The notes under the pieces: model-generated
Databases searched by the model: none
What the model saw: the letters and a program-made list of their open reading frames with translations, nothing else
Told to the model about the DNA's origin: nothing
Part shown: positions 1 to 64,000 of the stretch, in pieces
How the letters are laid out: the number at the start of each line of letters is the position of its first letter
How positions within the stretch are numbered: the first letter of the stretch is position 1
Program-made: the position numbers and the translations under genes
Source of the DNA: Brevundimonas sp.
GTDB taxonomy: Bacteria > Pseudomonadota > Alphaproteobacteria > Caulobacterales > Caulobacteraceae
DNA length: 64,000 bases
Reading direction: 5' to 3'
Assembly: GCF_013912005.1 (NCBI RefSeq)
Contig: NZ_JACESB010000010.1
Span: 27,229-91,228 of the forward strand

Positions 1-1308
1 CGTCGCGTCCGGCCGCGCCAGCCTCAGGTTGTCGGCGATCGAGCGGTTGAACAGGCCGGCGTCCTGGAACACCACCCCGATCGCCTCCCGCAGCGAGGCG
101 ATGGTCACCCGGCGGATGTCCTGGCCGTCGATGAGGATGCGGCCGGTGGCCGGTTCACGCTGGCGCTGAAGCAGGTTCATCAGGGTCGTCTTGCCCGCCC
201 CGCTCGATCCGACCAGCGCCACCTTCGAGCCGGCGGGCACGCGCAGGTCGATGTCGAACACGCCCATGTGGGTGTCCATGAACCAGTGGCTGACGCGCTC
301 GAAGACGATCTCACCCCGGACGTCGACGAGGGGAACGGCGTCCGGGGCGTCCGCGAACTCCTGGCGGGTGTCCATCAGATCGAACAGGCCCTGCAGCGTC
401 GGCGCCTGCACGAAGACGCGGGCGAACGACGCCGAGAGCTGGTCCAGACGGCCGATGAGCAGTCCCGCGAAGCCGATGAAGCTGACGATCTCCCCGACCG
501 TGACGCGCCCCGCCGCCAGCAGGAGGGCCCCGGTCGCGAACAGGCTGACCATCGCCAGGGTGGAGGCCCCGCGGGTCATCACCATCAGCACCGCCCACCA
601 GCTGAGCACCGGATACTGGGCCCCCAGCAGGCGGGCGGTCATGCTGCGCAGATCGGCCCCCTCCGTCGGGGCGCGCATGTACGCCTGGATCACGCCGACG
701 TTGGCGATCACGTCTCCGATGCGGCTGGAGACGGCCTGGTGGTGCTGTTCGACCTGCGCCTGCCCGGCCTCCGTCTTGCCGACCACCAGCCAGCTGACGG
801 CGACGTAGACGACGGCCAGGGCCACGAGCACCGAAGCGAGGATCGGATCGATCCAGAAGGCCAGCGGCAGGAGGAGCACCAGGCTGACGAGGGCGGGCTG
901 CTGCTCCCTGAAGAAGGACAGGATCAGGGCGAACAGGGCGTCGCCGCCCGTGAGCATGGCCCGGATGATGCGGCCGGTGCCCTTTTCGGACACGAAGGGG
1001 GCCGGCAGGGTGACGGCCCGGTCGAAGGCCTCGTTCATCGCCGCGAGCCGCCGACGGTGCGACATCCGGTCGGCGAGAAGCGAGACCAGGGCCGACCCGG
1101 CGATGCTCACCATGCCGAGCGCCGCCCACAGGCCGATGAGCCGCCACGGCCCGGCGCCACGCGTCAGGGCGTCGACCACCCGCCCGAACAGCACCGGCTC
1201 CACCACGGCGAGGCCGCCGAGGACGAGATTGCCGACGGCGAGCGCCGTCGCCCGGCGCAGATCGGGGCGCAGCAGGCGGAGCGCGCGAAGGTAGAGGCGG
1301 AGGATCAT
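1..1308 (-). CDS. ndvA: NdvA/ChvA-type glucan exporter, ABC ATPase-permease (3' end cut by window)
   Basis: This is an inner-membrane ABC exporter half-transporter, probably moving a glucan into the periplasm. The gene starts at the ATG complementary to 1306-1308 and runs off the window after 436 codons. The N-terminal part is a six-helix membrane domain with the EPVLFGRVVDAL segment typical of the family. Near residue 365 the nucleotide-binding domain has the Walker A GSSGAGKTTLMNLLQR, followed by a Q-loop segment VVFQDAGLFNRSIADN. That wording matches NdvA/ChvA cyclic beta-glucan exporters better than MsbA. The signature motif, Walker B and C-terminus lie outside the window. It is divergent from galE across 133 bases, which fits a role in surface glycans. 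The substrate is inferred only; a general lipid or glycan exporter remains possible. Confidence 0.8.
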   Translation of the reverse strand, partial: MILRLYLRALRLLRPDLRRATALAVGNLVLGGLAVVEPVLFGRVVDALTRGAGPWRLIGLWAALGMVSIAGSALVSLLADRMSHRRRLAAMNEAFDRAVTLPAPFVSEKGTGRIIRAMLTGGDALFALILSFFREQQPALVSLVLLLPLAFWIDPILASVLVALAVVYVAVSWLVVGKTEAGQAQVEQHHQAVSSRIGDVIANVGVIQAYMRAPTEGADLRSMTARLLGAQYPVLSWWAVLMVMTRGASTLAMVSLFATGALLLAAGRVTVGEIVSFIGFAGLLIGRLDQLSASFARVFVQAPTLQGLFDLMDTRQEFADAPDAVPLVDVRGEIVFERVSHWFMDTHMGVFDIDLRVPAGSKVALVGSSGAGKTTLMNLLQRQREPATGRILIDGQDIRRVTIASLREAIGVVFQDAGLFNRSIADNLRLARPDAT

Positions 1309-1441
1309 GCAGGCTCCGGTGTCCCGCCCGCCAACCGTCCGCCGGGCGAATGGTTGCTCCGACGCGCGTCTGCGTCGGGCCGCCGACACAGGAACCACCG
1401 CCGGGGCCGGGGGTTGGCCCAGCCTTCGACGGGAGTAAGGC

Positions 1442-2473
1442 ATGAGCGACGGACGGCGGGTTCTCGTGACAGGCGGCGCGGGATACATCGGCTCGCACAC
1501 GGCCAAGGCGCTTGCGCGGGCGGGGCACACGCCCGTCGTCTTCGACGACCTCAGCAACGGCCACCGGGAGGCGGTCCGCTGGGGACCTCTGGTCGTCGGC
1601 GACATCCGCGACCGGGCGGCCGTGGAGGCCTGCCTGCGCGAACACCGCATCGACAGCGTCATCAATTTCGCCGGTCTGATCGAGGTCGGACGCTCGGTCC
1701 ACGACCCGGCGGTCTTCTGGGACGTCAACCTCGGCGGGGTCGCCGTCGTGCTCGAGGCGATGCGGGCCTGCGGCGTCGAGCGGCTGGTGTTCTCGTCGAC
1801 GGCGGCCGTCTACGGCCAGCCCGACGCGGCGTCGCTGGCGCCTCTGCGGGAGACGCTGCCGACCCAGCCGATCAATCCCTACGGCGACAGCAAGCTCGCC
1901 GCCGAGCGCCTCATCGCCGCCTCGGCCCGGGCCTACGGCGTCCGCGGCGTGGCCCTTCGCTACTTCAACGCATGCGGGGCGGACGCCGAGGGCGAGATCG
2001 GCGAGGCGCACGCGCCCGAGAGCCATCTCATTCCGCTGGCGATCGAGGCGGCGCTGGGATTCGGCCCGGCGCTGACCGTCTTCGGACAGGACTTCCCCAC
2101 CCCCGACGGCGCCTGCATCCGGGACTACATCCACGTGTCCGATCTGGCGCGGGCGCATGTGCTGGCGCTGGACGTCGACCCCGGCCCCGACGGCTTCGTG
2201 GCGATGAATCTCGGCACGGGCCGGGGCTTCTCGGTTCTCGAGGTGGTCGAGGCGGTGGCGCGGGCGGTGGGCCGGCCGACGCCGTTCTCCGTCGGCGCCC
2301 GCCGACCGGGGGATCCGGCCTGCCTCGTCGCCGACGCCGGCCGCGCCCGCGAGCGGCTCGACTGGCGGCCGTCCTTCACCAGTCTCGACGAAATCGTGGC
2401 CACGGCCGTGGCGTGGCGGCGCCGTCCGGCGTTCGGCGACCGGCTGCTGGCGACGACGCGGGAGGTTGCGTGA
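1442..2473 (+). CDS. galE: UDP-glucose 4-epimerase
   Basis: A cytoplasmic short-chain-dehydrogenase-type epimerase interconverting UDP-glucose and UDP-galactose, supplying galactose for surface polysaccharides. The protein is 343 aa, the usual length for GalE. The N-terminal NAD-binding motif TGGAGYIGSH is at residues 10-19. The catalytic Ser/Thr cluster (FSST) is at about 117-120 and the YxxxK pair is Tyr147/Lys151 in NPYGDSK. The GalE signature YFNACGAD follows. The ATG at 1442 has a GGGAGTAAGG ribosome binding site. The stop overlaps the GTG start of the next gene by 4 bases, so the two are translationally coupled. The UDP-galactose it makes is the substrate precursor for the galactopyranose mutase encoded two genes downstream, which makes a coherent Galf-supply operon. 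Confidence 0.93.
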   Translation: MSDGRRVLVTGGAGYIGSHTAKALARAGHTPVVFDDLSNGHREAVRWGPLVVGDIRDRAAVEACLREHRIDSVINFAGLIEVGRSVHDPAVFWDVNLGGVAVVLEAMRACGVERLVFSSTAAVYGQPDAASLAPLRETLPTQPINPYGDSKLAAERLIAASARAYGVRGVALRYFNACGADAEGEIGEAHAPESHLIPLAIEAALGFGPALTVFGQDFPTPDGACIRDYIHVSDLARAHVLALDVDPGPDGFVAMNLGTGRGFSVLEVVEAVARAVGRPTPFSVGARRPGDPACLVADAGRARERLDWRPSFTSLDEIVATAVAWRRRPAFGDRLLATTREVA

Positions 2474-3771
2474 GCGGTCTGGAGCTCTGGGGCGGGCATG
2501 AATGCACCGTCAACCGCGTGGGCGACGCCTGGCTCGACCAGACCCGCCTGTCGGGCCACCAGGAGCGGCCGGGCGATCTCGACCGCTTCGCCCGGCTCGG
2601 CCTGAAGGCCCTCCGCTATCCCCTTCTGTGGGAACGCACCGAGGTGGAGCCCGGCCGCTTCGACTGGAGCTGGGCCGACGAGCGACTCGGGCGGATGCGC
2701 GCGCTGGACCTGCGCCCGGTCGCCGGTCTGGTGCACCATGGCTCGGGGCCGGCGTGGACGGACCTGCTGGACCCCGGCTTCGCGCCCGGACTGGCGCGAT
2801 ACGCAGCCGCCGCGGCGCGCCGGTATCCATGGGTGGAGGACTGGACGCCGGTGAACGAGCCGCTGACCACCGCCCGGTTCAGCGCCCTGTACGGCCACTG
2901 GCACCCGCACGCCCGGGACGAGGCGTCCTTCTGGCTGGCGCTGCTGAACCAGATCGACGGCGTCCGTCTGGCGATGCAGGCGATCCGCGAGGTGAACCCG
3001 GCGGCGCGGCTGGTGCAGACCGAGGATTTCGGCTGGACCTGGGGCACTGACCCGTGTGCGGCCCAGGTGCGGCACGACAACGCGCGACGGCTGATGACAT
3101 GGGATCTTCTGACCGGACGGGTGGTCCCGGAGCATCCTCTGTGGCTGCGGCTGGAGCGGCTGGGCTTCGGACGCCGGCTCGACGCGATCGCCGAGGCGCC
3201 CTGCCCCCCGGACCTGCTGGGGCTCAATCACTACGTGACCAGCGACCGCTTCCTCGATCACCGCCTCGAGCGCTATCCGGAGCGCTCGCACGGCGGAAAC
3301 GGCGAGATCGCCTTCGCCGACGTCGAGGCCGTGCGGGTGCTGGCCGACTATCCCTGCGGCTGGCGGCGCAGCCTCGAGGCCGTGTGGGGCCGGTACGGCC
3401 TGCCGGTCGCCGTCACGGAGTGCCACCTCGGCTGCACCCCGGACCAGCAGCAGCGGTGGCTCTCCGCCTGCTGGCGCGCCGCCCTCGAGGCGCGGCGGGA
3501 AGGGATCGACGTGCGGGCGGTCACCGTCTGGGCGCTGCTCGGAAGCCATGACTGGGACAGCCTCCTGACCCGCTGGGTCGGCAGCTATGAAGCCGGGGTG
3601 TTCGACGTCTCGACGGGGACCCCGGAGGCGACGCCGCTGGCGGCGCTGGTGCGCCGGCTCGCCGCCGGCGAAACCCCGCCGGTCGGCGCCGCCGGCTGGT
3701 GGGAGCAGGCGGAACGGCTGCTCTACCCCCCGTGCGAGGCTCCGCCGGAAATGTCGGTGGGCCGACATTGA
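2470..3771 (+). CDS. GH1-like (beta-glucosidase clan) glycosidase or related enzyme
   Basis: A 433-aa protein with a TIM-barrel glycoside hydrolase family 1-like layout. LRYPLLWERTEVEPGRFDWS resembles the GH1 N-terminal region. TPVNEPLTT carries the acid/base candidate Glu130, and VAVTECHLG carries the nucleophile candidate Glu317. GH1 enzymes normally have TENG at the nucleophile; here the residue after Glu is Cys, as in divergent GH1-like proteins of polysaccharide clusters. The start is the GTG at 2470, because the open frame upstream is just the shadow of other genes. GGGAGG lies 5 bases ahead, and the GTGA overlap with galE indicates coupling. There is no signal peptide, so it probably acts in the cytoplasm. 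The substrate cannot be named from sequence; a biosynthetic or regulatory role is possible. Confidence 0.75.
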   Translation: MSGLELWGGHECTVNRVGDAWLDQTRLSGHQERPGDLDRFARLGLKALRYPLLWERTEVEPGRFDWSWADERLGRMRALDLRPVAGLVHHGSGPAWTDLLDPGFAPGLARYAAAAARRYPWVEDWTPVNEPLTTARFSALYGHWHPHARDEASFWLALLNQIDGVRLAMQAIREVNPAARLVQTEDFGWTWGTDPCAAQVRHDNARRLMTWDLLTGRVVPEHPLWLRLERLGFGRRLDAIAEAPCPPDLLGLNHYVTSDRFLDHRLERYPERSHGGNGEIAFADVEAVRVLADYPCGWRRSLEAVWGRYGLPVAVTECHLGCTPDQQQRWLSACWRAALEARREGIDVRAVTVWALLGSHDWDSLLTRWVGSYEAGVFDVSTGTPEATPLAALVRRLAAGETPPVGAAGWWEQAERLLYPPCEAPPEMSVGRH

Positions 3772-3862
3772 CGTCTGCAAAAGACAAGCTTTTTCAATAG
3801 CGTGCAACCAATGTGCGTGTCAGCGGTTGGGGGAGTCCATTCCCTCCCGCGAAAGAGCCCCC

Positions 3863-6232
3863 ATGGACCGCACATCGAGCCCGACGCAGAGCGCAGTCGT
3901 TATCGAACTGGGCAAGCCGCACGAGCGGGCCGATCCGATTGTCTGCCTTTCGCACCTGCGTTGGGACTTCGTGTTCCAGCGGCCGCAGCACCTGATGTCC
4001 CGCTTCGCCGCCAACCGGACCGTGCTGGTGTTCGAGGAGCCGCTGCCGGCGGAACCCGGGGCCGCCATGGGGATCGATCTCCGGACCTGCGCCGAAAGCG
4101 GCGTGATCGTCGCCACCCCGCGGCTGCCGGACGGCCTCGAGGGCGCCTGCCGCAACGCCGTGCTGCGCCAGCTCCTCGACGAGGCCCTCGCCGCCCACCG
4201 GATCGAGCGGCCGGTCCTGTGGTACTACACGCCGATGATGCTGCCGCTGGCGCGGCACATCGAAGCTGCGGCGGTCGTGTACGACTGCATGGACGAGCTC
4301 GCGAACTTCAGGTTCGCCCCGCCGGAGCTGACCACCCTGGAAGGTGAGCTGTTCGCCACGGCCGACGTGGTGTTCACCGGCGGCCACAGCCTGTTCGAGG
4401 CCAAGCAGCACCTCCACGGCAACATCCACCCGTTCCCCTCCAGCGTGGATCGCGCCCACTTCGCCACGGCGCGCGAGCTCAACCGCGCCGGCGGCGACCG
4501 GCGGCCCCGGTTCGGCTTCTACGGGGTCATCGACGAGCGGATGGATCTCGAGCTGATCGCCGGAGTCGCCGACGCCCGCCCCGACTGGGATCTGGAGATG
4601 GTCGGTCCCGTGGTGAAGATCGCCCCGGAGAGCCTCCCCCGGCGGGCGAACATCGCCTGGACGGGCCAGAAGACCTACGACGACCTGCCCGACTGCCTCG
4701 CGGACTGGGACGTGGCCCTGATGCCGTTCGCGATCAACGAGTCGACCCGCTTCATCAGCCCCACCAAGACGCCGGAATACCTCTCCGCCGGCCGGCCGGT
4801 GGTGTCGACGCCTGTCCGGGACGTCGTGCGCCACTACGGCGACCTGGAGGCGGTGCGGATCGCCGCCGACGTCGAGAGTTTCGTCGAGAGCTGCGAGACG
4901 GCGCTGGCTCTCGCTCGCGGCGAAGAGGCGGGCTGGCTTGAGGACGTCGATGCCGTGCTCGCCAGCCTGTCGTGGGACCAGACCCAGCTTCGCATGTCGG
5001 CGCTGATCGACTCCGCGGCCGAGCGGCGGTCGTTCGCCATCCAGCGGCCGGCGGTCGCCGCTCCCTCGGTCTGGCCGGCGTTGCGCCGCTCCCACTACGA
5101 CGCCCTCGTGGTCGGCGCCGGCTTCGCCGGTTCCGTGATGGCCGAGCGACTCGCGTCCCAGGGCCAGAAGGTGCTGCTCATCGACCGTCGGCCGCACATC
5201 GCCGGCAACGCGTTCGACCGGCTCGACGCCGCCGGCGTGCTGATCCACCAGTACGGGCCGCACATCTTCCACACGAACTCGGCCGAGATCTTCGACTATC
5301 TGTCCCGCTTCACCGAGTGGCGGCCGTACGAGCACCGGGTGCTGGCGCAGGTTGGCGAGCAGCTCGTGCCGATGCCGATCAACCGCACCACGCTGAACGC
5401 CCTCTACGAGCTGGACCTGCGGTCGGACGAGCAGGCCGAGGCCTTCCTCGCCTCCCGCGCCGAGCCGGTCGAGCGCATCCGCACCTCGGAGGACGTGGTC
5501 GTCAACGCCATTGGCCGCGAGCTCTACGAGACCTTCTTCCGCGGCTACACCCGCAAGCAGTGGGGCCTGGATCCGTCGGAGCTGGACAGGTCGGTGACGG
5601 CGCGGGTGCCCACGCGGACCAACACCGACGACCGCTACTTCACGGACGCCTTCCAGGCCATGCCGCTGCACGGCTACACCCGCATGTTCGAGAACATGCT
5701 CGATCACGACGGGATCGATATCGAGACCGGGGTGGAGTACCGCGACGTCGTGGACGAGGTCCTGCACGACCGCCTGATCTTCACCGGCCCGATCGACGAG
5801 TTCTTCGACCACCGCTACGGCGAGCTGCCCTACCGCTCGCTGAGGTTCCGCCACGAGACGCTCGATCAGGAGTGGTTCCAGCCGGTCGCGACCGTGAACT
5901 ACCCGGCCGAGACCACCCCCTACACCCGGGTCACCGAGTACAAGCACCTGACGGGCCAGACCCACGACCGCACGAGCGTCACCTACGAGTATCCGGCGGC
6001 GGAAGGGGATCCCTACTATCCGATCCCCCGGCCCGAGAACCAGGCGCTCTTCAAGAAGTACGAGGCTCTCGCGGCCACCCGGCCCGAGGTGGCGTTCGTG
6101 GGCCGGCTGGCGACCTACCGCTACTACAACATGGACCAGGTCACCGGGCAGGCGCTGGCCGCCTGGCGCCGTCTCCCCCCGCTCGGCCAGTCGGCCGCGG
6201 CGTCCGGAGAGGCGGCGATCGCGGGAGGCTGA
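3863..6232 (+). CDS. glf: Glycosyltransferase fused to UDP-galactopyranose mutase
   Basis: A 789-aa two-domain protein. Residues about 25-395 form a GT-B-like glycosyltransferase: it has LSHLRWDFVFQRPQHLMSRF near the N-terminus and PTKTPEYLSAGRPVVSTPV in the donor-binding half. Residues about 411-789 form a complete UDP-galactopyranose mutase. That part begins HYDALVVGAGFAGSVMAERL (an FAD dinucleotide-binding motif) and contains YGPHIFHTNS, RKQWGLDP and a C-terminal YRYYNMDQV, all typical of Glf. The mutase would convert UDP-Galp to UDP-Galf, and the fused transferase may use the product. The ATG at 3863 is chosen because similarity to glycosyltransferases begins soon after it; the frame is open further upstream without family-like sequence. 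It lies 91 bases after the GH1-like gene, with a terminator after its stop. Confidence 0.88.
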   Translation: MDRTSSPTQSAVVIELGKPHERADPIVCLSHLRWDFVFQRPQHLMSRFAANRTVLVFEEPLPAEPGAAMGIDLRTCAESGVIVATPRLPDGLEGACRNAVLRQLLDEALAAHRIERPVLWYYTPMMLPLARHIEAAAVVYDCMDELANFRFAPPELTTLEGELFATADVVFTGGHSLFEAKQHLHGNIHPFPSSVDRAHFATARELNRAGGDRRPRFGFYGVIDERMDLELIAGVADARPDWDLEMVGPVVKIAPESLPRRANIAWTGQKTYDDLPDCLADWDVALMPFAINESTRFISPTKTPEYLSAGRPVVSTPVRDVVRHYGDLEAVRIAADVESFVESCETALALARGEEAGWLEDVDAVLASLSWDQTQLRMSALIDSAAERRSFAIQRPAVAAPSVWPALRRSHYDALVVGAGFAGSVMAERLASQGQKVLLIDRRPHIAGNAFDRLDAAGVLIHQYGPHIFHTNSAEIFDYLSRFTEWRPYEHRVLAQVGEQLVPMPINRTTLNALYELDLRSDEQAEAFLASRAEPVERIRTSEDVVVNAIGRELYETFFRGYTRKQWGLDPSELDRSVTARVPTRTNTDDRYFTDAFQAMPLHGYTRMFENMLDHDGIDIETGVEYRDVVDEVLHDRLIFTGPIDEFFDHRYGELPYRSLRFRHETLDQEWFQPVATVNYPAETTPYTRVTEYKHLTGQTHDRTSVTYEYPAAEGDPYYPIPRPENQALFKKYEALAATRPEVAFVGRLATYRYYNMDQVTGQALAAWRRLPPLGQSAAASGEAAIAGG

Positions 6233-6233
6233 G

Positions 6234-6266
6234 CGGGGCCGGGGCCGCCGCGCGGCCCCGTTTGTT
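6234..6266 (+). terminator. Probable intrinsic terminator after the glf fusion
   Basis: An 8-bp GC-only stem (CGGGGCCG at 6234-6241 with CGGCCCCG at 6253-6260, 11-base loop) is followed by TTTGTT. It starts two bases after the stop codon and marks the end of the galE operon and of the native sequence before the island. Confidence 0.6.
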
Positions 6267-6327
6267 CCCGGGAAGCGGCGGCCTGCCGGTCCGACGCGGC
6301 GTCGCCCGCGTCGGGTCACCGGGGGCA

Positions 6328-6552
6328 TATGAGGCGGGTTCCTACTTCTTCGAGTGGGAACGGGAATGGCGGGTGCTGGGAGACTTCAGATTCAATCCGG
6401 AGAACGTCGCGTTCCTGATTATCCCTGAAGAACTCCACGAAGCGGCACGCTCGTTCTTTGAGTCGGTGCGCGATGACAACACCGGCCCGGTTTACGAATG
6501 CCCCTACATCGATCCCTATTGGACGGAGTTACCAGCGGACCTTCCCTTCTAA
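6328..6552 (+). pseudogene. 3' remnant of an unknown gene at the island edge
   Basis: An open stretch of 74 codons ends in TAA at 6550-6552 and reads as a plausible protein C-terminus: FFEWEREWRVLGDF, then acidic helices, ending YWTELPADLPF. The frame has no usable start, and upstream it runs straight into non-coding GC-rich sequence and then the antisense frame of glf. The EWEREWR pattern occurs near the C-terminus of several phage-defence and DUF2971-like proteins, but the piece is too short to assign. Composition falls from very GC-rich to moderate at about 6325, so this looks like the left junction of inserted DNA that truncated, or carries the truncated end of, another gene. Confidence 0.55.
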
Positions 6553-6578
6553 CGGGAGTCAGCTCCCGCCATCACCAT

Positions 6579-7142
6579 CTAGTCCTCGACCTCGTTAGCC
6601 CCGGAAGGGATCGGGTCATCGGCGAACATCACATAGTGGATGTGTTGCACCGCTCGGCTAAACCGAGCGGCTCGGACCGCGACCGCTTCAAGTTGTCCGG
6701 GCCAGTAGTTGCTGATCCGGTGGGTGATCCGGCCTCCATCGATCACGATCTCGTCGAACGTCGTCGGCCCACGCGGGAGAACTTTCATGTCAGAGTGAGC
6801 CATCCGATTCCGGATGGCTCGGCTCGCCTCGTAGCGGTCCAGAATGGCTGTTCCCAGCCGTTGAAAGCGCGACAGCGGTCCGTCGGTGGCTAGCACCTTC
6901 CGGAGATAGCTGATCCGGGCTGCGCTGCTGAAGGGCGGTGTCTCCCGAAGATCACGATACTCTGGGACCATTGAGCATCGGATCGCCACGTCCGTTAGCT
7001 TCTGCTCAACGTGGCTGTAGCTCCAGAGGATCGAAGAACGGAGGATGAGGACACGGGCGAGATCGGCGTCCTGAACCCACGGATTGATGACGGCTCGCCA
7101 TTCGTAGGGCACCAACTGACTCGGCTTCAATCTACGCCCCAT
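6579..7142 (-). CDS. Unknown protein with a HEPN-type RNxxxH motif
   Basis: A 187-aa, mainly alpha-helical protein with no signal peptide. ASRAIRNRMAHSDMK carries Arg111-Asn112-x3-His116, an exact match to the catalytic RNxxxH motif of HEPN ribonucleases. Such proteins act as toxins, abortive-infection effectors and CRISPR-associated nucleases. The preceding helix (ILWSYSHVEQKLTDVAIR) fits the first helix of a HEPN four-helix bundle. The first ATG, complementary to 7140-7142, is preferred over the GTG one codon upstream. It is the last gene of a three-gene minus-strand run, 30 bases after the 73-aa gene. GC content is clearly lower than the chromosome average here. HEPN assignment rests on this motif and helix content; RNase activity is inference, and the family could also be non-catalytic. 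Confidence 0.6.
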   Translation of the reverse strand: MGRRLKPSQLVPYEWRAVINPWVQDADLARVLILRSSILWSYSHVEQKLTDVAIRCSMVPEYRDLRETPPFSSAARISYLRKVLATDGPLSRFQRLGTAILDRYEASRAIRNRMAHSDMKVLPRGPTTFDEIVIDGGRITHRISNYWPGQLEAVAVRAARFSRAVQHIHYVMFADDPIPSGANEVED

Positions 7143-7172
7143 CACAACCCCAACTGCTCGCGCGCGACGGGG

Positions 7173-7394
7173 TTAAAGCCCGCCGTTCTCGATATCGGCG
7201 ATGAGCTTCACATATTCCGCCTCGCTGGCCTTGAGACTCGCGAGGTGCTGCGGGGTGTAGTCTCGGAACGCCTCGCCGGGCCTCTGCGAACCGATCTTCG
7301 CGTTAGGCTGGGACCAGAACCAGATGCTTTGACGGATCGAGGCAAGCTCATCGCGAAGTTGCTGAAGTTCGTTGTCCAAATCGTCCCCCTTCAT
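7173..7394 (-). CDS. Small hypothetical protein of the accessory island, 73 aa
   Basis: A 73-aa acidic, helical protein. The first 25 residues (MKGDDLDNELQQLRDELASI and following) have heptad-like leucine spacing, suggesting a short coiled coil. A second helix (LASLKASEAEYVKLIADIE) ends the protein. I do not recognise a family. The ATG overlaps the stop of the AbiC-like gene by 4 bases (ATGA), so it is likely translated by coupling. The size and position between a membrane protein and a HEPN-motif protein suggest an adaptor or antitoxin, which is inference only. Confidence 0.6.
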   Translation of the reverse strand: MKGDDLDNELQQLRDELASIRQSIWFWSQPNAKIGSQRPGEAFRDYTPQHLASLKASEAEYVKLIADIENGGL

Positions 7395-8188
7395 CTGACT
7401 GGATCGGGTGGCAGACCGAATGCGCGCTCATCCCAATCCCCTGCCGCCCGGACGAGAGCTTTTCGCCCTTCGCTGAGATTGTGGAAGAGAGCGTAGCGTT
7501 CATACAACCGCTTCGCACCCTCCCCTTCGCGCGTCAGCACGTTCAGTGCGATAAGGAATAACTCACTGTCTGACAGCTGTGATCGGAGCAGGCGCACATA
7601 CTGATACGACAAGTCGTCTCGAACGATGATGCGGTCATCACCGGTCTTCCCATCGAAGTGCCTCTCGGCATAACGGACTATGTGATAGATGAAGCGGAAG
7701 AGGTTCGAGTGGTTCTTTACGTGGGCCATTACGCGCCCATACGCCTCCATCACCGTGAGCTGAGGGTCGGAGCGGGGCGCACTTTCGATGAACCCGGCTA
7801 TCCTATCGACCCCGAACTGACCCTCGTGGTGATGACTTCCGTAAGTGTAAGCGACCTTCTCCAGTAGGTCATACCGACGTTCCAAGAGGTCTAAAAAGGA
7901 GGGCTCCGCACGAAGTCGGGCGGCCTCCGCTCGCTCCCGCCGTAGCAACTGCGTCTCTTCCGACTGAGCTTGGTAGGTCCGGTAGGCGAAGTAGGCGGCA
8001 AGCGCGGCCATCATCGCGCCAATGAAACCAAAACTGTCGCCGAACTGGCCAGTGACCGCGAAGTTTGGGGCGCCGCCATTCCGCATAGGCAGAAGTCCCG
8101 TCACCACGACGAAATAGAACCAGAGCGCGGCGGCCCCGATTGCAGCCCGGACGATCTTCGCGAACTTCTTGTTGTCGGTGCCCGTCAA
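7391..8188 (-). CDS. AbiC-like putative phage abortive infection membrane protein
   Basis: A 265-aa protein resembling the Pfam putAbiC family. A transmembrane helix at about 12-34 is followed by GQFGDSFGFIGAMMAALAAY and a second helix to about 70. Next comes a basic coiled-coil-like stretch (SEETQLLRRERAEAARL) and a helical cytoplasmic domain. The family pattern continues with NLFRFIYHIVRYAE and LLRSQLSDSELFLIALNVL near the C-terminus. The start is TTG at 8188, because GGGAGGAG sits six bases ahead and no ATG fits. It leads an operon with the 73-aa gene (4-base overlap) and the HEPN-motif gene. AbiC-type proteins are linked to phage exclusion in other bacteria; function here is inferred from family resemblance and context. 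Confidence 0.72.
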   Translation of the reverse strand: MTGTDNKKFAKIVRAAIGAAALWFYFVVVTGLLPMRNGGAPNFAVTGQFGDSFGFIGAMMAALAAYFAYRTYQAQSEETQLLRRERAEAARLRAEPSFLDLLERRYDLLEKVAYTYGSHHHEGQFGVDRIAGFIESAPRSDPQLTVMEAYGRVMAHVKNHSNLFRFIYHIVRYAERHFDGKTGDDRIIVRDDLSYQYVRLLRSQLSDSELFLIALNVLTREGEGAKRLYERYALFHNLSEGRKALVRAAGDWDERAFGLPPDPVR

Positions 8189-8248
8189 AGCCGCTCCTCC
8201 CGAGCGCCATCCTGACGAGATTCGACGGCCCGGAAACGGCGATCCTGC

Positions 8249-8270
8249 GCGTCACACAAAGCGTCACACA
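8249..8270. repeat. Two direct repeats GCGTCACACA next to the tRNA, possible integrase arm sites
   Basis: The 10-mer GCGTCACACA occurs at 8249-8258 and 8261-8270, and a related CTGTGACG follows at about 8279-8286. They lie 53 bases from the tRNA-Ser 3' end, on the island side. Short spaced repeats of this kind are typical arm-type recombinase binding sites of tRNA-targeting elements. No integrase gene is present, so the role is inference. Confidence 0.35.
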
Positions 8271-8322
8271 GGCTCACTCTGTGACGAGCCAACTTGCTGT
8301 TTTCAAGGCGTTTATGAAGAAA

Positions 8323-8414
8323 TGGCGGAGACGGAGGGATTCGAACCCTCGGTACCCCTTACAGGGTACGACGATTTAGCAAACCGTTGCCTTCAGCCAC
8401 TCGGCCACGTCTCC
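8323..8414 (-). tRNA. tRNA-Ser (anticodon GCU)
   Basis: The minus strand folds into a 92-base class II tRNA. The 7-bp acceptor stem is GGAGACG paired with CGTCTCC, with discriminator G and an encoded CCA. The anticodon stem ACGGT/ATCGT has loop TTGCTAA, giving anticodon GCU (reads AGC/AGU). A long variable arm (GTACCC...GGGTAC) and the T arm with GGTTCGAATCC complete it. The 3' end points toward the accessory island at 6.3-8.3 kb. No second copy of the tRNA 3' end was seen at the far side of the island. Confidence 0.96.
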
Positions 8415-8535
8415 GGCAGGCGGCGTGCTTACCGGAGCGCGCGGGCGGGCGCAACGGGTCTGGCGACGCCGCCGCCCGTTAACGCGACAGTGAGGCGGAC
8501 GCGGCAAGCTCGGGCCAAACCTTCCGCCCGGACGC

Positions 8536-10062
8536 ATGACCCACGCCGCCAGCCCTCTGACCGTTGACGACGCTGCGCCGGCGCGGCCGCCCGCGCGGAC
8601 GGCCGGCGACGGCGCCGCGCGACGGGGACCGTTCCGGCCCGAGGTCTGGCTCAACGCCCGTCAGCGGCACGCCTCCCGCCTCGCCGCCCACTATTTCCGC
8701 GCCTTCGACGTGCTGGCGGTGCTCGGTCTCACCCTGGTCTGCGCCTGGGCCGCCGCCTCCGGTCCGCTCGTCCGCGCGCAGGTCGCGGACGTGGCGCCCT
8801 ATGCGGTCGGGGCCGCGACGATCCTCGGCCTGATGCGCGCCACCGGGCGCTACCGCTTCGCCCGCGGCGAACGACAGGGCCCGCGTCTGCTCGCGGTTTT
8901 CGCCATCGTCGCCGCCGGCGCGGCGGCCGCCTTCGCGACCGGTCTCCTCGTGGACGGCGAAGGCGCGTCGACGCGCGCGCTCGCCCTGTGGGCCGTGTTG
9001 ACGCTCGGCCTCCTCGGGACCATGCACCTGGGCTGGAGCCGCCTCGTCGACCGCTGGCGGACTTCGGGCGCCCTCACCCCCAACATCGTCCTTGTCGGCG
9101 CGACCCGTCACGCCGAGAGTCTGATCCGCGAAGCCCTCAAGCGCCGCGACCTGAACGTGCTGGGAATCTTCGACGACCGGCTGGCCCGGGCCCCGCGGGC
9201 CGTGGCCGGAGTGCCGGTGCTGGGCGCCGCCGACGACCTGCTCGCCCACCGCATGACGCCGTATGTCGATCGCGTGGTTCTGGCCATCGATCCGCGGGCG
9301 GAGGCGCGGGTGCGGGAGCTGACCGCCCGCCTCGGGACGCTGCCGAACGAGGTCACCCTGCTGGTCGAACCGGACGGCCCGGCCGAGACCGCCTCCGCCC
9401 TCGACCGTCTGGCCGCCGCCCCGCTCGCCGACGTCAGCGGGCCGGCCGATCCCGATCGCCGGGCGTTCAACAAGCGCCTGCAGGATCTGATCCTCGGCCT
9501 CCTCGCCCTCGTCCTGCTCGCCCCGGTCATGGCCCTGATCGCCCTGGCCATCCGCCTCGACAGTCCCGGCCCGGTGCTGTTCCGCCAGCGGCGGCACGGC
9601 TTCAACCAGGAAGAGATCGTCGTCTGGAAGTTCCGCTCCATGCGCCACGAGGCGGCCGACGCGACCGCCAGCCGCCAGGTGACCCACGACGACGACCGGG
9701 TCACCCGCATCGGGCGCTTCATCCGCAAGACCAGCCTCGACGAGCTGCCGCAACTGATCAACGTGCTGCGCGGCGAGATGTCCCTGGTCGGCCCGCGGCC
9801 GCACGCGATCGGCATGAAGACCGGCCACGTGGAGTCCGCCCGACTGGTCGGCGAGTACGCCCACCGCCACCGGATCAAGCCCGGCATGACCGGATGGGCG
9901 GCGGTGAACGGCTCGCGCGGGCCCCTGCACACGGCCCAGGACGTCCGCCGCCGCGTCCGCCTCGACATCGAGTACGTCGAGCGCCAGAGCCTGTGGATGG
10001 ATCTGTGGATCATGGCGATCACGGTTCCGGTCCTGCTCGGCGACCGCGCGGCCGTCCGGTGA
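8536..10062 (+). CDS. Polyprenyl-phosphate sugar phosphotransferase (HfsE/WcaJ-type priming enzyme)
   Basis: A 508-aa integral membrane enzyme that transfers a sugar-1-phosphate onto undecaprenyl phosphate, the first step of exopolysaccharide repeat assembly. The N-terminal half holds four hydrophobic helices (about residues 55-175) and a CoA-binding-like domain starting NIVLVGATRHAESLI. The catalytic C-terminal domain starts at about residue 310 with KRLQDLILGLLALVLLAPVM. It contains DSPGPVLFRQRRHGFNQ, WKFRSM, KTSLDELPQLINVL and SLVGPRPHA, the standard signature. It heads a plus-strand run with the flippase (13-base gap) and two glycosyltransferases. Gene content matches the Caulobacter holdfast hfsE-hfsF-hfsG arrangement, but other exopolysaccharides are possible. 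Confidence 0.9.
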   Translation: MTHAASPLTVDDAAPARPPARTAGDGAARRGPFRPEVWLNARQRHASRLAAHYFRAFDVLAVLGLTLVCAWAAASGPLVRAQVADVAPYAVGAATILGLMRATGRYRFARGERQGPRLLAVFAIVAAGAAAAFATGLLVDGEGASTRALALWAVLTLGLLGTMHLGWSRLVDRWRTSGALTPNIVLVGATRHAESLIREALKRRDLNVLGIFDDRLARAPRAVAGVPVLGAADDLLAHRMTPYVDRVVLAIDPRAEARVRELTARLGTLPNEVTLLVEPDGPAETASALDRLAAAPLADVSGPADPDRRAFNKRLQDLILGLLALVLLAPVMALIALAIRLDSPGPVLFRQRRHGFNQEEIVVWKFRSMRHEAADATASRQVTHDDDRVTRIGRFIRKTSLDELPQLINVLRGEMSLVGPRPHAIGMKTGHVESARLVGEYAHRHRIKPGMTGWAAVNGSRGPLHTAQDVRRRVRLDIEYVERQSLWMDLWIMAITVPVLLGDRAAVR

Positions 10063-10075
10063 CCCGGAGCGGCTG

Positions 10076-11527
10076 ATGTTCTGGAAGGGCGTCTGGGGCT
10101 ACCTGCCCGCCAACATCGTCCAGGGCGTGGTCGGCTTCCTGACCATCGTCCTGTTCACCCGCCTGCTCGACGCCGAGGCGTTCGGCCGCTACGCCCTCGC
10201 CTTCTCGGTGGTGACCCTCGCCCATGTGGCGGTGTTCAGCTGGCTCGAGGCGGCCATGGCCCGCTTCTGGGCCGCGGAGACCGCGGGCGCCGGGCTGGCG
10301 AGCCATTTCGCCAGCCTCTACCGCATCGCCTTCGTCCTCTCCGCCGGCTTCCTCGTCCTCGTGGGGGCGGTTCTGTGGCTGTCGCCGGTCGAGCCGCTGT
10401 TCCGCCTCGCCCTCGCCGCCGGCCTCGCCGGCGTGCCGGCCCGCTGCCTGGTCAAGCTCGCCCAGGAACGCTACCGCGCCGCGGGCGAGGTCGGTCGGGC
10501 GGCGGGGCTGGACATCGCCACCACCATCGGCGGTCTCGTCATCGGCGTCGGCTTCGCCCTCGCCGGCGCCGGCGGGGCCGCGCCCCTGCTGGGCCTCGGT
10601 CTCGCGCCCCTGCTCGCCCTGCCCTTCGTGCTCCCCGCCGAACTGCGCGAGGCGCGCGGCGGCCGGCTGGAGCCCGCGCGGCTGCGCGGCTACGCCGTCT
10701 ACGGCTATCCGATCGCCGCCTCCCTGGCGCTCACCGTGGTGCTCGCCTCCACCGACCGCTTCCTGCTCGCGGCCTTCCTCGACGAGGCGGCGGTCGGCGC
10801 CTATCACGCCGGCTATTCGATCGCGAACCGGACGCTGGACGTGCTGTTCCTGTGGCTCGGGGCGGCCGGGCAGCCGGCTTTGGTCATGGCGCTGGAGCGC
10901 GGCGGCGCCGCCCGGCTGCAGGCCGCGGCCCGGGAGCAGCTGTCCACCTTCCTGCTGATCGGCCTGCCGGCGGCCGCGGGCGTGGCCCTGGTGGCCCGGC
11001 CGCTGGCGGAGGTGCTGATCGGCGAGGAGCTGCGCACGGCGGCGGCGGCCATCACCCCGTGGATCGCCCTCTCCGCCCTGCTCTACGGCCTCACCGCCTA
11101 CTACTTCGGCCAGGCCTTCACCCTCGGCCGGCGCACCGGTCGGCTGCTGGCGGCCATGAGCCTGCCCGCGCTCGTCAACGTGGCCCTGAACCTCGTCCTC
11201 GTGCCGCGCTTCGGCGTCATGGGGGCGGCGTGGGCGACGGCGGCGAGTTTCGCCCTCGGGCTCGCCGCCACCCTGACGCTCGGCCGCGCCGTGCTGCCCC
11301 TGCCCGTGGCCTGGGACAGCCTGCTGCGCTGCGCCGCCGCCACGGCCCTGATGGCCCTCGTCGTCCGCGCCCTGCCCCCGCTCGGCGGCGCGGCCGAACT
11401 GGTCCTCGACGCCGGCGTCGGCGCCCTCGTCTACGCCGCCGCGGCCCTGACGCTGAACGCCGCCGGCGTGCGCGACGTGGCGGCCCGTCTCGTCCGGCGG
11501 TTCCGGGCCCGGAAGGCCGCCGCATGA
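10076..11527 (+). CDS. Wzx-type polysaccharide flippase (HfsF-like)
   Basis: A 483-aa polytopic membrane protein of the MOP/RfbX flippase family, with about 12-14 hydrophobic helices along its whole length. The N-terminus FWKGVWGYLPANIVQGVVGF and the segment VNVALNLVLVPRFGVMGAAW are typical of O-antigen flippases. It would move lipid-linked repeat units across the inner membrane after assembly. It lies 13 bases after the priming enzyme, and its stop overlaps the next ATG (ATGA), so it belongs to one operon. The likely name by context is hfsF; this rests on gene order rather than distinctive residues. Confidence 0.88.
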   Translation: MFWKGVWGYLPANIVQGVVGFLTIVLFTRLLDAEAFGRYALAFSVVTLAHVAVFSWLEAAMARFWAAETAGAGLASHFASLYRIAFVLSAGFLVLVGAVLWLSPVEPLFRLALAAGLAGVPARCLVKLAQERYRAAGEVGRAAGLDIATTIGGLVIGVGFALAGAGGAAPLLGLGLAPLLALPFVLPAELREARGGRLEPARLRGYAVYGYPIAASLALTVVLASTDRFLLAAFLDEAAVGAYHAGYSIANRTLDVLFLWLGAAGQPALVMALERGGAARLQAAAREQLSTFLLIGLPAAAGVALVARPLAEVLIGEELRTAAAAITPWIALSALLYGLTAYYFGQAFTLGRRTGRLLAAMSLPALVNVALNLVLVPRFGVMGAAWATAASFALGLAATLTLGRAVLPLPVAWDSLLRCAAATALMALVVRALPPLGGAAELVLDAGVGALVYAAAALTLNAAGVRDVAARLVRRFRARKAAA

Positions 11528-12456
11528 GCGCCGCCGTCGTCGAGAACGCCGCCTGGGCCGGAGCCGCCCCCTCGCTGTCGGTGCTGACGCCCTTCCTGCG
11601 CGACGACCCGTCCGACCTGCTGGAGCGGCTGGAGACGGAGGCGCCGGCGCTGGGGGACGGCGTGGAGGTGGTCCTGCTGGACGACGGCACCGCCGACGCC
11701 GAACTCACCGCGCGGCTGACGGCTCTCATCCGCCGGATGACCCTGCCGGCGCGCCTGATCACCCTCGCCGCCAACGAGGGCCGGGCGCCGGGCCGCAACC
11801 GCCTCGCCGCCGCCGCCCGGGGCGAGGCGCTGCTGTTCCTCGACAGCGACATGCGGCCCGACAGTCCCCACTTCCTGCAGGACTGGGCGGCGCTGGTGCG
11901 GCGCGAGCGGCCGGCGGTCGCCTTCGGCGGCTTCTCCCTGCTGCAGGCGCCGGACGCGCCTCGCTTCGCCGTCCACCGCGCCCTGGCGGCGAAGTCGGAG
12001 TGCGTTCCCTCGCCGGAGCGGGCGAAGCAGCCGGCCAAATACGTCTACACCTCAAACCTCCTCGTCCGCCGCGACGTGTTCGAGGCCGAGGCCTTCGATC
12101 CCGGCTTCACCGGCTGGGGCTGGGAGGACGTGGAGTGGGCCATCCGCGTCGCCCGCCGTTTCCCGGTGGTCCACGTCGACAACCCGGCGACGCACATGGG
12201 CCTCGACACCGTCCCGGCCCTCGCCGCCAAGTACGAACAGTCGGCGCCCAACTTCGGCCGGATGGCCGCGCGCCACCCGGAGATCGTCGCCGCCTACCCC
12301 AGCTATCGCGCCGCGCGCCTGCTGCGCCGGCTGCCGGCCCTGCGGCCGCTCCGTAGCCTGCTGAAGCGGGCCGCGACCGCGGAGTGGCTGCCGACCGCCG
12401 CCCGGGCCTTCTCGCTGCGCCTGTACCGGGCCGCCCTCTATGCGGAGGCGGTGTGA
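11524..12456 (+). CDS. Family 2 glycosyltransferase (HfsG-like position)
   Basis: A 310-aa cytoplasmic GT-A enzyme. LSVLTPFLRD begins the nucleotide-binding fold. VVLLDDGTAD gives the first Asp, FLDSDMRPD the metal-binding DxD-type motif, and GWGWEDVEWAIR the acceptor/catalytic ED motif common to GT2 polysaccharide enzymes. It probably adds a sugar to the lipid-linked repeat unit made by the upstream priming enzyme. The ATG at 11524 overlaps the flippase stop (ATGA), and its own stop overlaps the next gene (TGATG), so four genes are tightly coupled. The position matches hfsG in Caulobacter; sugar specificity cannot be told. Confidence 0.85.
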   Translation: MSAAVVENAAWAGAAPSLSVLTPFLRDDPSDLLERLETEAPALGDGVEVVLLDDGTADAELTARLTALIRRMTLPARLITLAANEGRAPGRNRLAAAARGEALLFLDSDMRPDSPHFLQDWAALVRRERPAVAFGGFSLLQAPDAPRFAVHRALAAKSECVPSPERAKQPAKYVYTSNLLVRRDVFEAEAFDPGFTGWGWEDVEWAIRVARRFPVVHVDNPATHMGLDTVPALAAKYEQSAPNFGRMAARHPEIVAAYPSYRAARLLRRLPALRPLRSLLKRAATAEWLPTAARAFSLRLYRAALYAEAV

Positions 12457-13406
12457 TGGGCGACGTCGCCGTCCTCGTGCCCACCCTGCGGCGGCCGGAC
12501 AGCCTCGCGCGCGCCCTCCGCTCCCTGTTCGCCCAGCAGGGGGTGGACGACCGGATCGCGGCGATCGTGGTGGTGGACAACGATCCGGCCGGCTCGGCCG
12601 CGTCGATGGTGGAGTCGCTGCGCTCCGCGGCGCCCTGGCCCCTGGTGTACCGGCATGCGCCGACCCCCGGGGTGGCCACCGCCCGCAACGCCGGCCTGGC
12701 CGCGACCGACGCCCCCCTGATCGCCTTTCTGGACGACGACGAGGCCGCCTCGCGGGGCTGGCTCGCCGCCCTGCTCGACGCACAGGCGGCCACGGGCGCC
12801 GATGTGGTGTTCGGGCCCATCACCGGCCGCGCGCCGGAGGCGGCGCCGTGGCTCCAGCCCTATCTGGAGCGCTTCTTCGGCCGGGCGGGCCCCGCGGAGA
12901 CCGGTCTGATCGACCGGCCCTACGGCTGCGGCAACTCCCTGATGCTGCGGCGCACGGCCCTGCCCGGCGCCGCCCCCTTCAGCACCGCCGCCGACGACAT
13001 GGGCGGCGAGGACGACATCCTGTTCGCCGGACTGCAGCGCCGGGGCGGCCGGTTCGGCTGGGCGGCCGACGCCCGGGTGGAGGAGTTCGCGCCGGCGCAC
13101 CGCGCCACCCTCCGCTACACCCTCGCCCGCGCCTTCGCCTACGGCCAGGGCCCGAGCCAGACGGCCGCCGCGGCGCGCGACTGGCCGGGCGTGCTGCGCT
13201 GGATGGTGATCGGCGCGGGCCAGACCGCCATCTGGGGTTCAGTCGCCGCCGGCCTGTCTGTCCTGGGCCATCCCCGCCGGGCCGAGGCGCTGGACCGCGC
13301 CGCCCGCGGTCTCGGAAAGCTTTTCTGGATGAAGGGTCTGGAGCCGCGTTTCTACGGCGCCCACGAAGTGGCCCGGCTGGATCGTCAGCGATCGCTCAGC
13401 CGGTGA
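12456..13406 (+). CDS. Family 2 glycosyltransferase
   Basis: A 316-aa GT-A glycosyltransferase. It opens DVAVLVPTLRRPDSLARALR, with AAIVVVDNDP as the nucleotide-binding edge and FLDDDEAAS as the DxD site. The acceptor region has GCGNSLMLRR and DDMGGEDDILFAGLQRRG. The C-terminal quarter has a hydrophobic stretch (VIGAGQTAIWGSVAAGLSVL) that may associate with the membrane. The start ATG at 12456 overlaps the stop of the previous transferase; the open frame continues upstream but only as a shadow. The 3' end overlaps the convergent CpsD-like gene by 11 bases. In Caulobacter the hfs operon has a deacetylase (hfsH) in this general place; here there is a second transferase, so the product may differ. 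Confidence 0.83.
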   Translation: MGDVAVLVPTLRRPDSLARALRSLFAQQGVDDRIAAIVVVDNDPAGSAASMVESLRSAAPWPLVYRHAPTPGVATARNAGLAATDAPLIAFLDDDEAASRGWLAALLDAQAATGADVVFGPITGRAPEAAPWLQPYLERFFGRAGPAETGLIDRPYGCGNSLMLRRTALPGAAPFSTAADDMGGEDDILFAGLQRRGGRFGWAADARVEEFAPAHRATLRYTLARAFAYGQGPSQTAAAARDWPGVLRWMVIGAGQTAIWGSVAAGLSVLGHPRRAEALDRAARGLGKLFWMKGLEPRFYGAHEVARLDRQRSLSR

Positions 13407-14097
13407 GCCGGCGCAGGAAGGCGGGCGGCTGGTAGGTCGACCGGTTGACCACCACCCCGGCGATCCGTCCGCCCACCGCCTCGATCTCGTCGCGCAGGAT
13501 CATCGGCTCGCCCGGGGAGGCGCCGCCGGCGGCGACCACCAGCACCGTCGCGTCGACGAACGGCGCCAGGGTGATGGCCGTGTCGCTGCGGTCGGCGGCC
13601 GGAGAATCGATCACCACCGTATCCGCGTGCCGGCGCAGGGCGTCCCAGTAGCGCGCGTCGCCCAGGACCTCCGCCCGCTGGCCGGAACGCAGGTTCTCGC
13701 CCGCGAAACGGGTGGCCCACAGACGGCCGCCGAGGAAGGGCCGCGCCGTCACCAGCCGGGCCGGATGGACGGGCTTGCCGTCCCGGTCCGTCACCCGCGG
13801 CGTCACGGCGAAGAAGATGGATCCGTCCGGCGTCGCCGCCGCCGCCTTGCCCATCCGCCCGAAGCGGTCCGGCTGGGCGGCGATCGCCTCCACCTGCCCC
13901 TGCTGGGACAGGTCCGCATCGATGAGCCAGACGGGCTTGCGGGCCCGGACGGCGGCGAGGCGGGCGTACTCCCGCGCCACGGTGGAGACGCCCTCGCCGG
14001 TCGTGGCGGCAGCGATCTGGATCACGCGGCCGCGGTGACCCGGCGCGGGCCCCAGCGCGGCCCAGAGGGCGGCCATCTCGGATGTCAGATCGACCAT
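13396..14097 (-). CDS. CpsD/BY-kinase-like ATPase lacking the Walker A lysine (HfsB-like)
   Basis: A 233-aa cytoplasmic protein of the bacterial tyrosine-kinase/MinD-like fold that normally works with a Wzz-type partner in polysaccharide polymer control. Walker A' (VWLIDADLS) and Walker B (TVVIDSPAA) are intact. The P-loop, however, reads TTGEGVST at residues 32-39, with Val37 where the essential lysine of GEGKST sits. There is no C-terminal tyrosine cluster; only one Tyr lies near the end (STYQPPAF). This suggests a pseudo-kinase or a nucleotide-sensing scaffold. It lies 47 bases downstream of the Wzz-like gene on the same strand, as hfsB follows hfsA in Caulobacter. Confidence 0.8.
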   Translation of the reverse strand: MVDLTSEMAALWAALGPAPGHRGRVIQIAAATTGEGVSTVAREYARLAAVRARKPVWLIDADLSQQGQVEAIAAQPDRFGRMGKAAAATPDGSIFFAVTPRVTDRDGKPVHPARLVTARPFLGGRLWATRFAGENLRSGQRAEVLGDARYWDALRRHADTVVIDSPAADRSDTAITLAPFVDATVLVVAAGGASPGEPMILRDEIEAVGGRIAGVVVNRSTYQPPAFLRRLTG

Positions 14098-14144
14098 CGA
14101 ATCGCTACGCGCCGTTCACCACACCCTACGGTAACACGGGCGGG

Positions 14145-15596
14145 TCAGCGGGCCTTCACCGGAGCGACGGCGAGCACCGGAAGATCGAGCGTCCGCCCCG
14201 TTGAGGCCGGCGTGGCGTAGCCCCGGCGCGTGAACACCCGCAGCAGGCCGACGCACAGGGCGGTGAAGGCGGCGAACAGGAACACCACCGCCAGCAGGGG
14301 CGCCTTCAGGCTGCTGCCCCGCGTCGGGGCCTGGGCGCGCTCCAGAACGGTGACGTTGTCCGCGCCGGCGGCGACGAGGGCGCGATCCGCGCGGGACTGG
14401 CTCTCGCGCTGCTGGAAGTCGCGGATGGCGGCCGTCAGCGTCTCGCGGTTGCCGGCGAGGGTGGCGTGGGTCGACTCCAGCCGCGTCAGCTCGGCCAGCC
14501 GCCCGCGCAGGGTCGTCAGCTGCCCTTCGAGCACCCGCAGGCGGGCCGCCAGCGCGTCGCGGTCGGCGGCGGCGTTGATCCGCGCCGTCTCGATTTCGGT
14601 GAAGATCGCGCTGGGGCCGGTGCGGACCTCCTTGGCGCCCACCGCGGTCCCGGTCGCCACGAAGGCCTGGAGCTGGGCGATCTGCTCGTCGATGTCGCGC
14701 ACCGGCTGGGCGTCCTCGGTGTAGCGGGCGAGCAGGTTCTCCCGCTGGGTCCGCAGCTGCAGGATCTGGTCCTGGGCCGAGATGTTCAGGTCCTGCTGCA
14801 GCACGACCTCCGCCGGCTGCTGCGCCAGCTGCGCCTCCAGGGTGGCGAGACGCTGGCTGGCCTGCTGCAGCTGGGCGCGCACCGACAGCGTCTCGGCCGA
14901 GACCGTCTGGAAATTGGCCGCGAGCGTCGCCTTGGCCGTGGCGAAGTCGCCGATGTCGTTGGACTGCAGGAAGGCTTCGTAGGCGGCGTCGGCCGAGGCG
15001 AGGTCGTCCTCGAAGGCCTCCCGCTGCGCCGCATAGGGCGCGGGGTCGGCGCGGTCGCGGAACACTTCGCGGCGCCGCACGAGGTACTGGTCGACGAGGG
15101 CGTTGAGCACCCTCGCCGCCCGCTGCGGATCGCCGGAGCGATAGGAGACCGAGATGATGGCGCTGCCGGGCGTGACCCCCACCCCGAGGTTGTTGTCGAG
15201 CACCTTGAGCGCCGCGGTCTCCTTCTCGGCCGCGGTTCCGGCCGCGTCGTCCCCGAGGATCGCCGCCGGGCCCACCGCGCGCACCGTGCGGCGCTTGACC
15301 TCAAGGCTGCCGAGGATGGCGGCTTCCGACTGCGCCACCGCGTCCGCCTCCAGCGGCTGGCCGCCGCGGTCCTGCTGGGCCCCGACGCGGGGCTGGTAGA
15401 CGTACTCCTGCCCGACCCCGGCGTAGACGCTGGCGCTGGCCGTGTAGGACTTCTTGAGCGTCAGCACGGCGGCCGCCCCCAGCGCGAAGATGGCCAGGAA
15501 CACCACGATCATCAGCAGCAGTTCGCGGAACAGCAGGCCGACGACGTCAGCGAAGCCGTAGCGCGGGCGGACTGTGGTGTAGGCCGTCGTGCGCAT
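14145..15596 (-). CDS. Wzz/GumC-type polysaccharide chain-length and export protein (HfsA-like)
   Basis: A 483-aa inner-membrane polysaccharide co-polymerase. A transmembrane helix at about 28-50 (LLLMIVVFLAIFALGAAAVL) is followed by a large periplasmic region rich in coiled coil: repeated Gln/Ala/Leu heptads from about residue 170 to 400, including LRTQRENLLARYTEDAQPV. A second helix near 432-452 (LKAPLLAVVFLFAAFTALCV) ends the membrane part. There is no cytoplasmic kinase domain; that function is supplied by the separate downstream CpsD-like gene. It is divergent from the Wza-like gene, which shares its promoter region. The arrangement D< >A-B equals hfsD/hfsA-hfsB in Caulobacter. Confidence 0.87.
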   Translation of the reverse strand: MRTTAYTTVRPRYGFADVVGLLFRELLLMIVVFLAIFALGAAAVLTLKKSYTASASVYAGVGQEYVYQPRVGAQQDRGGQPLEADAVAQSEAAILGSLEVKRRTVRAVGPAAILGDDAAGTAAEKETAALKVLDNNLGVGVTPGSAIISVSYRSGDPQRAARVLNALVDQYLVRRREVFRDRADPAPYAAQREAFEDDLASADAAYEAFLQSNDIGDFATAKATLAANFQTVSAETLSVRAQLQQASQRLATLEAQLAQQPAEVVLQQDLNISAQDQILQLRTQRENLLARYTEDAQPVRDIDEQIAQLQAFVATGTAVGAKEVRTGPSAIFTEIETARINAAADRDALAARLRVLEGQLTTLRGRLAELTRLESTHATLAGNRETLTAAIRDFQQRESQSRADRALVAAGADNVTVLERAQAPTRGSSLKAPLLAVVFLFAAFTALCVGLLRVFTRRGYATPASTGRTLDLPVLAVAPVKAR

Positions 15597-15653
15597 GCGG
15601 GCGGACTGATTCCATCGAACGGGACTGACCGGCGCAGCCTTCGCCCACCGGCG

Positions 15654-15668
15654 TTAACCATGGGTTAC
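15654..15668. promoter_or_regulatory. CtrA-like box in the hfsA/hfsD-like divergent promoter region
   Basis: TTAA at 15654-15657 and TTAC at 15665-15668 are separated by exactly seven bases, one mismatch from the CtrA consensus TTAA-N7-TTAA. The site is almost palindromic (GTTAACC ATGGGTTAC) and sits about midway between the two divergent starts. CtrA controls polar and surface-attachment genes in Caulobacter; binding here is inference. Confidence 0.35.
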
Positions 15669-15720
15669 CCATAGCCGGACCACCCTGCCCTCGACGCCGC
15701 TGCACCGGAGCGATTCCGCC

Positions 15721-16491
15721 ATGTCCATCCATCGCCGCACCCTTCTCCTCGGCCTCGCCGGGGTCGGCGGCGCGATGACCGCAGGATGCGGTGGCGTGGG
15801 CGATCCCTGGGGCGGGGAGCCGGCCTGGGCCTCGTCGCCGGCGCCGGGCGCCGCCCGGGTGCGACAGACCGGGCCGCACGCCTTCCCCGAAGTCGCCTTC
15901 GCCGACTGGACCGACGCCGAGCCCGAGTACGTGCTCTATCCCGGCGACGAGATCGAGATCGCCACCCCGACCGCCCCGGAGTTGACCCGCACCCTGCGCG
16001 TCGGCCCGGACGGGCGGGTCTCCCTGCCGCTGGTCGGACAGATCATGGCCGCGGACCGCACCCTGGCGGAGCTGGAGGCGGATGCGTCCGACGCTTTCGC
16101 GGGGCAGCTGCGCCGACCAGTGGTCGAGATCACCCTGAAGACGGCCGGGCCGATCCGCGTCTGGGTGGGCGGCGAGGTGCGCACGCCGGGCATGATCGAG
16201 ATGACGGGGGACCTCGACGCCTACCAGGCGATCATCCAGGCGGGGGACTTCCTGCCCTCGGCCCGGCCGCAGGAAGTGGCGCTGATCCGTCGCGGGCCGG
16301 GCGGGGTGCGCATGATGCGCCCGCTCGACCTGCGGCCCCGCCGCGGCGAGGTGGCGGCCCTGCGGCGCGGCGACATCCTCTACGTCCCCCGCTCCACGCT
16401 CGGCGAGGTCGCCAACTTCGTCACCCAGTTCCGCAACGCCCTGCCGATCGGCTTCAGCTACGCGATCGGCGGGCAGTACCAGTCGTTCTGA
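15721..16491 (+). CDS. Wza-type polysaccharide export outer-membrane lipoprotein (HfsD-like)
   Basis: A 256-aa polysaccharide export protein. The N-terminus HRRTLLLGLAGVGGAMTAGC is a lipoprotein signal (lipobox TAGC, lipidated Cys at about 20), with a twin-arginine-like RR ahead of the hydrophobic core. The Poly_export domain begins at about residue 77 with YVLYPGDEIEIATP and has VGPDGRVSLPLVGQI. A SLBB-like domain follows: IRVWVGGEVRTPGMIEM and LRRGDILYVPRS. It would form the outer-membrane channel for the polymer assembled by the neighbouring genes. It is divergent from the Wzz-like gene with a 124-base shared upstream region. hfsD is the best name by context. Confidence 0.87.
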   Translation: MSIHRRTLLLGLAGVGGAMTAGCGGVGDPWGGEPAWASSPAPGAARVRQTGPHAFPEVAFADWTDAEPEYVLYPGDEIEIATPTAPELTRTLRVGPDGRVSLPLVGQIMAADRTLAELEADASDAFAGQLRRPVVEITLKTAGPIRVWVGGEVRTPGMIEMTGDLDAYQAIIQAGDFLPSARPQEVALIRRGPGGVRMMRPLDLRPRRGEVAALRRGDILYVPRSTLGEVANFVTQFRNALPIGFSYAIGGQYQSF

Positions 16492-16512
16492 GCGGCTGGC
16501 GGCGGGCGGCCC

Positions 16513-16815
16513 TCAGGCCGCCAGGGTCACCACGCCGGCGTCGATCCAGCGGCGCGCGGCCTTCTGGGCTTCGCTGATCTCCTCGCGATCCATCTCCTGG
16601 CTCATCTCGCGGCGGTAGACGCGCGCCTCGATGGAGCCCTTCATGGCCGCCAGGTTGAAGATCATGTGGGCCGAGACCCGGTCCATCGGGCAGCCGCCCT
16701 GGCCGGTCGAGTACATCATGCCCAGACGGAACAGGTCGTCGCCGCTCATGTCCGCGGTCGGCAGGGGCAGGCCCTGCTCCTCGCTGATCGCCGGCGCGTG
16801 TTCTTGCGCGTTCAT
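16513..16815 (-). CDS. Sel1-like repeat protein, small
   Basis: A 100-aa protein with one clear Sel1-type helical repeat: DLFRLGMMYSTGQGGCPMDR then AHMIFNLAAMKGSIEARVYR. The family usually ends with a helix of the form Ms.eeI.eAq..A..W, matched here by MSQEMDREEISEAQKAARRW. Small single-repeat proteins of this kind are common in Caulobacterales and are thought to mediate protein contacts; the partner is unknown. The ATG at 16815 is favoured over the GTG one codon upstream because GGGAGA stands eight bases before it. No signal peptide. It faces the hfsD-like gene tail to tail with a 21-base gap. Confidence 0.78.
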   Translation of the reverse strand: MNAQEHAPAISEEQGLPLPTADMSGDDLFRLGMMYSTGQGGCPMDRVSAHMIFNLAAMKGSIEARVYRREMSQEMDREEISEAQKAARRWIDAGVVTLAA

Positions 16816-17029
16816 CACCGTATCTCCCGAACCGGAGCCCTTCTGGCCCCGCCCTCTGACACGGATGAAATGCCCCGCGGATTGAAGTTAAAGTTAACAA
16901 CGAAGGCCGGATGGTACGAATTCAGACCCACGGGAGCGAATACTTCGCCGCTGTAAACACCTCTGAAATGCTTCGGTAATCTCCGCTTCACGCGGCCTAA
17001 CAAGGAGTCAGCGAGAGCTTGCGGACTGG

Positions 17030-17749
17030 TTACCGGCCTCTCTGGCCGAACAGCACCTTCCGCGCCTGCTCCGCCTCCTTGCCGGCGGCCGCCAGGTTGC
17101 GGCGGAGGTCGTCGCCGAGCGCCCGGCCCGCCCTGACCGCCGGCCGCGCGCCGACCCGTTCGCGCCACGCCTTCAGGTGGGGAAACTCCGCGAGATCCTG
17201 CCCCTGCAACGCCGGCAGGATCCACGGCCAGATCGTCATGTCGGCGATCGAATAGTCGCCGGCGACGAAGTCGCGGTCGCCGAGCCGGCGGTCCAGCACC
17301 CCGTAGAGCCGGTGCGCCTCATCGGTGTAGCGACGGACGCCGTAGGCCAGATGCCGCTGGTCGAGGGTCAGGGCCGGCGCATACTGGCGGAAGTGGTGCG
17401 TCTGGCCCGCCATGGGCCCCAGACCTCCGACCTGCCAGAACAGCCATTGATCAACCTCCGCCCGGCGCCGCGGCTCCTGCGGATAGTAGCGGCCCGACTT
17501 GAGGCCGAGGTACTGCAGGATCGCCCCCGACTCGAAGATCGACAGCGGCGCGCCGTCAGGTCCCTCCGGATCGACGATGGCGGGCATGCGGCCGTTCGGG
17601 CTGATGGCCTGGAAGTCCGGCGCGAACTGCTCGCCCGCGCCGATGTTCACAGGGCGCATCTCGTAGGGCAGGCCCATTTCCTCGAGCGCGATCGAGATCT
17701 TCCAGCCGTTCGGCGTGGGCCAGTACCAGAGCTGGATGGGGCGGGTCAT
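17030..17749 (-). CDS. Glutathione S-transferase, YfcG/Ure2-like
   Basis: A 239-aa two-domain GST. The N-terminal thioredoxin-fold domain opens IQLWYWPTPNGWKISIALEE, and SPNGRMPAIVDP is the cis-proline glutathione-binding loop; both are characteristic of the YfcG-type disulfide-bond reductases. The ESGAILQYL segment binds glutathione. The helical C-terminal domain contains DYSIADMTIWPWI, the conserved folding motif. The ATG at 17749 is chosen because AAGGAG lies five bases upstream and family similarity begins at once; the longer frame to 17860 has no family sequence. It likely acts in the cytoplasm in thiol/disulfide or peroxide metabolism. It is divergent from the first RcnB-like gene. Confidence 0.9.
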   Translation of the reverse strand: MTRPIQLWYWPTPNGWKISIALEEMGLPYEMRPVNIGAGEQFAPDFQAISPNGRMPAIVDPEGPDGAPLSIFESGAILQYLGLKSGRYYPQEPRRRAEVDQWLFWQVGGLGPMAGQTHHFRQYAPALTLDQRHLAYGVRRYTDEAHRLYGVLDRRLGDRDFVAGDYSIADMTIWPWILPALQGQDLAEFPHLKAWRERVGARPAVRAGRALGDDLRRNLAAAGKEAEQARKVLFGQRGR

Positions 17750-17904
17750 GGCGGCTCCTTTCGACCGGAAGTGGCCCTGCCGCCCCTCGCGCGCAACCGT
17801 AGCGGCCGGCGCCCCGTTCAGGGGCAGTTCATCCGCGGGCGGACATCGTTCGGCAGGCAAACCGGTCGGCCGCCTGTCGGGCTCCGGCCCGGAAGGAGAG
17901 TGAC

Positions 17905-18528
17905 ATGAACCGCTTCACGAGGGCCGCCGTCGTTGCACTGGCGCTGGCCACCACCGCCGCCCCGCTCGCCGCCGAGGCGCAGAGCCGCGGCGATCGCCGC
18001 GAATGGCGCCAGGACCGCCGCGAGGATCGGCGCGAGTACCGGCAGGACCGCCGCGAGGATCGGCGCGACTTCCGCCGCGAGCGCCGCGACGATCGCCGTG
18101 ACTGGCGCCGCGGCGAGTACGACAACCGGCGTGACTACCGTCAGGATCGTCGCGAGGACCGGCGGGACTTCCGGCGCGAGCGTCGCGACGACCGGCGCGA
18201 CTTCCGCCAGGAGCGCCGCTGGGACCGCAACAACAGGGACTGGTGGCGCGGCCGCAGCGACTTCCGCGACTACCGCGGCGCCCGTCACGGCTACTGGTAC
18301 GCGCCGAGCTACGGCTACTACCGGGTGGAGCCGCGCTATTACGGCTATCGCTGGCAGCGGGGCGGCTACCTCCCGCCGGCCTACCGCGGCTATTACGTCC
18401 GCGACCCGTACGTCTACGGCCTGCGCCCGGCGCCCCGCGGCTACCGCTATGTGCACGCCGGCGACGACATCGTGCTGATCGCCATCGCCACCGGGCTGAT
18501 CGCCAGCGTTCTGTACGACGTCTTCTAG
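17905..18528 (+). CDS. RcnB-family periplasmic protein with Asp/Arg repeats (copy 1)
   Basis: A 207-aa secreted protein. A signal peptide (about residues 1-24, ending PLAAEAQ) is followed by about 90 residues of low-complexity [14 protein letters not shown] repeats. A C-terminal RcnB-like domain has [34 protein letters not shown] and a hydrophobic tail. RcnB of E. coli is a periplasmic nickel/cobalt homeostasis factor, but most alphaproteobacterial members have no known role. The RBS GGAAGGAGAG precedes the ATG by about six bases. A strong terminator follows. A second, longer paralogue lies 153 bases downstream on the same strand, suggesting local duplication. Confidence 0.83.
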
Positions 18529-18552
18529 GCGAGACCCGCTCGCGCCGACCCG

Positions 18553-18583
18553 AACGCCCCGCGGTTCCGCCGCGGGGCGTTTC
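18553..18583 (+). terminator. Intrinsic terminator after RcnB-like copy 1
   Basis: A perfect 12-bp stem (AACGCCCCGCGG at 18553-18564 with CCGCGGGGCGTT at 18570-18581, loop TTCCG) is followed by a short T run. It separates the two RcnB-like genes into independent transcripts. Confidence 0.82.
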
Positions 18584-18681
18584 TGCATGCATATCCATGC
18601 CGCCGTTCAGTCCCGGTTCAGCCTGCGCCGACGAGGCTTTCCACAAGCCGTCTGACAGGGGCGTGCGGAGAACATACGAGA

Positions 18682-19593
18682 ATGAAACGCTCATTGATGG
18701 TTGCAGCGGCGATCGCGTCCTTCGTCGTCCCCGCCGCCGCGCCGTTGACCGTCCTCGCCCAGGACGGGGAACACCGGGGCGGGCGCCGCGGCGCCGCCCT
18801 GCAGAACGGGGCGGAGGAAAGGGTCCAGCGGCAGGCGGAAGCCCGCCCGGAACGCCCCCGCCCCCCGCGCGCGGAACCGCCGCGTCAGGAACGTCGGGAG
18901 GACCGGCAGGAACGCCGCGAGGAACGGCGGGACGATCGCCAGGAGCGGCGCGAGGACCGGCGGGGGCAGCGGGCCGATCGTCCGACCCCGCCGCCCCAGT
19001 GGCGACAGGACCGGCAGGAGCGTCGCGAAGACCGTCGGGACGACCGCCAGGAGCGCCGCGAGGACCGGCGCGACGACCGGCAGGACCGCCGCGAGGGCAG
19101 GCCCGAAGACCGGCAGGAGCGCCGCGAGTGGCGTCAGGATCGCCGCGAGGATCGCCGCGACTGGCGTCAGGACCGGCGTGAGGACCGGCGTGAGGACCGG
19201 CGCGAGCGACGGGAAGACCGGCGTGAGTACCGGGAATTCCGCAACCGCTTCAACGCCGATCACTGGCGTCGGGACTGGAACCGCCGGCACGGACGCGACT
19301 GGTGGCGGCACGACCGTCGCTGGCGGGGCTTCTCCGGGGTCCGGATCGGCTTCTATTTCGCGCCGGGCCACGGCTACTACAGCGTTCCCCGCAGCTACTG
19401 GGGCCAGCGCTGGCATGCCGGCCAGTACCTGCCCTCGATCTTCTGGCGCTACCGCCTCGACGACTGGCGGACCTACGGCCTCGGCTATCCGCCGGTCGGG
19501 ACGCGCTGGGTGCTCGTCGACAACCACATCTATCTGATCGACGAGTTCGACGGCTACATCATCGAGGTCGTGTACGACGCCTGGAGCTGGTAG
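18682..19593 (+). CDS. RcnB-family periplasmic protein with long Asp/Arg/Glu repeat (copy 2)
   Basis: A 303-aa secreted paralogue of the upstream gene. The signal peptide spans residues 1-26 (ending TVLAQ). A charged segment from about 60 to 185 is built from DRQERRE, DRRD and WRQDRRE units with a Pro-rich start. The RcnB-like domain then has YFAPGHGYYSVPRSYWG, WHAGQYLPSIFW, DWRTYGLGYPPVGTRWV and NHIYLIDEFDGYI. The repeat is about 35 residues longer than in copy 1. The alternating charges predict an extended or single-alpha-helix periplasmic spacer. Function is unknown beyond family membership. It ends 18 bases before a strong terminator. Confidence 0.83.
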   Translation: MKRSLMVAAAIASFVVPAAAPLTVLAQDGEHRGGRRGAALQNGAEERVQRQAEARPERPRPPRAEPPRQERREDRQERREERRDDRQERREDRRGQRADRPTPPPQWRQDRQERREDRRDDRQERREDRRDDRQDRREGRPEDRQERREWRQDRREDRRDWRQDRREDRREDRRERREDRREYREFRNRFNADHWRRDWNRRHGRDWWRHDRRWRGFSGVRIGFYFAPGHGYYSVPRSYWGQRWHAGQYLPSIFWRYRLDDWRTYGLGYPPVGTRWVLVDNHIYLIDEFDGYIIEVVYDAWSW

Positions 19594-19611
19594 TCCGTCA
19601 GGACACGGAGT

Positions 19612-19651
19612 GAACGCCGGCCGGGCAGGCGCCCGGCCGGCGTTCTTCTTT
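19612..19651 (+). terminator. Strong intrinsic terminator after RcnB-like copy 2
   Basis: A perfect 15-bp stem (19612-19626 with 19631-19645, loop AGGC) is followed by TTCTTT. It isolates the RcnB-like gene from ppk1. Confidence 0.88.
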
Positions 19652-19697
19652 CCGACGCAAGGTTGCGGACGCCCGCGCGCCGCGTCAGAACCGCTGC

Positions 19698-21923
19698 ATG
19701 AGCGATGCGGCGATCGGCGACACCACCTCGGGTGCGGAGGTCCCCTCCTCCCGCGCCCCCCAGTTGCAGCTGTCGGAAGAGCTGATGGCTTCGCCGACGC
19801 GGTTCTTCAATCGCGAGATCTCGTGGCTGGCGTTCAATGGCCGGGTGCTGGAGGAGGTCGCCAACGCGGCTCACCCGCTGCTGGAGCGCCTGCGCTTCCT
19901 GTCCATCTCGGCGAACAACCTCGACGAATTCTTCATGACCCGCGTCGCCGGCCTCAAGGGCCAGGTGCGGGAGCGGGTGCGCGTCGTCTCGGCCGACGGC
20001 CTGACCCCGAGCGAGACCCTGGATCGCGTCAACCGCGCCGCGGGCGGCCTGATGACGGAACAGCAGCGGCACTGGCGCCGGCTGCGCAAGGAGCTGGCGG
20101 CCGCCGGCATCGAGGTGGTGGACGCGAGCCGCATCACCCGGACGGAACGGGAACGGCTGGAGCCCGAGTTCCTGACCCAGCTCTTCGCCGTGCTGACGCC
20201 CATGGCCATCGACCCGGCGCACCCGTTCCCCTTCCTGCCCAACCTCGGCTTCTCGCTCGCGCTCAAGGTCAAGCGACGGTCGGATCGCCGGATCCTGTAC
20301 GCCCTGGTGCCGGTGCCGACGCAGGTGAAGCGCTTCTGGCCGTTGCCCACGGACGGGCGATCCAAGCCTGGGCGCAAGCGGTTTGTGACCCTCGAGAGCC
20401 TGCTGACCCTGTTCATCGACCACCTGTTCCCCGGCTGCGACGTGCTGGAGCGGGGCGTGTTCCGGCTGATCCGGGACAGCGACATCGAGATCGAGGAGGA
20501 GGCGGAGGACCTCGTCATGGAGTTCGAGGAGGCCCTCAAGCAGCGCCGCCTCGGCTCGGTCGTGCGCATCAAGATCGAGGCCTCCATGCCCGACGATCTG
20601 CGCACCTTCATCACCGACCAGCTGATGGCGGCGCCGGAGGACATCGTCCTCGTCGACGGCATGCTCGGCCTGGCCCAGCTGTCCGAATTGATCCCCGGCG
20701 GCCATCCCGACCTGAAGTTCCCCGGCTACGAGCCGCGCTACCCGGAGCGGGTCCGCGACCACGGCGGCGACATCTTCGCCGCTGTCCGCGAGAAGGACAT
20801 GCTGATCCACCACCCGTTCGAGAGCTTCGACGTGGTGGTCCAGTTTCTCCGCCAGGCGGCGCGCGATCCGAACGTCATCGCCATCAAGCAGACCCTCTAC
20901 CGGACCTCCCGCGACAGCCCGATCGTGGCCGCGCTGATCGAGGCGGCGGAGAACGGCAAGAACGTCACGGCGCTCGTGGAGCTCAAGGCGCGGTTCGACG
21001 AGGAGGCCAACCTGCGCTGGGCCCGGGCCATGGAGCGCGCCGGGGTCCATGTCGTCTTCGGCTTCGTCGAGTACAAGACCCACGCCAAGCTCAGCGTCGT
21101 GGTCCGGCGCGAGGGCGACGGGCTGAAGACCTACTGCCACTTCGGCACCGGCAACTATCACCCGATCACCGCGCGCATCTACACGGACCTCAGCCTGTTC
21201 AGCAGCGATCCGGTGCTGGCCCGCGACGCCGCCCGGGTGTTCAACTACATCACCGGCTACGCCCAGCCCGACGAGCTGGAGGCCCTGGTCGTCTCGCCCC
21301 TGAACATGAAGCAGACGCTGATCGACCTGATCGGCCGGGAGATGACCGCCGCCGCCCAGGGCAAGCCGGCGGCGATCTGGGCCAAGATGAACGCCCTCGT
21401 CGACCCGGAGATCATCGACGCCCTGTATCGCGCCAGCCAGTGGGGCGTGCGCATCGAGCTGGTGGTGCGCGGCATCTGCTGCCTGCGCCCGGGCGTCGAG
21501 GGCCTCAGCGAGAACATCCGGGTCAAGTCGATCGTCGGCCGCTTCCTCGAGCACAGCCGCATCGTCGCCTTCGCCAACGGGCGCGACCTGCCCAACGACC
21601 GGGCGAAGCTGTTCATCTCGTCCGCCGACTGGATGCCCCGCAACCTGGATCGCCGGGTCGAACTGATGACCCCGGTGCGCAACGCCACCGTCCACGACCA
21701 GGTGCTGGACCAGATCATGGTCGCCAATCTCAAGGACGACGCCCAGAGCTGGCTCCTCGAGCCTGACGGGACCTACCGCCGGGTGGCTCCGCTGGATCCG
21801 GAGCGGCCGTTCTCCGCCCACCGCTACTTCATGACCAACCCCAGCCTCTCGGGCCGGGGCCGCAAGGTGAAGACCCTGCCCGGACAGCTGCGCTACGAAC
21901 GGCCCGAGCGGAAGCCGGCCTGA
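19698..21923 (+). CDS. ppk1: Polyphosphate kinase 1
   Basis: A 741-aa enzyme that polymerises the gamma-phosphate of ATP into polyphosphate. The N-terminal domain begins [19 protein letters not shown]. The head domain follows, then two phospholipase-D-like catalytic domains. [20 protein letters not shown] contains the phospho-histidine expected in the HxGTGN motif, and [11 protein letters not shown] and [15 protein letters not shown] are conserved PPK1 blocks. Length fits the family (about 690-740). The ATG at 19698 precedes the start of similarity by about 30 residues. It is coupled to ppx: the TGA and next ATG share one base (TGATG). The pair controls the cell's polyphosphate level. Confidence 0.96.
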
Positions 21924-23425
21924 TGCCCGAGCTCGCCCCGGCGGTCGCCCCGCCGCACGACATCGCGGCCATCGACATCGGCTCGAACTCGGTCCGGCTG
22001 GTGCTGTACCGGCTGGAGGGCCGGGCGATCTGGACGGTCTTCAACGAGAAGGTGCTGGCCGGCCTGGGCCGCGACCTGCCGCGGACGGGATGCCTCTCCG
22101 CCGACGGCGTCGAACAGGCCGTCGTGGCGCTCAAGCGCTTCGCCGCCGTCATCGAGGGGGTCCGGCCCGCCCACGCCTTCGTCGCCGCCACCGCGGCCGT
22201 GCGGGAGGCCGAGGACGGCACGGCCTTCTGCGAGCGGATCGCCGCCGAGACCGGGCTCGTCATCCGCGTCCTGTCGGGCGAGGCCGAGGCCCGCTACGCC
22301 GGGCTCGGCGTCGTCGCCGGCATTCCCGACGCGCATGGCGTGGCGGGCGACCTCGGCGGCTCCAGCCTGGAGCTGGTCCGCGTCGAGGAGGGGCGGATCA
22401 GCCCCGGGGTGACCCTGCCGCTCGGGCCGTTCGCCATGGGCGACCTGCGCCACCTCGATCTCCCCGCCCGGCAGGCCGAGGTCGCGCGCCGCCTGAAGCC
22501 GGCGGAGGCGTTCGCCACGGACACCCTCTATGCGGTCGGCGGCGCCTGGCGCACCCTCGCCCAGGCGCACATGAGCCTGAGCGGCTATCCCCTCCACGTG
22601 GTGCACCAGTTCCGGCTCGGCGCCGCCGAAGCCCGCGAGACGGCGCGCCTGATCGCCCGCCAGTCGAAAGGCTCGCTGGAGAAGTGGCCCGGGCTGACGA
22701 AGAAGCGGGCCGAGACCCTCCCCCACGCGGCCTTGGTGCTGGAGGCGCTGATCGAGCGCCTCGGGCTGAAGCAGATCGTGCTCTCCGCCTGGGGCGTGCG
22801 CGAGGGCCTGCTGTTCGAATCGCTCGACGCCGACACCGCCGCCGCCGACCCCCTGCTCGCGGGGTGCTCCGCGCTCGGCGCGCGGCAGGGGATCTCCCCC
22901 ACCCTGCCCGGGGCCCTCCACGCCTGGGTGGAGCCGGTGCTCGGCGGCCTGGCGCCGTCGTTCGACCGCGCCCGCGACTCGGTTCTGATCGACGCCGCCT
23001 GCCGGCTCGCCGACGTCGGGGCCCGGCTGCACCCGGACCACCGGGTGGAGCTGGCCTTCGACCAGGTGCTCCGCGCCCCGGTGCCGGGCCAGACCCACGC
23101 CGAGCGGGCCTGGCTGGCGACGGCGGTCAACGCCCGCTACGGCGGTCCCTCGGCCACGCCCGAGCCGGCGACCGTGGAACGTCTGCTGACGGACGAGCAA
23201 CGGCAGGGGGCGCGCGCCGCCGGGCTCGCCATCCGGCTGGCCTGCGATCTCTCCGGTCGCTCGCCGCAGCTCCTGGTCAACGCCCGCGCCGGCGTGCGGG
23301 ACGGACGGCTGGTGCTGTCCGCCGCCGAGGGCTACGCCGACGTGCTGCTGGGCGAGCAGACGCGGCGGCGCGGCAAGGCCCTGGCCGAGGCCATGGGGCT
23401 GAAGCTGGACATCGAGGCGGGCTGA
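21923..23425 (+). CDS. ppx: Exopolyphosphatase (Ppx/GppA family)
   Basis: A 500-aa ASKHA-fold phosphatase that releases phosphate from polyphosphate ends, and possibly hydrolyses pppGpp. AAIDIGSNSVRLVLYRLEG is the phosphate-1 motif, ATAAVREAEDG the family block with catalytic Glu nearby, and GDLGGSSLELVRVEEG the phosphate-2 motif. SAWGVREGLLFESL is a strong C-terminal Ppx signature. It starts directly at the ppk1 stop (TGATG). The C-terminal third (about 330-500) is an HD-like helical domain of the long Ppx type. Confidence 0.95.
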   Translation: MPELAPAVAPPHDIAAIDIGSNSVRLVLYRLEGRAIWTVFNEKVLAGLGRDLPRTGCLSADGVEQAVVALKRFAAVIEGVRPAHAFVAATAAVREAEDGTAFCERIAAETGLVIRVLSGEAEARYAGLGVVAGIPDAHGVAGDLGGSSLELVRVEEGRISPGVTLPLGPFAMGDLRHLDLPARQAEVARRLKPAEAFATDTLYAVGGAWRTLAQAHMSLSGYPLHVVHQFRLGAAEARETARLIARQSKGSLEKWPGLTKKRAETLPHAALVLEALIERLGLKQIVLSAWGVREGLLFESLDADTAAADPLLAGCSALGARQGISPTLPGALHAWVEPVLGGLAPSFDRARDSVLIDAACRLADVGARLHPDHRVELAFDQVLRAPVPGQTHAERAWLATAVNARYGGPSATPEPATVERLLTDEQRQGARAAGLAIRLACDLSGRSPQLLVNARAGVRDGRLVLSAAEGYADVLLGEQTRRRGKALAEAMGLKLDIEAG

Positions 23426-23429
23426 GCCC

Positions 23430-23978
23430 TCAGTCGCCCATCCACCAGCGCAGGCGCACCGCCTGCGGGCGTGCGTCGCCGATCTTCAGCGAACCGGTCA
23501 GGACCGCGCTCTCGTCGCCGAGATTGCGCCGCGCCGTCGCCAGAGCGCCCTGGTCCAGACGGCCGTCGAACCGGACGAGGCCCAGTTTCGCAGAGCGGCC
23601 CTCGAAGCGCACCTGCACATCGCTGACCTCGTAGGAGGTCGGCAGCACCCGGGCGACATCGGCCGCGGCCTCGCCCGGCGCCGATCCGGCGGCGGAAGAG
23701 CCGGCCTTGTGGAACTGGAGCATGACCGGCGCGAAGCTCGCGCTGCGCTCGCCGGCCGCCCACGCCTGGAATTCCGGGGCCTGGCCGACGAAGACGTGGT
23801 CCAGCTTCCACGGGCCGGCGCGGACCTCGCCCATCGGCATGAAGTAGCCCGACAGGTCCCCGGCCGCGGCGTAGGTGAAGGCCGGCGCCGCGCCCGGGGC
23901 GCGGCCTTCCGACGGAGTCTCGCCGCACCCCGAGAGGGCGAGGGCGGCGACGGTGGCGATCAGGGCTGTGCGGTGCAT
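23430..23978 (-). CDS. Hypothetical lipoprotein, 182 aa
   Basis: A signal sequence MHRTALIATVAALALSGCGE carries the lipobox LSGC, so the protein is predicted lipidated at Cys18. The mature part is a beta-rich domain with no motif I recognise. It contains YFMPMGEVRAGPWKLDHVF and ends ARPQAVRLRWWMGD. The pattern of small charged strands and the final 'LTGSLKIG' resemble beta-sandwich envelope proteins. Its 3' end is 4 bases from the convergent ppx stop. The next minus-strand gene downstream is not coupled. Function unknown. Confidence 0.75.
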   Translation of the reverse strand: MHRTALIATVAALALSGCGETPSEGRAPGAAPAFTYAAAGDLSGYFMPMGEVRAGPWKLDHVFVGQAPEFQAWAAGERSASFAPVMLQFHKAGSSAAGSAPGEAAADVARVLPTSYEVSDVQVRFEGRSAKLGLVRFDGRLDQGALATARRNLGDESAVLTGSLKIGDARPQAVRLRWWMGD

Positions 23979-24012
23979 CGTCTGTCCGGAACGGCCGGGG
24001 GGCCGGCGTGAT

Positions 24013-24645
24013 CTAGGGAAGGTGCGCCAGCACCTTGAGCCAGTGGGCGGACTGACCGGCGTCGATGAGTTCGAACAGCGGGATGGCCAGCAGGAAGACG
24101 AGGCCGTCGCGGATCGTCAGCAGGAACAGGGACGGCCGGATGGTCAGCTCATCGGCATCGCGCCACAGGTCGAAGCGCGGCCAGAAGCGCGGGGTGCGAC
24201 GGGCGTAGGCGGCGTAGGCGGCGCCGAACTCGCGCTGCAGCCAGGCCTCTTCGCGCCGGACGGTGAAGTGGAACACCAGCATCGCCGCGAGCACGAAGGC
24301 GACGGCGATCGTCAGACTGCCGCTCTGCGCCCCGATGCCGAACGCGCCGAAGAAGCTGAAGACGTAAAGCGGGTTGCGGGTGATCGAATAGGGCCCGCGA
24401 TCCACCACCACGGCCTTCTTTCGCCCGCCGATGTAGAGGGTGCACCAGGCGCGGCCAACGATGGAGAACACGATGGCCGCCAGGCCCGCCGCCTCCACCG
24501 ATTCGTGCCAGGCGCCGTCCACGCCGCCGATCGACTGGCTCACCAGCGACAGGCCCAGCAACAGCAGCAGGGCCATGGCGACGGCGACCTTGCGCATCTT
24601 CTGGATGACGCCGAGGTCCAGGGCTTCGAATGGGGTCGGGTTCAT
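24013..24645 (-). CDS. Isoprenylcysteine carboxyl methyltransferase-family membrane protein
   Basis: A 210-aa polytopic membrane protein with about five helices. The ICMT/phospholipid methyltransferase motif is clear: RGPYSITRNPLYVFSFFGAF (G-x-Y...RNP.Y), then REEAWLQREFGAAYAAYARR, the ...EE..L...FG..Y..Y...V/T family C-terminal block. The family methylates lipids or prenyl-cysteines using SAM; the substrate here is unknown. The ATG at 24645 is preferred to the one 30 bases upstream because GCAGGAGG stands six bases before it. It is minus strand, between a lipoprotein and an M28 peptidase. Confidence 0.82.
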   Translation of the reverse strand: MNPTPFEALDLGVIQKMRKVAVAMALLLLLGLSLVSQSIGGVDGAWHESVEAAGLAAIVFSIVGRAWCTLYIGGRKKAVVVDRGPYSITRNPLYVFSFFGAFGIGAQSGSLTIAVAFVLAAMLVFHFTVRREEAWLQREFGAAYAAYARRTPRFWPRFDLWRDADELTIRPSLFLLTIRDGLVFLLAIPLFELIDAGQSAHWLKVLAHLP

Positions 24646-24722
24646 CGGCGCCTCCTGCGGCCAGCGAACGCTCAAACCTTGACCATTTCAAGCCTGTATC
24701 CGCCGGCTGCCGGCGTCGTCGC

Positions 24723-25679
24723 CTAGCGGTCGAGGCTCCGGTCCAGCGCCCGGAAGGCGTCGATCGACAGGCGCGTGGCGCTGACGAACACCTCCGGCGT
24801 GATCCGCTCGAAATCGTCCGACGGCCGATGGTAGTCCGGGTGGTAGTTCACGCCCAGATAGAGGAACGGCACGCCCGCCCGGTGGAAGGCCGCGTGGTCG
24901 GAGGCCTCGACCCAGTTGTCCTCGCCGGTGTCCTGCGGCGTGTCCTTGCCGAAAGCGAGGGCCACCGCCCCGTCGGTGGGGAGCGGCTCGAGGATCGGCC
25001 GGAGATCGGGATGCTGGTAGGTGCCGGTGACCCAGAGCTTGCCGTCCGTCTCCGCCCGCGCCGTCATGTCGAAGTTCAGGTTCAGGGCGATCGAAGCCAG
25101 CGGGACCGGCGGAGCCTCGACGAAATGCTTCGCCCCCAGCAGCCCGCGCTCCTCGCCATCCAGGGCGACCAGGATGACGCTGTGGTCCGGCGCCTGCCGC
25201 TTCAGCTCCGCGGCGAGGGCCAGCATGGTCGCCACGCCCGAGGCGTTGTCGTCGGCGCCGTTGTAGATCTGGCCGCCGGAGACGCCGACGTGGTCATAGT
25301 GGGCCGTGACCACGATGTAGCGGTCCGCCGCCCGCGTGCCCGGGATCACGCCGAGAATGTTGACGCCGTTGAAGGTGCGCGGCCCCTCGCGGGTGCGGCC
25401 GGTCATCTCCCAGGGCTGCAGCCGCCCCATCATCGGCGGCTGGACGCCGAGCGCCTCCAGCCGGCCGACGATGTAGTTCCGCGCCGCCTCGCCGCCGGCG
25501 GAGCCGGTGTCACGCCCCTGCATCTCGTCCGAGGCGAGGATCCGCACGTCCTCCAGCAGCTGGGCCTGGAAGGCGGGCGCGGTGGCCGACGGCGCCGGCG
25601 GGGCCCCGGCCGGAGCGGCGCAGGCCGCCAGCAGCAGGGCGACGGCGGCGGCGACGGGGGACGAACGGAACACGCGCAT
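24723..25679 (-). CDS. M28-family zinc aminopeptidase, lipoprotein
   Basis: A 318-aa exported peptidase. The signal peptide ends at LLLAACAAP, a lipobox with lipid-anchored Cys. The M28 zinc ligands are visible in order: VVTAHYDHVG (His, Asp), NGADDNASGVA (bridging Asp), LDGEERGLLG (catalytic Glu and ligand Glu), NFDMTARA (Asp) and EASDHAAFHRAG (last His). FLYLGVNYHPDYHRPSDDFE is the typical C-terminal loop. It probably degrades peptides at the periplasmic face of the envelope. Its promoter lies in the 129 bases shared with divergent ligA. Confidence 0.9.
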   Translation of the reverse strand: MRVFRSSPVAAAVALLLAACAAPAGAPPAPSATAPAFQAQLLEDVRILASDEMQGRDTGSAGGEAARNYIVGRLEALGVQPPMMGRLQPWEMTGRTREGPRTFNGVNILGVIPGTRAADRYIVVTAHYDHVGVSGGQIYNGADDNASGVATMLALAAELKRQAPDHSVILVALDGEERGLLGAKHFVEAPPVPLASIALNLNFDMTARAETDGKLWVTGTYQHPDLRPILEPLPTDGAVALAFGKDTPQDTGEDNWVEASDHAAFHRAGVPFLYLGVNYHPDYHRPSDDFERITPEVFVSATRLSIDAFRALDRSLDR

Positions 25680-25781
25680 GGGGACTCCTCGGCAGGCGGC
25701 GACGCTAGCCGCCCGCGCCCCGCCCGTCAGATTAACTCTCTGTCATGACGGCGGGCGCCGCGACGCGGCGGCCGATGCTAG

Positions 25782-28148
<2,367 letters not shown>

Positions 28149-29966
28149 TCAGTAGAAGTCGCGGCTCTGCAGGGTGCGGGTCTGGCCGCCCTCCAGCGTC
28201 AGGGACACGATCCGGCCGGCGGGACCGGTGACGACCGCCCTCAGCGCCGCCGCGTCGAGGCCCGCCGCCGGCGCGCCGTCGATGGCCGTGATCCGCTCGC
28301 CGCCGCTCCACCCGGCCTCGGCGGCGGGGGAGTTGGGCGACACCCGCTGAACCACCACCGCGTCGGCCTCCTTGCGCAGGCTGAGGCCGAGCCGGTCCTT
28401 GGCGAACGGCCGGGCCAGCGCCGCCGGATCGGCGCCGATCCACAGCCGGTCGCCGGCGAAGTCGGTGACCAGGCGGAAGCGTCCGAGCACCCCCATGCCG
28501 ACGTTGCCGACCGTGCGGTCGCTGTCCACAGCGGACAGGCCCGGGGGCGGGAAGACGGCGGGCACGTCGTGCAGCTCGAAGCCGGCCAATGACACGCTGG
28601 CGATGCTGGCGATGGCGCTCTCCCGCAGTCCGCCGACGGCGCCGGACATCACCGTCGACTGCGGCCGCCCCTCCAGCAACCCCTCCGCCGCGGCGTAGGC
28701 CGGGTACACCAGCAGCGCCCCGCCGTTGCCGGTGTCGAAGTCGAACAGCGCCGGCGCCCTCCCCTCCACCGACAGCGGCACGGCGCGGATCGAACCGGTC
28801 GACACCAGCGGGATCTCCACCAGCCCCTCCGGGGCGGAGAAGCCGGCGCGTTCGTGGAAGGCCAGTCGCCGGCCGGGGAAGTCGATGTCGATGATCAGGT
28901 CGTTGAAGGCGTCCTTGCCGAGCACCACCGGCAGGGGGCGCCCCACCGCCTGGCCGATCTGCGCGAGGTCGATCACCGCCACGGTGCGGTCGGCGAAGGC
29001 GATCCCGTCCAGCGCGATATCCACCCCGCCCGCGAACCGGGCCGACCCGGTCCCGCCTGTGCCGACGGCCGTCACATCGCCCCGCATCTCGAGGCCGAGC
29101 CGCTGCGCCAGGGCGGCGTCGATCACGGTCATCTCGGCCCCGCTGTCGAGGAGGACCTCCGTCTCGACGCCGTTGATCCGGGCCGGGATGAAGATGCGCA
29201 CCCCGCCGAAGAGGTTGAAGGGCATCCAGCCGGTGGAGGCGGCGCCGCCCGCGATCTCATGCGCCGGGCCGGGCCGCGGCCGGGCGAACGCCTCGTCGGA
29301 CAGGTCGGGATTGGCGTCGATCGTCGTCCAGCGGATGCTGCCGTCCTCGCCGGTTCCGCCGGCGGTCGTCTCGGTGAAGGGCAGGCGCACGCCCTCGACC
29401 ATGCGCCAGTCATCAAGGCGCACGAAGGCCTCGCGCCGGTCCCGCACCCGTCGCAGGCCGTAGAGGGCGCCGGTGTCCGGCTCGAGATAGAGCTCGTGCA
29501 CGTCGGCGTCGCCGAAATCCACCGCGACGACGGCGAAGGTCCGTCCGTCCCGCTCCACGTCGGGACGTCGGTCCAGCCGCGCCGGGTCGTCGAGGATCGC
29601 CTCGAACATCAGCAGGGCGTCGCGGCGGAGATCCTCGGCGGCGCTGGCGGCGATGTCCTCGACCTGACCGGCGGGCGTCAGCACCCAGCCGGCCTCGCCG
29701 CGCCGGGCGCTGGCGGTGCGCACGACCCCCAGGTCGATGTCCCGGCGCAAGTCGCCCCGGGCGGTGGCGATCCCCTCCACCACGCCCTGCAGCCCGGACG
29801 CGTCGATCGCGCCGCGCGCGCGGACCGCCGTGAGCTGCTCGAAGGCCGGCCCGCCCCGCCACTGCCGATAGCGCTCCAGCAGCGGCCCCGGGTCTTCGGC
29901 CGAGGCGCCGGAGGGCAGGCCGGCGAGAACGATGGCGGCCGCGGCCGCGAGAAATGCACGGTTCAT
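28149..29966 (-). CDS. Exported retropepsin-like aspartic protease with PDZ domain
   Basis: A 605-aa protein with an N-terminal signal peptide (cleaved near ASA-ED, residue 23). A beta-rich N-terminal region precedes two clan AA aspartic protease motifs: VLLDSGAEMTVIDA near residue 270 and FDFDTGNGGALLVY near 405. Both contain the catalytic D-S/T-G. The C-terminus is a PDZ domain (VVQRVSPNSPAAEAGWSGGE, about 515-600). Two DTG motifs in one chain could make an internal protease dimer; homologues with gag-asp plus PDZ are found in many proteobacteria and are mostly uncharacterised. Its ATG overlaps the stop of the upstream TrmB-type regulator (ATGA), so regulator and protease are co-expressed. 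Confidence 0.85.
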   Translation of the reverse strand: MNRAFLAAAAAIVLAGLPSGASAEDPGPLLERYRQWRGGPAFEQLTAVRARGAIDASGLQGVVEGIATARGDLRRDIDLGVVRTASARRGEAGWVLTPAGQVEDIAASAAEDLRRDALLMFEAILDDPARLDRRPDVERDGRTFAVVAVDFGDADVHELYLEPDTGALYGLRRVRDRREAFVRLDDWRMVEGVRLPFTETTAGGTGEDGSIRWTTIDANPDLSDEAFARPRPGPAHEIAGGAASTGWMPFNLFGGVRIFIPARINGVETEVLLDSGAEMTVIDAALAQRLGLEMRGDVTAVGTGGTGSARFAGGVDIALDGIAFADRTVAVIDLAQIGQAVGRPLPVVLGKDAFNDLIIDIDFPGRRLAFHERAGFSAPEGLVEIPLVSTGSIRAVPLSVEGRAPALFDFDTGNGGALLVYPAYAAAEGLLEGRPQSTVMSGAVGGLRESAIASIASVSLAGFELHDVPAVFPPPGLSAVDSDRTVGNVGMGVLGRFRLVTDFAGDRLWIGADPAALARPFAKDRLGLSLRKEADAVVVQRVSPNSPAAEAGWSGGERITAIDGAPAAGLDAAALRAVVTGPAGRIVSLTLEGGQTRTLQSRDFY

Positions 29967-30823
29967 CGGGATGTCTCCTCGGAGGCAGGGGCGGGTTCCG
30001 CGGGCGCGGGATCGACCAGGGCGCGCAGGCCGCGGGGGGCGGAGCGAAGCAGCGACAGGTCGGCCAGCGGATCACGCCCCGCCGCGGCCAGATCCGCCAG
30101 CCGGATCTCCGCCGACAGGCCGCTGTGCTGGAGACAGCTGAGGTAGGCGCTGTCGCTCCAGATCGCCCGGCGCACGCCGTCCATCGCCGGCGTCATCAGC
30201 GCCACCAGATGTTCGGCGGCGTCGACGACGAGGCTCAGCTGGACGCCGGGCCAGCGGTCGGCCGGCGCCTCCGCCGCGCGGCGGGCGGTGACGCCCGCGG
30301 GAGCCGGGGCGTCCTCGTAGACGAGGCCGGCGACCCGGACGCCGCGGCCCGCGGCCGCCTCCAGCGATGCGCGCAGGGCGCGCAGGGGCGCCGGGAACAG
30401 GTCGAACAGCACGATGTCCTGCGCCGCCGCCAGCATGGCGCGGGCCCGCTCGATCACCTGGTCAGGGTCGGCGATCTGGTAGATGCGGTCGTCGACCGGC
30501 GCCCGGGCGAGGCTGGCGAGCCGGCGTTCGGCCTCGGCCTGACGCGTGGCGAAGGCCCCGCCCAGCACCGCCAGCAGCTCTTCCGGCCGCGCCGCGCGCC
30601 AGGTCCGGGCCTCCGTCTCGTCGACCATGACCGCCGCCTTGCGGCCAAGGGAGGCGAGCGCCTGGTAGACGTTCGGCGGAGCCTTCCCGACGAGCTTGGC
30701 GAGCCGATACCCCGTCGCCGGGCCGCTCGACAGCAGGGCGCAATAGAGCCGCGCCTCGAGTTCCGTAAACCCGAGGCCGGCCAGGGCCTGCTCCGCCTCC
30801 AACTGGTCCGATGTTATTTGCAT
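29963..30823 (-). CDS. TrmB-family transcriptional regulator
   Basis: A 286-aa regulator. The N-terminal winged helix (about 5-75) begins LEAEQALAGLGFTELEARLY and contains GPATGYRLAKLVGKAPPNVY, the pattern of TrmB/sugar-metabolism regulators. The C-terminal part (about 110-250) looks like the PLD-like effector domain of TrmB (AQDIVLFDLFPAPLRALR). The ATG complementary to 30821-30823 is favoured over the TTG two codons upstream. A perfect 7-4-7 inverted repeat spans the start, suggesting autorepression. TrmB regulators are mostly archaeal, with scattered bacterial members; here one is coupled to an aspartic protease, which is its likely target operon. Confidence 0.85.
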   Translation of the reverse strand: MQITSDQLEAEQALAGLGFTELEARLYCALLSSGPATGYRLAKLVGKAPPNVYQALASLGRKAAVMVDETEARTWRAARPEELLAVLGGAFATRQAEAERRLASLARAPVDDRIYQIADPDQVIERARAMLAAAQDIVLFDLFPAPLRALRASLEAAAGRGVRVAGLVYEDAPAPAGVTARRAAEAPADRWPGVQLSLVVDAAEHLVALMTPAMDGVRRAIWSDSAYLSCLQHSGLSAEIRLADLAAAGRDPLADLSLLRSAPRGLRALVDPAPAEPAPASEETSR

Positions 30824-30832
30824 ACGCAAATA
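30815..30832. promoter_or_regulatory. Inverted repeat over the trmB-like start codon, putative operator
   Basis: TATTTGC-ATAC-GCAAATA is a perfect 7-bp inverted repeat with a 4-base spacer and an AT-rich composition that stands out locally. It covers the start codon of the TrmB-type regulator and would block transcription or translation initiation if the regulator bound it. Binding is inference. Confidence 0.55.
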
Positions 30833-30876
30833 CTATCGGCCGGCGGCGTCGCGGCCAGTTAAATCGCCGTAAGGCG

Positions 30877-31866
30877 TCAGCGGTTCAGGGCCGCCCGCGC
30901 CGCCTCGGCGTAGCGGTGGCCCGACGCGGCCCCCTTGGGGAAGACGGCGTCGATCCGCGCCAGATCGTCCGGCGTCAGCTCGACCTCCGTCGCGGCCACA
31001 TTCTCCTCCAGGGTCTGCACGCGGCGCGTGCCGGGGATCGGGACCAGATGCTCCCCCTGCGCCAGCACCCAGGCCAGCGCCAGCTGGGCGGCGGTGATGC
31101 CCTTCTCCGCAGCGATCGCCTTCACCGCCTCCACGAGCTCGAGGTTCTTGCGGAAGTTCTCGCCGGAGAAGCGCGGATTGGAGCGCCGGAAGTCGTCGGG
31201 CGCGAGGTCGTCGATGGACCGGATGGCGCCGGACAGGAAGCCCCGGCCGAGCGGGCTGTAGGGCACGAAGCCGACGCCCAGCGCCTCGCAGAGGTCCAGC
31301 AGGCCGTCCTCGGGATTCCGGCTCCACAGGGAGTATTCAGTCTGGAGGGCCGTGATCGGATGGGTGGCGTGCCCGCGCCGCAGGGTGTCGGGCGCCGCCT
31401 CGGACAGGCCGAGGAAGCGGACCTTGCCCTCCGTCACCAGCTCGGCCATCGCGCCGACGGTCTCCTCGATCGGCGTGTTCGGGTCGACGCGGTGCAGGTA
31501 GTAGAGGTCGACGTGGTCCATCCCCAGCCGCTTCAGGCTGCCTTCGATGGCCCGGCGGACGTTGGCGGGGGATCCGTCGACGGTGAGCTGCGTCCGGTCG
31601 GCGTTGTAGCCGATGCCGAACTTGGTGGCGACGAAGGCCCGGTCCCGCCGGCCCGCCAGCGCCTTGCCCAGCTGGATTTCGTTGGTGTGCGGCCCGTACA
31701 TCTCGGCCGTGTCGAACAGGGTGACGCCGAGGTCGAGCGCCCGGTGGATCACCGCCGTCGCCTGCGCCTCGTCCGAAGGCTGTCCATAGAAGGCGGCCAT
31801 GCCCATGCAGCCGAGGCCGATGGCCGAGACCTCGGGACCGGAACGGCCCAGCTTGCGCGTCTTCAT
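30877..31866 (-). CDS. Aldo/keto reductase
   Basis: A 329-aa NADPH-dependent TIM-barrel oxidoreductase. It opens with [19 protein letters not shown]. The catalytic tetrad is visible: Asp and Tyr in [13 protein letters not shown], Lys in VATKFGIGY and His in DLYYLHRVD. The C-terminal [15 protein letters not shown] binds the NADPH phosphate. It matches the AKR13/YakC-type family. The native substrate is unknown; such enzymes reduce aldehydes. It is a single-gene unit between the TrmB-type gene and a DUF2272 gene, with a 77-base gap upstream. Confidence 0.92.
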
Positions 31867-31943
31867 CAGCGCTTCTCCTGAAATGTGAGGGGGCGGCGGC
31901 GCGTCCGCCGGCCTCCGGGAGATGGGCGCCGTATCGCCTCAAT

Positions 31944-32951
31944 TCAAGGACGCAAGCCCTCGTGCAGGACCGGCGATCGGTCCATGGCGTCGGGCCCGAC
32001 CGGATCGGCGCGCAGCTTCAGGTGGGCGAAGATGGTGCGGGCGCCGGCGATGTCGGCCTCCGCCACGGGCCGCGGATGCGCCGTCCCCTCCCGGGTCAGG
32101 GGCAGGATGGTCAGGCTGACCCCCTGCATCACATTGCCGCCGATGACGTTGATCCGGTCGTCCGCCACCCGCACGACGATGTCGCAGTGGGCGGGGGCGT
32201 AGTCGCCCAGGTCGGGCCGGCGGTCCGCCAGGCGGCGATAGTCGACGCCGCCGCGGCTGTTGCACAGCAGGTCGCCGGGCTCGAGCGGCTGCTCGCCCGC
32301 GTCCCAGGCCTCGTAGGCCGCGCCCGGGGCGGCGCCGTCGCGGGCGCGGATCGCCTGGTCGATGTAGACCCGATGCGAGATGTCGCGCGCGAACTGCTCC
32401 GGGGCCCCGAGGCCGGCCTCGCACATCACCCAGCTGACGAAGGCCGCCGACCAGGGCTGCACCCAGTCCACCGGCCCGTCGGAGCCGCCGCGCCACTGGC
32501 GGTTCTGGCGCGCCACCACGGCCGGGCCGTCCGGCGTGGCGCTCCAGTAGCCGGCGATGGTCGCGTCCGCGTCCGGATCGGTCTCCCAGGTTCCCACCCG
32601 CAGCAGATGGCGGACGTTGCGAGGGGTCGGCCGCACCGGATTGGCGGCGTCGGCGACCACCCCGTCCGGCAGGCGGCGCCTCTCCACCGGCCGGGCGTCG
32701 ATGGTCTGGAAGCCCAGGGCCGCCCACTCCTGCACGGCCAGATCCACGATCCGCCGCCGCACCTGCCGCGTCGGCTCGATGCGGCACTGCCGCTGCACCA
32801 CCCGCATGCGCCCGCGCTCGCCCGCCACCCGCCAGGGCGGCGGCGTGAACTCGAACGCCGCCTCCGGCTCCGCCGGCCGGGCGGCCGCCGGAGTCGCCAG
32901 CGCCGCCGCCAGCAGGAGGGCTAGAGCGGCGCGCAAACCCGCTCCAGCCAT
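31944..32951 (-). CDS. DUF2272-domain exported protein
   Basis: A 335-aa protein with a signal peptide (residues 1-25, ending TPAAA). The DUF2272 pattern includes EWAALGFQTID, YWSATPDG, WVQPWSAAFVSWVMCEAGLG and PGDLLCNSR, with an NHIGGN-type INVIGGNVMQGVS near the end. The W-S-A-A-F-V-S-W core with later AHCDIVV hints at an NlpC/P60-like papain fold, in which Cys or His residues might act on peptidoglycan; that is inference. The ATG at 32951 overlaps the 3' end of the upstream peptidase gene by 31 bases, so the two are probably co-transcribed. Function unknown. Confidence 0.8.
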   Translation of the reverse strand: MAGAGLRAALALLLAAALATPAAARPAEPEAAFEFTPPPWRVAGERGRMRVVQRQCRIEPTRQVRRRIVDLAVQEWAALGFQTIDARPVERRRLPDGVVADAANPVRPTPRNVRHLLRVGTWETDPDADATIAGYWSATPDGPAVVARQNRQWRGGSDGPVDWVQPWSAAFVSWVMCEAGLGAPEQFARDISHRVYIDQAIRARDGAAPGAAYEAWDAGEQPLEPGDLLCNSRGGVDYRRLADRRPDLGDYAPAHCDIVVRVADDRINVIGGNVMQGVSLTILPLTREGTAHPRPVAEADIAGARTIFAHLKLRADPVGPDAMDRSPVLHEGLRP

Positions 32952-34732
32952 GCGCGCACCTCGTCGTCCAGCAGCGGCCCGACCTTCGCCAGCGTCTCCG
33001 CGTGGTAGGCGTCGACGTAGGCCCGCTCGCCCGGCGTCAGGAGATCGACGTCGATCAGCCGACGGTCGAGGGGGGCGAGGGTCAGTTGCTCGAAGCCGTG
33101 CATCGGGCGCTCGCCGCCCGGAACCGGCTCCGGGGGCGTCACCACCTGCAACGTCTCGATGCGGATGCCCCAGTGGCCCTCGCGGTAGTAGCCGGGCTCG
33201 TTGGACAGGATCATGCCGGTCAGCAGCGGCTGGCTGTTGACCGCCTTGGCGATCCGCTGCGGCCCCTCGTGCACCCCGAGGTAGCTGCCGACCCCGTGCC
33301 CGGTGCCGTGGTCGTAGTCGAAGCCCTGCATCCACATGGGCAGACGCGCCAGGGCGTCGAGCTGGTGGCCGGTCGTGCCGGCCGGGAAGCGCACCGTCGC
33401 CATGGCGATGTGCCCCTTGAGCACGAGGGTGAACATCCGGCGCTGGTCGGCCGAGGGCTCGCCCACGGCCATGGTGCGGGTGACGTCGGTGGTGCCGTCC
33501 AGATACTGGCCGCCGCCGTCGACGAGCAGCAGCGAGCCTTTCTCGATGCGGCGGATGGTGCGGGTCACCGGCTTGTAGTGCGGCAGGGCGCCGTTGGGTC
33601 CGGCGCCGGCGATGGTGTCGAAGGACAGGTCCTTGAGGGCGCCCGTCTCCTCCCGGAACCGCTCAAGGGTTTCGGCGATCTCCCGCTCGTCCGGCAGGGT
33701 TTCCTGCGCCGTCGTGTCCACCCAGTGCAGGAAACGGCTCAGCGCCGCGCCGTCGCGGATGTGCGCCTGTCGCGCGCCCTCGATCTCGACCGGGTTCTTG
33801 CACGCCCGCGGCAGGGTGCAGGGATCCATCCCGCGCACCACGTCCGCGCCCGCGTCCTCGAGGCGGTCGAAATACCAGGCCGAGGACTGGGCGGGGTCGA
33901 CCAGCACCCTCCGCCCCTTCAGATCGCCAAGCGCGCCCTCCAGCGCCTCCGGCGCCTCCAGCGAAACGGCGTCGCCGAGCCAGCCCGGCAGCTCGTTCGT
34001 CACCTTGCGCGGATCGAGGAACAGGCGGGCGGAGCCGTCCGCCTCCACCACCGCCTGCGCCAGCGGAAGCGGGGTGCGGATGACGTCGCCGCCGCGAATG
34101 TTGAACAGCCAGGCGATCGAGGACGGCGCGGTCAGCACGGCGGCGTCCGCGCCCTTGTCGGCGATCGACCGGCCGATGCGCGCCCGTTTGTCGGCGCTCG
34201 ACTCGCCGCTGTAGCGGTCCTCGTGCGGAACCACCGGCGCGGCGGGCTGGGCGGGACGCTCGTCGCCCCAGGCGAGATCGACCGGGTTGGTCTCCACCGG
34301 CCGGAGGGCGGCTCCCGCCTTCGCGACCGCGCGCCGCAGGGCCGTCAGCGAATCCGGGCTGTGGAGGCGGGGGTCGTAGCCGATCACGGCCCCGGCGGGG
34401 ACGGTCTCGAGCCAGCGCGCCAGCCCTTCGTCCTCAAGACCGTGGATCTCGAACTGCGCCGGATCCACCTGGGCGCGCACCTGCACCGTGTAGCGGCCGT
34501 CGGCGAACACCGCCGCCCGGTCCGTCAGGACCACGCCGGCCCCGGCCGAACCGGTGAAGCCTGTCACCCAAGCGAGCCGGTCGTTGGCCGCCGGGAGGTA
34601 CTCGTTCTGGTGTTCGTCCTCGTGGGGCACGAGCAGGCCGTCGAGGCCCTGCTCGGCCATCTTCGCCCGCACGCGCGGCAGGTGCCTGGCCCCGAAGGAC
34701 GGATCGGTGACTTCGTCGAATGTCTGGCGCAT
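32921..34732 (-). CDS. Xaa-Pro aminopeptidase, M24 (aminopeptidase P type)
   Basis: A 603-aa metallopeptidase of the long, eukaryote-like aminopeptidase P type. There are two N-terminal creatinase-like domains (VPHEDEHQNEYLPAANDRLA near residue 37) and a C-terminal pita-bread catalytic domain. The metal ligands are the Asp pair in VDGGGQYLDGTTDVTR, His in GTGHGVGSYLGVHEGP, Glu in LSNEPGYYREGHWG and Glu in FEQLTLAPLD. It removes N-terminal residues preceding proline from peptides in the cytoplasm. It lies downstream of pepA on the same strand, beyond a terminator. Confidence 0.94.
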   Translation of the reverse strand: MRQTFDEVTDPSFGARHLPRVRAKMAEQGLDGLLVPHEDEHQNEYLPAANDRLAWVTGFTGSAGAGVVLTDRAAVFADGRYTVQVRAQVDPAQFEIHGLEDEGLARWLETVPAGAVIGYDPRLHSPDSLTALRRAVAKAGAALRPVETNPVDLAWGDERPAQPAAPVVPHEDRYSGESSADKRARIGRSIADKGADAAVLTAPSSIAWLFNIRGGDVIRTPLPLAQAVVEADGSARLFLDPRKVTNELPGWLGDAVSLEAPEALEGALGDLKGRRVLVDPAQSSAWYFDRLEDAGADVVRGMDPCTLPRACKNPVEIEGARQAHIRDGAALSRFLHWVDTTAQETLPDEREIAETLERFREETGALKDLSFDTIAGAGPNGALPHYKPVTRTIRRIEKGSLLLVDGGGQYLDGTTDVTRTMAVGEPSADQRRMFTLVLKGHIAMATVRFPAGTTGHQLDALARLPMWMQGFDYDHGTGHGVGSYLGVHEGPQRIAKAVNSQPLLTGMILSNEPGYYREGHWGIRIETLQVVTPPEPVPGGERPMHGFEQLTLAPLDRRLIDVDLLTPGERAYVDAYHAETLAKVGPLLDDEVRAWLERVCAPL

Positions 34733-34758
34733 GGCCGAGCCATAGCACCGGGACCACG

Positions 34759-34787
34759 AAAAAGGGGAGAGGCGACCGCCCCTCCCC
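34759..34787 (-). terminator. Intrinsic terminator after pepA
   Basis: On the minus strand GGGGAGGGGC-GGTC-GCCTCTCCCC forms a 10-bp stem with one mismatch, followed by five T. It lies just past the pepA stop and before the start of the aminopeptidase P gene. Confidence 0.75.
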
Positions 34788-34796
34788 TCGTGTTCG

Positions 34797-36272
34797 TCAG
34801 GCCTCGTACCGGTCCGCGACCATGCGATCGAGGGTCCGCACGCCCCAGCCCACGGCCCCGTCCGGCACGGTCGGGTTGCGGCTGTCCTTGACCCAGGCGG
34901 TCGGCGCGATGTCGATGTGCGCCCACGGCAGGCCGTTGGTGAAGCGCTGCAGGAACAGGGCGGCGGTGATCGAACCGCCGGCGCGGCCGTTGCCGGTGTT
35001 CTTCACGTCGGCGATCGGGCTGTCGATGTGACGCTCGTAAGCGGCCGGGATCGGCATGCGCCAGACGTTCTCGCCCACCTTCGGCGCCGCCTCGAGGATG
35101 GCGCCCGCCACCTCGTCCGAGTTCGAGAAGACGCCGGCGTACTCCAGCCCCAGGGAGACGATCATGGCCCCGGTCAGGGTCGCCAGGTCGATCATGAACT
35201 TCGGCTTGAAGCGCTCCTGGGTGTACCAGAGGCAGTCGGCCAGCACGAGCCGGCCCTCGGCGTCCGTATTGAGCACCTCGACCGACTGGCCGGACAGGGA
35301 CATGACCACGTCGCCGGGCCGCTGAGCCTTGCCGTCGGGCATGTTCTCGACGAGGCCGAGCACGCCGATGGCGTTGACCTTCGCCTTGCGGCCGGCGAGC
35401 GCATGCATGACGCCGGCCACGGCGGCGGCGCCGCCCATGTCCCACTTCATCTCCTCCATGCCGTCGGCCGGCTTGATGGAGATGCCGCCGGTGTCGAAGC
35501 AGACGCCCTTGCCGACGAAGGCGATCGGCTGGTCGCCGGCCTTGCCGCCGTTCCACTTCATGATCGCGACCTGGCTCTCGCGCTCGCTGCCCTGGCCGAC
35601 GGCCAGCAGGGTGCGGAAGCCCAGCTTCTCCAGCTCCGCTTCGCCCAGCACCTCGACCTCGAGGCCGAGGCGCTCGAGTTCCTTGACCCGGCGGGCGAAC
35701 TCGGCCGGGTAGAGGACGTTGGCCGGCTCGGCGACGAGGTCGCGGGCGAACTCGACGGCCTCCGCCACCGCCGAGAAGGTCTCCCAGGCGGCGCGGGCGG
35801 CGTCCACATCGGCGGCGACCACGCGGATCGTCTCGATCGAGGGCGTCTTCTCCGGCTTCAGGGTCGTGCGGTACTTGAGGAAGCGGTAGCTCGCCAGCCG
35901 GGCGGCGAAGGCGGCGCGGGCGGCCTGGTCCGCCGACAGGTGCGAGGCGTCCAGCGTCAGGGACTTCGCCCCGGAAAGCTTGACCGCCTGGTAGGCCGCG
36001 CCCGCGGCCGCCTCGAGCGCGAGATCGTCGAACTTGTCCGCCTCGCCCGCGCCGCTCAGCACGATCGTCTGCGCCTCGACCCCTGCGGGCGCGGCCACGA
36101 TCAGGGTGCTGTTGACGCCGCCGGTGAAGCGGCTGGCGTTCATCGCCCGGCCCAAGGCCCCGGAGGTCGCCTCTTCCAGCCGGACGCCCGCCCCGGCGAG
36201 CGCGCGGCCCTCGTGAACCAGAACGGCGAGGACTTCCGCAGCGCCTGCGTCGGCAACGAACTCGATCTTCAT
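34797..36272 (-). CDS. pepA: Leucyl aminopeptidase (M17)
   Basis: A 491-aa hexameric-type cytosolic aminopeptidase. The catalytic domain has VGKGVCFDTGGISIKPADGM (metal-binding Lys and Asp) and DMGGAAAV. The family signature NTDAEGRLVLAD holds two ligands and the catalytic Arg. The N-terminal domain is the usual macro-like fold. The gene is monocistronic with a terminator, and divergent from lptF over 136 bases, a very common arrangement in alphaproteobacteria. Confidence 0.95.
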   Translation of the reverse strand: MKIEFVADAGAAEVLAVLVHEGRALAGAGVRLEEATSGALGRAMNASRFTGGVNSTLIVAAPAGVEAQTIVLSGAGEADKFDDLALEAAAGAAYQAVKLSGAKSLTLDASHLSADQAARAAFAARLASYRFLKYRTTLKPEKTPSIETIRVVAADVDAARAAWETFSAVAEAVEFARDLVAEPANVLYPAEFARRVKELERLGLEVEVLGEAELEKLGFRTLLAVGQGSERESQVAIMKWNGGKAGDQPIAFVGKGVCFDTGGISIKPADGMEEMKWDMGGAAAVAGVMHALAGRKAKVNAIGVLGLVENMPDGKAQRPGDVVMSLSGQSVEVLNTDAEGRLVLADCLWYTQERFKPKFMIDLATLTGAMIVSLGLEYAGVFSNSDEVAGAILEAAPKVGENVWRMPIPAAYERHIDSPIADVKNTGNGRAGGSITAALFLQRFTNGLPWAHIDIAPTAWVKDSRNPTVPDGAVGWGVRTLDRMVADRYEA

Positions 36273-36408
36273 CTACTACTGCTCCCGCCGGGATGACGGT
36301 CCCGGTCTTGTGCGAAGGGGATGGCCGCGTGGTTTCACCGGCGCAGCGCCGTGTGTATTAGATGCGCTCCCGCACCGCCACCTGCAACCGGGCGATTTCC
36401 TTCCGCGC

Positions 36409-37542
36409 ATGACGCTGATTCAAGGCTATCTGTTTCGCGAAATCGCGCGTCCCGTCGTGGCCGCGTGCGCCGCGCTGGCCGGGATCGGCATCCTCAGCCA
36501 GAGCCTCGACCAGCTCGAGGTGATCGTCGAGCGCGGCCAGAGCGTGTGGGTCATGGTCAAGCTGACCCTGCTGGCGGTTCCCCAGCTGCTGGCGGTGATC
36601 GTGCCGATCGGCCTGTTCGTCGGCGCCCTCGTCGCCCTCACCCGTCTGCAGCGCGAGCAGGAGCTGACCGCGGTGTTCGCCTCCGGGGTGACGCGGTGGG
36701 CCGCGATCAAGCCGGCGGTGACCATCGCCGTCATCGCGGCGGTCCTGACCCTGGTCATCACCACCGTCCTGCAGCCGTGGGCGCAGCGACAGGCCCGGGC
36801 CGAGGCCTTCGCCGTCCGCACCGATCTGGCCGCCCTGCTCGTGGAGGAGGGCCGCTTCGTCCAGGGCCCGGAAGGCCTCACGGTCTACGTCCAGCAGATC
36901 GAGCAGAACGGCCTGCTGAAGAACATCTTCATCTACCAGACCGACGGCGACCGGGTGACGACCTGGGATGCGGCGCAGGCCCGCTTCTCGCGCATCGACG
37001 GCGAGCCGGTGCTGACCCTGATCGACGGCTCCTGGCAGCGCTATTCCAGCCGCGGCGTCCTCGAGTACCTCTCCTTCGGGCGGCAGGATGTTCCTCTCGG
37101 CCCCTATGCGGAGGTGACGGAGGACGTCCGCTACAAGCCGTCGGATCTCTACCTCCCGCAGTTGTTCAACCCGTCGCCGCGGGATCTCGACAGGGTCGGC
37201 GCCGCCGGGGAGCTCGCGGCCGAGGGCCATTCGCGCCTGTCCGCGCCCCTGTACGCCCTGATGGCCATGGCCATGGCGCTCGCGGCCATCATCGGCGGAG
37301 CTTTCAGCCGGACCGGCTACGGCTTCCGCATCGCCCGCGCGGCCGCGGCCTTCCTCATCGTCCGCATCGTCGGCTACGGCGTGGTCGCCGCCAGCGCCTG
37401 GAACGGCTGGCTCAACATCTTCCAGTACCTGCTGCCCATCGCCGCCGCGGCGATCGCCATGCGTCTGCTGTTCCGGGCGCTGAAGCCGCGCACGCGGCGC
37501 GGGTGGGGTCCGTGGCGGCGCGTCCGGGAGCGGTTCGCATGA
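36409..37542 (+). CDS. lptF: LPS export ABC transporter permease LptF
   Basis: A 377-aa YjgP/YjgQ permease, part of the LptB2FGC complex that extracts LPS from the inner membrane. Three N-terminal helices surround YLFREIARPVVAA, LTRLQREQELTAVFASGV is the coupling-helix region, a periplasmic beta-jellyroll occupies about 135-270, and three C-terminal helices end the protein. The ATG at 36409 is chosen because the family sequence MTLIQGYLFREI begins there. It overlaps lptG (ATGA). Confidence 0.94.
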   Translation: MTLIQGYLFREIARPVVAACAALAGIGILSQSLDQLEVIVERGQSVWVMVKLTLLAVPQLLAVIVPIGLFVGALVALTRLQREQELTAVFASGVTRWAAIKPAVTIAVIAAVLTLVITTVLQPWAQRQARAEAFAVRTDLAALLVEEGRFVQGPEGLTVYVQQIEQNGLLKNIFIYQTDGDRVTTWDAAQARFSRIDGEPVLTLIDGSWQRYSSRGVLEYLSFGRQDVPLGPYAEVTEDVRYKPSDLYLPQLFNPSPRDLDRVGAAGELAAEGHSRLSAPLYALMAMAMALAAIIGGAFSRTGYGFRIARAAAAFLIVRIVGYGVVAASAWNGWLNIFQYLLPIAAAAIAMRLLFRALKPRTRRGWGPWRRVRERFA

Positions 37543-38669
37543 GCGCCCGCACCTCCCTCCCCGCCCGCTGGGCCCGCCTGGGTCGCATCGAGCGCTACGT
37601 CCTCCTCCAGCAGGGGCGGTCGCTCGCGGTCGCGCTGGGCGTCATCGCCGCCCTGATCATGCTGATCGACTTCGTCGAGATCTCGCGGGGCATCGGCTCG
37701 GACGTCGACCTGTCCGCCGCGCGCACGCTCGGCCTGATGCTGCTCAAGTCGCCCCAGGTCATCATCCAGCTGCTGCCGTTCGTCTTCCTGTTCGGCACCC
37801 TCGCCGCCTTCGTCGGACTGAACCGGCGCAGCGAGCTGATCGCCATGCGGGCGGCGGGAGTCTCCGCCTGGCGCTTCGTGCTGCCCGCCGCCGGCGCCGC
37901 CTTCCTGTTCGGGATGCTGACAGTGACCGTGCTGGGACCGGCGGCCTCCGCGGCGGACGGCCTGTTCCAGCGCGAACGCACCCGCCTCTCCGCAGCCGGA
38001 GCCGGTTCCGAGGCGCCGGCCGCGGTCTGGATCCGCGAGGGCGACGACACCCGGCAGATGATCATCCGCGCCGAGCGCCAGGACCGCGCCTCCGCCCGGC
38101 TGCTCGACGTCAGCTTCTTCATCTACAGCAATGACCCGGCCGGCGCCCGCACCTTCTCGGAACGGATCGATGCGGCCTCCGCCTCGCTGAGCGCCGGCCG
38201 CTGGAGGCTGGTGGACGCGGTCGGCGCCCAGATCGGCCAGCGCGCGGTGCGTTACGCGACCCTCGACCTTCCCTCCAGCCTCGCCGACGAGGAGGCTTTC
38301 GAACGGTTCGCGCGCCCGCAGTCGACCTCGTTCTGGGGCCTGCCGGCGCAGATCGCGCGGGTGGAGGACGCCGGCTTCTCGACCACCGCCTACCGGCTCC
38401 GGCTCCAGCAGTTGCTGTCGACGCCGCTGATGTACGCGGCCATGTCGATCCTCGCCGCGGCCTTCTCGCTGCGCCTGATGCGGCTGGGCGACCTGGCGCG
38501 GATGAGCATCGCCGCCGTCGTGCTCGGCTTCGCCTTCTTCTTCGTCAACCAGGCCGCCTCGGCGTTCGGGTCCGCCGAGGTCATTCCGCCGTGGCTGGCC
38601 GCCTGGCTGCCGCCGCTGTTGACGGCGCTCGCCGCCTTCACCTTGCTGTTCTATACCGAGGACGGCTAA
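37539..38669 (+). CDS. lptG: LPS export ABC transporter permease LptG
   Basis: A 376-aa partner permease to LptF. IERYVLLQQGRSLAVALGVI begins the first helix. LNRRSELIAMRAAGVSAWRF is the coupling region contacting LptB, the periplasmic jellyroll spans about 130-275, and YRLRLQQLLSTPLMYAAMSI begins the C-terminal helices. It starts inside the lptF stop (ATGA) and ends 37 bases before lptD, so lptF, lptG and lptD form one LPS-transport transcription unit. Confidence 0.94.
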   Translation: MSARTSLPARWARLGRIERYVLLQQGRSLAVALGVIAALIMLIDFVEISRGIGSDVDLSAARTLGLMLLKSPQVIIQLLPFVFLFGTLAAFVGLNRRSELIAMRAAGVSAWRFVLPAAGAAFLFGMLTVTVLGPAASAADGLFQRERTRLSAAGAGSEAPAAVWIREGDDTRQMIIRAERQDRASARLLDVSFFIYSNDPAGARTFSERIDAASASLSAGRWRLVDAVGAQIGQRAVRYATLDLPSSLADEEAFERFARPQSTSFWGLPAQIARVEDAGFSTTAYRLRLQQLLSTPLMYAAMSILAAAFSLRLMRLGDLARMSIAAVVLGFAFFFVNQAASAFGSAEVIPPWLAAWLPPLLTALAAFTLLFYTEDG

Positions 38670-38706
38670 GCGAACCGTCCCCGTCCCGCCGTCCCGAGTC
38701 GATTGC

Positions 38707-41151
38707 ATGAAGCGTGAGCGCCACGCGTCCGTCACGGCAGCCCTGCGCCTCCGCCTTCTGGCCGGGGCGGCGACGCTGGCGCTTTCGGCCCAGGCGGCGC
38801 AGGCCCAGCAGACGGGCGCCCCCGCCTCCCCGCCCCCGCAACCGCAGCCGGCGGCGGCGGACGGCCTGCGCGGGGACGCAGTCTACATCGAGGCGAACAC
38901 CGCCGGGCGGGACGGCGACGTGATCATCGCCACCGGCGACGAGCAGCGGGTGCTCGCCCGCTTCCGCAACAGCACGCTCCGGGCCGGTCGCGTCACCTAT
39001 GACACCCGCCTCGGCCTCGCCACGGCCGACGATCGCGTCGAGTTCTCCGATCCGGAGGGCAACGTCGTCTTCGCCAGCCATCTGGAGCTCGACTCCGACC
39101 TGAAGGCCGGGGTGGCGGTCGACTTCGCCACCCGCTTCCGCAACGGAGCCAGCCTGATGGCGGCGACCGCGGTGCGCCGCAGCGAAAACGTCAACGAGCT
39201 CAACTACGCCCTCTTCACCCCCTGCCCGATCTGCGACGCCGACGGAGAGCCGAAGCAGCCGAGCATCGCCATCCAGGCGGAAAAGGTGGTCCAGGACGAG
39301 GCGCTGCGCGCCGTCCTGTACCGCAACGCGGTGTTCCGGGTCGGGGGCGTGCCGGTCTTCTACCTGCCGGCGTTCGCCCACCCGGATCCCACCGTCGAGC
39401 GGGCGTCCGGTTTCCTCGTGCCGCGCCCCAGCTATGACGAGGGCCGCGGCTTCAGCCTCGAGGTTCCCTACCTCCAGGTGATCTCCCCCTCGGAAGACTG
39501 GCTGATCAGCCCCCAGCTGAACACCGACGTGGCGCCGCTGCTGAACCTGCAGTGGAGACGCCGCTTCTCCGAAGGCACGGTCGTGCTGCGCGGCGGCTAC
39601 ACCTATGAACGCAACTTCGGCGACTTCGACCTGGACGGCGACGGCGACGCCGAGAGCAACGTCCGCTTCGGCGAGCGCACGAGCCGCAGCTATTTCCTCG
39701 GCCACGGCCGCTTCGACCCCGCCGGGCCGTGGCGCTGGGGCTTCACGGCGGAGCAGACGTCGGACAAGACCCTGTTCGACCGCTACGACGTGCGCGATCC
39801 GTACCAGGACAACGGCCTGTACTACGGCGACCAGCGGCGGCTGATCAGCCAGCTGTACGTCGAGCGCCAGACCGCCCGGTCCTACCTCTCGGTCGCCGCC
39901 TTCCACATCCAGAGCCTGCGCCTGGATCCCCGGTTCGCCGCGACGGATTTCCGCGACGCCGAAGGCTTCAAGGTCTTCGAGAACGAGGGCGCCCTGCCGC
40001 TGGTCGCGCCGCTGATCGAGGCGCGCTGGGAGCCGGACCGGCCGGTCTTCGGCGGCAGGCTGCGCCTGCGGGGTTCGGCGGCCTCCCTGTACCGGCAGGA
40101 TTTCACCGGCAGCCCGGTGCTCCGCCCGGAAATCATCCCCGCCGGCCCGACGGCCGGCCTGCCGGGCGTCGACAGCCGGCGCATCTCCGGCCAGGCCGAA
40201 TGGCGGCGGACGCTGATTTCGGCCGCCGGCCTGCGCTGGGAGCCGTTCGTCGACGTCCGCGCCGACCTCTATGCGATCGAGGATCTGCCGCCGGCCCTGG
40301 GACTGGAGGACGAGGCGTTCAGCCGGGGCCGCGGCACCGCCGGCCTCGACGTGTCCTGGCCCCTCATCCGTCGGATGGGCCCGGGAGCCGACCTGGTCCT
40401 CGAACCGATGGCCCAGCTGTCGCTCTCGACCGACCCCGACCTCGATCCCCGGATTCCGAACGAGGACAGCCAGGGCCTCGAACTGGACGAGAGCGCCCTG
40501 TTCCGCACCGACCGCTTCCCCGGCTACGACCTGCTTGAGGGGGGGCTGCGGTTCACCGCCGGGACGCGCGCCACCCTGCGCTGGGGCCAGGGGCGCCAGG
40601 CCACCGTCTTCGTCGGGCGCAGCTTCCGCGGCGATGACCAACCGGCCTTCCTCACCGCCGCCCCGGACGATCCCGCCCGGCTCTACGATCCGACGGGCCT
40701 CGCCGACAGCGCCTCCGACTGGGTGGTGCAGGGCAGCTTCTCGCCGTCGGACCGGATTCGCGGCTGGGGACACGCGACCGTCGACTCCTCGGGCGACATC
40801 CGCCGGGCCGAGGCGGCGGTTGACGGCCGCTGGGGCCGGCGCAACCTCGGGACGCTCAGCTACATCGTGGACCGCACCAATCCCGTGCCGGGGCCGGAGA
40901 ATCGCAACTACGAATTCGTGCAGCTCTCCGGCCAGCAGTTCGTCGTCGGGAACTGGGGCGTCGCCGCCTCGGGCATCGCCGACCTCGAGCGGGACATCGT
41001 CATCCGCTCGGAAGTGGGGCTTCTGTTCGACGACGACTGCTTCCGCTTCGAGCTGGGCTGGCGGCGGGACAACACGCGGGTCCGGCCCAGCGGCCCCTCC
41101 GAGGGGGTCTACATACGCCTAAACCTCGCCACTTTCGGCGGTACAGGGTAA
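38707..41151 (+). CDS. lptD: LPS-assembly outer membrane protein LptD
   Basis: An 814-aa outer-membrane beta-barrel that inserts LPS into the outer leaflet. The signal peptide is cleaved near AQAQQ (residue 34). The N-terminal OstA jellyroll includes IATGDEQRVLARF and TADDRVEFSDPEG. The 26-strand barrel follows, with the family block FYLPAFAHPDPTVERASGFL. Conserved cysteines appear in TPCPIC (about 170-175) and near the C-terminus in LFDDDCFRFELGW, consistent with the inter-domain disulfides of LptD. Its maturation needs SurA, encoded just downstream. Confidence 0.94.
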   Translation: MKRERHASVTAALRLRLLAGAATLALSAQAAQAQQTGAPASPPPQPQPAAADGLRGDAVYIEANTAGRDGDVIIATGDEQRVLARFRNSTLRAGRVTYDTRLGLATADDRVEFSDPEGNVVFASHLELDSDLKAGVAVDFATRFRNGASLMAATAVRRSENVNELNYALFTPCPICDADGEPKQPSIAIQAEKVVQDEALRAVLYRNAVFRVGGVPVFYLPAFAHPDPTVERASGFLVPRPSYDEGRGFSLEVPYLQVISPSEDWLISPQLNTDVAPLLNLQWRRRFSEGTVVLRGGYTYERNFGDFDLDGDGDAESNVRFGERTSRSYFLGHGRFDPAGPWRWGFTAEQTSDKTLFDRYDVRDPYQDNGLYYGDQRRLISQLYVERQTARSYLSVAAFHIQSLRLDPRFAATDFRDAEGFKVFENEGALPLVAPLIEARWEPDRPVFGGRLRLRGSAASLYRQDFTGSPVLRPEIIPAGPTAGLPGVDSRRISGQAEWRRTLISAAGLRWEPFVDVRADLYAIEDLPPALGLEDEAFSRGRGTAGLDVSWPLIRRMGPGADLVLEPMAQLSLSTDPDLDPRIPNEDSQGLELDESALFRTDRFPGYDLLEGGLRFTAGTRATLRWGQGRQATVFVGRSFRGDDQPAFLTAAPDDPARLYDPTGLADSASDWVVQGSFSPSDRIRGWGHATVDSSGDIRRAEAAVDGRWGRRNLGTLSYIVDRTNPVPGPENRNYEFVQLSGQQFVVGNWGVAASGIADLERDIVIRSEVGLLFDDDCFRFELGWRRDNTRVRPSGPSEGVYIRLNLATFGGTG

Positions 41152-41250
41152 GGACGGGGGCGAAGGGCGCCCGGCGTCGTGCGACTCGGGCGCGCGGGGC
41201 TGTGCGAGCCGGAAGAACCGGCAGGCGCCGCTTGAGGAATCAGGACTGAC

Positions 41251-42597
41251 ATGCGTTTTCAGCGTTACTTGACGGGCGTGGCCATCGCCGCCCTCCTGGC
41301 CGGAACGGCTGTCGCGCAGACGGCCCCCGGACAGCAGCCCGCCGCAGCCGGAACGTTGAACCCGGCTGGAGCCCCGGTGCGCCCCGCTGACGCCGCGCCC
41401 GCACCGGAATTCCAGATGGCCGACGGCATCCTCGCCTCGGTGAACGACAGCGTGATCACCGGCTTCGACCTGCGGCAGCGGATGCTCCTGCTGATCGCCA
41501 TGACCCAGGTGCAGCCGACGCCGGAGAACCTGCCGGCGATCCAGCAGCAGGCGCTGAACGCGCTGATCGACGAGCGACTGCAGAACCAGGAACTGGCGAA
41601 ATACGCCGAGGATGGGCTCCGGATCAGTGACCAGGAGGTCGATCAGGAGATCGCCGCCATGGCCCAGGAGGTCGGCGCGACTCCCCAGGCCTATCTCGAC
41701 TTCCTCGCCCAGGGCGGCATCCGGCCGCAGACGTTCCGCGAGCAGATCCGCACCCAGATCGGCTGGTCGCAGCTGGTGCGAGGCCGCTTCCAGAGCCGCG
41801 CCCGGCCGAGCCCGGCCGCCGTCGACGCCGCCCTGCGGCAGATCGGCGAGGCCGCGTCCAAGAAGCAGTATCTGGTCGGCGAGATCTACATCGAGGCCAG
41901 CCGTGTCGGCGGCCAGCAGGCGGCGCTGAACGGCGCCAACCAGCTGGTGGCCCAGATGGTCCAGGGCGCTCCGTTCCAGAACGTGGCGCAGCAATTCTCG
42001 GCCGCCCCCTCCGCCGCCCGCGGCGGCGACGCCGGGTGGATCGTCGAAGGCACGGTTCAACCCGCCCTGCAGCGGGCGCTCGACCAGCTGGAAGTCGGGC
42101 AGCTCTCCCGTCCGATCCCGGTCGAGGGCGGGGTCTACATCATCTACATGCGCGACAAGCGCGACGGCAGCTCCGTCAGCCTGGTGCAGATCAAGCAGGT
42201 GATGATCGAACTGCCGGAGGACGCCGGCGAAGCCGCGGTCGCCGCGGCGACCAGCCGGCTCGAGGCGCTCCGCCCGCAGCTGACCTGCGACAACATCCTG
42301 ACCCGCGCCAGCTCCGAACAGGGCCTGCTCGGCGCCGACCTCGGCGAGGCCGACGTCCAGAACCTGGCTCCCCAGTTCCAGCAGGTCGCGCGTTCGGCCG
42401 AGGTCGGGTCGGTCAGCACCCCGGTGCGCACGCCGCTGGGCCTGCACCTGCTGGCCGTCTGCGGCCGCCGGGCGGGCGGAGTCGAAGCCCCTGACCGCCG
42501 CCAGGTCGAGGGCCAGCTGTTCGCCCAGAACCTCGCCACGCTCGGCCGCCGTTACATGCGCGACCTGCGCGAGGACGCTCTCATCGAGATGAAGTGA
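41251..42597 (+). CDS. surA: Periplasmic chaperone/peptidyl-prolyl isomerase SurA-like
   Basis: A 448-aa periplasmic folding factor for outer-membrane proteins such as LptD. A signal peptide of about 23 residues ends GTAVAQ. The SurA N-terminal chaperone region starts DGILASVNDSVITGFDLRQR. One parvulin-type PPIase domain (about 205-305) contains AARGGDAGWI, and a second, degenerate one spans about 310-430 (VRTPLGLHLLAVCGRR). It starts 99 bases after lptD and shares a base with pdxA (TGATG). The gene order surA-pdxA-rsmA is conserved across Proteobacteria. Confidence 0.92.
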   Translation: MRFQRYLTGVAIAALLAGTAVAQTAPGQQPAAAGTLNPAGAPVRPADAAPAPEFQMADGILASVNDSVITGFDLRQRMLLLIAMTQVQPTPENLPAIQQQALNALIDERLQNQELAKYAEDGLRISDQEVDQEIAAMAQEVGATPQAYLDFLAQGGIRPQTFREQIRTQIGWSQLVRGRFQSRARPSPAAVDAALRQIGEAASKKQYLVGEIYIEASRVGGQQAALNGANQLVAQMVQGAPFQNVAQQFSAAPSAARGGDAGWIVEGTVQPALQRALDQLEVGQLSRPIPVEGGVYIIYMRDKRDGSSVSLVQIKQVMIELPEDAGEAAVAAATSRLEALRPQLTCDNILTRASSEQGLLGADLGEADVQNLAPQFQQVARSAEVGSVSTPVRTPLGLHLLAVCGRRAGGVEAPDRRQVEGQLFAQNLATLGRRYMRDLREDALIEMK

Positions 42598-43628
42598 TGC
42601 CGGGTCCCGCGGCGCCGCTGGCCCTCAGCCTGGGCGAACCGGCGGGCGTCGGGCCGGAGATCGTCGCCGGCGCCTGGGACGTCCTGAAAGGGACCGGGCC
42701 GGCCTTCGTGGTGGTCGGCGACGCGGCCCTGCTGCGGAGCCGCGGCGCGCCGGTCGAGGTGGTGCTGGACCCTTCCGGGGCTCCGGCGGCCTTTCCCCGC
42801 GCCGTGCCGGTGCTCGACCGTCCCCTGCCCGCGCCGGCGACGCCCGGCTCGCCCGATCCCGCCAACGCCGGCGCGGTCGCGGACTGGATCGAGGAGGCGG
42901 TCGCCCTCGCCGTCGGCGGCGGCGCCTCCGGCGTCGTCACCGCCCCCATCGCCAAGGCTCCCCTGTACGCGGCCGGCTTTGGCTTCCCGGGACACACCGA
43001 GTTCCTCGCGGAGCTGACCGCCGACCTTCCCTTCGCCGGCGCGCGCGGGCCGGTGATGATGCTGACTGCCCGCGACCTGCGCGTCGCCCTCGTCACCATT
43101 CACGAGCCCCTCTCGGCCGTCCCCGGACTGGTGACGGCCGAGCGGGTCAAACGCGTCGCCCGCGTGGTCCACGAGGCCTTGAGGCGCGACTTCGGCCTCG
43201 CCTCGCCCCGCCTCGCCCTCGCCGGCCTGAACCCGCACGCGGGCGAGGACGGGGCCATGGGGCGCGAGGAGATCGAGGTGCTGCGTCCCGCGGCCGCCGC
43301 CCTGCGCGCGGAGGGGATCTCGATCACCGACCCCCTGCCCGCCGACACCCTGTTCCATGACGACGCGCGGCGGGGCTATGACGCCGCCGTCTGCCTGTAT
43401 CACGATCAGGCCCTGATCCCGGTCAAGACGCTGGACTTCTGGGGGGGCGTGAACGTCACCCTCGGGCTGCCGGTGATCCGCACCTCGCCGGACCACGGCA
43501 CGGGGTTCGACATCGCGGGCAAGGGTCTGGCCCGCCCGGACAGCCTGATCGCCGCCGTCCGGCTGGCCGGGGAGATGGCGGCGCAACGGGCCGCTTTCAC
43601 CCGGCGCCAGCCCCCTGCGCTGTCATGA
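42597..43628 (+). CDS. pdxA: 4-hydroxythreonine-4-phosphate dehydrogenase
   Basis: A 343-aa NAD-dependent dehydrogenase of vitamin B6 synthesis. ALSLGEPAGVGPEI is the N-terminal signature. GHTEFLAEL, GLNPHAGEDGAMGREE and CLYHDQALIPVK give the metal-binding His and Asp residues. The C-terminal RTSPDHGTGFDIAGKG is also diagnostic. The ATG at 42597 (sharing the A of the surA TGA) is preferred to the GTG one codon earlier. The stop overlaps rsmA by 4 bases. Confidence 0.95.
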   Translation: MPGPAAPLALSLGEPAGVGPEIVAGAWDVLKGTGPAFVVVGDAALLRSRGAPVEVVLDPSGAPAAFPRAVPVLDRPLPAPATPGSPDPANAGAVADWIEEAVALAVGGGASGVVTAPIAKAPLYAAGFGFPGHTEFLAELTADLPFAGARGPVMMLTARDLRVALVTIHEPLSAVPGLVTAERVKRVARVVHEALRRDFGLASPRLALAGLNPHAGEDGAMGREEIEVLRPAAAALRAEGISITDPLPADTLFHDDARRGYDAAVCLYHDQALIPVKTLDFWGGVNVTLGLPVIRTSPDHGTGFDIAGKGLARPDSLIAAVRLAGEMAAQRAAFTRRQPPALS

Positions 43629-44434
43629 GCGAGCTCCCCTCCCTCCGCGAATCCCTCGACGCCCACGGCCTGTCCGCGAAGAAGAGCTTCGGACAGCATT
43701 TCCTGCTGGACCTCAACGTGACGCGGAAGATCGTCCGCCTGGCCGGACCGTTCGAAGGGCGGGCCGTCCTGGAGGTCGGCCCCGGCCCGGGCGGCCTCAC
43801 CCGGGCCCTGCTCGAGAGCGACGCGGGCCGGGTCGTGCTGGTCGAGAAGGATCCGCGCTTCATCCCGCTGCTGGCCGAACTGGACGACGGTTCGGGCCGG
43901 CTGGCGATCATCGAGGCCGACGCGCTGAAGGTGCGGGAGGCCGAGCTGGTCGAGGGGCCGGCGCACCTCGTCTCCAACCTGCCGTACAACGTCGGCACCG
44001 CCCTGCTGATCAAGTGGCTGACCGGGCCGTGGACGCCGCACGCCCTGACCCTGATGTTCCAGAAGGAAGTCGCCGAACGGGTGGTGGCCCGCCCCGGCGA
44101 AGACGCCTACGGCCGACTGGCGGTGATCAGCCAGGCGGTGGCGGACGCGCGCATCGTGCTGCATCTCCCGGCCGCCGCCTTCACGCCCCCGCCGAAGGTG
44201 GCCTCGGCCGTGGTTCACCTGGTCCCGAGGCTCGATCGCCCCGATCCCGCGACGCTCAAGCGGCTCGAGCGGGTCACCGCCGCGGCCTTTGGCCAGCGCC
44301 GCAAGATGCTGCGTTCGAGCCTGAAGCCGCTCGGCGGGGCGGCGTTTTGCGAGGCGGCCGGCATCGATCCCGAGGCCCGGGCCGAGACGGTTGATCTTGC
44401 GGGTTTTCTTCGGCTGGCCGCAGCCCTGGCCTGA
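43625..44434 (+). CDS. rsmA: 16S rRNA dimethyladenosine transferase
   Basis: A 269-aa SAM-dependent methyltransferase that dimethylates the two adenines of the 16S rRNA 3' hairpin. KKSFGQHFLLD is the N-terminal signature, EVGPGPGGLTRALL is SAM motif I, and LVSNLPYNVGT is motif IV with the catalytic NLPY. The C-terminal AFGQRRKMLRSSLK is typical of KsgA. It is the last gene of the surA-pdxA-rsmA set (ATGA overlap). Confidence 0.96.
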   Translation: MSELPSLRESLDAHGLSAKKSFGQHFLLDLNVTRKIVRLAGPFEGRAVLEVGPGPGGLTRALLESDAGRVVLVEKDPRFIPLLAELDDGSGRLAIIEADALKVREAELVEGPAHLVSNLPYNVGTALLIKWLTGPWTPHALTLMFQKEVAERVVARPGEDAYGRLAVISQAVADARIVLHLPAAAFTPPPKVASAVVHLVPRLDRPDPATLKRLERVTAAAFGQRRKMLRSSLKPLGGAAFCEAAGIDPEARAETVDLAGFLRLAAALA

Positions 44435-44515
44435 GGCGCCTTGTCGGACGTCGAACACGACGACGCACGCGGCGGAGCCGTATGCGGGACCGGCGCCGCG
44501 CGCTAGAACACGCCC

Positions 44516-44899
44516 ATGACGCGGGGAACCGGCCACGGACGCAGGCTGCGGTCGCCGGCCCTCGTGGCGGCGATCCTCGCGATCCTGCTCGGGGCCCTCG
44601 TGCCCTACGCGGCCCGCGCCGCCGCCCCCTGGCTCCAGAACCACCAGACCGCCGCCGTCGAACACCACGGCGCCGCATCGCCTGATCCGGGGCAGCCGCC
44701 GGCGCACCATCAGTTCGGCGCCGTCTGCGCCGCCTGTCTGCTGCCGAGCGTCAACGGTCTGCCTCCGGCGCCCCCCGCGGCGGCGCAGGTCCTGCTGCGC
44801 GTGTCCTTCCGGACGGCCTGGCCGCCCGTCCGGACGCCGGCGCCGCCGCCGCCGCGGGCGGCGCCCCGACCGCCGTCGACAGCTCCGCCCTTCGCCTGA
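44516..44899 (+). CDS. Small DUF2946-like exported protein next to a TonB receptor
   Basis: A 127-aa protein. The N-terminal hydrophobic segment (SPALVAAILAILLGALVPYA) ends in AARA and could be a signal peptide or anchor. The rest is Pro/Ala/His-rich. His residues (VEHHGAA, PAHHQF) and CAAC at about 71-74 resemble the metal-linked DUF2946 pattern often found beside copper-type TonB receptors. The C-terminal 35 residues are low-complexity proline. It ends 48 bases before the receptor, so co-transcription is likely. Family match is tentative. Confidence 0.6.
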   Translation: MTRGTGHGRRLRSPALVAAILAILLGALVPYAARAAAPWLQNHQTAAVEHHGAASPDPGQPPAHHQFGAVCAACLLPSVNGLPPAPPAAAQVLLRVSFRTAWPPVRTPAPPPPRAAPRPPSTAPPFA

Positions 44900-44947
44900 G
44901 TTCGAACCGCCGCAAGGCGCTCCCTTTTTCGATCCCAGGACATCATC

Positions 44948-47017
44948 ATGAAACTTCGCACCTCCGCGGCGCCGTGCGCGCTGCTGCTCGCGGCCGCCTG
45001 CGCCGCACCCGCCTTCGCCCAGACCGCCGCCAGCGCGCCGGCGGACGACCCCTCGCTGCTCGAAACGGTCATCGTCACCGGTCGCCGCAACGAGGAGGAT
45101 CCCCGGGTCGTGGCCGACGCCCGCGACCGCCTCAGCCGCACGCCGGGCGCCGTCGCGGTCGTCTCCGCCGAGAGCTACCGCAACCGCTTCGCCCAAGGCT
45201 TCTCCGACACCCTCCGCAACGTGCCGGGGGTTCTGGCCCAGAAGCGCTACGGCGAGGAAAGCCGCCTCTCCATCCGCGGCTCCGGCATCGCCCAGGGCTT
45301 CCACCAGCGCGGCGTTCTGTTCGCCCAGGACGGCGTGCCCTTCGCCGACGCCGACGGCTTCTCCGACTTCCAGGGCGTCGACCCGCTCAGCGCCCGCTAT
45401 GTCGAGGTCTGGAAGGGCTCGAACACCCTCCGCTTCGGCGGGGCCCAGCTGGGCGGGGCGATCAATCTCGTCACGCCGACGGGGCGCACCGCCCTGGCGG
45501 AGAACGTCCTCCAGCTGGAAGGCGGCTCATTCGGAACCGTGCGCGCGCACGCGGAACTGGCCCGCGTCGCCGGCGACTGGGACGTCTTCCTCGCCGCCAG
45601 CGGCCTCCAGTCCGACGGCTGGCGCCAGCAGAGCGACCAGTCCCAGGGCCGGCTGACACTGAGCATCGGCCGGTCGTTCGGAGAGGATCGCGAGGTCCGG
45701 TTGCTCGCCCAGGCCGCTGACATCCAGCAGTCCGTCCCGGGCGCCCTGACCCTGCAGCAGGCGCTGGACACGCCGCGGATGGCGCCGCCGTCCAACATCG
45801 CGAACGACAACGCCCGCGACCAGACCCTGAAGCGGATGACGCTCCAGACCCGGTGGCGCTTCGACGGGAGCACCCTGTTCGAGGGGGCTGTCTGGGGGTG
45901 GAGCAAGTCCCTGTACCACCCGATCTTCCAGGTGGTGGACCAGGAGAGCGAGACCCGCGGGGCGTTCGGCCGGCTGGACTGGACCGGCGCCCTCGGCGGC
46001 CTGCGCGCCGACGCCTTCTACGGTTTCAGCTGGCGCGACGGCGATCTGGACGCGCGGCGCTACGTGAACGTGGGGGGATATCGGGGCGCCCTGACCGCCG
46101 ACGGTCGGCAGCAGGCGACCGCCCTCGACGTCTTCGCGGAAGGACGGCTGTTCGTGACCGACCGGCTCGCCGTCGTCGGCGGCGGCTCCTGGGGCCGCGC
46201 CACCCGCGACTACCAGGACCGCCGCACCCCGGCCAACAACGACTCGATCGCCTACGACTGGTTCTCGCCCCGCGTGGGCCTGCTGTGGGAGGCGCAGGAC
46301 GGCGCCCAGGTCTTCGCCAACCTGACCCGCTCCGTGGAGCCGCCGACCTACGGCGCGCTGGTGCAGGCTCCGCTGACCGGCTTCGCCCCGGTGCGGGCGC
46401 AGAAGGCCTGGACCGCCGAGGCCGGGACCCGCGGCCGCCGCGGCCGCCTCTCCTGGGACCTGACCCTGTGGCGGAGCGAGATCGACGGCGAAATCCTGAA
46501 CTTCATCGTCGGACCGGACATTCCCGCCGCCACCTTCAACGCCGGGGATACCGTCCACCAGGGGCTGGAGGCGGGCGTCGACTGGCGCCTGCCGGTGGAG
46601 GTCGTCGGCGGCTCGCTGCTGCTGCGTCAGACCTGGGCGTGGAGCGACTTCCGCTTCGTCAAGGATCCCCGCTGGGGCGACAACCGGCTCCCGGTGGTTC
46701 CCGAGCACGCCTGGCGCGCCGAACTCACCTGGCGGCGGGCGGACGTCTTCCTGACGCCGTCGGTGGAATGGCGCATCAGCGATCCGTGGGTGGACTACGC
46801 CAACACCCTGAAGGCGCCGGGCCACACCGTGCTGGGGCTCAACGCCGGCTGGTCCCTGCAGAACGGGGTCACCCTGTTCGCCGACGCCCGCAACCTGACC
46901 GACGAAAGGTACATCGGCGAGTTCGCGGCCGTCACCGACGCGCGCACCGCCTCCACCTCGGTGTTCTATCCGGGCGAGGGTCGCTCGCTCTTCGTCGGCG
47001 CGCGGCTGTCCTACTGA
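44948..47017 (+). CDS. TonB-dependent outer-membrane receptor
   Basis: A 689-aa outer-membrane receptor. The signal peptide ends APAFAQ (about 25). A TonB-box-like ETVIVTGRR lies at about 38. The plug domain has VPGVLAQKRYGEESRLSIRG, LFAQDGVPFADADGFSDFQG and VEVWKGSNTLRFGGAQLGGA. A 22-strand barrel ends in the aromatic VGARLSY. The plug resembles the FecA-like group of siderophore or metal-chelate receptors. The adjacent DUF2946-like gene hints at copper, but no substrate can be read from the sequence. No sigma/anti-sigma pair lies nearby. Confidence 0.9.
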   Translation: MKLRTSAAPCALLLAAACAAPAFAQTAASAPADDPSLLETVIVTGRRNEEDPRVVADARDRLSRTPGAVAVVSAESYRNRFAQGFSDTLRNVPGVLAQKRYGEESRLSIRGSGIAQGFHQRGVLFAQDGVPFADADGFSDFQGVDPLSARYVEVWKGSNTLRFGGAQLGGAINLVTPTGRTALAENVLQLEGGSFGTVRAHAELARVAGDWDVFLAASGLQSDGWRQQSDQSQGRLTLSIGRSFGEDREVRLLAQAADIQQSVPGALTLQQALDTPRMAPPSNIANDNARDQTLKRMTLQTRWRFDGSTLFEGAVWGWSKSLYHPIFQVVDQESETRGAFGRLDWTGALGGLRADAFYGFSWRDGDLDARRYVNVGGYRGALTADGRQQATALDVFAEGRLFVTDRLAVVGGGSWGRATRDYQDRRTPANNDSIAYDWFSPRVGLLWEAQDGAQVFANLTRSVEPPTYGALVQAPLTGFAPVRAQKAWTAEAGTRGRRGRLSWDLTLWRSEIDGEILNFIVGPDIPAATFNAGDTVHQGLEAGVDWRLPVEVVGGSLLLRQTWAWSDFRFVKDPRWGDNRLPVVPEHAWRAELTWRRADVFLTPSVEWRISDPWVDYANTLKAPGHTVLGLNAGWSLQNGVTLFADARNLTDERYIGEFAAVTDARTASTSVFYPGEGRSLFVGARLSY

Positions 47018-47035
47018 GGTCTCCGCCACAAGAAA

Positions 47036-47061
47036 GGGCCGCTTCCGGAAGGAAGCGGCCC
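47036..47061. terminator. Bidirectional intrinsic terminator between the TonB receptor and gmk
   Basis: A perfect 11-bp stem (GGGCCGCTTCC at 47036-47046, loop GGAA, GGAAGCGGCCC at 47051-47061) lies 18 bases past the receptor stop. On the plus strand only weak T follows. On the minus strand it is followed by TTTCTT, so it best terminates a minus-strand transcript that continues past gmk through the small ORF at 47091-47165. Confidence 0.8.
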
Positions 47062-47090
47062 CGCATTGTTCAGCCGGTGAGGGCTTCGGT

Positions 47091-47165
47091 TCAGGCGCAA
47101 ACCCCCGCCAGAGGGGAGGTCGCGTCCGTCGACCGGGCCGCGTGCGGCTGGGAACAATGAGACAT
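47091..47165 (-). CDS. Possible 24-aa small ORF with ideal ribosome binding site
   Basis: The minus strand has AAAGGAGGTGG at 47170-47180, a near-perfect anti-16S match, seven bases ahead of an ATG. The ORF encodes 24 residues (begins MSHCSQPHAARS, ends LAGVCA) and stops at TGA. A strong terminator with a minus-strand T run lies 30 bases downstream. The peptide has two Cys and two His but no family I recognise. It could be a real microprotein, a leader, or the translated part of a small RNA. It lies 70 bases after the gmk stop. Confidence 0.4.
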   Translation of the reverse strand: MSHCSQPHAARSTDATSPLAGVCA

Positions 47166-47235
47166 TCGACCACCTCCTTTCGCTGTTGGAACAGGACGTT
47201 GGAGATGGGCGGCGAGCGCCGGAGTTCAAGCCCCC

Positions 47236-47877
47236 TCAGACCACCTCGTTGAGCAGGGCGTCGCGGTAGTGCGCCACCCAGAGGTTGCGCCGGCGCTTCG
47301 AGCGTTCGGCGTGGTAGATGTGGGCCAGCTCGGCGTAGGAGCGGTCGAAGTCGTCGTTGACGAAGACGTAGTCGAACTCGTCGCAGTGCTCGATCTCGCC
47401 CTTGGCGTTCTGGATGCGGCGCTCGATGACGTCCTCGTGGTCCTGCGAGCGGGTCACCAGGCGGCGGCGGAGCTCCTCGAGGCTGGGCGGCAGGATGAAG
47501 ATCCGGACGGCGTCCTCGGGGCATTTCGCGGCGATGTCGCGGGCGCCCTGCCAGTCGATGTCGAACAGCACGTCGCGGCCCTCGGCGAGGGCCCGGTCGA
47601 TGGGCGCGCGGGGGCTGCCGTAGCGATTGCCGTGCACGTCGGCCCATTCGAGGAAGGCGTCCTCGTCGATCAGGCGCTGGAACTCCTCGTGGGTGACGAA
47701 GTGGTAGTCGCGGTCGGCGACCTCGCCCGGGCGGATCGGGCGGGTGGTCATCGAGATGGACAGCTCCAGCGCGCCATGGTCGGCCATCAACCGCCTGCAA
47801 AGGCTGGTCTTTCCGGCGCCCGACGGGCTGGCGACGATCAGGAGGACGCCGCGGCGCGGCGTGCGTTCATTCGACAT
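47236..47877 (-). CDS. gmk: Guanylate kinase
   Basis: A 213-aa enzyme phosphorylating GMP to GDP. The P-loop is VASPSGAGKTSLCRRL, SMTTRPIRPGEVADRDYHFV is the GMP-binding signature, and EWADVHGNRYGSPR and DIDWQGARDI complete the fold. The start overlaps the yicC stop by 11 bases. It is the last gene of fabF-mltG-yicC-gmk. Confidence 0.96.
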   Translation of the reverse strand: MSNERTPRRGVLLIVASPSGAGKTSLCRRLMADHGALELSISMTTRPIRPGEVADRDYHFVTHEEFQRLIDEDAFLEWADVHGNRYGSPRAPIDRALAEGRDVLFDIDWQGARDIAAKCPEDAVRIFILPPSLEELRRRLVTRSQDHEDVIERRIQNAKGEIEHCDEFDYVFVNDDFDRSYAELAHIYHAERSKRRRNLWVAHYRDALLNEVV

Positions 47878-48751
47878 TCTGGACCTGTTCCCGCAGCTGC
47901 TCGATCACGGCCTTGAGGTCGAGGCCGATTCCGGTGAGCGCGGTGGTAGCCGATTTCGAGCAGAGGGTGTTCGCCTCCCTCATGAATTCCTGCATCAGGA
48001 AGTCGAGTTTCCGCCCGGCGGGGGGTTGCTGCAACAGCGCCCGGGCGGAGGCGAGGTGGGCGGTCAGCCGGTCCAGCTCCTCGCGGACGTCGGCCTTGAT
48101 ACCCAGCACGGAACCCTCGAGAAACACGCGTTCGTCCAGCCCCGGGACGTCGGGCGCCAGCTCGGCCATGCGACGGGCGAAGCGCTCGCGGATGACCTCG
48201 ACCTGGGCGGCGGCCTCGCCCTCGGCGCGGACGACCAGCCCCTCGATCTGGGCGACGAAGGCCTCGATCACCGGCCGGAGCTGGGCCCCCTCGCGGCGGC
48301 GGGACTCGGCGAGGGCGTCGAGCGCCGCCTCGATGGACGCGGCCATGGCGGCCTCCACCGCCGCGCGGGCCTCGGCGTCGTCGGCGTCCTCGGGAGTCTC
48401 CAGCACGCCGCGCAGGGCCAGCAGGCCGTCGGCGGTGGCCGGCGCGGCCCCCTCCCCGGCCAGACGGCGGGCGAGGTCGGCGTAGCGGGCCAGCACGGCC
48501 TCGTTGACCCGGATGGCGGCGGCGGACTCGGCGCGCTTCGCCTGCACCCCGACCGTGACCTGGCCGCGGCTGAGACGCGCCTGCGCCGCCGCCTTGGCCC
48601 GCCGCTCCAGATCGTCGAAGCCGGGCGGGCCGCGGAAGCGGACCTCGAGGCCGCGGCCGTTGACGGAGCGGGCCTCGACCGACCAGCTCCAGTCGCCCGC
48701 GGCGCCGTCGGCGCGGCCGAAGCCGGTCATGCCGGAGAGGGGCTGCGTCAT
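47867..48751 (-). CDS. yicC: YicC/YloC-family endoribonuclease
   Basis: A 294-aa protein. The YicC_N domain begins LSGMTGFGRADG and contains EARSVNGRGLEVRFRGP. The DUF1732 C-terminal domain contains LDFLMQEFMREANTLCSKS, the family's most conserved block. Members in E. coli and Bacillus act on RNA. It overlaps mltG by 4 bases and gmk by 11, within one operon. Confidence 0.94.
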   Translation of the reverse strand: MTQPLSGMTGFGRADGAAGDWSWSVEARSVNGRGLEVRFRGPPGFDDLERRAKAAAQARLSRGQVTVGVQAKRAESAAAIRVNEAVLARYADLARRLAGEGAAPATADGLLALRGVLETPEDADDAEARAAVEAAMAASIEAALDALAESRRREGAQLRPVIEAFVAQIEGLVVRAEGEAAAQVEVIRERFARRMAELAPDVPGLDERVFLEGSVLGIKADVREELDRLTAHLASARALLQQPPAGRKLDFLMQEFMREANTLCSKSATTALTGIGLDLKAVIEQLREQVQNVE

Positions 48752-49911
48752 TGCGCCGGAGCCTGTTGCGGGACGGTGATGACCTTGGCGCCGGGCGGGA
48801 CGTTCACCGCCGGCGGGGCGGCGGCGGCGTCCGGACTGGCGTTGGGCGCGCCGGGGACGGTTCCCGGCGCGGCGGGCGCCGGCGCGCCGGGCGGCAGGCC
48901 GGCCTTGCGCCGCTCGATCTCGCGCCAGCGGGCCACGTTGGCGAGGTGCTCCTCATAGGTGCGGGCGAAGACGTGGCCGCCCGTGCCGTCGGCGACGAAG
49001 AACAGCTCGTCGCTGCGCGGCGGGTTGAGCACGGCGGCGATGGCCGCCTCGCCGGGGTTGGCGATCGGCGTCGGCGGCAGGCCATCGATCTGGTAGGTGT
49101 TCCACTCGGTCGGGCGCTCCAGCTCGGAGCGGCGGATGCCGCGGCCCAGCGGCCGCCCCCGGGTGATGCCGTAGACGATGGTCGGGTCGCTCTCCAGCCG
49201 CATGCCCATGCGCAGCCGGTTGGTGAAGACGGCGGCGACGCGCGGCCGCTCGGACGCCACGCCGGTCTCCTTCTCGACGATGGAGGCGAGGATCACCGCC
49301 TCCTCGGGCGAGGTGACGATGCTGTTGGGGCCGCGCTGGGCCCACAGGCGGGCGAGGTTGCGCTCGTGCGCCACCTGCATGCGCTGCAGCACCGACTCGC
49401 GGCTCTCGCCGCGGGTGATCTCATAGGTCTCGGGCCACAGGGTCCCCTCCTCGGGAACCTCGGCGATCTCGCCGGTCAGGATCGGCTCGGCCATCAGGAT
49501 GTCGACGGCCTGGGCCGAGGACCAGCCCTCCGGCAGGGTCACGAAGTGGCGCACCACCCGGCCCTCGACCAGCAGGACGATGACCGAGCGCAGCGAGGCG
49601 CGCGACGGCACCTCGTACTCGCCGGCCCGCAGCTTGCGGTCGGCCCCGGTCAGGGTCACGGCCGCCTTGAACATGTCGGTCGAGCGGATCACCCCGGCGG
49701 CGCGCAGCTGGGCGGCGATGGCGTTGACCCCGGCCCCGCTGGGCAGGGTGACGATGGTCGTCTCCCCCTCGCGGGCCGCCGGGCCCGGGGCGTAGAAGAC
49801 GCTCCACGCCGCCACCAGGGCGGCGATCAGGAACAGGCTGAAGGTGGCGGTGGCGGCGAGGATCGCCGCCTTGCGTCCGCCCGGCGCGCTCGCCCCCCGG
49901 CGACCGAACAT
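48748..49911 (-). CDS. mltG: Endolytic murein transglycosylase
   Basis: A 387-aa inner-membrane transglycosylase that cleaves nascent glycan strands. A transmembrane helix at about 18-40 is followed by a LysM-like region and the YceG catalytic domain. ILASIVEKETGVASERPRVA contains the catalytic Glu, and NRLRMGMRLESDPTIVYG follows. NTYQIDGLPPTPIANPG is also conserved. A Pro/Ala-rich C-terminal tail of about 60 residues is unusual in length. It begins immediately at the fabF stop. Confidence 0.93.
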   Translation of the reverse strand: MFGRRGASAPGGRKAAILAATATFSLFLIAALVAAWSVFYAPGPAAREGETTIVTLPSGAGVNAIAAQLRAAGVIRSTDMFKAAVTLTGADRKLRAGEYEVPSRASLRSVIVLLVEGRVVRHFVTLPEGWSSAQAVDILMAEPILTGEIAEVPEEGTLWPETYEITRGESRESVLQRMQVAHERNLARLWAQRGPNSIVTSPEEAVILASIVEKETGVASERPRVAAVFTNRLRMGMRLESDPTIVYGITRGRPLGRGIRRSELERPTEWNTYQIDGLPPTPIANPGEAAIAAVLNPPRSDELFFVADGTGGHVFARTYEEHLANVARWREIERRKAGLPPGAPAPAAPGTVPGAPNASPDAAAAPPAVNVPPGAKVITVPQQAPAQ

Positions 49912-51192
49912 TCAGTCCACCTTGCGGAAGATGACGCTGGCGTTGGTGCCGCCAAAGCCGAAGGAGTTGGACATGGCCACGTCGATGGCCATCGGCTCGG
50001 CCTTGCCCGAGATCATGCGCAGCGCCGTCTCGTGCTCGGGGTTGTCGAGGTTGATGGTCGGCGGGGCCAGCTGGTCGCGGATGGCCAGCACGCAGAAGAT
50101 CGCCTCCACCGCCCCGGCGGCGCCGAGCAGGTGGCCGATCATCGACTTGGTCGACGACAGCGCCACATTCTTCGCGTGATCCCCCATCAGCCGTTCGACC
50201 GCCCTGGCCTCGATCCAGTCGGCCATGGTCGAGGTGCCGTGGGCGTTGACGTAGTCGATGTCCGAGACGTCGATGCCGGCCCGTTTGACGGCCATCTGCA
50301 TGGCGCGGTAGCCGCCCTCCCCGTCCTCGGACGGGGCGGTGATGTGGTACGCATCCCCCGACATGCCGTAGCCGATCACCTCGGCGTAGATCTTCGCGCC
50401 TCGGGCTTTGGCGTGCTCGTACTCCTCCAGCACCATGATCCCGGCGCCCTCGCCCATGACGAAGCCGGCGTGGTCCTTGTCATAGGGCCGGCTGGCCTTC
50501 TCCGGCGTGTCGTTGAAGTCGGTGCACAGGGCGCGGCAGGCGAGGAAGCCCGCGATGCCGATGGGCACGATCGAGCTCTCGGCCCCGCCCGCCACCATCA
50601 CCTCGGCGTCGCCCAGGGCGATCATCCGGGCCGCGTCGCCGATGGCGTGGGCGCCGGTGGCGCAGGCGGTGACGACCGAATGGTTCGGCCCCTTGAGCCC
50701 GTGGCGGATCGAGATCTGGCCCGAGGCCAGGTTGATCAGGGCCGAGGGGATGAAGAAGGGGCTGACCCGGCGCGGGCCCTTCTCCTGCAGCTCCAGCGCC
50801 GTGGCGGCGATGGGGCCCAGGCCGCCGATGCCGGAGCCGACCATGACCCCGGTGCGCTCCTTCTCCTCGTCGGTCTCGGGCTTCCAGCCGGCGTCGGCCA
50901 GGGCCTCGTCGGCGGCGGCGATGGCGTAGACGATGAAGTCGTCGACCCGCTTGCGGTCCTTGGCCGACATCACCTTCTCGGGGTCGAACACGCCCGGCGT
51001 CTCGGGCGTCCCGCCGCCGCGGCCGTCGACCTGGGGAATCTCCCCGGCGATGGTGCAGGCGTAGCCCTCGGTGTCGAACGCCGTGATCGGCCCGATCCCC
51101 GACCGCCCCTCCACGATCCCCTTCCAGCTATGCTCCACGCCCCAGCCGAGGGGGGTCAGCAGTCCAAGGCCGGTGACGACGACGCGACGCAT
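49912..51192 (-). CDS. fabF: 3-oxoacyl-ACP synthase II
   Basis: A 426-aa condensing enzyme for fatty acid elongation. The catalytic triad is visible: Cys in VTACATGAHAIG, His in NAHGTSTMADW and His in KSMIGHLLGAAGAVEA. The N-terminus RRVVVTGLGLLTPLG is typical. In most relatives acpP lies directly upstream; here acpP is about 4.3 kb away, separated by accessory DNA. fabF has a 219-base upstream gap of mixed composition, so its promoter may have been changed by the insertion. Confidence 0.96.
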   Translation of the reverse strand: MRRVVVTGLGLLTPLGWGVEHSWKGIVEGRSGIGPITAFDTEGYACTIAGEIPQVDGRGGGTPETPGVFDPEKVMSAKDRKRVDDFIVYAIAAADEALADAGWKPETDEEKERTGVMVGSGIGGLGPIAATALELQEKGPRRVSPFFIPSALINLASGQISIRHGLKGPNHSVVTACATGAHAIGDAARMIALGDAEVMVAGGAESSIVPIGIAGFLACRALCTDFNDTPEKASRPYDKDHAGFVMGEGAGIMVLEEYEHAKARGAKIYAEVIGYGMSGDAYHITAPSEDGEGGYRAMQMAVKRAGIDVSDIDYVNAHGTSTMADWIEARAVERLMGDHAKNVALSSTKSMIGHLLGAAGAVEAIFCVLAIRDQLAPPTINLDNPEHETALRMISGKAEPMAIDVAMSNSFGFGGTNASVIFRKVD

Positions 51193-51411
51193 GCGGCGAT
51201 CCTTTGCGGTGAATCCGCCGGGGAGAATAGGGAAGCGGGGGGCGGAGGGCTAGGCGGGGGCACTACTCGACGGAGAAGAGAACCATAGCGGTTCGCCAGA
51301 TGTCGAAGCCGGCCCAGCGCGAATACCGATGTCGTCCCGCTCAGACGACCTTGCGCCCTTTGGAACAATGCACGAACATCGCCCCTGCCTACAATCTGGA
51401 GGACCGGGTCT

Positions 51412-52044
51412 ATGCGCCCCATAGTCTACCCTGAAACTATCGAACTAATCGTTAGGGAATATGAGGCGACCGACGCGGTTCGGGCAGCGGAAGTCGACTG
51501 GTGGCTAGCTGAAGGACTTCCCTTCAGCGTCGTGATCGAGCGCGTTGGTCGCGCCGATCTGTTTGGAAAACGCCACCCGCACCAGCGCCGGCTGTCGACA
51601 TCGGCCCTGGAAGCCGGGACTGCTGCTTTGCACGCGATTAGCGACAAGCTAAAAAATGCACCGGACTTCTACGAACTTTGGAAGCTCGTACAGAGCGCCT
51701 ACAGACCGATTTATGGTCTAGGCGAACTCGCCGTCTATGACGTGGCGGAGCGCCTGCGCTATCGACTTAGGCTCGAGTCTGCTCATCTTATCTACCTCCA
51801 CGCTGGCGCCCGTGTCGGTGCCCGTCGCCTCGCTGGCGGACGCCTAAAAAGAGAGAGTGCATGGGGCATTCTGCGCCACGAAGTACCTGCGGGCGTCCGG
51901 CACCTTTGCACTCACGAAATCGAAGATATTCTTTGCATCTACAAGGACGAACTGCTGCTTACCCCGCAAGATTTTCGCGCACGGCGAACAGGACGGCCGG
52001 TGCCAAGCTGTGGATCAAAGAGCGAGACCAGATCGATCTGTTAA
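51412..52044 (+). CDS. Hypothetical protein with helix-hairpin-helix-like segment (accessory)
   Basis: A 210-aa protein with clearly lower GC than its neighbours. I do not recognise a named family. IYGLGELAVYDVAERLRYRL at about 103-122 has the G-h-G hairpin pattern of helix-hairpin-helix DNA-binding motifs, followed by YLHAGARVGARRL. A Cys/His pair (RHLCTHEIEDILCIY) lies near the C-terminus. The N-terminal helix region (YEATDAVRAAEVDWWLAEGL) is charged. Similar segments occur in hypothetical proteins of mobile regions. It converges on the GHKL-nuclease gene with six bases between the stops. A DNA-related role is inference. Confidence 0.65.
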   Translation: MRPIVYPETIELIVREYEATDAVRAAEVDWWLAEGLPFSVVIERVGRADLFGKRHPHQRRLSTSALEAGTAALHAISDKLKNAPDFYELWKLVQSAYRPIYGLGELAVYDVAERLRYRLRLESAHLIYLHAGARVGARRLAGGRLKRESAWGILRHEVPAGVRHLCTHEIEDILCIYKDELLLTPQDFRARRTGRPVPSCGSKSETRSIC

Positions 52045-52050
52045 AGCTAA

Positions 52051-54048
52051 TCACATGCCAAGCTTGTGAAAGAAAATCTTGTTTCGCATCTCGGCATCTT
52101 TGAGCAACTTGTCCCAGCTTATCACCTCGATATAGAGGTTGATGTTGCCAAACCACATGAACCAACCCAGACCGTCCGGCATACGAGTGAAGTTCTTTTC
52201 GCGTTCAAGCCAGCGTTCGACCTTTGGCGTGAGATCGCACACTATATAACCGTAGAATGTGGTGCTCTCTGAGACATTGATCTTGCGGCCCGCCGGCGTG
52301 TTGAATTTTTGGTCTCGGAACCCATTCACGTAGCGGACAATCTGCTGGACCGGGTCCTCGGCCGAAGGACCAACGAAATCGTCCCGACCCGGCCGTTTAA
52401 ACTCAAAAATAATGATGGGATTACTGGCTTCGTTGTCACCTCGATAAGCGATCTTTCGGTTGTACACAGCCAAGTCAGCGCGATCAGACCCCGCCCCATT
52501 AACCGGCTTATCGGAGGACAGATAGCTCGTGAAATTTAGTCGCTCATCCAAGATCCACAGGTTGTGCTGATCATATTCTAGGTCGTCGGAATCGCGACGC
52601 CGCGGGATGATTATGTCGTGGACGTCGCCTTCTGCTTGGTGCTTACCAGCATCATTCAGTTCAAGCGACTTGCGGAACAGCTCGAGGACGCATTTCCGCG
52701 TTGAGACGTAGTGAATGAGATCATTCTTGCTGGACTGCGACAGGCTATCGACCAGCCGGGCAACTCTATCACCGAGATTTGCGGTATCAGGGTCGGCGAG
52801 AACCTGCGCAACGTCTCTCCGCACTTTAACGTCTCGATGAAACTTCTCCTTCTGGAGATGAAGCTCTATCTCCTGTGCTGAGGGGTTCATAGAAAGGCCT
52901 GACAAGTCGGCATCATTGACCAGAGTGGTGTGCCAAGGAGCCTCCTCCGTGACGTAGGCTCGAACCCGCTGGGTCTTGCGCTCACGACGCGTCGCGATCT
53001 CCCCACCAACCGTCTCCCGAGCGACCTCCGCCGCCCGCTCCTCGATCTGCGCTTGGCTGATGCCAAGGAAGAGATCGGCGTCACGTCCGAACTCGAAGGT
53101 ACCGCGCTCAAGAGAGACGTTCCTGTCGAGATAGTCGCCATAGACGTAGGCCTTGATAATGAAGTTCCGGCCGCGACCGGCGTCGGGAGCCGGGTCATAG
53201 AAATCCTCGGCAAACTCCGGAATGAAGGCCTGTATGGTCGTGTCGGTTACCTCACGGCGATGGGCAACCAAGGCGATTTTGCTCTTCTGCGAACGGGGCG
53301 AGAAGAACTTGAATACGCGGACGCGAAACGTCTCGACGCCCGCCGTGCCTACAGCTGTGAATTCGGGCGCGACGACCGACAACTCCTCTATCTGGCGGTC
53401 CGCGGTCTTGAGGTAGTCGCTGAGGACGACCTGGGCCTCAGTGTCAGCGTCGCGCACGACGATTCGCGGGCAGGGAGTCTTATCGTCCACTAGGTAAGGC
53501 AGCAGCTTTTCGACAAGGATGCGGGCGATAATGTCCAGGCCCTTGTCGGGAAACTTGCCAGATCGGATTCCGGTTAAGGTGACGGTGGATCCAGTCGGGC
53601 CGGTCGCCACGGGTGCGAGCGTCTCGCCTACTATGATGTCCTTCTCGAAGCCCATCGCGAAGGTCCTGAGACGGAAGTCATCTCCCTCTCGGAACACACT
53701 CTCGATCCGTACATCCGTGAAATATTTCAGGCAGGTGAAACGGCCGAAGCCCTTTCCGCCCTCTGAGGCCTTGTTGTCGGTGAAAAACGTGTCGAAGGCC
53801 TCACGATTGGCGGCATCGAATCCGATCCCGGTGTCGGTCACTGAGAAGCCTTCGACACCCCGGGTGTGCTCGATCAGATCCTCATCGCCCCCGCGAAGGA
53901 CGGTAACCCTAATCTCACCCAGTGTAGCGCCCCCCGCCGCCGCGATGGCTTGGATTCCGTTTACAATGAGCTCAATAACCGGCGTGTAGATCGACGTACT
54001 GCCGGCGCGGATGTTGTCCACGGCGCGCCTGATGTTGACGTTGCTCAT
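52051..54048 (-). CDS. GHKL (Hsp90/MutL-type) ATPase fused to a PD-(D/E)XK-like nuclease domain
   Basis: A 665-aa protein. The N-terminal GHKL ATPase shows the N box (VIELIVNGIQAI; Glu26, Asn30), the G1 box VTDTGIGFD (Asp72) and the G2 lid GGKGFGRF at 97-104, with GSTVTL at about 153-158. The middle (about 230-480) is helical with no recognised fold. The C-terminal region has SDRADLAVYNRK (Asp525) and IIIFEFKRPGRDD (Glu549-x-Lys551), then PVQQIVRYVNGF and YGYIVCDL: the D...ExK and helix-Q layout of PD-(D/E)XK endonucleases. The ATG at 54048 is chosen as homology begins there; the frame upstream is not protein-like. GC is well below neighbours. A solitary ATP-gated nuclease fits a phage-defence gene, but no named system was identified. 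Confidence 0.75.
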   Translation of the reverse strand: MSNVNIRRAVDNIRAGSTSIYTPVIELIVNGIQAIAAAGGATLGEIRVTVLRGGDEDLIEHTRGVEGFSVTDTGIGFDAANREAFDTFFTDNKASEGGKGFGRFTCLKYFTDVRIESVFREGDDFRLRTFAMGFEKDIIVGETLAPVATGPTGSTVTLTGIRSGKFPDKGLDIIARILVEKLLPYLVDDKTPCPRIVVRDADTEAQVVLSDYLKTADRQIEELSVVAPEFTAVGTAGVETFRVRVFKFFSPRSQKSKIALVAHRREVTDTTIQAFIPEFAEDFYDPAPDAGRGRNFIIKAYVYGDYLDRNVSLERGTFEFGRDADLFLGISQAQIEERAAEVARETVGGEIATRRERKTQRVRAYVTEEAPWHTTLVNDADLSGLSMNPSAQEIELHLQKEKFHRDVKVRRDVAQVLADPDTANLGDRVARLVDSLSQSSKNDLIHYVSTRKCVLELFRKSLELNDAGKHQAEGDVHDIIIPRRRDSDDLEYDQHNLWILDERLNFTSYLSSDKPVNGAGSDRADLAVYNRKIAYRGDNEASNPIIIFEFKRPGRDDFVGPSAEDPVQQIVRYVNGFRDQKFNTPAGRKINVSESTTFYGYIVCDLTPKVERWLEREKNFTRMPDGLGWFMWFGNINLYIEVISWDKLLKDAEMRNKIFFHKLGM

Positions 54049-54261
54049 AAGCCTTGAATCCCGCCGGTGCCCCGGATGCTCCGATCCATCACCGTAGTAA
54101 GGGTTGGCCGGGGTGCGCAATGCAGGCCTCGAGCATCGAGGAACAAATGTAGAACATTGATAGCTCGCGGCCGCTCTGAAGTCCATTCGGTTGAACATTG
54201 CCGAACAGGCTCCGACGATTTTGCTGCCACCTCATTTGCGGCGTGCTGTCGGGCCGAGAGC

Positions 54262-54439
54262 GCAAAAAAGCCGCCGCAGCGCCCTCGCGCCACGGCGGCT
54301 CTTTCATAGCCGTCCGACAGGTCGGCCGGGGGCTTGGCCCGCCAGCTTCTCGTCGATGAACTTCACGGCGTCGCCGACCGTCTGGACGGACTCGGCGGCG
54401 TCGTCGGGGATCCCGATGTCGAACTCTTCCTCAAAGGCC
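54262..54439. repeat. Direct repeat copy A: duplicated acpP 3' end plus terminator
   Basis: This 178-base stretch aligns without gaps to 55432-55609, with seven mismatches by my count. It carries the last 35 or so codons of acpP and the downstream terminator. The left boundary is at GCAAAAAAG and the right boundary falls at an abrupt end of similarity inside the acpP codons for AFEEEF, next to the alpha/beta hydrolase stop. Confidence 0.9.
54264..54300 (-). terminator. Terminator copy in the duplicated acpP end
   Basis: A 14-bp stem with GAGG loop and a run of T on the minus strand, identical in the stem to the terminator after intact acpP. It would end transcripts from the alpha/beta hydrolase and insulate the GHKL-nuclease gene. 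Confidence 0.85.
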
Positions 54440-54441
54440 TC
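54304..54441 (-). pseudogene. acpP remnant (3' fragment of acyl carrier protein gene)
   Basis: The frame reads [20 protein letters not shown] then [14 protein letters not shown], the C-terminal half of ACP, with no start and no DSL phosphopantetheine site. The normal TAA stop is changed to CAA, so the frame runs on ten residues to TGA. A few substitutions (Ile for Glu region: EIP to GIP, EHIQ to ESVQ) show it has drifted. It cannot make a functional ACP. Confidence 0.88.
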
Positions 54442-54446
54442 GCCCC

Positions 54447-55289
54447 TCACCCGCCGAAGCAGCTGCGTTCGATGAAGCTCCGCGCCGCGGCCGAGGCCTC
54501 GGAGGGGTTGTGGCCGCCGTCGAACTCGAGGGCGGCGAAGGGGGCGTTGGCGGCGCGCAGGGCCTCGACCAGCGGAACGTAGTGGTCGGCGAACGGCGCG
54601 GCGGGGTCGCGGCGGCCGCCGGCGACGAAGACCGGGCGGTCGGCCAGTTCGGCGGCGCGCCGGGTCAGGCGGTGGGCGTCGGCCGCGTCCACGGCCGCGG
54701 CCATGAAGCCGTCGACTCCCGCCGGTCCAAAGCGGGCGGCCGAGGGGTCGACGGCGAAGCTGTCGAGATCGGTCTTCCACGCCGAGCGGTATTCGGCGTC
54801 GGTGGACCAGCGCGCCGCGATGACCCCCATGTCGGCCGGCACGAGGGCGGCCACGCAGCGCACGCCGGGGTCGCCCGCCGCGGTCTGGAGCGCGACCCAG
54901 CCGCCGTAGCTGACGCCGAGCAGGCCGATGCGGTCCGGGTCGGCGCCGGCCAGACCCTGCCCCTTCAGCCAGGCCACCACCGCCGCCCCGTCCTCGCGCG
55001 AGGCGGCGACGCTGATGGTTCCGCCCGAGGCGCCGGTGCCCCGGTACTGCGGCAGGACGACGGAATAGCCGGCGGCCTGGAGCTCGGTGGCGACGCGCGG
55101 GATGTTCGGGCCCGCCGGGAAGCCGTTGAACAGCACGATCACCGGGCGCGCGCCCTCGCCCGCCCCGTCGAGAACCCGCGCCGCCAGGGCGTCGCCGCCG
55201 GACGGAATGGACACGTCGCGCGGCGGCGTCTGGGCGACGGCGGCGGCGGGAAGGGCCAGAAGGGCGACGGCGCAGGCGAGGGACTTCAT
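54447..55289 (-). CDS. Exported alpha/beta hydrolase
   Basis: A 280-aa alpha/beta hydrolase. A signal peptide ([17 protein letters not shown], cleaved near residue 20) directs it to the periplasm. [12 protein letters not shown] is the nucleophile elbow GxSxG with Ser at about 128. Asp is likely in [15 protein letters not shown] and His in [10 protein letters not shown]. It resembles dienelactone-hydrolase/peptidase-type members; substrate unknown. The ATG at 55289 is favoured because the signal peptide begins there. Its stop is immediately next to the acpP remnant, and its upstream side borders the terminator of intact acpP, so it is flanked by the two repeat copies. Confidence 0.83.
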
Positions 55290-55431
55290 GAGAGGCTTCC
55301 GAAAGCGGCCGGTCCGACCATCGAACCGGCCTGCCCTCCGTCGCACACCCGACCCGCGGATCACGCTTAAGCTTTTGTCATGACGGCGAATTCACCCGTG
55401 AGGCCGCGCGGCGGACCGGAGAGATGCGCAG

Positions 55432-55609
55432 GCAAAAAAGCCGCCGCAGCGCCCTCGCGCCACGGCGGCTCCTTCATAGCCGTCCGACAGGTCGGCCGGG
55501 GGCTTAGCCCGCCAGCTTCTCGTCGATGAACTTCACGGCGTCGCCGACCGTCTGGATGTGCTCGGCGGCGTCGTCGGGGATCTCGATGTCGAACTCTTCC
55601 TCGAAGGCC
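55432..55609. repeat. Direct repeat copy B: 3' end of intact acpP plus terminator
   Basis: The counterpart of 54262-54439, offset by exactly 1170 bases with no insertions or deletions. It covers the C-terminal part of acpP and its terminator. Confidence 0.9.
55434..55470 (-). terminator. Intrinsic terminator after acpP
   Basis: On the minus strand AGCCGCCGTGGCGC-GAGG-GCGCTGCGGCGGCT pairs along 14 bp (two G-T) and is followed by six T. A strong terminator that would isolate acpP from fabF. Confidence 0.88.
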
Positions 55610-55743
55610 ATGACCAGTTCGACGTTGTCGAGCGAGTCGGCGCCGAGGTCGTCGATGAAGCTGGCCTTTTCGGTGACCTTGTCCGGATCGGCGTCCAGGT
55701 GGTCGATCACGATCTTGCGGACGCGTTCCAGGGTGTCGGACAT
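55504..55743 (-). CDS. acpP: Acyl carrier protein
   Basis: A 79-aa acidic helical protein carrying fatty acyl chains on phosphopantetheine. [20 protein letters not shown] has the DSL serine at residue 37 that is modified. The C-terminus [16 protein letters not shown] is typical. It is intact and expressed toward fabF, but separated from it by a terminator, an alpha/beta hydrolase, an acpP remnant and two accessory genes, unlike the usual adjacent acpP-fabF order. Confidence 0.97.
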
Positions 55744-55949
55744 GTTCTGTCTGCCTTCTGATGCCGTTGTGCCGGCGGTTGTCTCAGTCCTGCCGTATGA
55801 CGACGGCGACGGCGGCGCAAGCCTTCAACGAAGACTCACCCCGACCGGTTGCGAGGGCTTTAGCACAGCCGTGCGGCCGGGAAACAGCCCCGCCGCGGGG
55901 GCGGCAACGGGTTGTGATGGGGCGCAGGGCGTGAGCCGCGGGGCGGCGG

Positions 55950-56342
55950 TCAGCGCGGCGGCGGCGGCGCCGGCAGGTTCACCGTCACAGGCGGCTCGCC
56001 GAGGAAGCTGGCGCACCAGCGCCAGGCGCGCTCAAGGTTGTTGGTCGCGCCGCCGGTCTCGGTCAGGCGGCAGACCTTGTGGCCGCCTGCTCTTACATCG
56101 GCCCGGCCGATCAGAAGCACGGGACGGCCGGCGCTGGCGCCAGTGAGGACCGTGAGCGGCGTCCCGTCGTCGAGGTTCATGGACGCCTCGGTCAGAGCCG
56201 TGGGCACGAGGGAGCGAGCCTGCGGCGAGCCGACGCCGCCCTCCACCTCGAACAGCTCGGCCCGCATCCGCGCCCCGGGCTCGGCGGCCATGGTGAAGCG
56301 GGGCTCCTGCAAAACGAGAAACGCGAGCAGGAGCGCCGGCAT
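55950..56342 (-). CDS. Hypothetical small exported protein downstream of ispB
   Basis: A 130-aa protein. The first 20 residues (MPALLLAFLVLQEPRFTMAA) form a short hydrophobic signal-like segment. The rest looks like a small beta-rich domain (VLTGASAGRPVLLIGRADVR) with two Cys (KVCRLTETGG and WRWCASFLGE) that could form a disulfide, and ends in PAPPPPR. I do not recognise a family. The ATG lies two bases after the polyprenyl synthase stop, so the two are in one operon. Confidence 0.65.
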   Translation of the reverse strand: MPALLLAFLVLQEPRFTMAAEPGARMRAELFEVEGGVGSPQARSLVPTALTEASMNLDDGTPLTVLTGASAGRPVLLIGRADVRAGGHKVCRLTETGGATNNLERAWRWCASFLGEPPVTVNLPAPPPPR

Positions 56343-56344
56343 GC

Positions 56345-57373
56345 TCACGCCACCCGGCTGACCGCGAAATCCGCCAGCCGCTCCAGCGCGTCGCGCCAGT
56401 CGCCCTGCGGCAGGCCCGAGAGGGCGTCGCGGGCGAGGTCGGCGTAGTCCCAGGCGAGGTCGAGGGTGGCGCCGACCGAGCCGGAGCCGAGGATCAGCTC
56501 GCGGGCGCGGCGGAAGTCGTCCTCGGCGCGGCGGCCCTGGTTGATGGTGCGGTCCCAGAAGGCGTCCTCGCGGCCGCGGGTGCGGGCGGCGGCCAGCAGC
56601 AGCGGCAGGGTCACCTTGCCCTCGCGGAAGTCGTCGCCGGCGTTCTTGCCCAGCACCTCGGACTGGCCGCCGTAGTCGAGGGCGTCGTCGGCCAGCTGGA
56701 AGGCGAGGCCGAGGTTGAGGCCGTAGGCGCGCAGGGCGGCGACCGTGGCGTCGTCGGCGTCGGCCCCCACCGCCCCGGCCTCGGCGGCGGCGGCGAACAG
56801 CTCGGCGGTCTTGGCCGAGATGATCTTCAGATAGGTGGCCTGGTCGAGGTTGAGGTCGTGGGCGCGGGTCAGCTGCAGCACCTCGCCCTCGGAGATGACG
56901 CTGGAGGCGGTGGCGAGGATGCCGAGCGCGCGCATGCGGCCGGTCTCGACCATCAGCTCGAAGGCGCGGGCGAACAGGAAGTCGCCGACCAGCACGCTGG
57001 ACGGGGCGCCCCAGATCAGGTGGGCGGCCACCTTGCCGCGGCGCAGGTCGGAGCTGTCGACCACGTCGTCGTGCAGCAGGGTGGCGGTGTGGATGAACTC
57101 GACGGCGGCGGCGAGGCGGACGGGGGCGTCGATGGGGCCCTGCGCCCCGGCGGCGCGGGCGGCGGCGATGGTCAGCAGCGGGCGCAGCCGCTTGCCGCCG
57201 GCGGCGACCAGGTGGTCGGCCAGCAGCGGAATGACCGGCACCTCGGACTGCATCCGCTCGACGATCAGGGCGTCGACGCTGGCCATGTCCGGGCGGGCGA
57301 GGCGAACGAGCGGCTCCACGTCTCCCTTGCGTCGGATGTCGGCGACGGTGACAGCGTCCAAGGAACCACTCAT
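56345..57373 (-). CDS. ispB: Polyprenyl diphosphate synthase (quinone side chain, IspB-like)
   Basis: A 342-aa trans-prenyltransferase. The first aspartate-rich motif is LLHDDVVDSSDLRRG, the second is FQLADDALDYGG, and GGKRLRPLL near residue 65 binds the allylic diphosphate. The size and motifs fit octaprenyl/decaprenyl synthases that make the ubiquinone side chain. The ATG at 57373 (SGSLDAVTVADIR) is chosen over the longer frame to 57448, which has no family sequence and lies in the divergent promoter region. Confidence 0.9.
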   Translation of the reverse strand: MSGSLDAVTVADIRRKGDVEPLVRLARPDMASVDALIVERMQSEVPVIPLLADHLVAAGGKRLRPLLTIAAARAAGAQGPIDAPVRLAAAVEFIHTATLLHDDVVDSSDLRRGKVAAHLIWGAPSSVLVGDFLFARAFELMVETGRMRALGILATASSVISEGEVLQLTRAHDLNLDQATYLKIISAKTAELFAAAAEAGAVGADADDATVAALRAYGLNLGLAFQLADDALDYGGQSEVLGKNAGDDFREGKVTLPLLLAAARTRGREDAFWDRTINQGRRAEDDFRRARELILGSGSVGATLDLAWDYADLARDALSGLPQGDWRDALERLADFAVSRVA

Positions 57374-57478
57374 GGCGGGGCGGCGCGGGAGGAGGATCGC
57401 GCCGGAAAATCCGGACGCCGCCTTGCCCGGCGACGCCGCGGCGCACAATGGTGACGGGGCAGGAAGGGGTCAAGCCGC

Positions 57479-58225
57479 GTGTCCGTCGCAGCCGAAGGGG
57501 AAGTCGTGGAGAACGCCCTGCTGGGCGGCCGGGTGCGGCTGCGCCAGCCGGCGAAGGGCTATCGCGCCGGCATGGACGCCGCCCTGCTGGCGGCGGCGGT
57601 GGAGGCGAGGCCGGGCGAGCGGGTGGTCGAGGCCGGCAGCGGGGCCGGGGCGGTGCTGATGCAGATCGCGGCGCGGCGGCCGGGCGTGCGGCTGACCGGG
57701 CTGGAGCGCGACCCGTCCATGGCGGCGCTGGCGCGGGAGAACGCGGCGCTGAACGGGGCCGAGGCGCAGATCCTCGAGGGCGACGTGGCGGCGGGGTTCC
57801 GGGCGCTGGAGCTGCCGCCGTTCGACCATGCGGTCAGCAATCCGCCCTTCTTCGACGATCCGGGAGCGCTGCGGGCGCCGGCCGAGGGCAAGCGCGGGGC
57901 GTGGATGGCCGACGACGGACTGGCGGCCTGGACCCGCTTCCTGCTCAAGGCGGTGCGCGAGGGCGGGACGATCACCGTCATCCACCGCGCCGACCGGCTG
58001 GCCGATCTGCTGGCCGGGCTGAGCGCGACGGCGGGGTCGTTCTCCGTGCGGCCGGTGCACGCCTTCGCCGACGAGCCGGCCAAGCGGGTGCTGGTGCGCG
58101 CGGTGAAGACCGGCCGCGCCCCCTTGCGCCTGCTGCCGGCGCTGGTGCTGCACGACCGCGGCGGCGGGAAGCATTCGCCGGCGGCGGAGGCCGTGCTGCG
58201 CGGCGAGGCGGGGCTGGGGTGGTGA
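57479..58225 (+). CDS. TrmN6/YfiC-like methyltransferase
   Basis: A 248-aa class I SAM methyltransferase. VVEAGSGAGAVLMQIA is the SAM-binding motif I, and HAVSNPPFFDDPG contains the NPPF/Y motif typical of enzymes methylating an exocyclic amino group of adenine, as in the tRNA1(Val) A37 methylase. LRQPAKGYRAGMDAALLA is the usual N-terminal family segment. The GTG at 57479 is the start, with GGAAGGGG about nine bases upstream; no in-frame ATG precedes it. It is divergent from ispB. Confidence 0.86.
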   Translation: MSVAAEGEVVENALLGGRVRLRQPAKGYRAGMDAALLAAAVEARPGERVVEAGSGAGAVLMQIAARRPGVRLTGLERDPSMAALARENAALNGAEAQILEGDVAAGFRALELPPFDHAVSNPPFFDDPGALRAPAEGKRGAWMADDGLAAWTRFLLKAVREGGTITVIHRADRLADLLAGLSATAGSFSVRPVHAFADEPAKRVLVRAVKTGRAPLRLLPALVLHDRGGGKHSPAAEAVLRGEAGLGW

Positions 58226-58239
58226 AGAGTGCTGGTGAA

Positions 58240-58310
58240 GAGTGAGTCGTGAGTACGGGCAGCGGCCGTCCCGGCGCCAACCGCTCCCTGACACTCCTCA
58301 CGCGTCACTT
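58240..58310. repeat. Imperfect inverted repeat in the intergenic region
   Basis: GAGTGAGTCGTGAG at 58240-58253 pairs with CTCACGCGTCACTT at 58297-58310 (11 of 14 positions), with a 43-base GC-rich loop. A short tandem repeat of GTGAAGAGTG precedes it. It may be an old repetitive palindromic element; no gene fits here. Confidence 0.35.
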
Positions 58311-58331
58311 CCCGCGCTATTCCCCTCCCCC

Positions 58332-58943
58332 ATGTCCCTGCGCCCGCTGTTCGTCACCCAGGTCTATGAAGCCACCCTCGCCGGTTCGCCGAGGTTCGAG
58401 GGGTTCAATGCGGCGCTGGCCGACGCCTGCCGCATGCTGGCGGTGGAGGATCGGGCCGGGAAGGCCTGGTGCCGCGAGCACGGCTACCGCGGCTACACCT
58501 CCTACGGCTCCCTGACCGACCTGCCGCAGCGCCTGCCGGAGTTCGCCGAGCTCAAGCGCCACCTCGACAGGCACGCGCAAGCCTATGCCCGGGCGCTGAA
58601 TTTCGAACTGGCCCGCAAGCCGCGGCTGGACAATCTGTGGGTCAATGTCCTCAAGCCCGGCGGGGGCCACACCGGCCACATCCATCCCCACGCCTTCCTG
58701 TCCGGGACGATCTACGTCGAGGTCCCGGACGGCGCCTCGGCGCTGAAGCTGGAGGATCCGCGCCTGCCGATGATGATGGCCCGCCCGGGCGTGCGGGCGG
58801 ACGCCCCGGAGGCCGAGCGGCCGTTCGTCTACCTGGCCCCGCAGGCCGGCACGATCCTGATGTGGGAGAGCTGGCTGCGCCACGAGGTGCCGGCCAACGC
58901 CGCCCGCAGCGAGCGCATCTCGATCAGCTTCAACTACGCCTGA
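58332..58943 (+). CDS. Putative 2OG-Fe(II) oxygenase (TIGR02466-like)
   Basis: A 203-aa protein of the family annotated as putative 2-oxoglutarate/iron oxygenases. LWVNVLKPGGGHTGHIHPHA has the HxH iron-ligand pattern, and GTIYVEVPDGASAL is the double-stranded beta-helix core. WESWLRHEVPAN contains the distal His, and ERISISFNY ends with the 2OG-binding Arg. The ATG at 58332 is the first compatible with the family start LRPLFVTQVYEA. Substrate unknown. Confidence 0.8.
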   Translation: MSLRPLFVTQVYEATLAGSPRFEGFNAALADACRMLAVEDRAGKAWCREHGYRGYTSYGSLTDLPQRLPEFAELKRHLDRHAQAYARALNFELARKPRLDNLWVNVLKPGGGHTGHIHPHAFLSGTIYVEVPDGASALKLEDPRLPMMMARPGVRADAPEAERPFVYLAPQAGTILMWESWLRHEVPANAARSERISISFNYA

Positions 58944-58947
58944 GCCG

Positions 58948-59145
58948 TCAGTCCTCCGGCGGCCGGCGCCCGTCACGGCGCCGCCGCGCCGCGGCCGCGG
59001 CGTCGAGCAGCCGGATTCCCGAAATGTCCGCCTCCTCGGCCGACATGTGCATGACGATGTCGGGCGGGTCGCGGATCTCCACCTGGCCGTCGCGGCCCAC
59101 CGGATTGAGCGGGCCGACGGGATTGTTCGCAGCGTCTCTGTCCAT
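58948..59145 (-). CDS. Small hypothetical protein, 65 aa
   Basis: A 65-aa ORF (MDRDAANNPVGPLNPVGRDG at the start), acidic in the middle (DIVMHMSAEEADISGIRL) and Arg-rich at the end. The composition is protein-like rather than a shadow, and the start lies at a clear intergenic boundary (after a plus-strand stop and before the next gene). No family recognised; it may be a conserved Caulobacterales small protein. Overlaps nothing on the opposite strand except the last bases of the spacer. Confidence 0.45.
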   Translation of the reverse strand: MDRDAANNPVGPLNPVGRDGQVEIRDPPDIVMHMSAEEADISGIRLLDAAAAARRRRDGRRPPED

Positions 59146-59275
59146 GGGCCTGCAATGTCCGGCGCCCGACGCCGTTCCCCGCGGCCGCGTCGGCGGGAAA
59201 ATATTCGCCGCTAACGGTCCGCAAAGGCTGACCCCCTACTGTCGCGGCCGACCCTTTCCGTTCCGGCCGCCCGCC

Positions 59276-59689
59276 ATGCTCGTCGCCCGCGCCACCGGCG
59301 TGATCCTCCTGCTCTACAGCGGCTTCCACATGGCCATCGGCCTGTGGGTGCCCGAGTTTCCGTGGCTTCTCACCGGCGTCCTGCTGGTCGTCGGGTCCGC
59401 CGCCCTTCTCGCCTGCCGCCCATGGTCGCGCGTGGTGGTCTATGCGGCGGCCCTGGCGGCGGCGGGGGTCGGGCTGATCGGACAGGTCGACGCGGCGAGC
59501 GCGGCGCGGGCCGACATCCCCCTCGCGGTGATCATCTGGAGCCTGTGGACCTCGCTGTGGCTGGCCGTCGCCTACCTCGGCGGACGCTACCTGCCCGGGC
59601 CCGGCCCCGCCCCGTGGGACGCGGCCTGGGCGCGCCTCCCGTCCGGTGAAGGGCCTGCCGCCGGCGGGCGGAAGGAAGCCGCCGGCTAG
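59276..59689 (+). CDS. Small integral membrane protein
   Basis: A 137-aa protein with four hydrophobic helices: about residues 5-20, 29-45, 52-72 and 84-105. It starts MLVARATGVILLLYSGFHMA, and the last helix is VIIWSLWTSLWLAVAYLG. A Pro/Gly-rich tail follows. No recognised family. The stop overlaps the stop of the convergent TetR gene by 4 bases. Confidence 0.7.
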   Translation: MLVARATGVILLLYSGFHMAIGLWVPEFPWLLTGVLLVVGSAALLACRPWSRVVVYAAALAAAGVGLIGQVDAASAARADIPLAVIIWSLWTSLWLAVAYLGGRYLPGPGPAPWDAAWARLPSGEGPAAGGRKEAAG

Positions 59690-60303
59690 GCGCGGCCCGC
59701 CGGGGCCGCCCCGACGAGGTTGTCCCACGCCAGCATCGCAGCCCGGGCCGTGCCGCGCAGCTCCTCCGGCGTCGCCCCGTCCCGGGCGCGGAAGCTCATG
59801 CCCTGGTGGACGGTGGCGTAGAAGGCGGCGATGGCGGCCGGATCCGCCGCCGGACCGATCTCGCCGGCGTCCCGGGCGCGCCGGAGCCGCGCCTCCAGCC
59901 GGGCCATGGTCTGCGCCCGGATGTCCCCCAGCTCCGCGCACACCCGCTCCGGCAGCCCGTCCGGATGCGCGCCCGACAGGACGATCAGGCAACCCCTGGG
60001 CTTGTCCGGACAGGCTGCGGCCTCGGCGGTCGCCAGCAGCAGGGCTTCGATCGTCTCCCGGACCGGCGTGTGATCCTCGAGGCGGCGCCACTCCGTTTCG
60101 CCCTCGGTGCGCCGGTACAGCTCCACCGCCTCCCGGAACAGCTGCTCCTTGCTGCCGAAGGCGGCGTACAGGCTCGGGGCGTTGATCCCCATGGCGGCGG
60201 TCAGCTCGGCCATCGAGGCGTCGGCGTAGCCTCGGGCCCAGAACACCTCCATGGCGCGGGTCAGCGCCTGCTGGCGATCGAAGCTGCGGGGACGGCCGGC
60301 CAT
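59686..60303 (-). CDS. TetR-family repressor
   Basis: A 205-aa regulator. The N-terminal HTH (residues about 10-55) reads ALTRAMEVFWARGYADASMA then GINAPSLYAAFGSKEQLF, the TetR/AcrR signature. The helical ligand-binding domain has CPDKPRGCLIVLSG. It is divergent from the SDR gene, and the 112-base intergenic space holds a perfect palindrome and a matching half-site, so it probably represses both itself and the SDR. Confidence 0.92.
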   Translation of the reverse strand: MAGRPRSFDRQQALTRAMEVFWARGYADASMAELTAAMGINAPSLYAAFGSKEQLFREAVELYRRTEGETEWRRLEDHTPVRETIEALLLATAEAAACPDKPRGCLIVLSGAHPDGLPERVCAELGDIRAQTMARLEARLRRARDAGEIGPAADPAAIAAFYATVHQGMSFRARDGATPEELRGTARAAMLAWDNLVGAAPAGRA

Positions 60304-60334
60304 CGGCGGCTTGCGGACTCCATTTCCGGGAGAT

Positions 60335-60342
60335 CGTTACAT
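60335..60342. promoter_or_regulatory. Half-site CGTTACAT near the TetR gene
   Basis: The 8-mer CGTTACAT recurs here and at 60393-60400 within the TetR/SDR intergenic region, giving a second candidate binding position near the tetR-like start. Confidence 0.4.
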
Positions 60343-60383
60343 AACCCCTTGAACAGCTCGGGCAAGCGTCACATCTGCGCTTC

Positions 60384-60399
60384 TGTAACGCTCGTTACA
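60384..60399. promoter_or_regulatory. Perfect palindrome, putative TetR operator
   Basis: TGTAACG-CT-CGTTACA is a perfect 7-bp inverted repeat with a 2-base centre, 17 bases before the SDR start codon. The size and position are typical of a TetR-family operator overlapping the promoter. Confidence 0.65.
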
Positions 60400-60415
60400 T
60401 ATTGGAGCTCCACAG

Positions 60416-61168
60416 ATGACGTCCACCTCCCTCCCCCTCTCCGGCAAGCGCGCCCTCGTCACCGGCGGCGCGCGCGGCATCGGCGCCGCCATCGTGCGGC
60501 GACTGGCCGCCGACGGCGCAGACGTGGCCCTGACCTACGAGAAATCCGCCGAGGCGGCCGAAGCCCTCGCCGCCGAGGTTCGCGCCAGCGGCCGCCGGGC
60601 CGCGGCCATCCGGGCCGACGCCGGCAGCCCGGCCGGCGCGACCGACGCCATCGACGGCGCCGTGGCCGCGCTCGGCGGCGTCGACATCCTCGTCAACAAC
60701 GCCGGCATCGCCCGCATGGGCGACTTCGCCGACCTGCCGCCGGAGGACCTTGAGGCCCTGCTGAACGTCAATGTCCGCGGCGTCATGCTGACCACCCAGG
60801 CGGCCCTGCGCCACCTGCCCGACGGCGGCCGCATCATCAGCATCGGCAGCAACGTCGGCGAGCGGGTCCCCTTCCCCGGCATCACCGTCTACGCCGCCAC
60901 CAAGTCGGCGCTGGAGTCCTTCACCCGCGGCCTGGCGCGCGAGCTCGGCCCGCGCGGGATCACCGTCAACCTGGTGCGCCCCGGACCGACGGACACGGAC
61001 ATGAACCCCGCCGACGGGCCGTTCGCCCCGCTGGTCACGCCGAGCCTGGCCATCCCCCGCTACGGCCGTCCCGAGGAGGTGGCGGCGGCGGTCGCCTTCC
61101 TCGCGGGGCCGGAGGCCGGATACGTCACCGGCGGAGGCATCCTCGTCGACGGCGGCTACAACGCCTGA
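60416..61168 (+). CDS. Short-chain dehydrogenase/reductase
   Basis: A 250-aa classical SDR. The NAD(P) motif is ALVTGGARGIGAAIV (TGxxxGxG), NNAGIARMGD stabilises the core, the catalytic Ser is in IISIGSNVG and the YxxxK pair is in VYAATKSALESF. It ends with GYVTGGGILVDGGYNA, typical of FabG-like oxidoreductases. It is the likely target of the divergent TetR regulator. The native substrate is unknown. Confidence 0.93.
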   Translation: MTSTSLPLSGKRALVTGGARGIGAAIVRRLAADGADVALTYEKSAEAAEALAAEVRASGRRAAAIRADAGSPAGATDAIDGAVAALGGVDILVNNAGIARMGDFADLPPEDLEALLNVNVRGVMLTTQAALRHLPDGGRIISIGSNVGERVPFPGITVYAATKSALESFTRGLARELGPRGITVNLVRPGPTDTDMNPADGPFAPLVTPSLAIPRYGRPEEVAAAVAFLAGPEAGYVTGGGILVDGGYNA

Positions 61169-61279
61169 GCCCGCCTTCAATCCGCCGTGTCCGGGGGGTA
61201 GTCATTTGCCCTCCGGCGCGGCGGTCGCTACACCCCGCGCCAACCTCCCCGAATTTCCAGACGACAGGGCGCGACGCGC

Positions 61280-62947
61280 ATGGCGCAGCAGTACATCTTC
61301 CAGATGCAGGGCCTGACCAAGGCCTTTCCCGGCGGCAAGAAGGTTTTCGAGAACATCTGGCTGAGCTTCTACAACGACGCCAAGATCGGCGTCGTCGGCG
61401 TCAACGGCTCGGGCAAGTCGACGCTGCTGAAGATCATGGCCGGGCTCGACACCGAGTTCCAGGGCGAGGCGCGGGCCGCCGACGGCGTCAAGCGCGGCTA
61501 CCTGGAGCAGGAGCCCCAGCTCGATCCCAACCTGAACGTCCGCGAGAACGTCGAGGCCTGGTGCGAGGAGAAGCAGTGGGTCAACCGCTTCAACGCCATC
61601 GCCGCCGAGATGGGCGAGAACTACTCCGACGAGCTGATGGAGGAGATGACCTCGCTCCAGGAGAAGATCGACGCCGCCGACGTCTGGGACATCGACAGCC
61701 GCATCGAGATGGCCATGGACGCCCTGCGCTGCCCGCCGGACGACTGGTCGGTGACCAATCTGTCGGGGGGCGAGAAGCGCCGCGTCGCCCTGGCCCGCCT
61801 GCTGCTCAGCAAGCCCGACATGCTGCTGATGGACGAGCCGACCAACCACCTCGACGCCGAGTCGGTCGCCTGGCTGCAGCATCACCTCGAGAACTTCCCC
61901 GGCTGCGTCATCCTGGTCACCCACGACCGCTACTTCCTCGACCAGGTGACGAAGTGGACGCTGGAGCTGGACCGCGGCAAGGGCCACCCGCACGAGGGCA
62001 ACTACTCCAGCTGGCTGGAGGCCAAGCAGAAGCGCGTCGTCCAGGAGCAGTCTGAATCCGAGGCCCGCCAGCGCGCCCTGACCCGCGAGCTGGAATGGGT
62101 CCGCTCGGGCGCCAAGGCCCGTCAGGCCAAGTCCAAGGCCCGTCTGGCCGCCTACGAGAAGATGGTCGCCGAGCAGGAGAACGCCACCAAGGCCCAGACC
62201 CACGCGGTCATCCAGATCCCGCCGGGGCCGCGCCTCGGCAATGTGGTGCTGGAGGTCGAGGGGCTGGAGAAGTCCTACGGCGACAAGCTGCTGTTCAAGG
62301 ACCTGACCTTCAAGCTGCCGCCCAACGGCATCGTCGGCGTGATCGGCCCCAACGGCGCCGGCAAGTCGACCCTGTTCCGCATGATCACCGGCCAGGAGCA
62401 GCCCGACGCCGGCACCATCCGCGTCGGCGAGACGGTCAAGCTGGCCTATGTCGACCAGTCGCGCGACGACCTGAAGCCGGACGACACCATCTGGCAGGCC
62501 ATCTCCGGCGGCACCGACGTGATGATGGTCGGCAAGCGCGAGATCAACACCCGCGCCTACGTCGGCAGCTTCAACTTCAAGGGCGGCGACCAGCAGAAGA
62601 AGGTCGGTCAGCTGTCCGGCGGCGAGCGCAACCGCGTCCACCTGGCCAAGACCCTGGCCGCCGGCGGGAATCTGATCCTGCTCGACGAACCGACCAACGA
62701 CCTGGATATCGAGACCCTGCAGAACCTCGAGGAGGCTCTGGAGGAGTTCGCCGGCTGCGCCGTGGTCATCTCCCACGACCGCTGGTTCCTGGACCGTCTG
62801 GCCACCCACATCCTCGCCTTTGAAGGCGACGGCCATGTGGAATGGTTCGAAGGGAACTTCGAGGCCTACGAACAGGACAAGATGCGCCGCCTGGGCGCCG
62901 ACAGCATCATTCCCAAGCGCCTGCAACACCAGAAGTTCGGGCGCTGA
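61280..62947 (+). CDS. ettA: Energy-dependent translational throttle protein (ABC-F)
   Basis: A 555-aa soluble ABC-F ATPase binding the ribosomal E site. Domain 1 has GVNGSGKSTLLKIMAG, LSGGEKRRVALARLLL and MDEPTNHLDAESV. The linker (about 245-310) is basic and helical. Domain 2 has IGPNGAGKSTLFRMITG, LSGGERNRVHLAKTL and LLDEPTNDLDIETL. The length and the start QQYIFQMQGLTKAFPGGKKV match EttA rather than Uup or drug-resistance ABC-F proteins. Confidence 0.96.
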   Translation: MAQQYIFQMQGLTKAFPGGKKVFENIWLSFYNDAKIGVVGVNGSGKSTLLKIMAGLDTEFQGEARAADGVKRGYLEQEPQLDPNLNVRENVEAWCEEKQWVNRFNAIAAEMGENYSDELMEEMTSLQEKIDAADVWDIDSRIEMAMDALRCPPDDWSVTNLSGGEKRRVALARLLLSKPDMLLMDEPTNHLDAESVAWLQHHLENFPGCVILVTHDRYFLDQVTKWTLELDRGKGHPHEGNYSSWLEAKQKRVVQEQSESEARQRALTRELEWVRSGAKARQAKSKARLAAYEKMVAEQENATKAQTHAVIQIPPGPRLGNVVLEVEGLEKSYGDKLLFKDLTFKLPPNGIVGVIGPNGAGKSTLFRMITGQEQPDAGTIRVGETVKLAYVDQSRDDLKPDDTIWQAISGGTDVMMVGKREINTRAYVGSFNFKGGDQQKKVGQLSGGERNRVHLAKTLAAGGNLILLDEPTNDLDIETLQNLEEALEEFAGCAVVISHDRWFLDRLATHILAFEGDGHVEWFEGNFEAYEQDKMRRLGADSIIPKRLQHQKFGR

Positions 62948-62971
62948 TTGATCTGTGATAGGATGCGGGAC

Positions 62972-63202
62972 ATGAGCGACGATCTTCTGTCCCGCATCAC
63001 CATTGATCCCAGCCAGTGCGGGGGCCGTCCGTGCATTCGAGGCATGCGAATTCGCGTGCAGGACGTTCTGGACATGCTGGCCGGTGGCGCGAGCCCGGAG
63101 GAAGTCCTCGCGGACTTTCCCTACCTGGAAGCTGACGACATTCGGGCCAGCCTTGCCTATGCGGCCGCAAGCATCGGCGACACTGGCGTGATCGCCGCGT
63201 GA
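62972..63202 (+). CDS. DUF433 antitoxin
   Basis: A 76-aa DUF433 protein: RITIDPSQCGGRPCIRGMRI then VQDVLDMLAGGASPEEVLAD and FPYLEADDIRASLAYAA. This is a winged-helix-like antitoxin that pairs with DUF5615/PIN-like toxins. The ATG at 62972 is preferred; an in-frame ATG nine bases upstream is also possible. The stop overlaps the GTG start of the toxin by 4 bases. Confidence 0.88.
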   Translation: MSDDLLSRITIDPSQCGGRPCIRGMRIRVQDVLDMLAGGASPEEVLADFPYLEADDIRASLAYAAASIGDTGVIAA

Positions 63203-63531
63203 AATTCATCGTGGACGCCCAGCTGCCTATCGCTCTTGCCGATTGGCTGAGAGCTAATGGGCACGCGGCCGACCATGTTTCCACGCTTCTGGCGGTACAT
63301 GCGCGTGACCAGGACATCTGGGATTTGGCCCGAGCGGAATCGCGCGTCATCATCACCAAGGATCGGGACTTCGCCATCTGGGCGGCGGACCGCCGGCTAG
63401 GGCCTCAGATCGTCTGGCTTCGTCTTGGCAACGCGACCCGGCGTGTTCTGATCGAATGGCTTGAACCTCGATGGGCCAGGATCGAACAAGGCCTCCTCGA
63501 CGGCCTCCATTTGATCGAGGTCCGGCCATGA
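63199..63531 (+). CDS. DUF5615 PIN-like toxin
   Basis: A 110-aa PIN-like protein. KFIVDAQLPIALADWLRANG supplies the first Asp, RDQDIWDLARAESRVIITKD the second acidic cluster, and RDFAIW follows, as in PIN-fold RNases. The start is GTG at 63199, overlapping the DUF433 stop (GTGA). Its TGA overlaps the ATG of the next gene (ATGA). By family precedent it is the toxin of a type II system. Confidence 0.87.
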   Translation: MKFIVDAQLPIALADWLRANGHAADHVSTLLAVHARDQDIWDLARAESRVIITKDRDFAIWAADRRLGPQIVWLRLGNATRRVLIEWLEPRWARIEQGLLDGLHLIEVRP

Positions 63532-64000
63532 CCCAGCGCCCCGCCGTCCTGATCATGCAACGGCATCTCGCCCCGCTCTCGGCCATCCTCGAGAGCGTCT
63601 ATGACGTCTACCGCTTCTGGGAAGGTCCGCCGATCGAGGCCGCCCACGACATCCGCGCCCTGATCGTCGCCGGCGAGGCGCCGCTGGACAAGGGGCTGAT
63701 CGAACGCCTCCCCGCCCTCGATCTGATCGCCTGTTTCACCTCGGGCTATGACGGGATCGACATCGACTGGTGCCGGCAACGCGGCCTGCCCGTCACCCAT
63801 GCGCCGGGCGTCAACCACGAAGACGTGGCCGACCACGCCCTGGGCCTGATCCTGGCCGCGCGTCGGCAGATCGTCTCGGGCGACCGCCAGGTCCGGTCGG
63901 GCGGCTGGACCGCCGAGACCCGCAGCATCACCCCCTCGCTCGGCGGCCAGAAACTGGGCGTCGTCGGCCTGGGCGCCATAGGCGCGGCCGTGGCCTGGCG
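63528..64000 (+). CDS. D-2-hydroxyacid dehydrogenase (3' end cut by window)
   Basis: The first 157 codons of a NAD-dependent D-isomer 2-hydroxyacid dehydrogenase. The substrate-binding domain has PALDLIACFTSGYDGID and RGLPVTHAPGVNHEDVADHA. The nucleotide-binding domain starts GGQKLGVVGLGAIGAAVAWR (GxGxxG). The Arg, Glu and His catalytic residues lie beyond the window. It begins in an ATGA overlap with the DUF5615 toxin stop, which is odd for a metabolic enzyme. Confidence 0.9.
   Translation, partial: MTQRPAVLIMQRHLAPLSAILESVYDVYRFWEGPPIEAAHDIRALIVAGEAPLDKGLIERLPALDLIACFTSGYDGIDIDWCRQRGLPVTHAPGVNHEDVADHALGLILAARRQIVSGDRQVRSGGWTAETRSITPSLGGQKLGVVGLGAIGAAVAW

Follow-up and report, generated by a model that had tools for sequence, protein, structure and literature searches.

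The analyzed window, a stretch of 64,000 nucleotides taken at its full length, carries on its minus strand the gene P0001 (52051..54048), which encodes a 665-aa GHKL ATPase/E-D-ExK nuclease of the paraMORC3 type that resembles VcSduA. The open reading frame is whole and complete across 52051-54048(-), with no break in the frame, and its strand, coordinates and length are those given by an earlier sequence-only reading of this DNA. The ATG at 54048 is the likely start codon, as opposed to the start of the longer open reading frame at 54198, because Met1 coincides with the start of the alignment for most relatives. The protein has three parts: a GHKL ATPase domain assigned by Pfam, motifs and Foldseek (residues 1-160, 53569..54048(-)), a clamp-like middle made up of a transducer-like alpha/beta domain followed by long helices (residues 161-440, 52729..53568(-)), and a PD-(D/E)XK nuclease domain related to that of Shedu (DUF4263/SduA_C; residues 441-665, 52054..52728(-)). 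By reading of the sequence, the GHKL motifs consist of E26/N30, D72-G74-G76 and GGKGFGR at 97-103, and the C-terminal motifs of D525 and E549-x-K551, with E473 completing the E-D-ExK core. The N box, the DTGIGF region, the lid, D525 and E549-x-K551 were all present as the sequence-only reading had described them. HATPase_c was the sole Pfam match of P0001 (4.5e-6), and searches with this protein alone against Pfam, NCBIfam, PADLOC and PHROGs returned nothing beyond the GHKL domain.

Conservation was assessed in an alignment of 70 rows (A2), consisting of P0001 and 69 relatives. Identical in all 70 rows were E26, N30, D72, G74, G76, G97, G100, G102 and R103 in the ATPase and E473, H477, D525, E549, K551 and E641 in the C-terminal part, the residues of both catalytic sites among them, while two lid positions were less strict (G98 in 64/70, K99 in 66/70). 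R265, which was kept in 69/70 rows, may be the catalytic basic residue of an S5-type domain. The spacing from the ATPase glutamate to the nuclease lysine is 525 residues in P0001 and ranges from 508 to 546 over the 70 rows.

A full-length AF2 model of P0001, built from an alignment of 61 rows, reached a pLDDT of 86.4 and a pTM of 0.70. Foldseek comparison of this model with the PDB gave 146 matches at E <= 1e-3, the best 50 of which were GyrB/ParE, topo II, topo VI-B, Hsp90-family and SMCHD1 entries; the alignments of these 50 listed matches spanned 379-565 columns, so that the transducer domain was matched along with the ATPase. The middle region had been described from the sequence as long and helical, and this holds for residues ~332-462, which are mainly helical in the AF2 model, whereas residues ~160-330 are of mixed alpha/beta, transducer-like structure. 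When the nuclease domain was modelled alone (residues 440-665; pLDDT 86.2, pTM 0.85), the strands around D525 and E549-x-K551 were, on reading the model, compatible with a PD-(D/E)XK core. Foldseek of this domain found nothing at E <= 1e-3; the top seven matches were all McrBC entries (0.014), NucC (0.056), FokI (0.087) and Nt.BspD6I, which are no more than suggestive of a PD-(D/E)XK fold. Shedu structures were absent among the 50 matches listed for the nuclease domain, though they are in the PDB (8ti8, 8ti9, 8ps4). Searches of the PDB by sequence matched only GHKL domains, those of histidine kinases, topo VI and Mlh1 for the 70-row profile (E 0.018 or worse) and GHKL domains likewise for the single P0001 protein (0.023 or worse), and the nuclease-domain profile gave one irrelevant match (0.91). 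A structure prediction lacking a nuclease fold in the C-terminus, which would have spoken against the sequence-only reading, did not come about, although support for the fold from Foldseek of the domain alone is weak, with no match at E <= 0.001.

The relationship of the nuclease domain to Shedu appeared in profile-profile comparison, which has greater sensitivity than the Pfam search. The Pfam SduA_C model matched 0/70 rows at E <= 1, nothing in P0001's own genome at E <= 10 and none of three Vibrionaceae relatives (L270, L271, L272). When 61 nuclease domains of the P0001 family (A4) were compared by hhalign with a Shedu SduA_C set of nine domains, eight from a PF14082 genome search and one from an annotated Shedu protein (L214), the result was Prob 93.6 with E 2e-7 over 171 columns, and the D...ExK catalytic strand and the C-terminal strand/helix were in register; this and the following hhalign E-value refer to single comparisons. 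The same 61 domains matched two GHKL-SduA_C proteins, L246 and L247, with Prob 94.5 and E 8e-8, and these two proteins matched classical Shedu with Prob 95.3. Controls remained low, at Prob 0.35 for the HsdR N-terminus (a two-row alignment) and 0.18 for GIY-YIG against the A4 domains, and at Prob 1.3 for Shedu against HsdR. By these comparisons P0001 is 'Shedu-related' rather than 'Shedu', since the curated Pfam SduA_C model does not recognize it and the profile-profile test does. PADLOC run on the 70 rows gave 12 models, each in 1-7 rows, with a best E of 4e-4 (TmtA appeared in one row, at 0.014), and these matches were rejected as family assignments. Surveys using Pfam SduA_C or the 2023 PADLOC models would overlook this branch, given the 0/70 result and that best E-value. 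A scan of viral contigs with a Shedu protein returned no relative.

The composition and the position of P0001 both set it apart from its surroundings. The gene has a GC content of 0.566 and a GC3 of 0.69, against GC3 values of 0.92-0.97 for fabF, mltG, acpP and the hydrolase gene, in agreement with the low GC content noted earlier. The insertion said to break the acpP-fabF order was borne out as well: the two genes are separated by 108-275 bp in 30 of 34 hand-picked congeneric stretches and by ~4.3 kb here. In the four exceptional stretches the gap was 4.8 kb (L066) or fabF was not found within the stretch (L063, L064, L076). The GHKL gene, its neighbor P0002 and the hydrolase gene were found in none of the 34 congeneric stretches (tblastn, 1e-8). 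Since the close congeners L063, L064, L066 and L076 carry other material there, our data suggest that the acpP-fabF junction repeatedly receives insertions in this lineage. By reading, copper-ATPase-like and MerR-type regulator-like ORFs were seen at the junction in L066, a 2006-aa ORF in L064 and a transposase-like ORF in L063.

P0001 shares the insertion with an orphan gene of 210 aa that is convergent to it, with an alpha/beta hydrolase gene and with a duplicate of the acpP tail. The hydrolase gene (54447-55364) is flanked by the two copies of the tail, which form a direct repeat: a partial duplicate of the acpP 3' end and terminator at 54262-54439(-), 178 bp in length, is 96% identical to 55432-55609. 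An acpP search of 121 genus genomes matched 117, and among the matches listed, which leave aside the weakest, no other genome of the 117 showed a copy of the tail on the contig that carries acpP. Two long acpP matches on two contigs were seen in G212, an assembly with 6% contamination, and split acpP pieces in G311 and G304, at contig ends or on other contigs. The repeat was considered as an attachment site; by reading, no integrase-like ORF was seen between acpP and fabF.

The orphan gene, P0002 (51412..52044(+)), lies in the same low-GC insert and is of similarly foreign composition (GC3 0.58); it matched no Pfam, PADLOC or PHROG family. A homologue is found in G195 (79%), and when the whole window was compared by blastn with 13.5 kb around that homologue, the P0002 stretch was the only match. 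P0002 was rejected as a partner of P0001, and is probably not one, because its homologue in the G195 region stands without the rest of the window. Relatives of P0002 were observed on two cyanobacterial plasmids and one Bacteroides plasmid, and in a congener region (L077) with ORFs that read as relaxase-like.

Relatives of P0001 are widely but thinly spread. When 84,980 species genomes were scanned, 297 relatives came up, the best 80 of which (41-63% identity in the best segment) were fetched for alignment and neighborhood work. The branch formed by these 80 covers Proteobacteria as well as records whose titles name Acidobacteria, Nitrospirae, Spirochaetes, Acaryochloris, Chlorobiaceae or candidate phyla, many of the records being MAGs. 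In the phylum search 117/398 genomes matched at E <= 1e-3, most matches listed being short and in the GHKL region, and 8/398, P0001's own included, matched at E < 1e-40. The family-level search matched 18/199 genomes, of which seven, counting P0001's own, reached E < 1e-30; among other congeners, two matched at 28-29% identity and 20 further listed did not. By tblastn, P0001 also matched 55 plasmid records, 46 with coverage of at least 80%, and among the 40 plasmid matches listed four had 50-60% identity and the rest 26-31%. One phage record was matched, beside an annotated integrase, and a viral scan matched 23 loci. In this phage, vB_RanS_PJN03, the GHKL nuclease (L027 2485-4509) is annotated as an N-acetylmuramoyl-L-alanine amidase, and in the tree the copy is indistinguishable from the viral contig L175. 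The tree partner of P0001 is L126 from Phenylobacterium. In L126 and a second Phenylobacterium locus, L154, the gene runs through more than one reading frame, perhaps owing to sequencing errors; L126 was used unmended, as read, and L154, which fell under the length limit, was left out. The low GC3, the sporadic relatives and the insertion at acpP-fabF together support horizontal acquisition of P0001.

The gene neighborhoods of the relatives were examined through 949 neighbor genes lying up to 8 kb from the 80 loci, which were called with a custom ORF scorer and then clustered, each recurrent cluster being annotated via one representative. With a class called when a cluster member lay within four genes of the GHKL gene, 35/80 loci adjoined five kinds of restriction-modification (R-M) or ATPase genes: an MmeI-type methylase, DEAD helicase or GIY-YIG protein (class A, 17 loci, all three in 12), a PDC-S06 ATPase (class B, 5 loci), a type III methylase or restriction enzyme (class C, 3 loci), a type IIG-like methylase (class D, 3 loci), or a type I methylase or restriction subunit (class F, 7 loci). 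On Vibrio fluvialis and Salinivibrio plasmids, a relative closes a type I R-M cluster. An MmeI-type methylase, a DEAD helicase, a GIY-YIG (T5orf172) protein and the GHKL nuclease, with ends mostly overlapping, occur side by side at L083 (3957-12001) and 11 further loci. The neighbor classes were clustered on a tree made by a quick method, yet 10 changes were needed for 6 groups, and partner associations therefore changed several times.

The surroundings were further compared with controls by PADLOC, with ten recurrent clusters set aside. In this comparison 326 models matched among 120 neighbor proteins and 14 among 110 controls (1e-10), figures that count models and not proteins because the models are redundant. 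The neighbors were reduced to one protein per cluster and the controls, taken from fixed positions in 20 genomes hand-picked from the phylum-search list, were not so reduced; 28/148 neighbors and 19/129 controls were left out. Eleven of the 14 control models were SduA models, each matched by one protein, and the control set therefore holds a Shedu gene by chance. Both the R-M/ATPase classes and the PADLOC excess over controls place homologues near defense genes, a check that the sequence-only reading had proposed, and its opposite, that homologues would always be core genes in conserved non-defense contexts, was not what we found. The gene had also been called solitary, which is true of the P0001 copy itself and does not describe the family, given the 35/80 fetched relatives beside recurrent R-M or ATPase genes.

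Taken together, the results favor the reading, to which we assign a probability of roughly 80%, that P0001 encodes a Shedu-like restriction nuclease of the paraMORC3 type whose activity, unaided by other genes, protects against phages or other incoming DNA. This reading is drawn from the kept catalytic residues, the Shedu-related nuclease, the sporadic spread, the foreign composition, the relatives on plasmids and phages, the defense-rich neighborhoods of relatives and the precedent of VcSduA. Against it count the Pfam SduA_C model, which recognizes none of the 70 rows, and Foldseek of the nuclease domain alone, with no match at E <= 1e-3 and no Shedu structure among the 50 listed. The proposal that a GHKL ATPase-nuclease fusion has a role in defense gains good support from the motifs, the Shedu link and the defense neighbors, and the P0001 copy itself would be active in that role.

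P0001 might instead be an orphaned accessory subunit of an R-M operon, parted from the genes it once worked with and by now inactive in defense, which we regard as unlikely. Because many relatives are the last genes of R-M clusters, P0001 may be left over from such a cluster and depend on partners that are missing here: a strongly supported clade of 35 rows in the quick tree, which includes P0001, holds 15/16 class A rows, and a co-directional upstream gene lies within 100 bp, often overlapping, at 42 of the 73 loci with both flanks. A search with PF20473 (MmeI methylase) gave matches in 7/14 control genomes and none in P0001's draft genome; the class A helicase likewise gave no match in the draft genome, in a search run without a positive control. 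It is the class A-rich clade together with these two null results that makes an orphaned subunit conceivable. On the other hand, the catalytic residues of P0001 are intact and its frame is whole, and its tree partner in Phenylobacterium is also outside the R-M classes. A co-directional downstream gene within 100 bp occurs at 18/73 flanked loci, and 25/73 have such a neighbor on neither side, so that solitary copies are common. VcSduA, moreover, works alone (PMC12137116).

A role in housekeeping DNA repair, MutL-like and unrelated to defense, is very improbable: the GHKL, transducer and nuclease layout is similar to that of nuclease-bearing MutL, and recruitment to repair was raised in 2008 for versions in non-RM contexts (PMC2292703), but the sporadic distribution (8/398 phylum genomes at E < 1e-40, two congeners at 28-29% identity and 20 further listed ones without a match), the foreign composition, the relatives on plasmids and phages and the defense genes near relatives all speak against it.

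If P0001 is a defense nuclease acting alone, its mechanism can be pictured by analogy with other GHKL proteins. P0001 would act as a homodimer in which the binding of ATP closes the N-terminal GHKL gates, and the transducer and the helical middle would clamp onto DNA, with free ends or replication/recombination intermediates as the probable targets. The capture of DNA would relieve inhibition of the C-terminal E-D-ExK nuclease, the released nuclease would cut the captured DNA, and ATP hydrolysis would reset the clamp. The homodimer, the clamp and the trigger by DNA ends are all features that we infer for P0001; classical Shedu is described as a DNA-end sensor (PMC12904381).

A broader and more tentative idea, which we think less likely than not, is that the GHKL-Shedu nuclease acts as a portable module for a second strike. 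On its own it would await phage DNA ends, and it would also have been joined repeatedly, often through overlapping genes, to restriction systems of unrelated kinds (MmeI-type, type I, type III, type IIG, PDC-S06 ATPase), whose cuts would supply ends for the ATP clamp. If this were true, one sensor-nuclease could act by itself and also supplement many other systems. The existence of solitary copies and of copies at the ends of R-M clusters makes this a testable question, namely whether the same nuclease both works alone and amplifies restriction.

Among known systems, the architecture of P0001 corresponds to paraMORC3 of Iyer, Abhiman and Aravind (2008), defined by a GHKL domain, an S5 domain and a C-terminal E-D-ExK domain (PMC2292703). 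P0001 has the N-terminal GHKL domain with intact ATP-binding motifs, an S5-type transducer domain with a basic residue (as seen in the Foldseek span, AF2 residues 161-330 and R265), and an additional C-terminal globular domain with E-D-ExK (E473, D525, E549 and K551, in 70/70 rows). Judged by these described features, P0001 is one more member of paraMORC3. The 2008 account reports a sporadic distribution, with some members in R-M operons and others as standalone genes, and it is for versions in non-RM contexts that recruitment to repair was raised (PMC2292703). The portion of that text available to us describes as neighbors no MmeI-type methylase with GIY-YIG and no PDC-S06 ATPase (PMC2292703). 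Compared with classical Shedu SduA (PF14082; PDB 8ti8, 8ti9, 8ps4), the nuclease domain of P0001 appears related by profile comparison and lies below Pfam detection, and P0001 has a GHKL/transducer N-terminus where classical SduA has other N-terminal domains. L246 and L247 are similar to P0001 in combining GHKL and a Shedu-type nuclease within one chain; they differ in a strong HATPase_c_3 match in the GHKL part and in a catalytic spacing of 477-478, they gave no blastp match to P0001 at E <= 0.01, and of the two only L246 passes the SduA_C cut-off.

The closest experimental counterpart is VcSduA of the Vibrio cholerae WASA lineage, a type I-D Shedu tested as a single-gene defense (PMC12137116). 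Like P0001, it is a single gene with a three-part layout of N-terminal GHKL, clamp-like middle and C-terminal PD-(D/E)XK (PMC12137116). According to the published accounts, E27A and K557A each abolish protection and growth curves are consistent with survival of the host (PMC12137116), and the protein defends E. coli against Drexlerviridae and V. cholerae against phage X29 (PMC12137116; PMC12409362). The catalytic glutamate and lysine are nearly co-positioned, at E27/K557 in VcSduA (spacing 530) and E26/K551 in P0001 (525), a likeness established through published residue numbering and Vibrionaceae relatives in place of VcSduA's own sequence. These relatives came from a search of the family of an Aliivibrio MAG, in which 4/296 genomes matched at E <= 1e-20. 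With ATG start codons chosen by us, on which the numbering depends, L270 and L272 have E27/K557, as in VcSduA, and L271 has E27/K556; each of the three aligns end to end with P0001 at 30-33% identity, with all checked residues conserved. Since the Vibrionaceae relatives share the numbering and align end to end, it is very likely that P0001 and VcSduA belong to a common family, and P0001 is very probably a VcSduA homologue. The sequence-only reading knew of no described single-gene system with this order of domains, a claim that gives way to both precedents: paraMORC3, with its standalone genes, has the same architecture (PMC2292703), and VcSduA is an experimentally tested single-gene example (PMC12137116). 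P0001 most likely belongs to this recently recognized form of single-protein anti-virus defense rather than to a new kind, and would add a Caulobacteraceae-type chromosome to the range of the GHKL-gated, Shedu-like nucleases, a class validated only recently.
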